A DNA stretch of 34,796 nucleotides, taken from assembly GCA_947311535.1 (NCBI GenBank), contig CAMZLP010000168.1, positions 1 to 34,796 of the forward strand. The letters are read 5' to 3'. Under the pieces are notes generated by a model, which saw only the letters and a program-made list of their open reading frames with translations, had not been told where the DNA came from and searched no databases. The DNA is from an uncultured Deinococcota bacterium. GTDB lineage: Bacteria; Deinococcota; Deinococci; Deinococcales; Trueperaceae. Shown here piece by piece: positions 1-34,796 of the stretch. A program made the position numbers and the translations under genes. Within the stretch, counting starts at the first letter, position 1. Each line of letters opens with the position of its first letter.

Positions 1-258
1 AGGGCTACTGAAATGAAGCTATTAACCGGCCAAGAACACAAAAAGACGGTGCTTTGTTATGAAGTCTCAAAAGCCGAGGGCGATCCATACTATCCGATAC
101 CGCAGCCCCAAAATACTGAGCTTTATAAAAAATATAAAGCCTTAGCTGATAAAGAAAAAAATGTTAGCTTTGCTGGCCGCTTGGGAACATACAAATACTA
201 TAATATGGACCAAGTGGTAGCCCAAGCATTAAAACTAGCCAAGGATTTGAGTGAATAA
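1..258 (+). CDS. glf: UDP-galactopyranose mutase, C-terminal fragment (cut by window edge)
   Basis: The reading frame is open from the first base, so the gene starts before the window; 85 C-terminal residues are visible. UDP-galactopyranose mutase is a flavoenzyme that interconverts UDP-galactopyranose and UDP-galactofuranose in the cytoplasm, giving the donor for galactofuranose-containing glycans and lipids. The visible part matches the conserved end of the family: a GDPYYPIP block about 25 residues in, a LYKKY helix, then GRLGTYKYYNMDQVVAQAL, where the paired tyrosines and the arginine line the substrate pocket in characterised members. The stop codon overlaps the GTG start of the next glycosyltransferase by 8 bases, which argues for translational coupling and a shared role in envelope glycan synthesis. 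The C-terminal signature is specific, so the family call is firm; the N-terminal FAD-binding part cannot be seen. Confidence 0.93.
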   Translation, partial: RATEMKLLTGQEHKKTVLCYEVSKAEGDPYYPIPQPQNTELYKKYKALADKEKNVSFAGRLGTYKYYNMDQVVAQALKLAKDLSE

Positions 259-1408
259 GCCTAAAATACTAATTGCCATGATTACCACAGGCAATGGTCA
301 TAAGGCACCGGCCGAGGCAATTCGGGCAGGTATTGAAAGACTCTATCCTAATAGATTTGCGATTGATGTCTTAGACTTTTCGATAGCTGTTGGCAACCCT
401 ACTTTTGATAAAATAGTCAAAGGTTCTTGGGATTGGCTGCTGGATAACCCCAAAGTTGCTTATTGGGGACAGCGTTGGATTGATAATGTGGTGCCAGTTA
501 AGATTACCCGTTTTGGTCAGGGTAAAATTGTTAGAAGAGTAGCTAAAAACAGTGCTAAATACGTGATTGCACAAAATTACAGCTTGATGATTTCTACCCA
601 TTATTTGATTTTGCAAGCTCTGGCCAAAGCCAGGAGAAAAAAGAAGATTGATATACCACTAGTTGGCATTAATACCGACCCATTTAATGGTTATGCACTC
701 TGGGCAGAAAAACACTTAGACGAAATGATTGTAACTAGTGAGCGAGCCAAAAAGGAATTAGTAGACTTTGAGGTGCCTGAGGAAAAGATTTCTATATTTG
801 GATATCCGCTCGGTTTGCAGTTTATTGACTATGGCTTATCAAGGGAAGAGGCTCGAGCCAAACTTGGCATAAAAAATAAATTCACTATCTTTCAAAGCTC
901 AGGCGGTGAAGGAATTGGTGGAAAACTAGAAGAATTTGTAAAAGCAACTTTAGGCTCTAACTTGGACCTACAACATATTGTGGCTTGCGGGCGCAATGAA
1001 CAGCTTTTGAACAATTTAAATGCTCTGTCTAAAAAATACAAGACAAAAACCAAGCTCTTGGCACAGGGCTTTATAGATAATATGCCCGACTGGCTAGCAG
1101 CTAGTGACTTGGTATTGGGCAAAGCTGGGGCTGCTTCTACTTTTGAGCCGCTTTCTTTAAATCGGCCCATATTTCATACCAGCTATGTGGCTTATAATGA
1201 AAAGGCTAATATTATTTATTGTGAAGAGAATAATCTTTCTAAATATATCCCTGAACCAGATGATTTAGTTAAGTTTTTAAATGAAGTTATGAAAGATAGA
1301 AGTATCTTGGATAAATATATTGAAAATATAAAGGCCCAAAATATCAAACCTGGAACCTTAGAAATTTCAGAGCACCTAGTCAAAAAATATTTAAGCTATG
1401 ACCAATAA
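251..1408 (+). CDS. Processive diacylglycerol glycosyltransferase / MGDG synthase-like (GT28 fold)
   Basis: The 385-residue protein resembles the MurG-like family that adds sugar from a UDP-sugar to diacylglycerol at the inner face of the membrane (MGDG synthase, UgtP type). The N-terminal glycine/histidine loop TTGNGHKAPAEAI (about residues 12-24) is the acceptor-side hallmark. It is followed by the linker block GINTDPFNGYALWAEKHLDEMIV and the donor-side GKAGAASTFEPL motif (about residue 293), which in this superfamily contacts the UDP-sugar. There is no signal peptide or clear transmembrane segment, as expected for a membrane-associated cytoplasmic enzyme. It starts with GTG inside the end of the UDP-galactopyranose mutase gene and overlaps the following flippase-like gene by 11 bases. 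The sugar (glucose or galactose) and the number of transfers cannot be read from sequence. The neighbour making UDP-galactofuranose suggests galactose, by inference. Confidence 0.85.
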   Translation: MNKPKILIAMITTGNGHKAPAEAIRAGIERLYPNRFAIDVLDFSIAVGNPTFDKIVKGSWDWLLDNPKVAYWGQRWIDNVVPVKITRFGQGKIVRRVAKNSAKYVIAQNYSLMISTHYLILQALAKARRKKKIDIPLVGINTDPFNGYALWAEKHLDEMIVTSERAKKELVDFEVPEEKISIFGYPLGLQFIDYGLSREEARAKLGIKNKFTIFQSSGGEGIGGKLEEFVKATLGSNLDLQHIVACGRNEQLLNNLNALSKKYKTKTKLLAQGFIDNMPDWLAASDLVLGKAGAASTFEPLSLNRPIFHTSYVAYNEKANIIYCEENNLSKYIPEPDDLVKFLNEVMKDRSILDKYIENIKAQNIKPGTLEISEHLVKKYLSYDQ

Positions 1409-2399
1409 ATTATTAAAAACTGTAGCTATTTCTATAATTTTTAGTAGCCTTGGTTTGGCTTGGGTTATTTATAAGCTTGGCTCTATACCCAATCTAAACT
1501 TACTTAAAGAAATAAAAGCAGCTTATTTAGTGCTTGCAATACTAGTACTACTTGGCTCTTTTATTAGCTCGAGTTTTAGAATGCAGATTTTTGCCAAGCA
1601 AATAAATCAGTCCATTAATTTGTGGCAGGCCCTGCGAATCCATATTTTAGGTATGTTTAGTGCTGCTATCACTCCAAGTGGTAGTGGCAATGCTCCTGCC
1701 ATTGCTTATATGCTCAATCACCATGGTGCCAGCCATGCTGCCGCATGGGCAGCCGCAGTAGCAACATTTGCTAACGACACAATGTTTTTTAGTTGGAGCA
1801 TGCCCATTGCTCTGGTAATTTTACATTTTTCTAAGTTATACCAAACTAGCCTAACTACTAATATTTTAGGCTTAGTGGCTATAGCTATAACCGCAACAGT
1901 ATCGTTTATATTTAGTTTTAAATTGGCTTGGCTCGAGCCTATTGTAAGTTTTACTCTAAAGGGCCCGTTAAAGCGTTTTAGAAATTCTGCTCTTGAATTT
2001 GTAAGTTCTTTGGTAATGGCTCACAATTTCTTTAAAAAAGCCCCCTTTTCATGGTACCTAAAAATTCAGGCACTAACGGCCATTGGTTGGATTAGTTTTT
2101 TTGCTACGCTTTATTTTGTAGCAACTGGGTTTAATAGTAATATTAATTTCTTTGTTTTAGAGGCTTACCAAAGTGCTATTACCACTCTTTCATTTATTAT
2201 ACCTACCCCTGGCGCTAGTGGTTTTTTTGAATTAGGCATTGCTCCCTTGCTAAAATCAGCAGGTAATGACAAAGTAGTAGCAGCCATAATTTTAGTATGG
2301 CGATTGCTAAGTTATTATTCAATCTTTATTTTAGGACCAATTGTCGGTGGTAATATTATTATTCAAAAACTAAGCAAAGAGAGCGAACTAAAAACGTGA
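1398..2399 (+). CDS. UPF0104 / flippase-like integral membrane protein
   Basis: This 333-residue protein consists mainly of hydrophobic helices; about eight membrane segments can be seen, starting at residues 8-27 and 41-58. It belongs to the lysylphosphatidylglycerol synthase transmembrane-domain family (UPF0104, AglD/MprF-N-like), recognised by the N-terminal layout, the internal ITPSGSGNAPAIAYML block near residue 93 and the late PTPGASGFFELGIAPLL motif. In MprF this domain flips aminoacylated lipid; in glycan loci relatives are thought to move or anchor lipid-linked sugars, but most are uncharacterised. It overlaps the glycosyltransferase upstream by 11 bases and the one downstream by 4 (GTGA), so it is translated as part of this glycolipid operon. 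A role in translocating the glycolipid made by its neighbours is an inference from position. Confidence 0.85.
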   Translation: MTNKLLKTVAISIIFSSLGLAWVIYKLGSIPNLNLLKEIKAAYLVLAILVLLGSFISSSFRMQIFAKQINQSINLWQALRIHILGMFSAAITPSGSGNAPAIAYMLNHHGASHAAAWAAAVATFANDTMFFSWSMPIALVILHFSKLYQTSLTTNILGLVAIAITATVSFIFSFKLAWLEPIVSFTLKGPLKRFRNSALEFVSSLVMAHNFFKKAPFSWYLKIQALTAIGWISFFATLYFVATGFNSNINFFVLEAYQSAITTLSFIIPTPGASGFFELGIAPLLKSAGNDKVVAAIILVWRLLSYYSIFILGPIVGGNIIIQKLSKESELKT

Positions 2400-3619
2400 G
2401 CAAGAAATTAAATATCCTATTAATAAGCCCAGACTATCCCAATGACCCCAAAGGTACAGGTATAGGTACTTATAGCCAATTAATGGCAAATAATTTGGCA
2501 GAATTAGGCCATCATGTCCATTTAGTCAGCCGAGCAGGGCAAAATCGGCTTATCAAAGAACAAAAAAATATAAGTTTTCATTTTATCGATATAGCAAGGC
2601 CAGATGTACCAGTAAATCCTAATTTTTTTAGACTGGTTTTCTTAGCACTTAAATCAATTAGGGCTGAATTTAAGTATCGCAAAGAAATTGCAAAAACAAT
2701 GCATAAGATATTAGATAATAATAAAATTGATATTATTGAATCAGCTGATGCATTTGCAGAAATATTGTTTTTCAAACAAAAAAATTATACCCATATCCCA
2801 CTAATTATTAGGCTTCACACGCCTTTATCAGTGGGTGAGTTATTTGATAAGAATGTTTCTGAAATCGTAAGGCGTTTAATTCGTATTCCGGAACGTAAGC
2901 AAATCTTAAAAGCCAGCCACTTAAGCGTACCAAGCCGAGCAGGGCAGATTCTTTTTCGCAAAGAAATGGCTTTGGAACATAAAGCAATTAGGGTAATTGC
3001 CAACCCACCCCCCAAAAACCTAAGCTTAAAAAAACGCTTAAAAACCAATGACTTTGAAGTAATCTATATTGGTAGAATAACAAGAACCAAGGGAATGCCA
3101 GTCTTGATGAAAGCAATTCCTATAGTACTAAAGCAAATTCCTAATGCCAAATTTACCCTAATCGGTGGAGATGCCGGAAACCCTGAGGGCTTTAAAGAAA
3201 AACTGGCTTGGCTAAAAGCTATGCTACCCGAGAATGCAAGAAAGTCGGTTGATTTTAAGGGGTATTTAGCTTTTGATGAATTTAGTTCTTATCTGGAAAA
3301 TGCAGCTGTTGCAATTATCCCATCATTATTTGACAATTTCCCTTATACCTGCCTAGAGCTGATGAGTTTTGGCAAAGCCATAGTTAGTAGTGACCAAGGT
3401 GGTATGGTTGAAATGCTTGATAACGGTAAAGCTGGAAGATTGTTTACTCCACCGAACCACAGTGAATTGGCAGAGAACATTATTGAGCTATTAAAAAACC
3501 CAGAATTGCGCCAAAAGTTGGGAGAACTAGCCCAAAAAAGAATGCTGAGCGAATACACCAAAGAGAAAATAATGCAAGAAACTGTTGAATATTATAAACA
3601 ATGTATAAATGAGCTTTAG
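2396..3619 (+). CDS. Glycosyltransferase family 4 (GT-B fold)
   Basis: The protein has 407 residues and two Rossmann-like halves. The N-terminal half opens with the acceptor-side loop GTGIGTYSQLMANNLAELGHHV (start and end quoted around residues 21-42, shared by GT4 enzymes). The C-terminal half begins with the standard VIYIGRITRTKGMPVLMKAI block near residue 220. It also has PSLFDNFPYTCLELMSFGKAI around residues 310-330; this is the position of the family E-x7-E donor-binding motif, here with Asp in place of the first Glu. GT4 enzymes retain anomeric configuration and use nucleotide sugars, often on lipid or polysaccharide acceptors. The GTG start overlaps the flippase-like gene by 4 bases. 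A second sugar transfer onto the glycolipid begun by the upstream enzyme is plausible, but the donor and acceptor are unknown. Confidence 0.88.
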   Translation: MSKKLNILLISPDYPNDPKGTGIGTYSQLMANNLAELGHHVHLVSRAGQNRLIKEQKNISFHFIDIARPDVPVNPNFFRLVFLALKSIRAEFKYRKEIAKTMHKILDNNKIDIIESADAFAEILFFKQKNYTHIPLIIRLHTPLSVGELFDKNVSEIVRRLIRIPERKQILKASHLSVPSRAGQILFRKEMALEHKAIRVIANPPPKNLSLKKRLKTNDFEVIYIGRITRTKGMPVLMKAIPIVLKQIPNAKFTLIGGDAGNPEGFKEKLAWLKAMLPENARKSVDFKGYLAFDEFSSYLENAAVAIIPSLFDNFPYTCLELMSFGKAIVSSDQGGMVEMLDNGKAGRLFTPPNHSELAENIIELLKNPELRQKLGELAQKRMLSEYTKEKIMQETVEYYKQCINEL

Positions 3620-3672
3620 AGTGTTAGACAGTCAACAAGCAAAAGCCAGCAATTAACGTTAGACTAGCCTTA

Positions 3673-6231
3673 ATGAATTTCCTATGGAAACTAGCTTTTA
3701 GAAACCTGCTGCGGCACAAGTGGCGAAGCCTAGCTACAGTTTTGGGTATATCTTTGGGCATTGCTGCTGTACTGGCTACTCTTTCGGTTGGTGACAATGT
3801 GCGGGCTAATATTGCTAGTACCTTAGAGGCCAGTACTGGTAAAGCAGATTTATTAGTTACCCCAGGCTCGCAAGGGCGGGCTATTTTTAATGTTGATGAT
3901 ATTTATGATTTGCTAGCTAACAATAGCAATGTAGAAAAAGTCTATCCAGTTTTAAATTTTAGGGCTGAGCCAAAAAGAACTATTGAAGGTTTTGAAAAAA
4001 GCGTAATCCCTGGGGTTGATTCTGGTTTCCAAATTTCGGCTAGATTAACCCAGTTTGTTGATGATTTACCTAGCACCTTGGTAGCCGGTGAGTTTCCTCA
4101 AAAGGGTTCTATGGCTATTGCTATTGCTGCTAACTTTGCCAAAGACCGAGGTATTAAGCTTGGGGATATGCTCGAGTTTAAAGCTAATCAGGCTAGTGAC
4201 TTTAAGCTAAAGGTTGTTGGTTTATTAGACCACACTTTGGGCTATGCTAGTACCAATGGCAGCCGAGTAGGTATTAGTAACTATTATGACCTAAGCGAGA
4301 TTCTAAAATACAAAAATAAAGCTTCCTTTTTTGAACTAATCCTAAAGGACTCAGTTAATCTTGAAAAAACTAAAGAAGAGCTAAGCGAACTAGTTGGTGA
4401 TAAATATGCTGTTACTTTGCCGTCTACAAGCGGTAATATTACTTTTGGAATAATAGATACTTTGCAAGCTAGTTTAAGTATTTTGGCAATTACCTTGTTG
4501 GCACTGGGTGGCTTTATGGCTTACAACACCTTTGCTGCTACAATTGTAGAACGCACCAAAGAATATGCACTTCTTAGGACAATCTGCTTGACCAAAGGTC
4601 AGGTAAAAAGCTTGGCCTTAAGTGAATCATTTATATTGAGCATTGCTGGGGTGATTACAGGCATACTTATTGGTATTTTGCTATCACTAAGCATAGTTAA
4701 ATTTAATTCTCAATTACTCGGTTATGAATTTAGAACCTTAGTCGTGCCTAGTTACGCAATTATAATTTCTTCTGTTGTTGGTATCTTAGTATCTTTATTA
4801 GCAGGTTTGCTACCAGCTATTTCGGCTAGTAACACCTCTCCTATTGCTGCAGTTAGACGCAACATTGAAAGCGAAAAAGTCAAATATCCTGGTTTGGGAT
4901 TTTTACTTTTAATACTAGGCGTATTAGCTGCTTTGTTACCTTGGCACGGCCTTTGGGCACTTATGGGTGGTTTTATTAGTATTGCTTTTATATTTTTAGG
5001 CATTAGCCTAATGAGCTCTATTATTCTAAAACCATTTAGCAAATTAGCAAGCCCTATTTTGGAGCGTATATTTGGCCTAGCTGGCAAACTTGGTGCCGAT
5101 TTTGCCTTACGCAATTCTGTAAGAAACGGGGTTGCCATAGGCACAGTAGTAATTGGTATTTCTTTAACTATTGGTGTAGGTGGCACGGTTTCTGGTATTA
5201 GCAAGGCCGTAGAAGATTGGGTTTATACAACAATTATTGGTGACATGTTTGTAACTTCGCCTGTGAGCTTTCCTAATGATTTTGAAAAACAAATTACTGA
5301 GCAAATTCCAGAAATTGATCAAACTAGTGGTGTTGGTATAAGAGTGGTTCGTTTTGCACCCGAAAACCAGACAAGAAAGCGCACAATTGCTTTAATTTTA
5401 GTAGACCCTGAGAGATTTGACCCAAAAACTGGCTTTGGTAAGTTTCAATATTTGGCCGGTAGCAATCAAAAAGGCTATGAAGCTCTTAAAGCTGGTGGCA
5501 AGGTTTTGGCAGCTAACACCATGCATGACCGCTTTGGCATAAACCTTGGTGATACTGTAAGTATACGTACTAAAGATGGCTTTGCTGACTTTCCGGTTGA
5601 GGGTATTGTAGTTGATTTTACTAGCGGTGGCGAAACTTTTGTAGCTAGTATCAATGATTTAGAACTATTTGGTGGCGGCAGCCCTGATCTTTATGTAATA
5701 ACTGTCCAAAATGGCATAACAGCTCAAGAAGCCAAAGACAAATTGCTAAAAGAATTTCCAGAATTGTATTTAGATATAACCTTAAACAAAGCCTATCAAG
5801 AGCGTATTTTAGCTTTTGTGCAGCAGAGCTTTACTTCTACCAATAGTTTATTAGCTTTAGCTATTTTTATAGCTGCCTTGAGCGTAGCAAACACTTTGGG
5901 TATGAGCTTAGTGAACCGCAAGCATGATATTGCTGTTTTACGTACTATAGGTTTAACCCGACGCGACATTAGATATGTGATTTTATCAGAAGGTATAATT
6001 GTCAGCGTTCTAGGTACTATTATTGGCCTAGCGGTTGGAATGCTCTTGGCTCGAGTAATTACTTTAGGAGCTAGTGCTTTGACAGGCTTTATATTAGAGC
6101 CATTTATCCCAATTAAATTAATCATTATTTCAATTATTATTTCACCAATATTGGGTATTATTGCCTCGTTATTACCCGCACGAAAAGCAGCTATGCAATC
6201 TCCTGTTGCTGCTCTTGGAGGACAAACTTGA
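3673..6231 (+). CDS. ABC transporter permease, duplicated FtsX/MacB-type
   Basis: This 852-residue membrane protein is built from two MacB/FtsX units. It starts with the typical LAFRNLLRHKWRSLATVLGI membrane entry (residues 7-26), then an extracytoplasmic MacB periplasmic-core-like domain (about 40-240). A first FtsX three-helix block (about 258-390) and a central hydrophobic hairpin (about 407-450) follow. A second entry helix near 485-515 leads to a second soluble domain and a final FtsX block (about 725-845) ending LPARKAAMQSPVAAL. This duplicated layout is found in permeases that extract lipids, lipoproteins or antimicrobials rather than import solutes. The stop codon overlaps the start of its ATPase by 4 bases (TTGA). 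It lies 53 bases after the glycosyltransferases in the same direction, so it may be the export pump of the glycolipid cluster; that substrate is inferred. Confidence 0.92.
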   Translation: MNFLWKLAFRNLLRHKWRSLATVLGISLGIAAVLATLSVGDNVRANIASTLEASTGKADLLVTPGSQGRAIFNVDDIYDLLANNSNVEKVYPVLNFRAEPKRTIEGFEKSVIPGVDSGFQISARLTQFVDDLPSTLVAGEFPQKGSMAIAIAANFAKDRGIKLGDMLEFKANQASDFKLKVVGLLDHTLGYASTNGSRVGISNYYDLSEILKYKNKASFFELILKDSVNLEKTKEELSELVGDKYAVTLPSTSGNITFGIIDTLQASLSILAITLLALGGFMAYNTFAATIVERTKEYALLRTICLTKGQVKSLALSESFILSIAGVITGILIGILLSLSIVKFNSQLLGYEFRTLVVPSYAIIISSVVGILVSLLAGLLPAISASNTSPIAAVRRNIESEKVKYPGLGFLLLILGVLAALLPWHGLWALMGGFISIAFIFLGISLMSSIILKPFSKLASPILERIFGLAGKLGADFALRNSVRNGVAIGTVVIGISLTIGVGGTVSGISKAVEDWVYTTIIGDMFVTSPVSFPNDFEKQITEQIPEIDQTSGVGIRVVRFAPENQTRKRTIALILVDPERFDPKTGFGKFQYLAGSNQKGYEALKAGGKVLAANTMHDRFGINLGDTVSIRTKDGFADFPVEGIVVDFTSGGETFVASINDLELFGGGSPDLYVITVQNGITAQEAKDKLLKEFPELYLDITLNKAYQERILAFVQQSFTSTNSLLALAIFIAALSVANTLGMSLVNRKHDIAVLRTIGLTRRDIRYVILSEGIIVSVLGTIIGLAVGMLLARVITLGASALTGFILEPFIPIKLIIISIIISPILGIIASLLPARKAAMQSPVAALGGQT

Positions 6232-6917
6232 ACGAATCAGCGATTAAAGCTATAAATCTTTCCAAACACTATCAGCTTGGTGATGAACTCATAAAAGCCC
6301 TAGACGGAGTTAATTTGTCGGTAGCAAAATCTGAATTTGTTGCCATAATGGGCCCTAGTGGTAGTGGTAAAAGTACTTTGATGCATCTTTTAGGCCTTTT
6401 AGACTTGGCGGATTCAGGTGAAGTATTTATAGAAGGTCAGAGTACTAAGAGCTTAAATGATGACGAATTAACAGCTTTAAGACGTGATAAGCTAGGTTTT
6501 ATTTTTCAAAATTTTGAACTAATCCCAAGTTTAAATGCTTCTGAGAATATTCTATTACCAGCTGAGGTTGCCAAGAAAAAACAAGCTGGAGAGGAACGAT
6601 TAAAAGTTTTAGCTGAGCAGTTAGGAATAACTAATAGATTAGAACATAAACCCAATCAACTCTCTGGTGGCCAAAGACAACGTATTGCTATTGCTCGAGC
6701 CTTAATTAATGACCCAGCTGTAATACTTGCCGACGAACCAACAGGAAACTTAGATAGCAAAACGAGTACAGAAGTACTTAAAGTCTTGCGCCAAGGTGTT
6801 GATAAATATAACTGGACTGTAGTAATGGTTACCCATGACCTAGCAGCTGCTAAATTTGCAGATAGAATCATAAATTTCCGTGATGGTAAGATTTATAAAA
6901 AAGATGAGCAGAAATGA
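6228..6917 (+). CDS. ABC transporter ATP-binding protein, LolD/MacB type
   Basis: A complete 229-residue nucleotide-binding domain. Walker A is GPSGSGKST (residues 42-50), the Q-loop sits in FIFQNFELIPSL, the ABC signature is LSGGQRQR (about residues 144-151), Walker B with the catalytic glutamate is VILADEPTGNLD, and the switch histidine is in VTHD. The NLD ending of Walker B and the small size are typical for the LolD/MacB/FtsE group that works with FtsX-fold permeases. Translation starts at a TTG that overlaps the permease stop codon, so subunit stoichiometry is probably set by coupling. It would drive the mechanotransmission-type pump encoded just upstream. It is followed by about 100 non-coding bases before the MMPL gene. 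Confidence 0.95.
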   Translation: MNESAIKAINLSKHYQLGDELIKALDGVNLSVAKSEFVAIMGPSGSGKSTLMHLLGLLDLADSGEVFIEGQSTKSLNDDELTALRRDKLGFIFQNFELIPSLNASENILLPAEVAKKKQAGEERLKVLAEQLGITNRLEHKPNQLSGGQRQRIAIARALINDPAVILADEPTGNLDSKTSTEVLKVLRQGVDKYNWTVVMVTHDLAAAKFADRIINFRDGKIYKKDEQK

Positions 6918-7022
6918 GAATTATTAATTGGTAAAAATTCGCTATTCTCACATTAAAAAAATTTATATTGTAAGACTGTATTCTGCATTTTGGCAGAAAC
7001 TTTATAATTGAAAAGGTGTATC
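6918..7022 (+). promoter_or_regulatory. Leader of the MMPL gene with inverted repeats and a TATAAT box
   Basis: The gap between the ATPase and the MMPL transporter contains a perfect 7-base inverted repeat (TGAGAAT 6915-6921 with ATTCTCA 6944-6950), a shorter one (TCTGC/GCAGA around 6982-6997) and a TATAAT hexamer at 7003-7008. The hexamer lies only 14 bases before the preferred TTG start and has no good -35 box at the right distance, so a separate promoter is possible but not convincing. A ribosome binding site, AAAAGGTG (7011-7018), precedes the TTG at 7023. Confidence 0.3.
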
Positions 7023-9263
7023 TTGTTAAATAAAATTAGCCACATAGTTACAAATCATCCTCTAAGAGTTTTGGCTTTTTGGTTAGTTGTTACAGTCTTG
7101 GCTATACCCTTGACTCTCAATATTGACTCTGTATTAAGTAATAATACGGGCTTTGTTGCAGGTGGAGAAGCTCAGATCCATCAAAAGATTATTGAGTCTT
7201 CTTTTATTGGGGGCTCTAATATCGAGTTAATTTTAACGGTTGAGTCAACCCAAGAAAGCGACAGCCTTGATCATCTTTCAAGCAGTTTTTTTAAAACTTT
7301 AGATGAACTAAGAAAGCTGGATATCGTAAAAGGTATTCAAACCTCAGCATCGCAACCTTTAATTCCTAACTTTAGCCCCAAAGTACGCTCGAGCCTAGCC
7401 ATAATAGAATTAAAAGCCAAAGATTTCAAAGAAATTATGGCAGCTACTGAGTTTATTAAAAAACAATTGCCAAAAAATACTAATCTGAATTACCATTTGA
7501 CAGGCTGGCCTGCGGTTAGCCACGAGATTCAAGAGATAAGTAAGACTGACTCTTTAAGGGCTGAAGTAGTTGGTCTTAGTATCAGCCTTGTAATTCTGGC
7601 GCTTGTCTTCGGCTCTCTTGTGGCAGCAACCTTGCCACTTATTGTAGCTATTATCTCCATTATTTTATCACTAGCTTTGCTTTTTATTATTGGCCAATTT
7701 ATGCCTATTACTAGCTTTGGTGAAATTATAATTTCTCTTTTGGGTTTAGCAACTGGTATTGACTATGCACTACTTATGGTAAATCGCTTTAGAGAAGAAT
7801 TATTGAATGGACTCGAGCCTAAACAAGCTGCTGAAAAAACTGTATCAACTGCCGGTAAAGCTGTTTTAATAAGTGGTCTAACCGTCTTAATTGCCTTGTC
7901 TGCTTTATTGGTACCACCGCTGAGCTTTGTAAGAAGCTTGGGTTTAACCAGCATAGTTGTAATGTTTTTTAGCGTTAGCGTATCTATTACTCTAATGCCG
8001 GCAATTTTTACACTCTTAGGCAAAAAAATAAACTTATTAAAAATAACCAGAAGAGAGCCCGGAACTAGAACTAAAAAATTCTGGGGTAATAGAGCAGAAC
8101 ATATTATGAAATTTCCTTGGCTTTGGTCTATCTTTGGAATCACAATTTTATTAGCCATTAGTTTGCCAGCGCTTTCTATGCAAGTAGATGTTTCTGGCGT
8201 GCGCGGTTTAACCAAAGAAACCGAAATTAGAAAAGCTCAGGTAATCTTAGAAAGACTGAAATTAGATAGCTTGCAACGCTCAATAGATATATTAGTAGAT
8301 TTTGGTGATAGAGGCTTTTATCATCCCTCTTCTATTAGGAAAGTTTCCAAATTAGCTCGAGCAGCTGATCAGCTAGAAAATGTAGAAAGCAGTTTTTCGG
8401 CATATAGTACCCAAGGAGTACCGTCTCTATTAGTGCAACAATATTATGCTACTAAAGATATAGCTTTAGAAAGCCCTTTGCGTAACCTAGTACAGCATAC
8501 CATTAGTGAAGATGGTAGATATGCCCTTATTAGAGTCTTTCCTAAAAACGGTGTTTCACCAGGAGTTGCCAGTGCTATATTAGCTAATTTAAGAGACAAG
8601 AGTAAAGAATTAGAATTAGAAACTGTTTTTGGTGGCTCCTATTTAAACGACAAAGAATTTGCTGATGTTTTATACAGTAGCTTCCCATTAGCAATACTAT
8701 TAGTTTATTTAGCGACTTTTATTCTTTTGGGTTTAGCTTTTAAATCTATTTTAATTCCTATTAAATCTATTTTGTTAAATACTCTGGCAGTTGGTGCTGC
8801 TTTTGGAGTGATTACCGCAGTTTTTCAATTTGGTTGGTTTGCCCCTTTATTTGGTTTAGAAGAGGGTTTAGGTTTTATAGAAACAATAGTACCGGTTTTC
8901 ATTTTTGCAGTAATTTTTGGCCTTAGTATGGATTACGAAGTCTTCTTGGTTTCACGAATTTATGAAGGGCACAAGCAAGGTCTAAGCGATAAAGAAGCTG
9001 TAAAAAATGCCTTATCTTCAACAGGCAGTATTATTAGCAGCGCTTCATTAATTATGATAGTTGTCTTTATGGTCTTTATAGCAAGCCGAGTAGTTTTGAT
9101 TAAAACTCTGAGCTTGGGTTTAAGTGTGGCAATATTATTAGATGCCACTTTAGTGCGTTCTACTTTGGTACCTGCAATCATGTCTTTGGCAGGGCATTGG
9201 AATTGGTATATGCCTAAGTTTTTTATAAAAGTTGCCGACAAAATAAACCTCAGTCACGATTAG
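7023..9263 (+). CDS. MMPL-family RND transporter
   Basis: An RND-superfamily membrane transporter of the MMPL/HpnN type, about 746 residues with two six-helix halves and large extracytoplasmic loops. The two halves carry the matching helix motifs GLATGIDYALLMVNRFREE (about residues 243-261) and GLSMDYEVFLVSRIYE (about residues 635-650); the Asp-Tyr pairs are the proton-relay residues of this family. MMPL proteins export lipids, glycolipids or small molecules using the proton gradient. An in-frame TTG lies 15 bases upstream at 7008, but the TTG at 7023 is preferred because AAAAGGTG sits 4-5 bases before it and the protein then begins MLNKISHIVTNHP, the normal family start. Its place after the glycolipid genes and ABC pump suggests envelope-lipid traffic; the cargo is unknown. 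Confidence 0.92.
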   Translation: MLNKISHIVTNHPLRVLAFWLVVTVLAIPLTLNIDSVLSNNTGFVAGGEAQIHQKIIESSFIGGSNIELILTVESTQESDSLDHLSSSFFKTLDELRKLDIVKGIQTSASQPLIPNFSPKVRSSLAIIELKAKDFKEIMAATEFIKKQLPKNTNLNYHLTGWPAVSHEIQEISKTDSLRAEVVGLSISLVILALVFGSLVAATLPLIVAIISIILSLALLFIIGQFMPITSFGEIIISLLGLATGIDYALLMVNRFREELLNGLEPKQAAEKTVSTAGKAVLISGLTVLIALSALLVPPLSFVRSLGLTSIVVMFFSVSVSITLMPAIFTLLGKKINLLKITRREPGTRTKKFWGNRAEHIMKFPWLWSIFGITILLAISLPALSMQVDVSGVRGLTKETEIRKAQVILERLKLDSLQRSIDILVDFGDRGFYHPSSIRKVSKLARAADQLENVESSFSAYSTQGVPSLLVQQYYATKDIALESPLRNLVQHTISEDGRYALIRVFPKNGVSPGVASAILANLRDKSKELELETVFGGSYLNDKEFADVLYSSFPLAILLVYLATFILLGLAFKSILIPIKSILLNTLAVGAAFGVITAVFQFGWFAPLFGLEEGLGFIETIVPVFIFAVIFGLSMDYEVFLVSRIYEGHKQGLSDKEAVKNALSSTGSIISSASLIMIVVFMVFIASRVVLIKTLSLGLSVAILLDATLVRSTLVPAIMSLAGHWNWYMPKFFIKVADKINLSHD

Positions 9264-9285
9264 TCTAAAAAAAATAAAACTTATA

Positions 9286-9504
9286 GCAAAGCCAATGAGC
9301 TATTTCATTAAAATAAATTTTTGCGTTTTAGCCTCGGTTCCGAGTATTTGGAGCAATTTACGGAATCGGGGCTTTAGCCCCGACAAATCTATCCGCTAGC
9401 ATCTCCTCCGTTTAAATAATGGCAAACTTAATGAATTATTTCATCAAAAGCAATTTCCGCGTTTTAGCCGAGGCTGAAGCCTCGGTTCCGAGTATTTGGA
9501 GCAA
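9286..9504. repeat. REP-like hairpin repeat patch (two degenerate direct copies)
   Basis: The roughly 300-base gap 9264-9562 holds two imperfect direct copies of one unit, 9286-9356 and 9422-9504, sharing GCGTTTTAGCC and CTCGGTTCCGAGTATTTGG. Each contains a hairpin CTCGG-TT-CCGAG (9333-9344 and 9481-9492). The second copy also has an 8-bp stem, CCGAGGCT-GA-AGCCTCGG (9468-9485), of which the first copy has lost exactly 12 bases between GCC direct repeats. Between them is another 8-bp stem with a 2-base loop, TCGGGGCT-TT-AGCCCCGA (9366-9383). Clusters like this, GC-rich against an AT-rich background and between convergent genes, are typical of REP/BIME elements. No RAYT transposase is present in the window. 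The patch may also end transcription of the MMPL and DUF2203 genes, which converge here. Confidence 0.7.
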
Positions 9505-9562
9505 GTATCCTCATTTGATATTGCTAAAAAAACCAAAGGGCATATCTTTCTTGAGTTTAGAT

Positions 9563-9931
9563 TTAGCTTTGTAAAGAGTATTGTTTAGCTTCATTTAAAC
9601 GCTGATAATGTGTTATTTCGTCTTGACCCAGTTTATGAGACAAATAAACTACCTCTGCACCCACTTGGCTAGGGAATACAACCTTACCGTGTTCAGCGTC
9701 TTCTATAAATACACCCAGCTTAAATAATTCAAATTGTTGTTTGTTAATATCTTGCAATAAAAAGCTAATCTCTTGTAATTTATTATAAGCCTCTATGCTG
9801 CTAGGTTCTAAACTAGCCAGCTCATTACGCAAGTTGAGCGTATCTTTTACTTGTTCTTTCATCAAAGAAAGTGAATCATCAATAAAAGGAATTAAACTGT
9901 TAGCATCTTGCACGGTAAAGAGTTTTAACAT
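9563..9931 (-). CDS. DUF2203 family protein
   Basis: A soluble protein of 122 residues matching the small DUF2203 family of unknown function, known from Deinococcota, Chloroflexota and Actinobacteria. The first half is helical and probably coiled-coil (two long helices rich in Leu, Gln and Lys, about residues 10-75). The second half carries the family signature: a GVFIEDAEHGKVVFPS strand segment, then EVVYLSHKLGQDEITHYQRL. That Val-Tyr-Leu...Gly-x-Asp-Glu-Ile-x-His-Tyr block is diagnostic. The ATG at 9931 is preferred over the GTG at 9940 because AGGAAG lies 8 bases before it, while the GTG would overlap that site. The gene stands alone and converges on the MMPL gene across the repeat patch. 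No function can be assigned. Confidence 0.8.
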   Translation of the reverse strand: MLKLFTVQDANSLIPFIDDSLSLMKEQVKDTLNLRNELASLEPSSIEAYNKLQEISFLLQDINKQQFELFKLGVFIEDAEHGKVVFPSQVGAEVVYLSHKLGQDEITHYQRLNEAKQYSLQS

Positions 9932-9940
9932 ATCTATCAC

Positions 9941-10210
9941 TTCCTAACCTTAACTATCTTACTAAATATCATCTTACAAAAATGTCAAACATAGTACATA
10001 GTTATTATATAATCTTAGTCTATTAGGCTTAGATTATAGTGTGACCTAATTAAATTATCTTAATCTGCTATTATTCAAATACTTGCATAATAGTAGTTAC
10101 TACTGTTCTAACTTAAAGTTTTTACTAATCTGGATTTTAATAATTTAAAAAACCATCTAAATCTACAAAAGCGATTGATGTAAATACTAATTAAAGGTAA
10201 AATTCTAAGC
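9941..10210. other. AT-rich divergent intergenic region
   Basis: This gap separates the divergent DUF2203 and rarA genes and should hold both promoters. It is very AT-rich with several TATAAT-like strings (for example around 10007-10012) but no pair of boxes stands out. The one clear structure is an odd palindrome, AGTAGT-T-ACTACT, at 10092-10104. Ten of its bases, AGTAGTTACT, recur in the leader of the disulfide oxidoreductase gene at 19172-19181, which may be chance. No gene is visible. Confidence 0.35.
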
Positions 10211-11494
10211 GTGAACAATGACATTCCACTGGCTGAACGCATGCGCCCGACTAGGCTCGAGCATATCCTAGGTCAAAAGCACTTATTAGCCGAGGGCAAA
10301 CCACTTTATCAGGCTATATTATCTAAAAATTTGTATTCTATGCTTCTTTGGGGACCACCCGGAGTAGGCAAGACAACTTTGGCTAAATTTATTGCCAGCC
10401 AAATAGATGCTCATTATATTGGCTTATCAGCGGTAAATGCCGGGGTAAAGGATATTAGGGCTGCCGCTCAAGAAGCTCAAAAAAGGCAAGAATCGGGTGA
10501 ACGAACTCTATTATTTTTAGATGAAGTCCATAGATTTAATAAAGCTCAGCAAGATATTTTATTGCCTTTTGTAGAAAATGGCACCTTAAGCCTAATTGCT
10601 GCCACCACCGAAAACCCATCTTTTGAAGTCAACTCGGCATTATTATCACGAATGCAGCTTTATGTCTTAGAAGCCTTAGATGATACTGCTATTGAAAAAT
10701 TGATAAAACGAGCCTTGCATGACAAAAATGGTTTTGCAGGCAAATTAGAGCTAGACAATGAGGCCTTTAAAATAATAACAGCTTGGGCAAATGGTGACGC
10801 AAGACGAGCTTTAGGGGCACTGGAAATAGCTGCTGGATTTGCTAAAAATAATTTATTAAACGCCCAAGCCATGAAAGATGCTCTTTCAGTTAAAACAATG
10901 GCTTTTGATAAATCTGGTGAGCATTTTTATAATTTAATTTCTGCTCTTCACAAGTCAGTGCGTGGCTGCGCTGCCAATGCTAGCTTGTACTGGCTAGCTA
11001 GGCTCTTAGAAGGCGGTGCAGACCCGCTCTATGTTGCTCGTAGACTAGTGCGTATTGCCTCCGAGGATATTGGTCTTGCTGACCCTAATGCCTTAAGGTT
11101 AGCAATCGCTGCCAAAGACGCCATTCATTTTTTGGGCATGCCCGAGGGAGAGCTCGCTTTGGCAGAGGCAACGTTTTATTTGGCAGTTGCCCCAAAATCT
11201 AATAGTATTTATACGGCTTACAGCCAAGCCAAGCAAGATGCCAAAACTTATAGCCATGCTGCTATCCCCTTGCATCTTCGCAATGCTCCTACTAAAATGA
11301 TGAAAGACTTGGACTATGGAAAAGAATATCAGTACTATTTTGACAATAAAACTGCCAGCTTTGCTCAAGAATACTTCCCAGATGGTTTAAGAAATCGGCA
11401 ATACTATCAGGCTCAAAATGAAGCTTGGGATAAAAAACTCTCCATACGCCTAGAAGAATTAGAAAATCTAAAAAAGGCAGCTAGAAAAGGATAA
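10211..11494 (+). CDS. rarA: Replication-associated recombination protein A (AAA+ ATPase)
   Basis: RarA/MgsA is an AAA+ ATPase related to clamp loaders and RuvB that acts at stalled replication forks and binds SSB. This 427-residue protein is of normal family length. It begins PLAERMRPTRLEHILGQKHL (residues 6-25), has Walker A GPPGVGKT (48-55), Walker B LLFLDEVHRF (about 100-109), sensor 1 AATTENPSFEVNSALLSR and sensor 2 GDARRAL. The C-terminal half includes EGGADPLYVARRLVR and the ASEDIGLADP block of the RarA tetramerisation region. The start is GTG, with an AAAGGT ribosome site rather far upstream (about 12 bases). The ROK kinase gene begins 2 bases after its stop codon, so both are probably in one transcript ending at the terminator near 12390. 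Confidence 0.95.
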   Translation: MNNDIPLAERMRPTRLEHILGQKHLLAEGKPLYQAILSKNLYSMLLWGPPGVGKTTLAKFIASQIDAHYIGLSAVNAGVKDIRAAAQEAQKRQESGERTLLFLDEVHRFNKAQQDILLPFVENGTLSLIAATTENPSFEVNSALLSRMQLYVLEALDDTAIEKLIKRALHDKNGFAGKLELDNEAFKIITAWANGDARRALGALEIAAGFAKNNLLNAQAMKDALSVKTMAFDKSGEHFYNLISALHKSVRGCAANASLYWLARLLEGGADPLYVARRLVRIASEDIGLADPNALRLAIAAKDAIHFLGMPEGELALAEATFYLAVAPKSNSIYTAYSQAKQDAKTYSHAAIPLHLRNAPTKMMKDLDYGKEYQYYFDNKTASFAQEYFPDGLRNRQYYQAQNEAWDKKLSIRLEELENLKKAARKG

Positions 11495-11496
11495 TA

Positions 11497-12387
11497 ATGA
11501 AAACATTAGGCATTGATTTGGGTGGTACCAAAATAGCTATTGGAGTTGTAGAAGATGGCAAAATTTTAGCTAAAGAGCAAGTCTCCACCCCTCAAGCAGG
11601 CTATAAAGAAGTTTTAGAAGCGATTGTTTTATTATCTAAAAAACTAATTGCTAATGATAAAGATATTGTCGCAATTGGCATTGGTGTACCAGGGCCAGTT
11701 GATTATACGTTAGGCAGTATTTTATTTGCCGCCAACATCAGAGGCATGAAAGATGCTCTTATTGCGAGTGATTTAGAAAAAGCTTTGGATTATCCAATTT
11801 TTATAGAAAATGATGCTAATGCTGCGGGATTTGGTGAGCATATCTATGGGGCTGCTAGTAGCTTGGGCTCGAGCATATACATAACTCTCTCCACTGGTAT
11901 TGGTGGGGGCATGTTTGTTGGCGACCAAATTATAAGAGGGCATCATGGCAGTGCTGGCGAAGTTGGCCATATGATTTTGCAACCAGACGGGCCCATTTGC
12001 GGCTTTGGTCATTCTGGCTGCTGGGAGGCTCTAGCCTCTGGGCGGGCAATCTCTCGGGATTTAAGCCACAGTAATAATTACAAAATATCAACCCGAGAAG
12101 TCTTTGAATTAGCAAAAAATAATGATAGAAAAGCTTTGACAATTGTCAATAATGCTGCTCGTTTTAGTGGCAGGGCTTTAGCAAATTTACAAAAGATCTT
12201 TGACCCAGAGGGCTTTGTAATTGGTGGTGGCTTATCCAAAGTGGGTGATTTTTATCTGCACAAAATCCAAAAAGCCGCCGACTATTACAGCATGGGCTTT
12301 CCTAATGTTAAAATATATCCAGCCAAACTCTCTACAAATGCTGGTTTAATTGGGGCTGCAAGCTTAGCTAAAATATCTATGAATTAG
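11497..12387 (+). CDS. ROK-family sugar kinase (glucokinase-like)
   Basis: A 296-residue ROK protein of the kinase branch: it lacks the N-terminal DNA-binding domain of ROK repressors. It shows the phosphate-binding loop GIDLGGTKIAIG (residues 5-16), the catalytic ENDANAAGFGE (Asp near 106), STGIGGGMF and the zinc region GHHGSAGEVGH...C-GFGHSG-CWE. The zinc site normally reads CxCGxxGCxE plus the GH histidine. Here the middle cysteine is Phe (Cys168 and Cys175 with His158 remain), so zinc binding may be altered. Its likely reaction is ATP-dependent phosphorylation of glucose or a related hexose in the cytoplasm. It lies 2 bases after rarA, a genomic association with no clear functional link. 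Substrate specificity cannot be fixed from sequence. Confidence 0.9.
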   Translation: MKTLGIDLGGTKIAIGVVEDGKILAKEQVSTPQAGYKEVLEAIVLLSKKLIANDKDIVAIGIGVPGPVDYTLGSILFAANIRGMKDALIASDLEKALDYPIFIENDANAAGFGEHIYGAASSLGSSIYITLSTGIGGGMFVGDQIIRGHHGSAGEVGHMILQPDGPICGFGHSGCWEALASGRAISRDLSHSNNYKISTREVFELAKNNDRKALTIVNNAARFSGRALANLQKIFDPEGFVIGGGLSKVGDFYLHKIQKAADYYSMGFPNVKIYPAKLSTNAGLIGAASLAKISMN

Positions 12388-12389
12388 CT

Positions 12390-12417
12390 ATTCACAGGCT
12401 GTGGATAAGTTTTTTTT
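12390..12417 (+). terminator. Rho-independent terminator after the ROK kinase
   Basis: Starting 3 bases after the stop codon, ATTCACA (12390-12396) pairs with TGTGGAT (12400-12406), with one G-U pair and a GGC loop. This is followed by AAG and a run of eight T (12410-12417). The right arm also spells a perfect DnaA-box sequence in reverse, which is probably coincidental. Confidence 0.6.
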
Positions 12418-12436
12418 AATTAAGACTTATTTACTA

Positions 12437-12465
12437 TTGTCCTAGCTAAAAGTTTTTGCTATACT
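12437..12465 (+). promoter_or_regulatory. Sigma-70-type promoter of the valS T-box leader
   Basis: TTGTCC at 12437-12442 and TATACT at 12460-12465 are separated by exactly 17 bases. They place the transcription start near 12472, just before the first T-box stem. The position and spacing make this a good promoter candidate. Confidence 0.6.
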
Positions 12466-12471
12466 CTAAAA

Positions 12472-12736
12472 CGCACTTAAGCAGGAAAAGTAACTTCTGC
12501 TTTATCTTTTAGAGAGGTCAAACCTTATGGCTGAAAGTTTGACTAAGAAAAAGCCAAGTGAATGTCGCCTGTAATCGCTTTTAGTGAGGTGTCAGAGAAG
12601 AAAGGTAGTTAAGCTACTGATTAGAACTCTGAGTAAAGAAGTGCCTATGACCTTTTTGGTCTGGGAAAAGCGGTGGTACCGCGGGGGACTTATATTTCCT
12701 CGTCCGCAATTTAATTGCTGGACGAGTTTTTTATTT
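12472..12736 (+). promoter_or_regulatory. T-box riboswitch (valine), upstream of valS
   Basis: The leader has the parts of a transcription-controlling T-box. Stem I begins near 12481 (GCAGG, which can pair with the CCTG after the specifier). It contains an AGAGAG motif (12511-12516) and a distal hairpin GTCAAAC/GTTTGAC (12517-12543). It ends in a specifier loop, GTGAATGTCGCC, where GTC at 12564-12566 reads as a valine codon. A stem with GTAG/CTAC arms follows near 12610-12625. The T-box itself, AAGCGGTGGTACCGCGG (about 12668-12684), holds the UGGN bulge that binds the uncharged tRNA acceptor end, and next comes the terminator. Uncharged tRNA-Val would stabilise the antiterminator and allow valS transcription. 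The specifier matches the downstream synthetase, which supports the assignment. Confidence 0.93.
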
Positions 12737-12737
12737 T
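12699..12737 (+). terminator. T-box-controlled intrinsic terminator
   Basis: CTCGTCC (12699-12705) pairs with GGACGAG (12720-12726). The stem extends inward through GCAAT/ATTGC, with a TTA loop and a single bulged T, and is followed by TTTTTTATTTT. It competes with the antiterminator that contains the T-box sequence just upstream. Confidence 0.9.
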
Positions 12738-12747
12738 GGAGGCACTA

Positions 12748-15348
12748 ATGCAAGAATTAGAAAAACAATATAAGCCCATAGAAACCGAAAAGAAATGGCG
12801 AGAACTCTGGGTCAATGAACCATTTACTGTTGATGTAAGTTCTGATAAAGAGCCGTTTTGTGTAGTAATTCCGCCGCCTAATGTAACTGGGGATTTACAC
12901 CTTGGCCACGCTTTTGATAATACAATTATTGATACCATAATCCGCTTTAAACGCATGCAAGGTTATGAAACCTTGTTTCAAGTTGGCACCGACCATGCTG
13001 GTATTTCCACTCAGGTATTAGTTGAGCGAGAGCTAAAAAAGAGCGGCTTAAACCGGCATGGGCTAGGCCGTGAAAAGTTTTTAGAAAAAGTTTGGGAATG
13101 GAAAGAAAAATACGGTAGTATCATCAGCGAGCAATTACAACGCCTTGGCATATCTGGCGATTGGAGCCGCGAGCGTTTTACTATGGATGATGGCTTACAA
13201 AAAGCAGTTCGCAAACAATTTGTAGAGCTTTATAATCAGGGTAAAATATACCGTAGTGAGCGCATTGTAAACTGGGACCCAAAAAGCCAAACAACTCTAA
13301 GTGAATTAGAAGTAAATCGAGAAGAACGCAAAGGCAAAATATATACCTTAGCTTATGAGCTTGAAAACGGCGGCAGTATAAAAATAGCCACGGTAAGACC
13401 AGAAACCATCTTTGCAGACCAAGCAATTGCCGTTCATCCTGATGATCAGCGATTTAGCCAATTAGTTGGGAAAAAAGCCCGCATACCACTTACAGACCGT
13501 TGGATAACAATTATCACCGACGAGGCCGTAGAAATAGACTTTGGCACAGGGGCTCTAAAAATAACCCCAGCCCATGACCCCACAGATTTTGAGATTGGTG
13601 AACGCCATAATTTGGCTTATCCGAGCGTAATTGATTTAGATGCTAAATTGTTCTCAGCACTTGTACCCGAAGAGTTTATTGGCCTAGATAGATTTCTTGC
13701 TCGTAAAGAAGTCATAAAAGCTTTAGAAAAAGATGGCTCATTAATTGAAGCTAAAGAGCATACTATATCAATAGGATTATCAGAAAGAACTAATGAGCCA
13801 GTAGAGCCCATAATCTCTATGCAATGGTGGTACAATGTTGGCCCAGCAGCTCAAAAATCTCTGCAAGCTTTAGAAGATAATGAAATTAAAATATTTCCTG
13901 AAAGATATACCAAAGTCAATAAAGATTGGCTTGGCAAATTACGCCCTTGGAATATCTCACGCCAACTTTGGTGGGGGCACCAAATACCTGCTTGGTATGA
14001 TAAAGATGGCAAGGTTTATGTTGCAGATAGTGAAAACCCATATTTAGATCCACCCGATAACCCCAAATATGCGGGCATCGATTTAAAGCAAGATGAAGAT
14101 GTTTTTGATACTTGGTTTAGCTCCAACCTTTGGCCATTTGCCACTTTAGGATGGCCTGACCCAGACCCATATTTCGACAAATTTTATCCTACCAGCCTTT
14201 TGGTAACTGGCTATGACATCTTGTTTTTTTGGGTTAGCCGTATGGAGAATACAGCTTTTGATTTGCTTTCCCAAAAGCCTTTTAATCATGTTTTATTACA
14301 TGGCTTAGTTTTAGATGAAAAAGGCCAAAAGATGTCAAAAAGCAAAGGTAACGGTGTTGACCCTCTAGAAGTAATGGATATTTATGGCTCTGATGCCTTG
14401 CGTTTTGCCATGACCTATGTTTCAACTGGTGGGCAAGATATTCGCTGGGATATGCGCCGAGTTGAAATGGGTAGAAATTTCAATAATAAACTTTGGAATG
14501 CTAGTCGTTTTGCCTTTATGCATATTAATCAGGAGCTTGATGCAGGAGCACCCGAAAGCTTAGCAGATAAGTGGATAATGAGCCGTTTACAAGAAGCGAC
14601 AAAGCAGATTACTGAGCATTTAGAAGAATATGAGCTTGGTTTGGCAAATAGAAAAGCTTATGACTTTGTTTGGAGTGAGTTTTGTGATTGGTATTTAGAA
14701 GCTGCTAAACCAGCTCTATATAGCAACAATGCCAGAAGCCGTTATATTTTAAAGACTGTTTTGAGCGAAATACTAAAATTATTGCACCCGATTGTGCCAT
14801 TTATCAGTTCGGAAATCTATCAGGCGCTTGGCAATAGCGAGCAGATTGCTTGGGCGGCTTGGCCCTCTGTCAACGACAGCTTGATTGATGAACAAGCTGA
14901 AGCTGAATTTAAGACTATTCAAGATGCTATTACGGGGGTTCGTAACTTAAGAGCAGAAGCTAATTTAAACCCAACTCAGGAGATTAATATTTTTGCAACT
15001 GGAGAAGATGCTAAGGTACTTAAGGCTAATAAAGAGGTATTTTGTGGATTGGCTCGAGCCAACCTCCTCTCAACTCAAGTAAAAGGCGCATCTTTTAGCC
15101 AAATAGTTCCTGGTATAGAATTAATCCTCCCTTTTGAAGGACTAATTGATTTAGCAGAATGGACTCAAAAACAAGAAAAGCAAATCATTGATTTAGAAAA
15201 GAAAATAGCCCAAAGCCAAAATAAACTAAATAATGAAAGATTTGTAGCCAATGCCCCAGAAGCAGTAGTAGCAGAAGAGCAAAGGCGCTTGAATGAAAAT
15301 AATGAAGTCTTAGTAAAAATAAAAGAAAGCTTGTCCAAATTAAGCTAA
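12748..15348 (+). CDS. valS: Valyl-tRNA synthetase
   Basis: ValRS charges tRNA-Val in the cytoplasm. The 866-residue class I synthetase has the HIGH motif as HLGH (residues 51-54) inside PPPNVTGDLHLGHA. A CP1 editing domain (about 190-350) contains TVRPETIFADQAIAVHP and the FGTGALKITPAHDPTDFEIG block. The second class I motif KMSKS is at residues 528-532, followed by an anticodon-binding helical domain and a C-terminal coiled coil (about 800-866) typical of ValRS. ATG at 12748 is the start: it has GGAGG 5 bases upstream and lies after the T-box terminator, whereas an in-frame TTG at 12715 would fall inside the terminator stem. Expression is set by the valine T-box. A hairpin with a T-rich tail follows directly after the stop codon. 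Confidence 0.98.
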   Translation: MQELEKQYKPIETEKKWRELWVNEPFTVDVSSDKEPFCVVIPPPNVTGDLHLGHAFDNTIIDTIIRFKRMQGYETLFQVGTDHAGISTQVLVERELKKSGLNRHGLGREKFLEKVWEWKEKYGSIISEQLQRLGISGDWSRERFTMDDGLQKAVRKQFVELYNQGKIYRSERIVNWDPKSQTTLSELEVNREERKGKIYTLAYELENGGSIKIATVRPETIFADQAIAVHPDDQRFSQLVGKKARIPLTDRWITIITDEAVEIDFGTGALKITPAHDPTDFEIGERHNLAYPSVIDLDAKLFSALVPEEFIGLDRFLARKEVIKALEKDGSLIEAKEHTISIGLSERTNEPVEPIISMQWWYNVGPAAQKSLQALEDNEIKIFPERYTKVNKDWLGKLRPWNISRQLWWGHQIPAWYDKDGKVYVADSENPYLDPPDNPKYAGIDLKQDEDVFDTWFSSNLWPFATLGWPDPDPYFDKFYPTSLLVTGYDILFFWVSRMENTAFDLLSQKPFNHVLLHGLVLDEKGQKMSKSKGNGVDPLEVMDIYGSDALRFAMTYVSTGGQDIRWDMRRVEMGRNFNNKLWNASRFAFMHINQELDAGAPESLADKWIMSRLQEATKQITEHLEEYELGLANRKAYDFVWSEFCDWYLEAAKPALYSNNARSRYILKTVLSEILKLLHPIVPFISSEIYQALGNSEQIAWAAWPSVNDSLIDEQAEAEFKTIQDAITGVRNLRAEANLNPTQEINIFATGEDAKVLKANKEVFCGLARANLLSTQVKGASFSQIVPGIELILPFEGLIDLAEWTQKQEKQIIDLEKKIAQSQNKLNNERFVANAPEAVVAEEQRRLNENNEVLVKIKESLSKLS

Positions 15349-15380
15349 CTATGCTAGCTAGGGCAAAAGCATAGTATTTT
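15349..15380 (+). terminator. Probable terminator after valS
   Basis: CTATGC (15349-15354), directly after the stop codon, pairs with GCATAG (15369-15374) and is followed by TATTTTT. The loop is 14 bases, so the hairpin is modest, but its place and the T-run fit a Rho-independent terminator. Confidence 0.5.
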
Positions 15381-15401
15381 TAATCGTTGGTTAATCTGCC
15401 T

Positions 15402-15423
15402 ACCCAAATTCAATTCTTTGGGT
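15402..15423. promoter_or_regulatory. Inverted repeat upstream of phnD (operator or leader hairpin)
   Basis: ACCCAAA (15402-15408) and TTTGGGT (15417-15423) form a perfect 7-base inverted repeat with an 8-base centre in the 150-base gap before phnD. It could be an operator for the transporter operon or a leader hairpin. It does not match the Pho box (direct repeats of CTGTCAT-like units), so phosphate control is not supported. Confidence 0.35.
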
Positions 15424-15526
15424 TATTATGAGCATTACGTCAACGAAGCAAGACTGTTTCGCCCCTTATTTTTATGGTTTGGTGTTTTGGGAGCTATTGA
15501 CAAAGCCAGCCATCTCTGGAGGATAT

Positions 15527-16492
15527 ATGAAGAAATTAGCTAAACTTATTGTTTTAAGTCTTTTTGGTGCATTTATATTAAGCACCGCATTTGCTCAATG
15601 CGAACACGGCACACTTGATGCTCGTTTTTGTGATACAGATGGCGATTTAATCGCCGATGCACCTACTAACCCTGATGAGTGGTTAGACCCAGATACAATT
15701 ATATTTTCTTATACCCCTGTAGAAGATCCAGCTTTATATGCTGATGTATGGGCAGATTTTCTAACTCATATGGAAGAAGTAACTGGCAAAAAAGTTAAGT
15801 TCTTCCCTGTTGATTCTAATGCAGCTCAGTTAGAGGCAATGCGCGCAGGCAGATTGCATGTTTCTGGTTTTAATACCGGTAGCGTTCCTTTTGCAGTAAA
15901 CGTAGCGGGCTTTCATCCATTTGCTATGATGGCAAGTGAAGATGGTAATTATGGCTATCATATGGTTATTATCACCCCTCCTGGCAGTGATATTACTGAC
16001 CCTAGCCAAATTGCAGGTCGCACAATGGCTCATACTTCAGAAACTTCAAACTCTGGTCACAAAGCACCTACTGCATTATTAAAAGCTGACTTTAATCTCG
16101 TATTAGGCGAAGACTATGATGTAGTTTATTCTGGCAAACATGACAACTCTATTTTAGGTGTTGCCAATGGTGACTACGAAGTTGCATCTATTGCTGATAG
16201 CGTATTAAGACGCATGATTGAGCGTGAAGTTGTAAGTGCTGATGATGTAAATATTATTTATGAATCACAAGCTTTCCCAACAACTGCTTTTGGCTATGCT
16301 TATAACCTAAAACCAGAACTAGCTGAGAAAGTCCAAGAAGCATTCTTCAGCTATGAATGGGACGGTACAGCACTACAAGAAGAATTTGCTCGTAGTGGTG
16401 AAAGTCAATTTATTCCTATTGATTATAAAACCTACTGGGAAGTTATTCGTAAAATTGACCAAGCTAATGGGGTTGTTTACGTTTCTAACTAA
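15527..16492 (+). CDS. phnD: Phosphonate/phosphite-type ABC transporter substrate-binding protein
   Basis: An exported solute-binding protein of the PhnD family (321 residues) that captures phosphonate, phosphite or a related oxyanion outside the membrane. The signal peptide is residues 1-23 (KK, hydrophobic core, STAFA cut before Gln). The mature protein starts with a Cys-containing segment and DTDGDLIADAP, an Asp-rich loop that could bind calcium. It then has the family core: FSYTPVEDPALYADVW, FFPVDSNAAQLEAMRAGRLHVSGFNTG and the ligand-loop block AHTSETSNSGHKAPTALL. ATG at 15527 is chosen because GGAGG ends 4 bases before it and a signal peptide follows; an in-frame upstream ATG at 15428 would bury that signal. 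A strong hairpin separates it from the ATPase gene. The real ligand is unknown. Confidence 0.92.
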   Translation: MKKLAKLIVLSLFGAFILSTAFAQCEHGTLDARFCDTDGDLIADAPTNPDEWLDPDTIIFSYTPVEDPALYADVWADFLTHMEEVTGKKVKFFPVDSNAAQLEAMRAGRLHVSGFNTGSVPFAVNVAGFHPFAMMASEDGNYGYHMVIITPPGSDITDPSQIAGRTMAHTSETSNSGHKAPTALLKADFNLVLGEDYDVVYSGKHDNSILGVANGDYEVASIADSVLRRMIEREVVSADDVNIIYESQAFPTTAFGYAYNLKPELAEKVQEAFFSYEWDGTALQEEFARSGESQFIPIDYKTYWEVIRKIDQANGVVYVSN

Positions 16493-16514
16493 TTCTTAGT
16501 TAAATGATTATTCT

Positions 16515-16546
16515 AGCCCAGACTTAGTTTCTTACTAGTCTGGGCT
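16515..16546 (+). terminator. Perfect 10-bp hairpin between phnD and phnC (partial terminator or stabiliser)
   Basis: AGCCCAGACT (16515-16524) pairs perfectly with AGTCTGGGCT (16537-16546) across a 12-base loop, followed by TTACTGTATT rather than a full T-run. In binding-protein operons such hairpins protect the 3' end of the binding-protein message and reduce read-through, so phnD would be made in excess over the membrane parts. Confidence 0.7.
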
Positions 16547-16593
16547 TTACTGTATTAGAATTTATTTTATTAAAAAAGAGGTTATTTATAAAT

Positions 16594-17400
16594 ATGGCTC
16601 AAACTAATAATATGCTGGAAATCAAAAATCTGGAAAAACGCTATAAAACTGGCGATTTAGCTCTTAGCAATGTAACAATTTCAGTACCCAAAGGTGAAGT
16701 TATTGCCCTGATTGGGCCATCGGGTGCTGGTAAAAGCACATTAATTAGATGTGTTAATCGCTTAATTGACCCTACAGCTGGTCAAATTATTTTAAATGGT
16801 GAAGATATTACAAAACTGGGTGGGCGTAGCCTGCGCAAAGCCCGCCGTAAAATGGGCATGATATTTCAAGAATATGCTCTGGTAGAGCGTTTAAGTGTTA
16901 TGGAAAATGTACTCTCTGGCAGGCTTGGCTATGTTGGCTTTTGGGCCTCTTTAATGCGGCGTTATCCTCAAAGTGATATTGACGAAGCATTTCGCTTATT
17001 AAGCAGAGTTGGCATTGACCACTTTGCCGACAAACGTGCTGATGCCCTATCTGGCGGACAAAGACAACGTGTTGGTATTGCCAGAGCCTTAATCCAAGGA
17101 CCAGATATCATGCTTGTTGATGAACCCACTGCCAGCTTAGACCCTAAAACTGCAAGACAGATTATGCGTTTAATAATTGAGCTTGCTAAAGAAAATAATG
17201 TAGCTGCCATTATTAACATTCATGATGTTGCTTTAGCTAAAATGTTTGTTAGCCGTATTATAGGTTTGCAACTAGGTGAAATTGTTTTTGATGGTACTCC
17301 AGACGAGCTAGATGAAGACATGCTAACCACAATTTATGGTGAAGAGGATTGGGAAGAAACTATTCAAAAAGTTGAAGATGAGGATGAAGAAGAAAGCTAA
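16594..17400 (+). CDS. phnC: Phosphonate-type ABC transporter ATP-binding protein
   Basis: The 268-residue ATPase powers the importer. Walker A is GPSGAGKST (residues 41-49), the Q-loop is [19 protein letters not shown] with the PhnC-typical [10 protein letters not shown] just after it, the signature is LSGGQRQR (about 152), Walker B is [13 protein letters not shown] and the switch histidine lies in NIHDV. The [13 protein letters not shown] block separates PhnC from general amino-acid-type ATPases. The C terminus is strikingly acidic (EDEDEEES), which is unusual. Its stop codon shares one base with the start of the first permease (TAATG). The only ribosome-site candidate, AAAGAGG, is about 12 bases from the ATG. 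It works in the cytoplasm bound to the two PhnE-type permeases. Confidence 0.95.
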
Positions 17401-18212
17401 TGGCAAAGGAAAATACTCCCAAAAGAACTTGGTCTAAACCGCCGTTAATAAAAAACCCCACTATCCGCTGGATTGTAGTCATTGCCATTCTTGCCTATGC
17501 CATAATGGCATTTTTAACAATTCAAAGTAGCATTGATCCAGCAAGAATATCTAAAGGCTGGCCACGTACTGTTAGGCTACTCACAAATTTTGTTCAGCCA
17601 GACTTTTTTACCAGAATAAAAGATATCAGAATTGGTGTATTAGAAAGTATTACTATGACTGTAGTATCTACTTTTGTTGGCGTAATCTTGGCTATTCCAT
17701 TTAGCTTAGGCGCAGCTCGCAATATTGCCCCACGTCCTGTTTATTTATTCTCGCGTACAATTATTATTCTGTCTCGTACATTTCCAGAAATTGTTGTAGC
17801 TCTATTATTTGTGGTTATGGTTGGCTTTGGCCCATTGGCAGGAGCTATAACATTAATGCTTGCAACTATTGGCTTTATAGCCAAACTTATGGCAGAAGAT
17901 ATAGAAGATATTGATGAAAGCCAAGTAGAAGCTATAAAAGCTACCGGAGCAAGTTGGCCGCAAATGGTTGTCTATAGCATCTTACCTCAAGTATTGCCTC
18001 GTTTTATTGGCCTTACTGCTTACCGATTAGACATTAATTTTAGACAATCAGCAATTTTAGGCATAGTTGGTGCTGGTGGTATTGGGGCAGTATTAAAAAC
18101 TTCTATGAGTCGCTATGACTTTGATACCACGGGTGCAATATTAGCTATCATTATTGCAATTGTATTGGTATTAGAGATTATTTCTGGCTATATAAGACAG
18201 CAGGTTCAATAA
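17400..18212 (+). CDS. phnE: Phosphonate-type ABC transporter permease (first copy)
   Basis: A 270-residue inner-membrane permease with an N-terminal anchor (about 25-43), a periplasmic stretch and a binding-protein-dependent transport domain of about five helices. The EAA loop that docks onto the ATPase is visible as EAIKATGASWPQMVVYSILP (about 180-199), followed by the PhnE-typical block FRQSAILGIVGAGGIG near 217-232. Start and stop codons overlap neighbours by one base on both sides, so it is translationally coupled. It is paralogous to the next gene; the pair probably forms a heterodimeric channel, as in other two-PhnE systems. Confidence 0.94.
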   Translation: MAKENTPKRTWSKPPLIKNPTIRWIVVIAILAYAIMAFLTIQSSIDPARISKGWPRTVRLLTNFVQPDFFTRIKDIRIGVLESITMTVVSTFVGVILAIPFSLGAARNIAPRPVYLFSRTIIILSRTFPEIVVALLFVVMVGFGPLAGAITLMLATIGFIAKLMAEDIEDIDESQVEAIKATGASWPQMVVYSILPQVLPRFIGLTAYRLDINFRQSAILGIVGAGGIGAVLKTSMSRYDFDTTGAILAIIIAIVLVLEIISGYIRQQVQ

Positions 18213-19027
18213 TGCCTATTCAAGAAATTAATGGCACAAGAATCTGGCAAAAACGCTCGAATCAAGAAAGAATTGTTTCAGCTATTCTATGGCTAATCAC
18301 TTTATCAATTATAGCTTGGTGCTGGTCAATAATCTCAGCTCAAACAGAGTGGAGCTTTGTTAAAGATGCGCCTAAACAAGGTGCAGATCTTATTAATAGA
18401 ATGTTTCCTCCAAAATGGAGTTATTTAGACGGCAAATTATTAAAAGCCGTTTGGGACACTATGACCATTGCAACCTTAGGAACAGTCTTAGGGCTTTTAT
18501 TAGCTACTCCAGTAGCATTTTTTGCAGCCCGAAACACAACCCCGCACCCGGTGTTTAGATATATTGCTTTGTTTATTATTGTAGCAACAAGATCAATTCA
18601 TTCACTGGTTTGGGCACTTCTACTAGTTTTTGCTCTTGGCCCTGGGGTTTTTGCAGGGGTAATTGCAATTGGCGTACGTTCTATTGGTTTTATTGCAAAA
18701 CTATTATATGAAGCCATAGAAGAAATCAACCCCAAACAATCAGAAGCTATAACAGCTACGGGTGCTAGTGCCGCCCAAGTTTTGACTTATGGTGTTATTC
18801 CTCAAATTATGCCTACATTTGCTGGCTTAAGCGTTTTTAGATGGGATATTAATATTAGGGAATCCACAGTAATTGGTTTAGTTGGGGCTGGGGGCATTGG
18901 CCAAGCCTTAATAGATTCTATAAACGCCTTTAAATGGAGCCAAGCAAGTATTATTTTTATAATAATATTTATTCTTGTTTTAATAAGTGAATGGGTATCA
19001 GCTAAGGCACGCAATGCTATAATTTAA
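18212..19027 (+). CDS. phnE: Phosphonate-type ABC transporter permease (second copy)
   Basis: A 271-residue permease parallel to the preceding one: a membrane anchor at about 23-44, a periplasmic loop, then the transport domain with the EAA loop EAITATGASAAQVLTYGVIPQ (about 185-205) and the end block IRESTVIGLVGAGGIGQAL. The two permeases clearly derive from duplication but differ in most loop residues, so they are not a recent copy. It closes the four-gene importer operon and is followed about 28 bases later by a strong terminator. No genes for C-P lyase, phosphonatase or phosphite dehydrogenase lie beside the operon, so the use of the imported compound is not visible here. Confidence 0.94.
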   Translation: MPIQEINGTRIWQKRSNQERIVSAILWLITLSIIAWCWSIISAQTEWSFVKDAPKQGADLINRMFPPKWSYLDGKLLKAVWDTMTIATLGTVLGLLLATPVAFFAARNTTPHPVFRYIALFIIVATRSIHSLVWALLLVFALGPGVFAGVIAIGVRSIGFIAKLLYEAIEEINPKQSEAITATGASAAQVLTYGVIPQIMPTFAGLSVFRWDINIRESTVIGLVGAGGIGQALIDSINAFKWSQASIIFIIIFILVLISEWVSAKARNAII

Positions 19028-19054
19028 TAATTTTAAAATCTACAGATTAATTTT

Positions 19055-19090
19055 TATAAGGTTCTAAAATTAGAACCTTATAATTTTTTA
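19055..19090 (+). terminator. Terminator of the phn operon
   Basis: A perfect 12-bp stem (TATAAGGTTCTA 19055-19066 with TAGAACCTTATA 19071-19082) with an AAAT loop is followed by ATTTTTTA. This is a clear Rho-independent terminator that isolates the importer from the disulfide oxidoreductase gene. Confidence 0.9.
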
Positions 19091-19123
19091 TTATATTGAA
19101 CGACAACTATCGCTGGTAAAGGC

Positions 19124-19152
19124 TTGTAATTTATACCCCCGTAGGGTATAAT
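19124..19152 (+). promoter_or_regulatory. Promoter with CsoR/CstR-type operator in its spacer
   Basis: TTGTAA (19124-19129) and TATAAT (19147-19152) are exactly 17 bases apart, a strong promoter layout. The spacer and -10 box carry the inverted repeat TTATACCC-N5-GGGTATAA (19131-19151). ATACCC...GGGTAT with a G/C-rich centre is the known operator style of the CsoR family: copper-sensing CsoR, and persulfide-sensing CstR. A bound repressor would cover the -10 box, so release by copper or by reactive sulfur would switch on the downstream thiol-disulfide enzyme. The regulator gene itself is not in this window. Confidence 0.75.
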
Positions 19153-19163
19153 AAATTAAAGAA

Positions 19164-19186
19164 ACTTGAGTAGTAGTTACTCAGGT
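19164..19186 (+). other. Hairpin in the 5' leader of the disulfide oxidoreductase gene
   Basis: ACTTGAGTA (19164-19172) can pair with TACTCAGGT (19178-19186) with one G-U pair around a 5-base loop. It lies between the predicted transcription start and the AAGGAG ribosome site (19194-19199), so it could stabilise the mRNA 5' end. No riboswitch class was recognised. Confidence 0.4.
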
Positions 19187-19205
19187 TTAAGACAAGGAGA
19201 AAACC

Positions 19206-19892
19206 ATGGCGTTTTTAGACGAAGGAACACAAGCTCAAGTAAAAGAGGTTTTTGAACCAATTACTCAAGAAGTAGAGTTATTAGTATTTACTGGTGGAGA
19301 TTTAGTAATCCCAGGAAAAGATGCGACAGGGCACCAAAAAGAAACCATCGAATTATTAAAAGAAGTAGCAAGCTTAAATGATAAAATAACAGTGACCGAA
19401 ACCCCTTTGGCAGGCAACAAAGAAGCCAAAGATGCTGGTATTACTTTAGCACCCACAATTGTATTTAGAGAAAAAGGAACAGATAGACTAAATACTCGCT
19501 TTGCTGGTATACCTAGTGGCTATGAGTTTCAGACATTAGTTGAAGCAATTTTACTTTTTGGTACCAAAAAACCACTTGCAACTGATACAGCCAAAGAAGA
19601 ATTAGCAAATATTAAAGATAATGTGACCATGCAAGTATATGTAACCCCAACTTGCCCATATTGCCCACAAGCTGTGTTAACAGCAATTGGTTTAGCATAT
19701 GACAATGAAAACATTATTGCCGAGGGTGTAGATGCTAACGAATTCCCGATTGCTTCGCAAGCAAATAAAATATCTGGCGTGCCAGATGCAATTATTGCTG
19801 TAAATGGCAAAACTACCAGCGAGCGTATTTTAGGTGCTCAACCTGAGCGAATATTTGTTGAATCAATTTTGAAAGTTGCACCTGCGGCTTAA
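19206..19892 (+). CDS. Protein disulfide oxidoreductase, two thioredoxin folds (one active site)
   Basis: The 228-residue protein contains two thioredoxin-fold units in tandem, as in thermophile protein disulfide oxidoreductases (PDO) and the N-terminal part of AhpF. The second unit (about 135-226) has a redox CPYC at residues 150-153 (PTCPYCPQ) and the cis-proline loop SGVPDAII. The first unit (about 15-120) keeps the fold and its cis-proline loop LAPTIVF, but where the CxxC should be it reads FTGGDLVIPG, with no cysteine at all. It should therefore work as a one-site thiol-disulfide exchanger in the cytoplasm; there is no signal peptide. AAGGAG lies 6 bases before the ATG. It is transcribed alone from a promoter with a CsoR/CstR-like operator, pointing to copper or persulfide stress. 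Confidence 0.85.
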   Translation: MAFLDEGTQAQVKEVFEPITQEVELLVFTGGDLVIPGKDATGHQKETIELLKEVASLNDKITVTETPLAGNKEAKDAGITLAPTIVFREKGTDRLNTRFAGIPSGYEFQTLVEAILLFGTKKPLATDTAKEELANIKDNVTMQVYVTPTCPYCPQAVLTAIGLAYDNENIIAEGVDANEFPIASQANKISGVPDAIIAVNGKTTSERILGAQPERIFVESILKVAPAA

Positions 19893-19910
19893 GTAGAACA
19901 CTATGGAATT

Positions 19911-19950
19911 AAAGCTCGACCTATTGAGAAATAAGTTGAGCTTTTTCTAG
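19911..19950. terminator. Terminator between convergent genes
   Basis: AAAGCTCGAC (19911-19920) pairs with GTTGAGCTTT (19935-19944) with one G-U pair, followed by TTCTAG. It would end the oxidoreductase transcript. It overlaps the last codons of the ftsE remnant on the opposite strand. Confidence 0.6.
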
Positions 19951-20322
19951 TTTTAATATCACTTCAGCTTGCTTTGCAGCGACTAAATCATGAGTCACCA
20001 TAACTATCGTATTACCGTCTTGATGAAAATCCTTAATAAGCTTAAGAAGAAGATCACGATTCTTTTCGTCTAAATTACCTGTTGGCTCATCAGCTAATAA
20101 AACTTTGGGTTGTTTAACAATAGCTCGAGCAAAAGCAACTCTCTGTGATTCTCCACCAGAAAGCTCAGCTGGTAAATGTTTTGCCCTATCAGCCAAGCCA
20201 ACCTTTTCTAAAACCTGCATTACTTCCTTAGTATATTTTTTATCGTTATTGTTTTTTATTTCCAAAGCAAGATTTATATTGTCAAAAACACTTTGAGTAG
20301 GTATGAGCCGATAGTCTTGAAA
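19921..20322 (-). pseudogene. Truncated ftsE-like ABC ATPase (3' part only)
   Basis: Read on the minus strand from 20322, the frame gives FQDYRLIPTQSVFDNINLAL, the Q-loop region of an FtsE-type ATPase. It continues through LSGGESQR (signature), VLLADEPTGNLD (Walker B) and MVTHD to the stop at 19921, about 133 residues in all. The Walker A half is missing: a TAG codon lies directly before the Phe codon at 20322, and no P-loop is found upstream in any frame. A TTG at 20265 could start a shorter product of 114 residues, but it could not bind nucleotide normally. FtsE with FtsX links cell-wall hydrolases to division; no ftsX is adjacent. The break falls next to the peptide/ABC module, suggesting that its arrival or a deletion removed the 5' end. 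Confidence 0.75.
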
Positions 20323-20396
20323 CTATCGCCTACGACGAAAATTATCCAAAACGCAATTCCAAACACGGCAACTCTCTGTTTAAGATAAGCAATCAT
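20274..20396 (-). CDS. Small hydrophobic ORF spanning the ftsE break (doubtful)
   Basis: An ATG at 20396 opens a 40-residue frame that begins MIAYLKQRVAVFGIAFWIIF and is strongly hydrophobic up to residue 22. It runs across the ftsE truncation point in a different frame and stops at 20274. It starts 50 bases after the ABC-2 permease stop codon, in the same direction, with a weak AAAGGG about 12 bases before the ATG. It may be the first codons of a membrane protein whose gene was cut at the junction, or an accident of the rearrangement. There is no homology that I recognise. Confidence 0.25.
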   Translation of the reverse strand: MIAYLKQRVAVFGIAFWIIFVVGDSFKTIGSYLLKVFLTI

Positions 20397-20445
20397 ACTT
20401 AATTTAACCCTTTTGTTTGTCTTAACTCAGTCGGTTAATTCATTC

Positions 20446-21171
20446 TTAATCAAGAATTTTTCCAACTCTTCTGCTTAGCTGTATTAAGCCAAACGCATAG
20501 AAAACTACCGCTTCAGCAAAAAGAATTGGCAAGAATGTTGTATAATTTCCCCTTAGTGATTCACTCGCTAACGTCACTGGGTTTATTATCACAAGCATTT
20601 TAAGCACAGGGTGTAACTCTTGCAACGGTACGTATACACTACTTAGATACTGTAAGCTCCCGCCCAATAAGATGGTGAGAAGAGACAATTTAGAAAGGTC
20701 TTTTATTGCTACAGTCAACCCAGCCATCAAACCACTAATAGCACTCGAAAGCAATATCAATAGTATCAAATTCGGCAGTGTTGCGAGAACAGCTACACCA
20801 ATAATTAGAACTCCAGCAAGCAAAAGTGTTAAGGTCGATACCAATAAGCCCATTGTTAAGTTTGCGAACATTTTCACGCTAACCACTTGAGTTCGCGATA
20901 GTGGTAAACTAAGCCAATATCTAAGGCTACCCACTGATAGACCAGTAATTGTTGCGACCGTACTAAGCATTGCCGCCGTAACCATGGATAGTGGTATCCA
21001 ACCGCGAATAAAAAACTGCTGAGCTGCATCGCCACCAAAACTGCGATACCCTCGACTAATCATAAGCATGCCGACCACAGAGCTAAGCACAAATGGCAAC
21101 CATAGCTCCCAGCGACGTGCAGAACTCTTGGCCTCATAACCAAGTACTATCAAAATCTCTCGCAATGGCAT
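20446..21171 (-). CDS. ABC-2 type transporter permease
   Basis: A 241-residue permease with about six membrane helices and no extracytoplasmic domain. It starts with the amphipathic entry helix typical of ABC-2 exporters (MPLREILIVLGYEAKSSARRWELWL), then has helices near 26-42, 60-80, 104-135, 138-155, 160-185 and 215-233. The late block HPVLKMLVIINPVTLASESLRG is the ABC-2 signature region (INP...E.lR) near residues 187-208. Such permeases export drugs, peptides, lipids or polysaccharide with a separate ATPase, here encoded 4 bases upstream. It is the last complete gene of the minus-strand module that starts with the tiny ORF near 23074. The substrate is unknown; a small peptide is suggested only by context. 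Confidence 0.88.
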   Translation of the reverse strand: MPLREILIVLGYEAKSSARRWELWLPFVLSSVVGMLMISRGYRSFGGDAAQQFFIRGWIPLSMVTAAMLSTVATITGLSVGSLRYWLSLPLSRTQVVSVKMFANLTMGLLVSTLTLLLAGVLIIGVAVLATLPNLILLILLSSAISGLMAGLTVAIKDLSKLSLLTILLGGSLQYLSSVYVPLQELHPVLKMLVIINPVTLASESLRGNYTTFLPILFAEAVVFYAFGLIQLSRRVGKILD

Positions 21172-21175
21172 AGTA

Positions 21176-22156
21176 TTAGCTTTCTATTACGCTAATTATT
21201 CGTACGTCCGATTTACTCAATATAGATATTATTTCAGAAAGGGTGTTCTTAAGACCTTTCGTTTCAATAATTATTTTTACTTTTGCAAATAGATTTGGTC
21301 CGGACCCGGTATTGACGAATTGTCCGCCAATTGATTCCATATCTATATCATCCGCATTCGTCTTTTCGATTACAATAAGCTTGTCTTTTAATTGTGTCGG
21401 TAGACCTAGTTTACTAAGCATTTCCTCATCAAGTTCTATTTTTACATTAACTACACCAGCAAGATCTTTTATCGATTCTTCAAGCTTTGGCTTCCAATCT
21501 TCAAGCTCTAAAACTATCTTACTCTTTTTAAAACTCACTTGTTGGCCCCCTTTCAAAAGGTCATTTATATTTAGTTCTTTGTCCATCAAATCTATTATCG
21601 ATGGGTTATGGCTGGTCAAAAAAACTGCTTTATTTTTCTTTCGCATGTCAGCTAACCATTCCTTCAAAATAGTTATAGCTTCTTCATCTAATCCAGCCAT
21701 CGGTTCATCCAAGAAATAGATTTCTGCATCTTGAGCCAGAGCCTTTAATAGTTCTACCCGTTTGCTCTGACCACCTGACAACATGAATGGTTTTGATTTG
21801 GGTGATAGAGAAAATAATTCTAACCAATACTGTATTGTTGACCACGGAATCTTAAATAAGCGTGAGTGTAGCCTTAAACTTTCCTCTATTGGTATCATCG
21901 CCGAAAAGGAATTAAGCTGAAAGGCAACAGCTATTTTTCGGCGCACCAAATTTGACTTATACGGATTTTTGCCCAGCAGTTGAATATTACCACTATCCGG
22001 TCTCAATATACCTATTGCAAGCTGAATGATGGTGGATTTACCCGATCCATTAGAACCTGTAAGAGCAGTAAATTCACCAGATGCTATATCAAAAGAAATC
22101 GGAATTTGCCAAGCCCGTTCCTTAATTACATCTGTAAACTTCAATACATACTTCAT
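21176..22156 (-). CDS. ABC transporter ATP-binding protein (drug/peptide exporter type)
   Basis: The 326-residue protein has an N-terminal nucleotide-binding domain. Walker A is GSNGSGKST (residues 34-42), the Q-loop is VAFQLNSFSAMIPIEESLRLH, the signature is LSGGQSKR (126-133), Walker B is IYFLDEPMAGLD and the switch histidine lies in LTSHN. A long C-terminal extension of about 120 residues (about 205-326) has alternating beta and helix character with an acidic LDEEML segment. Extensions of this kind are common in exporters of the CcmA/DrrA class and may regulate activity. There is no clear ribosome site, and the gene starts 12 bases after the peptidase-like gene, so it probably depends on coupling. 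It pairs with the ABC-2 permease 4 bases downstream. Confidence 0.9.
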   Translation of the reverse strand: MKYVLKFTDVIKERAWQIPISFDIASGEFTALTGSNGSGKSTIIQLAIGILRPDSGNIQLLGKNPYKSNLVRRKIAVAFQLNSFSAMIPIEESLRLHSRLFKIPWSTIQYWLELFSLSPKSKPFMLSGGQSKRVELLKALAQDAEIYFLDEPMAGLDEEAITILKEWLADMRKKNKAVFLTSHNPSIIDLMDKELNINDLLKGGQQVSFKKSKIVLELEDWKPKLEESIKDLAGVVNVKIELDEEMLSKLGLPTQLKDKLIVIEKTNADDIDMESIGGQFVNTGSGPNLFAKVKIIIETKGLKNTLSEIISILSKSDVRIISVIES

Positions 22157-22168
22157 TATTGACGTTAA

Positions 22169-22936
22169 TTATAACCTAGCAGCGTTCTTTTTATAAAAAA
22201 TTGCATTAGTTATTTTTTCTACACCAGTTGGAGTATCAAGTAACGTAAATATATCAAATAAATCTTCATTCGTACCGTACTGCTCTGTAAATAACTTGAG
22301 TACTGTAGCATATAGCTTATGTTCTAATTCCTTATCATGCTCTTGATTTGCCCAATCCAATAATGCCTTAAATGGCTTTGTCATGTCCTTGATGTTATCA
22401 ACAGGTACATGTTTATGTCGCCAACCAAGAACCTCTTTCATTGAAGCCTCGCCCCACCTGGAATAATAATTTACTGCAACTGGTAATACATTACGATGAA
22501 ATTCTTTGAAAAAGATATACGCCGCCAACTGGGCAATACCCTCAACAATCCACCTAGGTTTTTCCTCATAGTTGAACTTCAAATTTATCTCTGTAACCTC
22601 ATGCACAAAATGCCATAAATTAACGTAACCAGGTTGCGCTATCCTCCACATTACAGGCACATCAAGCCTATTCTCGCCAAGAAAGCTTTTATAAATAAGC
22701 GTAGGATTCTTAGTCATCACACAGTGTACGGGCGAGAAGCCTCGCATGGGAATAATACGACTTAACCTTTGCGATATGGAACCGTACAATAGCTCGTCAC
22801 GATAATCTGAAAGCCCCCTCTCCCTCAAACATAAAAACCCGGTAGTAACATCTTCATGATCTGCAACAAGTTCAACTTTTTGCGACTTACCATTAGAGTA
22901 ACCAACCCATACATCCCACATGAAAACTTCAGACAA
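22169..22936 (-). CDS. Peptidase-MA-like protein with an HExxE motif
   Basis: I do not recognise a named family for this 255-residue protein. Its middle resembles gluzincin metalloproteases of the peptidase MA type. HFVHEVTEINLKF carries His-Glu at residues 112-113, and PRWIVEGIAQLAAY follows with the third-ligand-like Glu132, at the normal spacing of about 19 residues. The second zinc His is Glu (HEVTE), so it is either inactive, a variant metalloprotease, or a fold used for binding. There is no signal peptide, so it acts in the cytoplasm. The TTG at 22936 is chosen because AAGAGG lies 8 bases upstream and it falls after the attenuator hairpin; an in-frame GTG at 22963 lies inside the hairpin stem. 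It sits between the tiny ORF and the ABC exporter. Confidence 0.6.
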   Translation of the reverse strand: MSEVFMWDVWVGYSNGKSQKVELVADHEDVTTGFLCLRERGLSDYRDELLYGSISQRLSRIIPMRGFSPVHCVMTKNPTLIYKSFLGENRLDVPVMWRIAQPGYVNLWHFVHEVTEINLKFNYEEKPRWIVEGIAQLAAYIFFKEFHRNVLPVAVNYYSRWGEASMKEVLGWRHKHVPVDNIKDMTKPFKALLDWANQEHDKELEHKLYATVLKLFTEQYGTNEDLFDIFTLLDTPTGVEKITNAIFYKKNAARL

Positions 22937-22955
22937 AACAAACACCTCTTCACTT

Positions 22956-22991
22956 AAAAACACAAGCCATACTTACGTAGCTTGTGTTTTT
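22956..22991. terminator. Perfect 12-bp bidirectional terminator/attenuator in the peptide operon
   Basis: AAAAACACAAGC (22956-22967) is the exact reverse complement of GCTTGTGTTTTT (22980-22991), with a 12-base loop and T-runs on both strands. On the minus strand it lies 15 bases after the stop codon of the tiny ORF and 20 bases before the peptidase-like start. It would stop most transcripts after the tiny ORF and let only some continue into the protease and exporter genes. Confidence 0.88.
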
Positions 22992-23005
22992 ACTCAACTA
23001 AATCT

Positions 23006-23074
23006 CTATTCGGGTATAACAAATACTCCTGCAACTTGACCATCAATTAATATTACAACAAAATGTCCGCCCAC
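23006..23074 (-). CDS. Tiny ORF: candidate precursor or leader peptide
   Basis: A strong ribosome site, AGGAGGT (23084-23090), stands 9 bases before a GTG at 23074, giving a 22-residue peptide that ends at 23006. An in-frame ATG at 23095, upstream of the ribosome site, would give 29 residues. The 22-residue peptide begins MGGHF, has an alternating hydrophobic pattern VVILI-DGQ-VAGVFVI like a beta hairpin with an Asp-Gly turn, and ends PE. It has no Cys and no basic residue apart from His. A promoter with a palindrome in its spacer precedes it and a perfect terminator follows, the usual layout for a peptide precursor made in excess over its processing and export genes. A regulatory leader peptide is the main alternative. 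No homologue is known to me. Confidence 0.5.
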   Translation of the reverse strand: MGGHFVVILIDGQVAGVFVIPE

Positions 23075-23110
23075 TTTTACGATACCTCCTTTCATATAAA
23101 AGTACATAAA

Positions 23111-23138
23111 CCTATATTAGTACTGTACTAACAACCAA
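23111..23138 (-). promoter_or_regulatory. Candidate promoter of the peptide operon with palindrome in the spacer
   Basis: On the minus strand TTGGTT (23138-23133) and TATAGG (23116-23111) are 16 bases apart, placing the start of transcription near 23104, just before the ribosome site of the tiny ORF. The perfect odd palindrome TTAGTAC-T-GTACTAA (23117-23131) fills the spacer, where a repressor would block RNA polymerase. The -10 box is imperfect. Confidence 0.5.
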
Positions 23139-23195
23139 TATGACACTATAGCAATTCCAAAATAATGTGACAAGTGATTAGCATCATATTTTGGT

Positions 23196-23231
23196 ATGAC
23201 AATTGTCATGTTTTAGTATGATTATAGTCAT
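23196..23231. promoter_or_regulatory. Two tandem ATGAY-N4-GTCAT operators, 22 bp apart
   Basis: ATGACAATTGTCAT (23196-23209) is a perfect 14-base palindrome, and ATGATTATAGTCAT (23218-23231) is a near copy. Their centres are 22 bases apart, two turns of the helix, so two dimers would sit on the same DNA face. They lie about 60-95 bases upstream of the candidate -35 box of the tiny-ORF promoter, a normal place for activator sites. The LuxR-type gene next door is a natural candidate to bind here. Confidence 0.6.
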
Positions 23232-23454
23232 GATTATCTACTATTATTATCACCAATAGACAAAATCGAGAGTTAGGGAAAAGTCGTATGAGTTTCAGTT
23301 AAGCTTTTTAGAGGAATATTAAAAAGAGCCTTGTATCATAGATATAAATCAGGACACAGACGGATTTTAAGGTAAATTTTATTAATCATGATATTAGTAA
23401 ATCCAATAACTCTCTAGCTGGTCATACGAGTTTTCCAGTTGTCTCACAAAATCC
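23232..23454. other. Non-coding stretch upstream of the peptide operon
   Basis: No gene is visible in this 220-base stretch between the operators and the end of the LuxR-type gene. It contains two imperfect direct copies of GTCRTAYGAGTTT...CAGTT, starting at 23283 and 23421. No terminator with a convincing stem and T-run was found for the LuxR-type gene, so read-through into the peptide operon is possible. Confidence 0.3.
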
Positions 23455-24027
23455 CTAGCCTTGCATGCTTTGTTTTACAAAATTATCAGGAAAGCCATGA
23501 GAACTAAAATAGTAAAGTGCAAGGTCAGATACGTTAGCCAAGCCAAGTTTGGAATATATTTCAGAAAGATAATTTCGCAAGGTAGTTGGGCTAATATGCA
23601 TCATTTTTGCTACTTGCTTTCTATCACTGTTTAAAGCACAGAGTTGGAGGGCTTTTCGCTCAGTTTTGCTAAGGGCTGACTCATACTTAGGTATTTTCTG
23701 GTAACCATTTTCCACAGCGACCATTTGAACAGCTAGTTTAATATCATCAAGGCCTATTGGCTTAGCCATTAAAACCATGGGCTTTAAATCTGACAAGTCT
23801 AAGTGGTACTCGCCACATTGGTTGTCGGTAATAATAATTGTTCTATTATTATTAATTTGAGCAAAAACCGAAAAAGCATAGCCCCATGGCGCATCTAAAA
23901 TTATATCTATTTGGGCTTGCTTGCTCAGCTCTAAAGTATCTAAGTAAGATTTTAGTAATTCGGCAAAAAACTTATTTCCACTATATATAGTTATATTGTT
24001 GTTGGTTTCATGATTTCCCAAAATCAT
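23455..24027 (-). CDS. LuxR/NarL-type transcription factor with degenerate receiver domain
   Basis: The 190-residue protein has a receiver-like N-terminal domain (about 10-115) and a LuxR-type helix-turn-helix at about 123-175 (LSKTERKALQLCALNSDRKQ, then the recognition helix SPTTLRNYLSEIYSKLGL). The receiver is atypical. The acidic pair expected after the first strand is replaced by YSGN, although an Asp after strand three (IILDAPWG) and the Lys-Pro of strand five (MAKPIG) remain. It is likely phosphorylation-independent and may sense a ligand or act constitutively. No histidine kinase is nearby, so it is an orphan. GAGGAGG stands directly before the ATG. It lies upstream of and in the same direction as the peptide/peptidase/ABC module, and is the best local candidate for its regulator. 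Confidence 0.8.
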   Translation of the reverse strand: MILGNHETNNNITIYSGNKFFAELLKSYLDTLELSKQAQIDIILDAPWGYAFSVFAQINNNRTIIITDNQCGEYHLDLSDLKPMVLMAKPIGLDDIKLAVQMVAVENGYQKIPKYESALSKTERKALQLCALNSDRKQVAKMMHISPTTLRNYLSEIYSKLGLANVSDLALYYFSSHGFPDNFVKQSMQG

Positions 24028-24099
24028 ACTCCTCCTCTCATTTTATTAAAGCCATTATACCCCCCCCTAAATTAAAACTCAATGAGAGTAAATGTATAT

Positions 24100-24120
24100 A
24101 GTACAATCAATTGTTGTACT
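24100..24120. promoter_or_regulatory. Inverted repeat AGTACAA-N7-TTGTACT upstream of the LuxR-type gene
   Basis: The perfect 7-base arms at 24100-24106 and 24114-24120 lie 73 bases upstream of the LuxR-type start codon, in the 123-base gap after the BKACE gene. They share the AGTAC/GTACT half-sites with the palindrome in the peptide-operon promoter (23117-23131). Half-site centres are 16 bases apart here and 6 there, a difference of about one helical turn. Autoregulation is possible. Confidence 0.45.
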
Positions 24121-24150
24121 GTGCACAAAATAAGTTATTTTTACGCTCAT

Positions 24151-25089
24151 CTAAAACCCGACGTTATTCTGCCCCTTAAGCTCGAGCATAGCCCTAACAT
24201 CATCAGGGCTAGCCACTTGCAAACCTAAACCTTCGATAAGAGCCCTTATTTTAGTCACAAGCTCAGCATTATCTTTAGCCAGTTTAGCTTTAGCGATATA
24301 AAGATTATCTTCTAAGCCCACCCGAACATTGCCACCCATACTAGCAGCCTGAGTTGTAAAAGGAATTTGGGCGCGCCCTGCTGCCAAAACTGACCAATAG
24401 TAGTCATTGCCAAAGAGCTTGTCGGCAGTTTGCTTCATAAACATTAAGTTTTCAGGATCGGCACCAATAGCACCCAAAACCCCAAATATTGTTTGGATGA
24501 AAAATGGCGGTTTTATCCAACCCATATCAATAACATGAGCCAAGTTATATAAATGCCCAACGTCATAGCACTCGAGCTCAAAACGCACGCCGTGCTCTTT
24601 ACCTAGTCGTTCAGAAATATATTTTATATCAGCAAAAGTGTTTCTAAATATAAAATCTGACGAGGCTTCTAAAAATGGCTTTTCCCAGTCGAATTTCCAA
24701 GTTTTATATTTACTTGCTAGCGGATACAGAGCAAAATTCATAGAGCCCATATTGAGCGAGGTCATCTCTGGTTTAAAACGCAATGGGGCTTCTAGGCGTT
24801 GTTCTACGGTCATATTAAGCCCACCGCCGGTAGTCATATTGATAATTGCGTCAGTCTCTTCTTTTATAGGTAGCAAAAACTGCTTATATATTTCTGGGTC
24901 ACCAGTTGGCATGCCATTTTGGGGCTTACGAGCGTGCAAATGGATAATTGATGCCCCCGCTTTAACCGAATCAATAGCTTGCCTTGCTATTTGCTTAGGC
25001 GTATACGGCAAAGCATCTGACATGGTTGGTGTATGAATGCCTCCAGTTATTGCAGCTGTTATGATTACTTTCTTTTGCTTTTTTGCCAT
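24151..25089 (-). CDS. Beta-keto acid cleavage enzyme (BKACE, DUF849)
   Basis: A 312-residue TIM-barrel enzyme of the DUF849/Kce family, which cleaves beta-keto acids with acetyl-CoA to give acetoacetate plus a CoA ester; 3-keto-5-aminohexanoate cleavage in lysine fermentation is the founding case. It starts VIITAAITGGIHTPTMSDALPYTP, with the zinc-site HLHAR at residues 50-54 (His50 and His52). INMTTGGG near 84-91 and RFELECYDVGHLYNLAHV near 168-185 follow, with the substrate-side residues of the family. The late block ASMGGNVRVGLEDNLYIAKAKLA supplies the conserved Glu of GxEDN. Family members differ widely in substrate, so the keto acid is unknown. AAAGGA lies 6-7 bases before the ATG; the 2H phosphoesterase gene ends 17 bases upstream, probably in one transcript. 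Confidence 0.93.
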   Translation of the reverse strand: MAKKQKKVIITAAITGGIHTPTMSDALPYTPKQIARQAIDSVKAGASIIHLHARKPQNGMPTGDPEIYKQFLLPIKEETDAIINMTTGGGLNMTVEQRLEAPLRFKPEMTSLNMGSMNFALYPLASKYKTWKFDWEKPFLEASSDFIFRNTFADIKYISERLGKEHGVRFELECYDVGHLYNLAHVIDMGWIKPPFFIQTIFGVLGAIGADPENLMFMKQTADKLFGNDYYWSVLAAGRAQIPFTTQAASMGGNVRVGLEDNLYIAKAKLAKDNAELVTKIRALIEGLGLQVASPDDVRAMLELKGQNNVGF

Positions 25090-25106
25090 TATTTATCCTT
25101 TCTGAA

Positions 25107-25646
25107 TTACATTAGAAATTTAATACTAAAAATCTCTTTAGCTTTTTCTGGAGTTACATAGACAATGCCGATTTCTTGTAATTTAATTTTTATAGGCAAG
25201 TCAATATTTTGAACCTTAAGTAAAATTATATTAAAGTCTTTTTGAGATAAGCCATAAGCAATAGTGCAGTGTGGAATCCAATTTTGAGTATTGTAATAGG
25301 CTTGCAAATATTTTTTATGTGGTTTAAATTTTTTATGGAATTTGGCATGGGTTTTGAGTAAAGATTTGGTTACTTTTGGTCCTAAGAAGATTGCTTCTCG
25401 ATTAGGAAAGAAGCCAATATAATTAAGGCTAAGCTCAAAGGCTTCTAAATCTTTAGTAAAATCTTTTATTTGTGTTTTCATGAGCTTTATATCTAAGTCT
25501 TCAAAGTCGTAAACAGCTAGTGAAATATGTGGTCTGTAACCGATAAAGCTCGAGCCTACCGTAATCGACTCTTTTAAATATTGCCAAATCTCTGCTATTC
25601 TGGCTTCTGACTCTTTGTCAAGATAGAACTCTATTGCATAAGGCAT
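25107..25646 (-). CDS. 2'-5' RNA ligase / 2H phosphoesterase family protein
   Basis: A 179-residue cytoplasmic protein of the 2H superfamily. The two catalytic His-x-Ser/Thr motifs are present: RPHISLAVY with His40 and Ser42, and IPHCTIAYG with His126 and Thr128. Spacing and overall length fit the bacterial LigT/YjcG-like group, which acts on 2'-5' linked or 2',3'-cyclic nucleotides. The exact reaction is not predictable; many bacterial members have no known physiological role. It is followed in 17 bases by the BKACE gene, an association that gives no obvious functional clue. There is no clear ribosome site beyond a weak AAATTG before the ATG. Confidence 0.88.
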   Translation of the reverse strand: MPYAIEFYLDKESEARIAEIWQYLKESITVGSSFIGYRPHISLAVYDFEDLDIKLMKTQIKDFTKDLEAFELSLNYIGFFPNREAIFLGPKVTKSLLKTHAKFHKKFKPHKKYLQAYYNTQNWIPHCTIAYGLSQKDFNIILLKVQNIDLPIKIKLQEIGIVYVTPEKAKEIFSIKFLM

Positions 25647-25669
25647 AAAACAATTTATACCATAATAAA

Positions 25670-25700
25670 AAAATTCCTAGCACGGTCTACTAGGAATTTT
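25670..25700. terminator. Bidirectional terminator after the beta-helix gene
   Basis: AAAATTCCTAG (25670-25680) and CTAGGAATTTT (25690-25700) are perfect reverse complements with a 9-base loop. On the minus strand the stem is followed by a T-run (TTTTTTATTATGG) and lies 20 bases after the beta-helix stop codon, a clear intrinsic terminator. Confidence 0.9.
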
Positions 25701-25719
25701 GAATACGAAAGTTTTGTGC

Positions 25720-27105
25720 TTATTCTTCTAAATACACGTTTCCATCAATATTGTCAACAACAATATTTTCTTGTAGATTAACCTTTGCAGTAGCTGCCGA
25801 AATAACACCCCAACGCTCATTGGCACGAATCTCATTTTTTAACACATTCAATTTAGAATACTCAGCTGCCGAAATACCATTTACATTATTTGCAATAATA
25901 TGGTTTCCTACTACTCTTGCATAAGCACTATTCCAAATCGAAATACCATTTTGAAAGTTCTTAGAAACAAAGTTATTTTCTATTCTAGTTTTAACTGTAC
26001 CTTCAATTACTATACCATCAGTCCCATTAGCTTCAATACTATTTTCAATTAGGTCGCCAGTTGCTTCTTCCCAAAGAGCTACCCCAGCTGCGGTATTAAA
26101 CCTAATATCATTTTTAGAAATAAATGGATTGGCAGTACCACCAATAGAAATACCATTGATGCCATTATTTTCAATTTGATTACTTATTGCTGAACCAGTT
26201 GAGCTGCCCCAGTAGCTAATGCCATTTTGAGTATTAGACTTAATAACATTAAAGTCAATCTTTGGATGATTTCCAGCTGCCAAGAAAATACCATCTTGAC
26301 CATTTGCCTCGATTGCATTTTTAATAATACGGCCAGATGAGTCACCCCATAAGGCAATACCATGTCCACCATTAGCAGTAATAGTATTGGTATCTAAACG
26401 AGGGTTAGCTTGGTCTGCCACTAAAATACCGTGTTCACTATTATTTTTAATGACATTATTGCTAGCTCTACCTGAAGCATTGCCCCAATAAACTAAACCA
26501 CTAGACATATTATTTACAAAGCTATTCTCATCAATATCCATCTTGCTTTCAACACCAATTGATGCACCATGCAAAGAATTATTTTCAAATATATTATAGT
26601 TAATTTTACCAGTCGTTGTACCTAATATTAATAGCCCAACTCCGCCTACATTCATTTCAGGGTTCCAAACGCCACCACTAAAACGGCTTTGGCGAATTAT
26701 GACACTGCCACCATCAATTTGCAGGGCATTGCCGTAGTTATTACCACTATGAATTATACTTACGCCTTTTAACTCAAATTGACCATCACTAGCAAACTGC
26801 ACAACATTACCAGCAAGGCTAGAAGTAATTATAGTTTTATCCATACCAGCACCAACAATTTTTACGCTATTTGTTAATACTAATGGTGCATTTAATTCAT
26901 AAACACCTTCACCCAAATAGATAGTACCGCCTAAGACCGCTCTGTTCATTAGGTCTTCGGCAGTTAGCACATCTACTGCTCTATTAGCTAAAGGATTTTG
27001 GCTAGCCGGAGCTAGATTAATGGTTTCTGGAGTAGTTTCAAAGCTTCTTTGAGCTAGGCTCGAGCCTAGTGTAGTTAATAAAAGTAAAAATAAGATTCGT
27101 TTCAT
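25720..27105 (-). CDS. Exported parallel beta-helix repeat protein
   Basis: A 461-residue secreted protein with a signal peptide (residues 1-18, MKRILFLLLLTTLGSSLA before Gln). A pectate-lyase-like start (GGTIYLGEGVYELNAPLVL...VKIVGAGMDKTII, about 59-93) is followed by about 14 parallel beta-helix coils from 110 to 455. From about residue 200 two coil types alternate, one with a G(I/L)..WG.(S/A)(S/A)G turn and one with GI.(V/I)...A.P, giving a repeat of about 46 residues. Right-handed helices of this kind are found in polysaccharide lyases, NosD-like periplasmic proteins and surface proteins. No catalytic set is apparent, so binding or structural roles are as likely as carbohydrate cleavage. 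The ATG has TAAGGAG upstream with normal spacing. It is the last gene before the terminator at 25670. Confidence 0.85.
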   Translation of the reverse strand: MKRILFLLLLTTLGSSLAQRSFETTPETINLAPASQNPLANRAVDVLTAEDLMNRAVLGGTIYLGEGVYELNAPLVLTNSVKIVGAGMDKTIITSSLAGNVVQFASDGQFELKGVSIIHSGNNYGNALQIDGGSVIIRQSRFSGGVWNPEMNVGGVGLLILGTTTGKINYNIFENNSLHGASIGVESKMDIDENSFVNNMSSGLVYWGNASGRASNNVIKNNSEHGILVADQANPRLDTNTITANGGHGIALWGDSSGRIIKNAIEANGQDGIFLAAGNHPKIDFNVIKSNTQNGISYWGSSTGSAISNQIENNGINGISIGGTANPFISKNDIRFNTAAGVALWEEATGDLIENSIEANGTDGIVIEGTVKTRIENNFVSKNFQNGISIWNSAYARVVGNHIIANNVNGISAAEYSKLNVLKNEIRANERWGVISAATAKVNLQENIVVDNIDGNVYLEE

Positions 27106-27253
27106 ATTTTCTCCTTAAGCTCGTTTGAGCAAAACTTGTCAGTTTGAGAAATAACCCCCATAACTGTATAAACATCATTATGCAAGCTATATTTAGTTTT
27201 TTCAGTGACAAATAGCGTTTTTAGCTTTTAAGAAAGAAAAATAAAGAAAAAAC

Positions 27254-28030
27254 CTAATCCTCAATGATAGCAACCGCCCTAGTCCAACCTGCTGAAGCCC
27301 CCTTTATTTTAACTGGAAAACAAGAAAGTATAAATCCGCTATCAGGCAAGCTCTCTAAATTTGATAGCTTTTCTATATGGCAATAGCCAATTTCCATAGC
27401 AGCCCTATGACCTTCCCAAATTATGCTAGCATCTTTAGTTTCAGCATATTTTTGAGCAGTATATATAAATGGAGCATCCCAACTCCAAGCGTCTGTTCCG
27501 GTTATCCGCACGCCATGCTCGAGCAAATACAAAGTAGCCTCTTTACCTATACCGCAACCCTTTGCCAAATAATTAGGCTGGCCATAAGCAGCACCTGCTG
27601 ATGTATTAACTACTACAATATCTAGTGGTTGCAATTCATGCCCGATACGCTCTAATTCATCTTTTATGTCTTGGGCGCTTACTACATAGCCATCTTCAAA
27701 ATGTCGAAAGTCTAATTTAACTCCTCGATTAAAACACCATTCCAACGGCACTTCATCAATAGTAATTGCCCTCTCACCATTATTCATTGTCGAATGAAAA
27801 TGATAAGGAGCATCTAAATGTGTACCATTATGGGTAAAGAGTGAAACCTGCTCAATAGCCCAAGCCTCCCCTCCAGGTAGCTCTTCCTCTGATAATCCAG
27901 GGAAAAACGGTAACAACTGCCCCACTGTTTGCTTGTGGCTCATGTAGTTAATTTTCAAATCCATAACTGGTGGATCTGCTGGAACATCGTTTTCTATTGC
28001 TACTGATATATCAATTATCTTTCTTGCCAT
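27254..28030 (-). CDS. Cyclase family protein (kynurenine formamidase-like metal hydrolase)
   Basis: A 258-residue enzyme of the cyclase/formamidase family (swivelling beta/alpha/beta fold, usually cytoplasmic, zinc or manganese dependent). The metal motif HxGTHxDxPxH is intact: THNGTHLDAPYHF with His67, His71, Asp73 and His77. Other conserved parts are the N-terminal DISVAIENDVPADPP, the GTDAWSWDAPF stretch and the late EGHRAAMEIGYCHIEKL, which carries the catalytic His and Glu. Known relatives open N-formylkynurenine, isatin or other amide and lactam rings. Here it follows a CMD/AhpD-like gene and a TRAP transporter in the same direction, suggesting that an imported ring compound or amide is the substrate; this is inference. 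GGAG (within AAAAAGGAGAAAAAA) precedes the ATG. Confidence 0.9.
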   Translation of the reverse strand: MARKIIDISVAIENDVPADPPVMDLKINYMSHKQTVGQLLPFFPGLSEEELPGGEAWAIEQVSLFTHNGTHLDAPYHFHSTMNNGERAITIDEVPLEWCFNRGVKLDFRHFEDGYVVSAQDIKDELERIGHELQPLDIVVVNTSAGAAYGQPNYLAKGCGIGKEATLYLLEHGVRITGTDAWSWDAPFIYTAQKYAETKDASIIWEGHRAAMEIGYCHIEKLSNLESLPDSGFILSCFPVKIKGASAGWTRAVAIIED

Positions 28031-28087
28031 TTTTTTCTCCTTTTTTCATAAGATTGCCAAACTATTAGTTATTCAATCTAATCTATT

Positions 28088-28667
28088 TTACCCGTGCTTA
28101 CCAATATCCCAATCAGATAATGTCTTTTTTTCATTCTCTAATGGTAGTTCTTCTAAGCTTGTCGCAATAGTATCATTCCAGCGATTCAGAAATCCATATA
28201 AAGATATAACTGCCATTATTTCTACAATCTGCTCATTGTCAAAATACTTTTTCAAATCTTCAAAATCTTTATCACTTACCGCGTTAGGAATGCTAGCAAC
28301 TCCAAAAAGCCAGTTTCAAAGCGGCGCGTTCAGCATCATCAAATATTTCAGAGTTTTGATAACTAAAGATTTCACTTAACTTTTTATCTAAACCCAAACT
28401 ATGAGCTTTGTGGGCAGTATGGACTTGGCAATATCTACAAATTGCCGCACTACTGACGGCATTGGCCACTAAGACTTTAAGTTCCATTGATACTTGGTCG
28501 GGCTTTAAAATTGTCATAGCCATTGTTGCAAAAGTTTTTAAAAGCTCTGGTTTATAAGCCATAGTGAGCATACTGTTTGGTAAAAACCCCATTAAAGTTT
28601 CAACTTGTCTAAATATGGGTTCTAATTCAGCGATTCCACTGCGTTTTTTGGGTTCTATCCAAGCCAT
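28088..28667 (-). pseudogene. Carboxymuconolactone decarboxylase / AhpD-like protein, frameshifted
   Basis: The first 124 codons run from the ATG at 28667 to a TAG at 28293. They have the CMD/AhpD hallmark CRYCQVH (Cys77, Cys80, His83) in AAICRYCQVHTAHKAHSLGL, the redox site of alkylhydroperoxidase-like enzymes. The sequence breaks at a run of five T (plus-strand A5 at 28304-28308). With one base fewer, translation continues in frame as LAFGVASIPNAVSDKDFED and then IMAVISLYGFLNRWNDTIATSLEELPL, ending at 28088. The rebuilt protein has about 192 residues, normal for peroxidase-related members. An indel in a homopolymer may be a real mutation, programmed slippage, or a sequencing or assembly error. 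The gene starts 12 bases after DctM in a TRAP operon. Confidence 0.85.
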
Positions 28668-28679
28668 TTAATTCTCCCT

Positions 28680-29984
28680 TTAGATCAAAGCCAAACTCAA
28701 GTACGGCAGAGCTATAATTATTATTAAAACCAACAGCATAATAAATGCAAAAGGCAGTGCTCCTGCAAAAATATCATTCAGGCTTATGCTCTGGTCATCT
28801 AAGCTGCCTTTAATCACATAAACAGCAATACCCAAAGGTGGCGTAAGCAAGCCAATTTCAATTGCAATAATTGTAATAATACCAAACCAAACTAAGTTAA
28901 TGCCAAACTGAATGGCAATAGGTAAAACTAGCGGTAACAGCACCAGCATAATAGACGAAGAATCTAAAATTGTGCCCATAATAATGGTAATAAGCACATA
29001 AATAGCAATAAAACCATAAATACCCAAATGAGCATTAGTGACCCAAGTGCCTACAAAATTAGGTACCCCACTAAGAGCAAGCATGCGGCTATACATACTT
29101 GCTGAAATAATCAAAAAACAAATTGATGCGGTAATATGGCCTGTTTCTACAGCTACTTTCCATAAGGCTTTTAATGGCAAGCGTCTTTTGGCAAGAGCAA
29201 TTGCAATCGCTGCAAATGCTCCAATTGCACCAGCTTCAGTTGGGGTAAAAAACCCGCCATATATGCCACCCAAAACTAAAACTATTAATAAAACTATAGG
29301 GAATAATTTTGAAACAGCAGCTTTTGGGCCTATATGCTCAGTAGCTGCTTTTAGGTTTTTACCAACAAAACTTGGCCAAAAATAGGCCATTACAATAGTT
29401 GCCAAAGCATAGGCAACTGACAGCAATATTCCAGGCAATATGCCTGCTAAAAATAATGAACCAACAGATACCTCGGATAAAACACCGTATAAAATAAGCA
29501 ACAAACTGGGCGGAATTAGCATACCTAAAACCGAACTGCCAGCCACAATCCCAACTGCAAAACGTGGCTCATAGCCACTGCGCCGCATTTCTGGCACGGC
29601 AATTCGGGTAAATATTGCAGCTGAAGCAATAGAAATACCAGTAATAGCTGCAAATATGGCATTTGCAAAAACTGTAGCTACACCAAGCCCGCCTTTTATT
29701 TTGCCAAAAGTTTGGCTAGCAACGTCAAAAGCATCTCGGCCTAAGCCTGCCTCACTAACTACTAAACCCATAAGCACAAATAGTGGTACTACCCCAAAAA
29801 TATAGCTAGAAATGCTTTCTTCGGCAGCAATTGCAATAAGTTTACTGGCCAAGCCTGACGAACCGCGTATCATCCAAACCCCAACAAATGAACTAATCGC
29901 TAAGGCAATTGGCACATGTAAACCAGAGTAAATTAGCAGAAGCATTAAACCTAAAGAAATAAAGCCAATTTCAAGACCGCTCAT
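28680..29984 (-). CDS. dctM: TRAP transporter large permease subunit
   Basis: The 434-residue protein is the large (12-helix class) membrane subunit of a tripartite ATP-independent periplasmic transporter, which uses the sodium gradient to import organic acids. Family marks are the N-terminal HVPIALAISSFVGVWMI, VPLFVLMGLVVSEAGLGRDAFD (about 66-87), the core SIASAAIFTRIAVPEMRRSGY with GSSVLGMLIPPSLLLILYG near 150-170, and the late GLLTPPLGIAVYVI. The PPS and TPP helix breaks lie near the substrate/Na+ path in solved TRAP structures. Its ATG overlaps the DctQ stop codon by 4 bases (ATGA). Downstream are the frameshifted CMD gene (12 bases) and the cyclase gene. Confidence 0.95.
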   Translation of the reverse strand: MSGLEIGFISLGLMLLLIYSGLHVPIALAISSFVGVWMIRGSSGLASKLIAIAAEESISSYIFGVVPLFVLMGLVVSEAGLGRDAFDVASQTFGKIKGGLGVATVFANAIFAAITGISIASAAIFTRIAVPEMRRSGYEPRFAVGIVAGSSVLGMLIPPSLLLILYGVLSEVSVGSLFLAGILPGILLSVAYALATIVMAYFWPSFVGKNLKAATEHIGPKAAVSKLFPIVLLIVLVLGGIYGGFFTPTEAGAIGAFAAIAIALAKRRLPLKALWKVAVETGHITASICFLIISASMYSRMLALSGVPNFVGTWVTNAHLGIYGFIAIYVLITIIMGTILDSSSIMLVLLPLVLPIAIQFGINLVWFGIITIIAIEIGLLTPPLGIAVYVIKGSLDDQSISLNDIFAGALPFAFIMLLVLIIIIALPYLSLALI

Positions 29985-30526
29985 TTTGAGCTCCCAAAAA
30001 GCTTAATTAAGCCTTTAATAGCATTGATTGCAAATTGAATAGCGATAGCTAATGAACCAATTATAATGATTAGTTTTATTGGCCAAGTAGGGGCGGTAAA
30101 ATGACCTATTGCACCTACAAATTCTTGGCGTTCTATTGATTTTAAAAGTTTTGGATAGCTAGCTTTAGCTATAATCAGCATAATATATAGCCCAGCTATT
30201 GAAAAGACAAGCTCCAAAAAATACTTAAACTTAGGAGCACGTTTCTCTAGTAGGGTAAATAGCATGTCAGAACGAGTTATTCTATTTGCTCGCAAAGTAC
30301 TACTTAGTTGCAAAAATACTATAGCTACAATAGATAGGCTAACCATCTCAGGCACACCAGCTATCGGGTGAGAAAAGAATGCCCTGCCTATTACATCAGC
30401 AGTGATTAAGAGCATGAGTAGCAAAATCCAAACTGTTGCTAAAAAATTGAGCATTTCACTAAAATAATTAAATATCTTTTCAATAAGGCTAAAAAACTCT
30501 TGCTTTTGTGGATGGTTTTTAATCAT
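29981..30526 (-). CDS. dctQ: TRAP transporter small permease subunit
   Basis: A 181-residue protein with four membrane helices (about 27-49, 61-78, 101-122 and 144-166), the layout of the DctQ small subunit that scaffolds DctM. The GRAFFSHPIAGVPEMVSLSIVAIVFLQL segment (starting about residue 48) is a family hallmark, followed by the RANRITRSDMLFTLL cytoplasmic loop. It overlaps DctM by 4 bases. There is no clear Shine-Dalgarno sequence before the ATG. It lies 199 bases downstream of the binding-protein gene across a hairpin and a tandem repeat. Confidence 0.92.
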   Translation of the reverse strand: MIKNHPQKQEFFSLIEKIFNYFSEMLNFLATVWILLLMLLITADVIGRAFFSHPIAGVPEMVSLSIVAIVFLQLSSTLRANRITRSDMLFTLLEKRAPKFKYFLELVFSIAGLYIMLIIAKASYPKLLKSIERQEFVGAIGHFTAPTWPIKLIIIIGSLAIAIQFAINAIKGLIKLFGSSK

Positions 30527-30587
30527 AGTTTGCTACCAATCTCAATCTTATTATCTAAAATTATAGAAAGCCTTAATAGCTTTCAAA

Positions 30588-30655
30588 ATAATCTAAAATA
30601 GTTCTCAAATCATAAATCAATATAATCTAAAATAGTTCTCAAATCATAAATCAAT
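30588..30655. repeat. Perfect 34-bp tandem duplication between dctP and dctQ
   Basis: Two identical 34-base units, 30588-30621 and 30622-30655, lie head to tail and begin ATAATCTAAAATAG. Identity over all 34 bases indicates a recent slippage or duplication event, or maintained function. A related TATCTAAAAT string occurs just upstream near 30552, and a small hairpin GAAAGC/GCTTTC at 30566-30584. Confidence 0.9.
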
Positions 30656-30659
30656 GTAA

Positions 30660-30686
30660 TTTGGGCAGGGTTAAACCCTGCCCAAA
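30660..30686 (-). terminator. Perfect 13-bp hairpin after dctP (partial terminator or stabiliser)
   Basis: TTTGGGCAGGGTT (30660-30672) and AACCCTGCCCAAA (30674-30686) are perfect reverse complements around one central base. On the minus strand it lies about 40 bases after the dctP stop codon, and no strong T-run follows. It probably protects the binding-protein mRNA and limits read-through into dctQM. Confidence 0.75.
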
Positions 30687-30725
30687 GAGTTAATCTTTTA
30701 TTTTACAAAGCAACAGACAAGTCTT

Positions 30726-31775
30726 TTATTCTTTATCCCAATCTCTGGCCGGAGTCTCCCCTGCATCACGTAGACCTTGCATAAATGCCGCTAAGACTTC
30801 TGAACCAGGTAGGCCTTTGGCATCTAAATCTCTTGCCCATTTTTGAGGCACATTTGGCAAACTAGCTGCCCAAGCAACTTTTACATCATCTGGCAATTCT
30901 GAAATTATTGCACCAGCAGCAGCCATAGCTTCTAAACTAGCTGCGGTACGGGCTTTTATGGCTTCTTCAAAACCAATGCCATAAGCAGCAGCACCCGCTC
31001 TTAAGGCTGCTTGTACTTCGCTGGCTTGGCTGTCGTACCAAGTTTTATTAGCAACCAATGCACCAGCATACTGAGAGCCAAAATTAGTAAGAGTAATGTA
31101 AGGAGCAACTTCATATAGTTTAGATGGTGCAGCCGCAGTTGCAAAAACAATTACGCCATCATAAACACCAGTTTGAATATCATTGTAATAAGTTGTTAGG
31201 TTACCAGCTACACCCACGGCACCAGTGCCATCTAGCCAATTTACAGCAGCTCCTGGAGCACCTATTTTTTTACCTTTTAAATCATCTAAAGAGTTAACTG
31301 GGAATTTGGTCATAAGCATATAGTTATCTAAAGTAAAGCCTGAGCCTAAGTATTCAAGATCAAAGCTTTCCCAAGATTCAATCATAGCTGGAATATTTTG
31401 ATGCATTTCATTTAAAATATTAGCTACAACACCTGGATCGGCAGAACCAAACGGTGAAACATAAGTAACATTTTGCAAAGGTAAGTTAGACGGTTCAAAA
31501 ACAGTAGGTACTATACCTATCTCTGCTAAACCAGCCTCGAGCGTTTCTAACTCTCCACCTACTTTAGCCAAAGTACCACCGTAGAATTCTTCCCAATTAG
31601 CACTATAAGCCGTGCCATCTAGGGCAGCGTCAACAGCGGGAATAAAGGTTTTTGTGAGTTGAGATACCCACAAAAACACTGCTGGGTGACCATTAACCAC
31701 ATTTATATCAATCGATTTTTGAGCAGAGCCAAAACTAAGAAGCAAAACCAAAGTTGCCAAAAGAAATTTTTTCAT
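30726..31775 (-). CDS. dctP: TRAP transporter substrate-binding protein
   Basis: A 349-residue exported binding protein of the DctP family. The signal peptide is residues 1-18 (MKKFLLATLVLLLSFGSA before Gln). The mature part starts with KSIDINVVNGHPAVFLWVSQ and contains the GGELETLEAGLAEIGIVPTVFEP block and the connecting helix of TRAP binding proteins. In most family members an Arg in a KIR-like motif (strand after 'LKGKK') binds the substrate carboxylate; here the position reads GKKIGAPGAAVNWL with no Arg, so the ligand may differ from simple C4-dicarboxylates. ATG at 31775 is chosen because GGAGG stands 8 bases upstream and the signal peptide starts there; a TTG 15 bases upstream overlaps that ribosome site. 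Confidence 0.92.
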   Translation of the reverse strand: MKKFLLATLVLLLSFGSAQKSIDINVVNGHPAVFLWVSQLTKTFIPAVDAALDGTAYSANWEEFYGGTLAKVGGELETLEAGLAEIGIVPTVFEPSNLPLQNVTYVSPFGSADPGVVANILNEMHQNIPAMIESWESFDLEYLGSGFTLDNYMLMTKFPVNSLDDLKGKKIGAPGAAVNWLDGTGAVGVAGNLTTYYNDIQTGVYDGVIVFATAAAPSKLYEVAPYITLTNFGSQYAGALVANKTWYDSQASEVQAALRAGAAAYGIGFEEAIKARTAASLEAMAAAGAIISELPDDVKVAWAASLPNVPQKWARDLDAKGLPGSEVLAAFMQGLRDAGETPARDWDKE

Positions 31776-31903
31776 ACCTAAAGCCTCCAAAACTTAAATT
31801 TAACTTTAGTCTAACTTATAAACACTAGAAGCTGCAAAAATTGCTACTAAAACTCTATGATAAAGCCCAGCTAAGTTCTAATTTAGAGCTAATACTCGAG
31901 CCC
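31776..31903. other. Gap upstream of dctP
   Basis: The 128 bases between dctP and the end of the SCP2 gene are AT-rich. They should hold the TRAP operon promoter; TATAAG occurs on the minus strand (around 31814-31819), but without a well-placed -35 box. No terminator for the SCP2 gene stands out. Confidence 0.25.
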
Positions 31904-32209
31904 CTATGGCGTAAACAAACTAGCCAATCTTTGAGCAAGCATGACATCGCCTTTTATTTTTAGTTTACCCATCATAAAAGCAGTCATAGGGTTTAAGCTG
32001 CCCTCAAATAATTTTACAAAGTTCTCATCGCTAATAGTTATCTCAAGCGTTGGCTCTTCGGCATTGCCTTCATGAACGCTTACTGCTTTGTCTTTAATAA
32101 TATGATACATCGGTTTTGAGATATTGTATTGAACTGTGGCTTCTAAATCACCAGCTACTTCGGGCTTAAAGGTGTTAGGCATGGATTTAATCATTTCTAT
32201 GGCTGTCAT
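31904..32209 (-). CDS. SCP2 sterol-binding domain protein
   Basis: A stand-alone SCP2 domain of 101 residues, a small cytoplasmic lipid or fatty-acyl-CoA carrier. The sequence MPNTFKPEVAGDLEATVQYNI, the ITISDENFVKLFEGSLNPMTAFMMGKLKIKGD core (about 57-89) and the AQRLASLF end are typical; the MTAFMMGKLKIKGD block lines the hydrophobic tunnel. It is preceded by AGGAGT 6 bases before the ATG and transcribed divergently from two acyl-CoA dehydrogenase genes, from which it is separated by 109 bases. A supporting role in acyl-CoA metabolism follows from that pairing. Confidence 0.9.
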   Translation of the reverse strand: MTAIEMIKSMPNTFKPEVAGDLEATVQYNISKPMYHIIKDKAVSVHEGNAEEPTLEITISDENFVKLFEGSLNPMTAFMMGKLKIKGDVMLAQRLASLFTP

Positions 32210-32248
32210 TTGTTACTCCTATTGTTATGTTCTTTTATTACAAAACTA

Positions 32249-32282
32249 TTGCTTACACAAGCAAAAAGTTATACTGAGTATA
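32249..32282. promoter_or_regulatory. Divergent promoter region with two palindromes (SCP2 / acyl-CoA dehydrogenase)
   Basis: TTGCTT-ACAC-AAGCAA (32249-32264) and TATAC-TGA-GTATA (32270-32282) are perfect inverted repeats placed between the divergent SCP2 and acyl-CoA dehydrogenase genes. TATACT (32270-32275) could be a -10 box with TTGCTT as -35, though the 15-base spacer is short. A shared repressor, for example of the TetR/FadR-like kind common in fatty-acid control, could act here. Confidence 0.4.
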
Positions 32283-32318
32283 GCTTTTTTATTTTAAGAA
32301 TTAAACAGGAGACCGTTA

Positions 32319-33458
32319 GTGGATTTTAATTTAAGCAAAGATTTAGAATTTATGCAAAAAGCAATTCATGATTTTGCAATTGCAGAAATTGCCCCTATTG
32401 CCAGCGAGCTAGATAAAAACCCCAAGTTTCCTTGGAAGACTTTAAGAAAAATGGGTGAGCTAGGTCTATTAGGAATATTAACACCTGAAAAATACGGCGG
32501 CAGTGGCTTAGATATGCTCAGCTATGCAGTCTTTTTAGAAGAAATTTCAGCTGCAGATGCTGCCCACGGCACCATAATGAGTGTGACTAATGGTTTGCCC
32601 CAAAGTTTAATTTTGGATTATGGCAACGAAAGCCAAAAAAATAAATACCTACCCAAACTAGCTAGCGGTGAATGGATAGGTGCATTTTGCCTAAGTGAAG
32701 CCCATTGCGGCTCCGATGCTGCTGCCCTAAAAACAAAAGCTGATAAAGTCAAAGGTGGTTATATTTTATCCGGTGAAAAAGCTTGGATAACCTCGGGTAG
32801 TGAAGCCCAAGTTTATTTGGTATTGGCCAAAACCGATCCAAGCGCTGGGGCAAAGGGAATAAGCTGTTTTATTGTAGAAAAAGATTTTGAAAATATAAGC
32901 TTTGGTAAGCCCGAAGAAAAAATGGGTCAACACGCTGCTACCACTACTACAATGAGCTTGGATAATTGTTTCTTGCCTGATAGCGCCCTCTTAGGGCAAG
33001 AGGGCAAAGGTTTTAGCTATGCTATGAGCTCTTTAGATAGTGGGCGCATTGGTATTGCTGCTCAATCTCTTGGTATTGCTCGAGCCTCTTTAAACTTCGC
33101 CCAAGACTACGCCGCCGAGCGAACGGCATTTGGTAAAACAATTAATAGTTTTCAGGGCGTATCATTTAAGCTTGCTGATATGGCAGTTCAACTTGAGGCA
33201 GCCCGCCTACTAACCCACAAGGCCGCTTGGCTAAAAGATCATAAAAAAAGCGTAACTCAAGCAGCCAGCATGGCCAAATTATTTGCTAGCGAAGCAGCTA
33301 CAAAAATCAGCCATGCTGCCATACAAATTTTAGGCGGCTATGGTTACAGCAAAGATTACCCATTAGAAAGATACTACCGAGATGCTCGAGTAACCGAGAT
33401 ATATGAAGGAAGTAGTGAAATCCAACGCTTGGTAATAGCGCGGGAATTATATAAATAA
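32319..33458 (+). CDS. Acyl-CoA dehydrogenase (first of a tandem pair)
   Basis: A full-length 379-residue FAD-dependent acyl-CoA dehydrogenase that would oxidise an acyl-CoA to the trans-2-enoyl-CoA and pass electrons to ETF. It has the N-terminal helical domain, the first family signature GAFCLSEAHCGSDAAALKT (about 126-144), the middle beta domain with the second half-site GYILSGEKAWITSG, and the C-terminal helices with ILGGYGYSKDYPLERYYRDARV. The catalytic base is Glu363 in YEGSSEIQRLVIARELY, the position used by short/medium-chain enzymes. The GTG start is set by AGGAG 7 bases upstream. It ends 9 bases before its paralogue. Chain length or branched-chain preference cannot be decided. Confidence 0.95.
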   Translation: MDFNLSKDLEFMQKAIHDFAIAEIAPIASELDKNPKFPWKTLRKMGELGLLGILTPEKYGGSGLDMLSYAVFLEEISAADAAHGTIMSVTNGLPQSLILDYGNESQKNKYLPKLASGEWIGAFCLSEAHCGSDAAALKTKADKVKGGYILSGEKAWITSGSEAQVYLVLAKTDPSAGAKGISCFIVEKDFENISFGKPEEKMGQHAATTTTMSLDNCFLPDSALLGQEGKGFSYAMSSLDSGRIGIAAQSLGIARASLNFAQDYAAERTAFGKTINSFQGVSFKLADMAVQLEAARLLTHKAAWLKDHKKSVTQAASMAKLFASEAATKISHAAIQILGGYGYSKDYPLERYYRDARVTEIYEGSSEIQRLVIARELYK

Positions 33459-33467
33459 GGAGATTCA

Positions 33468-34607
33468 GTGATAGATTTTAGTTTAACCAATGAGCAAAAG
33501 CAATTTCAGAGTTTAGCTAGGCAATTTAGCAAAGATATTATTATCCCTCAAGCAGCTGAGTTTGACCAAAAAGAAGAATACCCAGTTGAAATTGTCAAAC
33601 AAGCTCATGAGCTTGGGCTTTTAAATACCATAATTCCCGAGTCGGTAGGTGGCCTTGGCTTGGGCCTTTTAGATGAGGTAATCATCGGTGAAGAAATCGG
33701 CTATGGCTGCATGGGTATTTATACTATTTTGATGGCTTCTGAGCTGGGTATTACTCCATTTTTAGTGGCTTCTAACGATGAACAAAAAGAGCGTTTTTTG
33801 GCACCACTTTTAGATGGTCCAAAACTAGCAGCCTTTGCCCTTTCAGAAGCAGATAACGGCTCCGATGCAGCCGGGCTAAAGACTCGAGCTGAGTTTGATG
33901 CTGATGATATAATCTTAAACGGTAGTAAAATGTGGATTAGCAATGGTGGATTAGCTGATATTACCGTAGTTTTTGCCAACTATGCCCCCGAAAAAAAGCA
34001 TAAAGGCGTAGTTGCCGTTGTGGTAGAAAAAGATACCCCCGGCTTTAGCCATCAAAAAATACATGGTAAAATGGGGCAGCGAGCTACTTATACCGCCGAA
34101 CTAATTTTAGAAAATGTAAGAGTACCCAAAGCTAATATTCTGGGTGAAATTGGTGAAGGGTTTTCTATCGCCATGAAAACTCTTAATAAAACCCGTATAC
34201 CCGTAGCTGCTGGCTCAGTAGGAATTGCACGGCGTGCCATTGATGAATCAGTAAAATATGCCAGCGAACGCATAGCTTTTGGCAAGCCTATAAATCGCTT
34301 TCAGGCTATTCAATTAAAATTGGCAGATATGAAAATAGGCCTAGAAACTGCACGTTTGGCAACTTACTATGCTGCTTATTTAGTAGATAACAATATGCCG
34401 CACATCAGTGCAGCCGCAGTTGCCAAGGCGCATGCTTCCGACATTGCCCTGATGGCAGCTAACGAAGCTATTCAAATTCATGGTGGCTTTGGCTATATTA
34501 ACGAATTCCCAGTGGAAAAGCTGCTACGTGATGCCAAACTAAATCAAATATATGAAGGAACCAATGAAATTCAACGTATTGTGATTTCTAGAGAGTTAAA
34601 TAGATAA
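33468..34607 (+). CDS. Acyl-CoA dehydrogenase (second of a tandem pair)
   Basis: A second 379-residue acyl-CoA dehydrogenase, the same length as its neighbour but clearly diverged. It has the signature FALSEADNGSDAAGLKTRA (about 123-141), DIILNGSKMWISNGG in the flavin domain, RIAFGKPINRFQAIQLKLADM and the C-terminal IHGGFGYINEFPVEKLLRDAKL. The catalytic Glu363 lies in YEGTNEIQRIVISREL. The starting GTG follows AAGGAG by 6-7 bases. The pair may act on different acyl chains or form part of an amino-acid or fatty-acid degradation route; no thiolase, hydratase or ETF gene is visible here. Confidence 0.95.
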   Translation: MIDFSLTNEQKQFQSLARQFSKDIIIPQAAEFDQKEEYPVEIVKQAHELGLLNTIIPESVGGLGLGLLDEVIIGEEIGYGCMGIYTILMASELGITPFLVASNDEQKERFLAPLLDGPKLAAFALSEADNGSDAAGLKTRAEFDADDIILNGSKMWISNGGLADITVVFANYAPEKKHKGVVAVVVEKDTPGFSHQKIHGKMGQRATYTAELILENVRVPKANILGEIGEGFSIAMKTLNKTRIPVAAGSVGIARRAIDESVKYASERIAFGKPINRFQAIQLKLADMKIGLETARLATYYAAYLVDNNMPHISAAAVAKAHASDIALMAANEAIQIHGGFGYINEFPVEKLLRDAKLNQIYEGTNEIQRIVISRELNR

Positions 34608-34774
34608 AGAAAGGAAAGAGTAAAAAGTGATGAGTGAAAAGGATAAAGGGGAAATTTATTTACTTAATTCCTAATTCCAACTACTAACTTTTTAATTCTT
34701 TCCTTACCCTCTTTCTGAAGCAAAACACTGATTGTTCCCAAGTTTTGTCGTAAATTATAGCCATAGGAGGCTTT
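34608..34774. other. Non-coding gap with long imperfect inverted repeat
   Basis: AAGGAAAGAGTAAAAAGT (34611-34628) is nearly the reverse complement of the stretch 34687-34705, differing by one base and one insertion. It could form an 18-bp stem with a long loop containing further AT-rich repeats. It may be a decayed mobile remnant or a weak terminator. No gene is visible apart from a 14-codon frame that lacks support. Confidence 0.4.
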
Positions 34775-34796
34775 ATGAAAATACTAACTATATTAA
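34775..34796 (+). CDS. Start of an unidentified gene (cut by window edge)
   Basis: ATAGGAGG, with its core at 34765-34770, stands 4 bases before an ATG at 34775 that opens MKILTIL before the window ends. The strong ribosome site makes a true gene start likely. Seven residues are too few to name a family. Confidence 0.6.

What the first reader, a model, noticed from the sequence alone, without database searches (positions are those of the whole stretch)
20446..23138. Candidate undescribed peptide module: tiny ORF, attenuator, peptidase-MA-like protein, ABC exporter
Seen: one strand carries, in order, a promoter with operators, a 22/29-codon ORF with a strong ribosome site, a perfect terminator hairpin, a peptidase-like gene, an ABC ATPase and an ABC-2 permease, with gaps of 4-12 bases between the last three. 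Known: bacteriocin and signalling-peptide loci often have a precursor gene, a partial terminator, then protease and exporter genes. Inference: this could be a new peptide-maturation/export system, or an exporter controlled by a leader peptide. I recognise neither the peptide nor the peptidase-like protein as a named system.
Basis: partly seen in the sequence, partly recalled or inferred. Interest (0 to 1): 0.8.

Follow-up and report, generated by a model that had tools for sequence, protein, structure and literature searches.

The report
Rare hydrophobic micro-peptide and export module
A rare gene set in a few Deinococcota bacteria, each copy beginning with a 21-24-residue mini-gene followed by a relative of zinc peptidases and an ABC export pump, looks like an undescribed way to make and ship out a small hydrophobic peptide; whether the peptide is made and what it does is untested.

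Summary
A 22-codon ORF (GTG 23074..23006, AAAGGAGGT ribosome site), a perfect 13-bp hairpin, a 255-residue HExxE protein, an ABC ATPase and an ABC-2 permease lie in one apparent operon. The HExxE protein has only two detectable relatives (3 of 111 sampled Deinococcota genomes; no others in a seed-based scan of 84,980 species), in a Thermaceae MAG (33% identity) and a Meiothermus MAG (22%). In all three loci a strong-ribosome-site ORF of 21-24 codons lies just upstream, followed by a hairpin, and an ABC exporter follows. By a uniform criterion only 6 such ORFs occur in 137 kb, and 3 are these. The peptides share a hydrophobic-turn-hydrophobic pattern ending in Glu. Fold and profile evidence points weakly to a gluzincin-like (zinc-peptidase) protein, with the second metal histidine replaced by glutamate in all three. 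The promoter box ATGACANNTGTCAT has one other exact copy in the assembled genome, upstream of an ABC exporter / DesK-type kinase operon. In two genomes the peptide and HExxE genes are AT-rich against the host. Best reading: a leaderless peptide with a dedicated HExxE protein and an exporter, probably envelope-acting. Activity and processing are unproven.

The parts
23196..23209 (.). Palindromic box ATGACAATTGTCAT; an imperfect copy (ATGATTATAGTCAT) lies 22 bases away at 23218-23231
   Evidence: ATGACANNTGTCAT occurs at only two places in the 2.7-Mb assembly, here and at G000:C179:510-523, upstream of an ABC exporter / DesK-type kinase operon
23145..23173 (-). Promoter-like site TTGTCA-17-TATAGT (TG before -10)
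   Evidence: consensus match only
23117..23131 (.). Perfect palindrome TTAGTACTGTACTAA just downstream of the -10, operator-like
23084..23092 (-). Ribosome site AAAGGAGGT of the tiny ORF
23006..23074 (-). Tiny ORF, 22 codons from GTG: MGGHFVVILIDGQVAGVFVIPE (ATG 23095 would give 29 codons)
   Evidence: positional equivalents in L008 (7846-7911) and L009 (171-245)
22955..22992 (-). Perfect 13-bp hairpin TAAAAACACAAGC/GCTTGTGTTTTTA, terminator-like
   Evidence: hairpins at the same place in L008 (13 bp, perfect) and L009 (12-bp arms, 92% complementary)
22169..22936 (-). HExxE protein (255 aa from TTG 22936; longest frame starts GTG 22963), gluzincin-like, no TM segment predicted
   Evidence: conserved H-E-x-x-E, PRW(I/L)VE, IxQ, AY
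21176..22156 (-). ABC ATPase with a ~120-aa C-terminal extension
   Evidence: 39% identical to the L008 ATPase
20446..21171 (-). ABC-2 type permease, 241 aa
   Evidence: 52% identical to the L008 permease
23455..24027 (-). 190-aa protein with a C-terminal LuxR-type HTH, upstream on the same strand; possible regulator, not shown to belong
   Evidence: not seen at the L008 locus

Best explanation
The unit makes and exports a leaderless, hydrophobic micro-peptide of 21-24 residues. Shown by sequence: the tiny ORF, a hairpin, an HExxE protein and an ABC exporter recur in this order in three diverged Deinococcota loci. Inferred: the tiny ORF is translated strongly from its own ribosome site. The hairpin stops part of the transcription after it, so peptide is made in excess over the proteins. 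The HExxE protein, a gluzincin-like cytoplasmic protein, binds, trims or detoxifies the peptide before or during export, and the ABC pair pumps it out. The peptide probably folds as a small beta-hairpin (turns DG, NG, CGRGGC) and acts on membranes, as an antagonist or a signal. Transcription is probably set by a NarL/DesR-type regulator of envelope stress, because the promoter box is shared only with an ABC exporter / DesK-type kinase operon.
For: Conserved order in 3 of 3 loci. Strong-ribosome-site micro-ORFs are rare: 6 in 136.8 kb, of which 3 are these. Peptide similarity window/L008 beats 99.7% of composition shuffles. Hairpins after the ORF in all three. No TM segment in the HExxE protein. 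Gluzincins top the fold search of one model and rank high in the other, all at non-significant E-values. Two of the three weak profile hits outside the family align at a gluzincin-like zinc-helix region, one of them with HExxH. HEXXE is the conserved motif of the CLCA1 metalloprotease domain (PMC6851300). The ABC pair without peptide and HExxE genes carries a stop codon or frameshift in the two other genomes that hold it. Peptide and HExxE genes are AT-rich (46-50% GC) against 57-67% for the whole locus in L008 and L009. Shared promoter box.
Against: Only three family members are known, so coding conservation cannot be measured properly. Window/L009 peptide similarity is no better than shuffled (17% of shuffles reach it) and L008/L009 is marginal (3%). 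The metal motif lacks the second histidine and may be inactive. AF2 models are weak (pLDDT 65 and 51), and no Foldseek hit is significant. The Meiothermus locus uses an unrelated full-size ABC exporter, so the exporter link there rests on position. No expression data.
Confidence: 0.5

Rival explanations
1. The tiny ORF is a regulatory leader: its translation and the following hairpin control (attenuate) the HExxE-ABC genes, and the peptide itself has no function.
For: Small ORF followed by a terminator-like hairpin in all three loci; operators upstream.
Against: The 13-bp stem leaves the downstream ribosome site free (22943-22951), and no competing structure appears in the fold of the leader. 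No run of one codon and no stalling motif recognised by eye. The amino-acid pattern is kept between window and L008. In L008 and L009 the hairpin has no U-run (no terminator-like site).
Confidence: 0.17
2. A sub-version of the best explanation: the HExxE protein is an immunity or chaperone protein (a dead gluzincin that binds the peptide), not a processing enzyme; the peptide is exported as translated, as a leaderless toxin.
For: HExxE in all three copies instead of HExxH; the peptide is so short that little could be trimmed; AT-rich peptide+HExxE pair with either of two unrelated exporters.
Against: The catalytic-type Glu of HExxE and the downstream Glu of PRWxVE are invariant in all three, which a pure binding protein would not need; HEXXE is the motif of the CLCA1 metalloprotease domain (PMC6851300).
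Confidence: 0.3
3. Signalling pheromone, in the manner of short hydrophobic peptides exported by PptAB in streptococci and re-imported to act on a regulator.
For: Size and hydrophobicity resemble SHP precursors, exported by an ABC pair and processed by the metalloprotease Eep (PMC5167397).
Against: No Rgg/RRNPP-type regulator recognised among the window or L008 ORFs; the peptide lacks the positively charged start typical of SHPs (my knowledge, not tested).
Confidence: 0.15
4. Chance ORF in front of an ordinary ABC exporter operon.
For: Family of three only; short ORFs occur by chance.
Against:: 3 of the 6 such ORFs in 136.8 kb fall just upstream of the three HExxE genes; matching hairpins.
Confidence: 0.05

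Closest known systems
Epipeptide system yydFGHIJ of Bacillus subtilis (PMC7026026)
   Same: Short peptide gene, a putative protease gene (YydH) and an ABC pair (YydIJ) in one operon; link to an envelope-stress two-component system
   Different: No radical SAM epimerase here; YydF has a longer precursor; YydH is membrane-bound, whereas the HExxE protein has no TM segment
SHP pheromones and PptAB (PMC5167397)
   Same: Short hydrophobic peptide exported by an ABC pair; metalloprotease (Eep) involved
   Different: Exporter not encoded beside the peptide; no Rgg-type regulator seen here; peptide sequences unlike
Leaderless bacteriocins (aureocin A53, enterocin DD14 group; PMC6131525, PMC13262744, seen as abstracts)
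   Same: Peptide made without a leader, with a dedicated ABC exporter and a helper/immunity gene
   Different: Those are longer cationic helical peptides (my knowledge); here 21-24 residues, beta-type pattern; no known family hit
Peptidase_MA_2 / M1-type gluzincins (PF13485)
   Same: Helix with H-E-x-x-, downstream W-x-x-E-G/T helix, predicted topology, weak profile and fold links
   Different: HExxE instead of HExxH; no Pfam, NCBIfam or PADLOC match at any useful score
Linearmycin-type resistance operons, DesK-like kinase plus ABC exporter (LnrJK, PMC7472640, title and abstract)
   Same: The second carrier of the promoter box in this genome is an ABC exporter plus HisKA_3 kinase plus NarL-type regulator operon
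   Different: That operon is elsewhere in the genome and only shares the box; regulation not shown

Membership tests
Gluzincin metallopeptidase (Peptidase MA superfamily) | HExxH zinc motif | tested here: not met
   HEVTE, HEVAE, HEWFE in the three members
Gluzincin metallopeptidase (Peptidase MA superfamily) | Third-ligand Glu in a helix downstream of the motif | tested here: met
   PRW(I/L)VE, Glu 16 residues after the last motif Glu, invariant and helical in the model
Gluzincin metallopeptidase (Peptidase MA superfamily) | Fold | tested here: inconclusive
   AF2 pTM 0.69; best Foldseek hits are M1 aminopeptidases and lugdulysin but E 0.16-0.5
Epipeptide (YydF) system | Radical SAM epimerase gene next to the peptide gene | tested here: not met
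   No such gene recognised among the ORFs around the module in the window, L008 and L009 (read by eye, Pfam run only on module genes and some neighbours)
Epipeptide (YydF) system | Membrane-bound protease | tested here: not met
   No 19-residue window above KD 1.6 in any of the three HExxE proteins
Double-glycine peptide with peptidase-containing ABC exporter | C39 peptidase domain on the exporter and GG leader | tested here: not met
   ATPase, permease and the L009 exporter have no C39 domain; no leader before a GG
SHP/Rgg quorum sensing | Adjacent Rgg-type regulator | tested here: not met
   Upstream gene is a LuxR-HTH protein; none recognised in L008
Leaderless bacteriocin | Antimicrobial activity of the untrimmed peptide | not testable with these tools
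   Needs synthetic peptide and an assay
ABC-2 type exporter | ABC_tran ATPase plus ABC2_membrane permease above curated cut-offs | tested here: met
   88.8 bits (cut-off 25) and 35.6 bits (cut-off 26.9)

The most novel reading that the evidence does not exclude
A new class of leaderless beta-hairpin micro-peptides handled by a new, HExxE-type branch of the gluzincins that processes or modifies the peptide before export, carried as a movable peptide + HExxE pair that is joined to different exporters.
Probability: 0.3. Interest if true: 0.75.

Novelty: new variant of a known kind. Interest (0 to 1): 0.55.

Why it matters
Peptides of this size are missed by gene callers and few are known outside Firmicutes (my knowledge). 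If the peptide is made, this gives Deinococcota a dedicated short-peptide export route, offers a ready genetic test of an HExxE metalloprotein, and ties it to an envelope-stress regulator through one shared box.

Tried and rejected
No match of the HExxE protein in plasmids, phages or viral contigs. A wider profile search of 390 genomes gave three weak hits: one Peptidase_MA-like protein with a beta-propeller-like neighbour, one HExxH protein, and one unrelated. PF13485 itself is barely present in relatives. The single genome-contig scan relies on short conserved seeds, so distant members could be missed. PADLOC hits of the ATPases are generic P-loop hits. A second AF2 model with the Thermaceae protein first was poorer. 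A tiny-ORF plus MFS unit was considered, because an MFS gene lies near the ABC pair in G048 and L008 and an MFS fragment lies in L009: rejected, since these MFS proteins share only short matches (best 20 residues). No small ORF with a strong ribosome site stands before the ABC pair in G048 or G044. No long direct repeats flank the module in the window.

Full report
What is there. On the - strand the window carries a tiny ORF (23074..23006, 22 codons from GTG, MGGHFVVILIDGQVAGVFVIPE), a perfect 13-bp hairpin (22955-22992), a 255-residue protein (22936..22169 from TTG; 264 from the first in-frame GTG), an ABC ATPase (22156..21176) and an ABC-2 permease (21171..20446), with gaps of 12 and 4 bases between the last three. 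The 29-codon reading of the tiny ORF starts at ATG 23095, but its ribosome site AAAGGAGGT (23084-23092) lies inside that frame, so GTG 23074 is the likelier start. The peptidase-like protein has the motif WHFVHEVTE...PRWIVEGIAQLAAY, that is HExxE, not HExxH.

Relatives. Among 111 Deinococcota genomes only three carry the HExxE protein. A seed-based scan of 84,980 species returned the same two relatives and no more: a Thermaceae MAG (L008 = G073, 33% identity) and a Meiothermus MAG (L009 = G107, 22%). Plasmids, phages and viral contigs gave none. The window's genome is placed in the same order as these, hence in Deinococcota (inference).

The requested test. In L008 the HExxE gene is followed by an ATPase and permease of the same kind (39% and 52% identity); in L009 by an unrelated full-size ABC exporter. 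Upstream of each lies a micro-ORF: MGGGVLIVCGRGGCIIVIITE in L008 (7846-7911) and MKRKSVLAGVTITLPNGTVIKIKE in L009 (171-245). With one rule (18-30 codons, at least 8 of 10 bases of AAGGAGGTGA, spacing 3-11) 136.8 kb of window and locus DNA holds six such ORFs; three are these. Each is followed by a hairpin 14-26 bases after its stop: 13 bp perfect, 13 bp perfect, and 12-bp arms at 92%. No shuffle out of 1000 reaches the perfect stem in the first two; in L009 85 of 1000 reach its 7-bp perfect core, so that hairpin is not significant by this measure.

The peptides. All are short, end in Glu and have a hydrophobic stretch, a turn (DG, CGRGGC, NG) and another hydrophobic stretch. Window and L008 peptides align better than 99.7% of composition shuffles; L008/L009 better than 96.7%; window/L009 not significantly. 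A beta-hairpin is inferred from pattern only; it was not modelled, as the peptides are below the tool's 30-residue floor.

The HExxE protein. No family in Pfam, NCBIfam, PHROGs or PADLOC matches it usefully. An AF2 model (pLDDT 65, pTM 0.69) has an N-terminal strand pair, the HExxE helix, a helix with the second conserved Glu and a helical C-terminus. Foldseek puts insulin-regulated aminopeptidase and lugdulysin first and third for that model, and ten chains of M1 aminopeptidases at the top for a weaker second model, none with a significant E-value. Weak profile hits outside the family include a Peptidase_MA-like protein and an HExxH protein aligned over the motif. Together this supports a gluzincin-like fold but does not prove it. 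HEXXE is the conserved motif of the metalloprotease domain of CLCA1 (PMC6851300), so the exchange does not by itself mean a dead enzyme. No TM segment is predicted.

Exporter. The ATPase C-terminal extension and the permease occur in only four of 111 Deinococcota genomes at strong scores: the window genome, L008's, and G048 and G044. In G048 and G044 the pair has no micro-ORF or HExxE gene and is damaged (a TAG in one permease, a frameshift in the other ATPase). Loss of the pair's integrity where the peptide is missing fits a dedicated exporter, but two cases are few.

Mobility. In L008 and L009 the micro-ORF and HExxE gene have 46-50% GC, while the exporters have 64-67%. In L008 the module is flanked by two copies, 135 bp and 97% identical, of the end of prfB (7577-7711 and 10658-10792), as after insertion or duplication at prfB. 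The window shows no such repeat.

Regulation. The box ATGACANNTGTCAT has two exact places in the 2.7-Mb assembly and none when read backwards: the promoter region here (23196-23209, with an imperfect copy 22 bases away) and G000:C179:510-523, in front of an ABC ATPase, an ABC-2 permease, a HisKA_3 histidine kinase and, by reading the sequence, the start of a NarL-type response regulator. Such kinase-exporter operons in Bacillus answer membrane-active compounds (LnrJK). I infer a shared envelope-stress regulator. The assembly is 92% complete, so further copies may be missing.

Mechanism and verdict. Best supported: a leaderless hydrophobic micro-peptide, made in excess through the hairpin, handled by a gluzincin-like HExxE protein and exported by the ABC pair. 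The conserved layout is shown; translation, export, cleavage and target are inferred. The closest known layout is yydFGHIJ, which adds a radical SAM epimerase and has a membrane protease. I rate it a new variant of a known kind.

Noticed in passing
G000:C179:510-523 (L037): Second exact ATGACANNTGTCAT, upstream of an ABC ATPase / ABC-2 permease / DesK-type kinase / NarL-type regulator operon.
   Followed up: partly
L008:7772-7813: A run of 21 G lies between TTGACA/ATGACA and TAATAT just before the micro-ORF; such runs of 15 or more are rare inside this genome's contigs. Possible phase-variable promoter, or an assembly effect.
   Followed up: partly
L041:1050-1130 and 3430-3490 (G044): Two TTGACAAA...G16-TA promoter-like sites in front of unnamed proteins with signal-like starts, resembling the L008 promoter.
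   Followed up: no
L008:7577-7711 and 10658-10792; L015:2339-2421 and 4008-4090: Repeated end of prfB next to different small gene sets in two genomes, as if prfB's end were an insertion hot spot.
   Followed up: partly
window 19921-20265: Truncated ABC ATPase (114 aa, lacking its first part) directly downstream of the permease on the same strand; probably a remnant of another exporter.
   Followed up: no
L015 and L016 (G048, G044): Damaged ABC pair behind an MFS gene, without micro-ORF or HExxE gene.
   Followed up: partly
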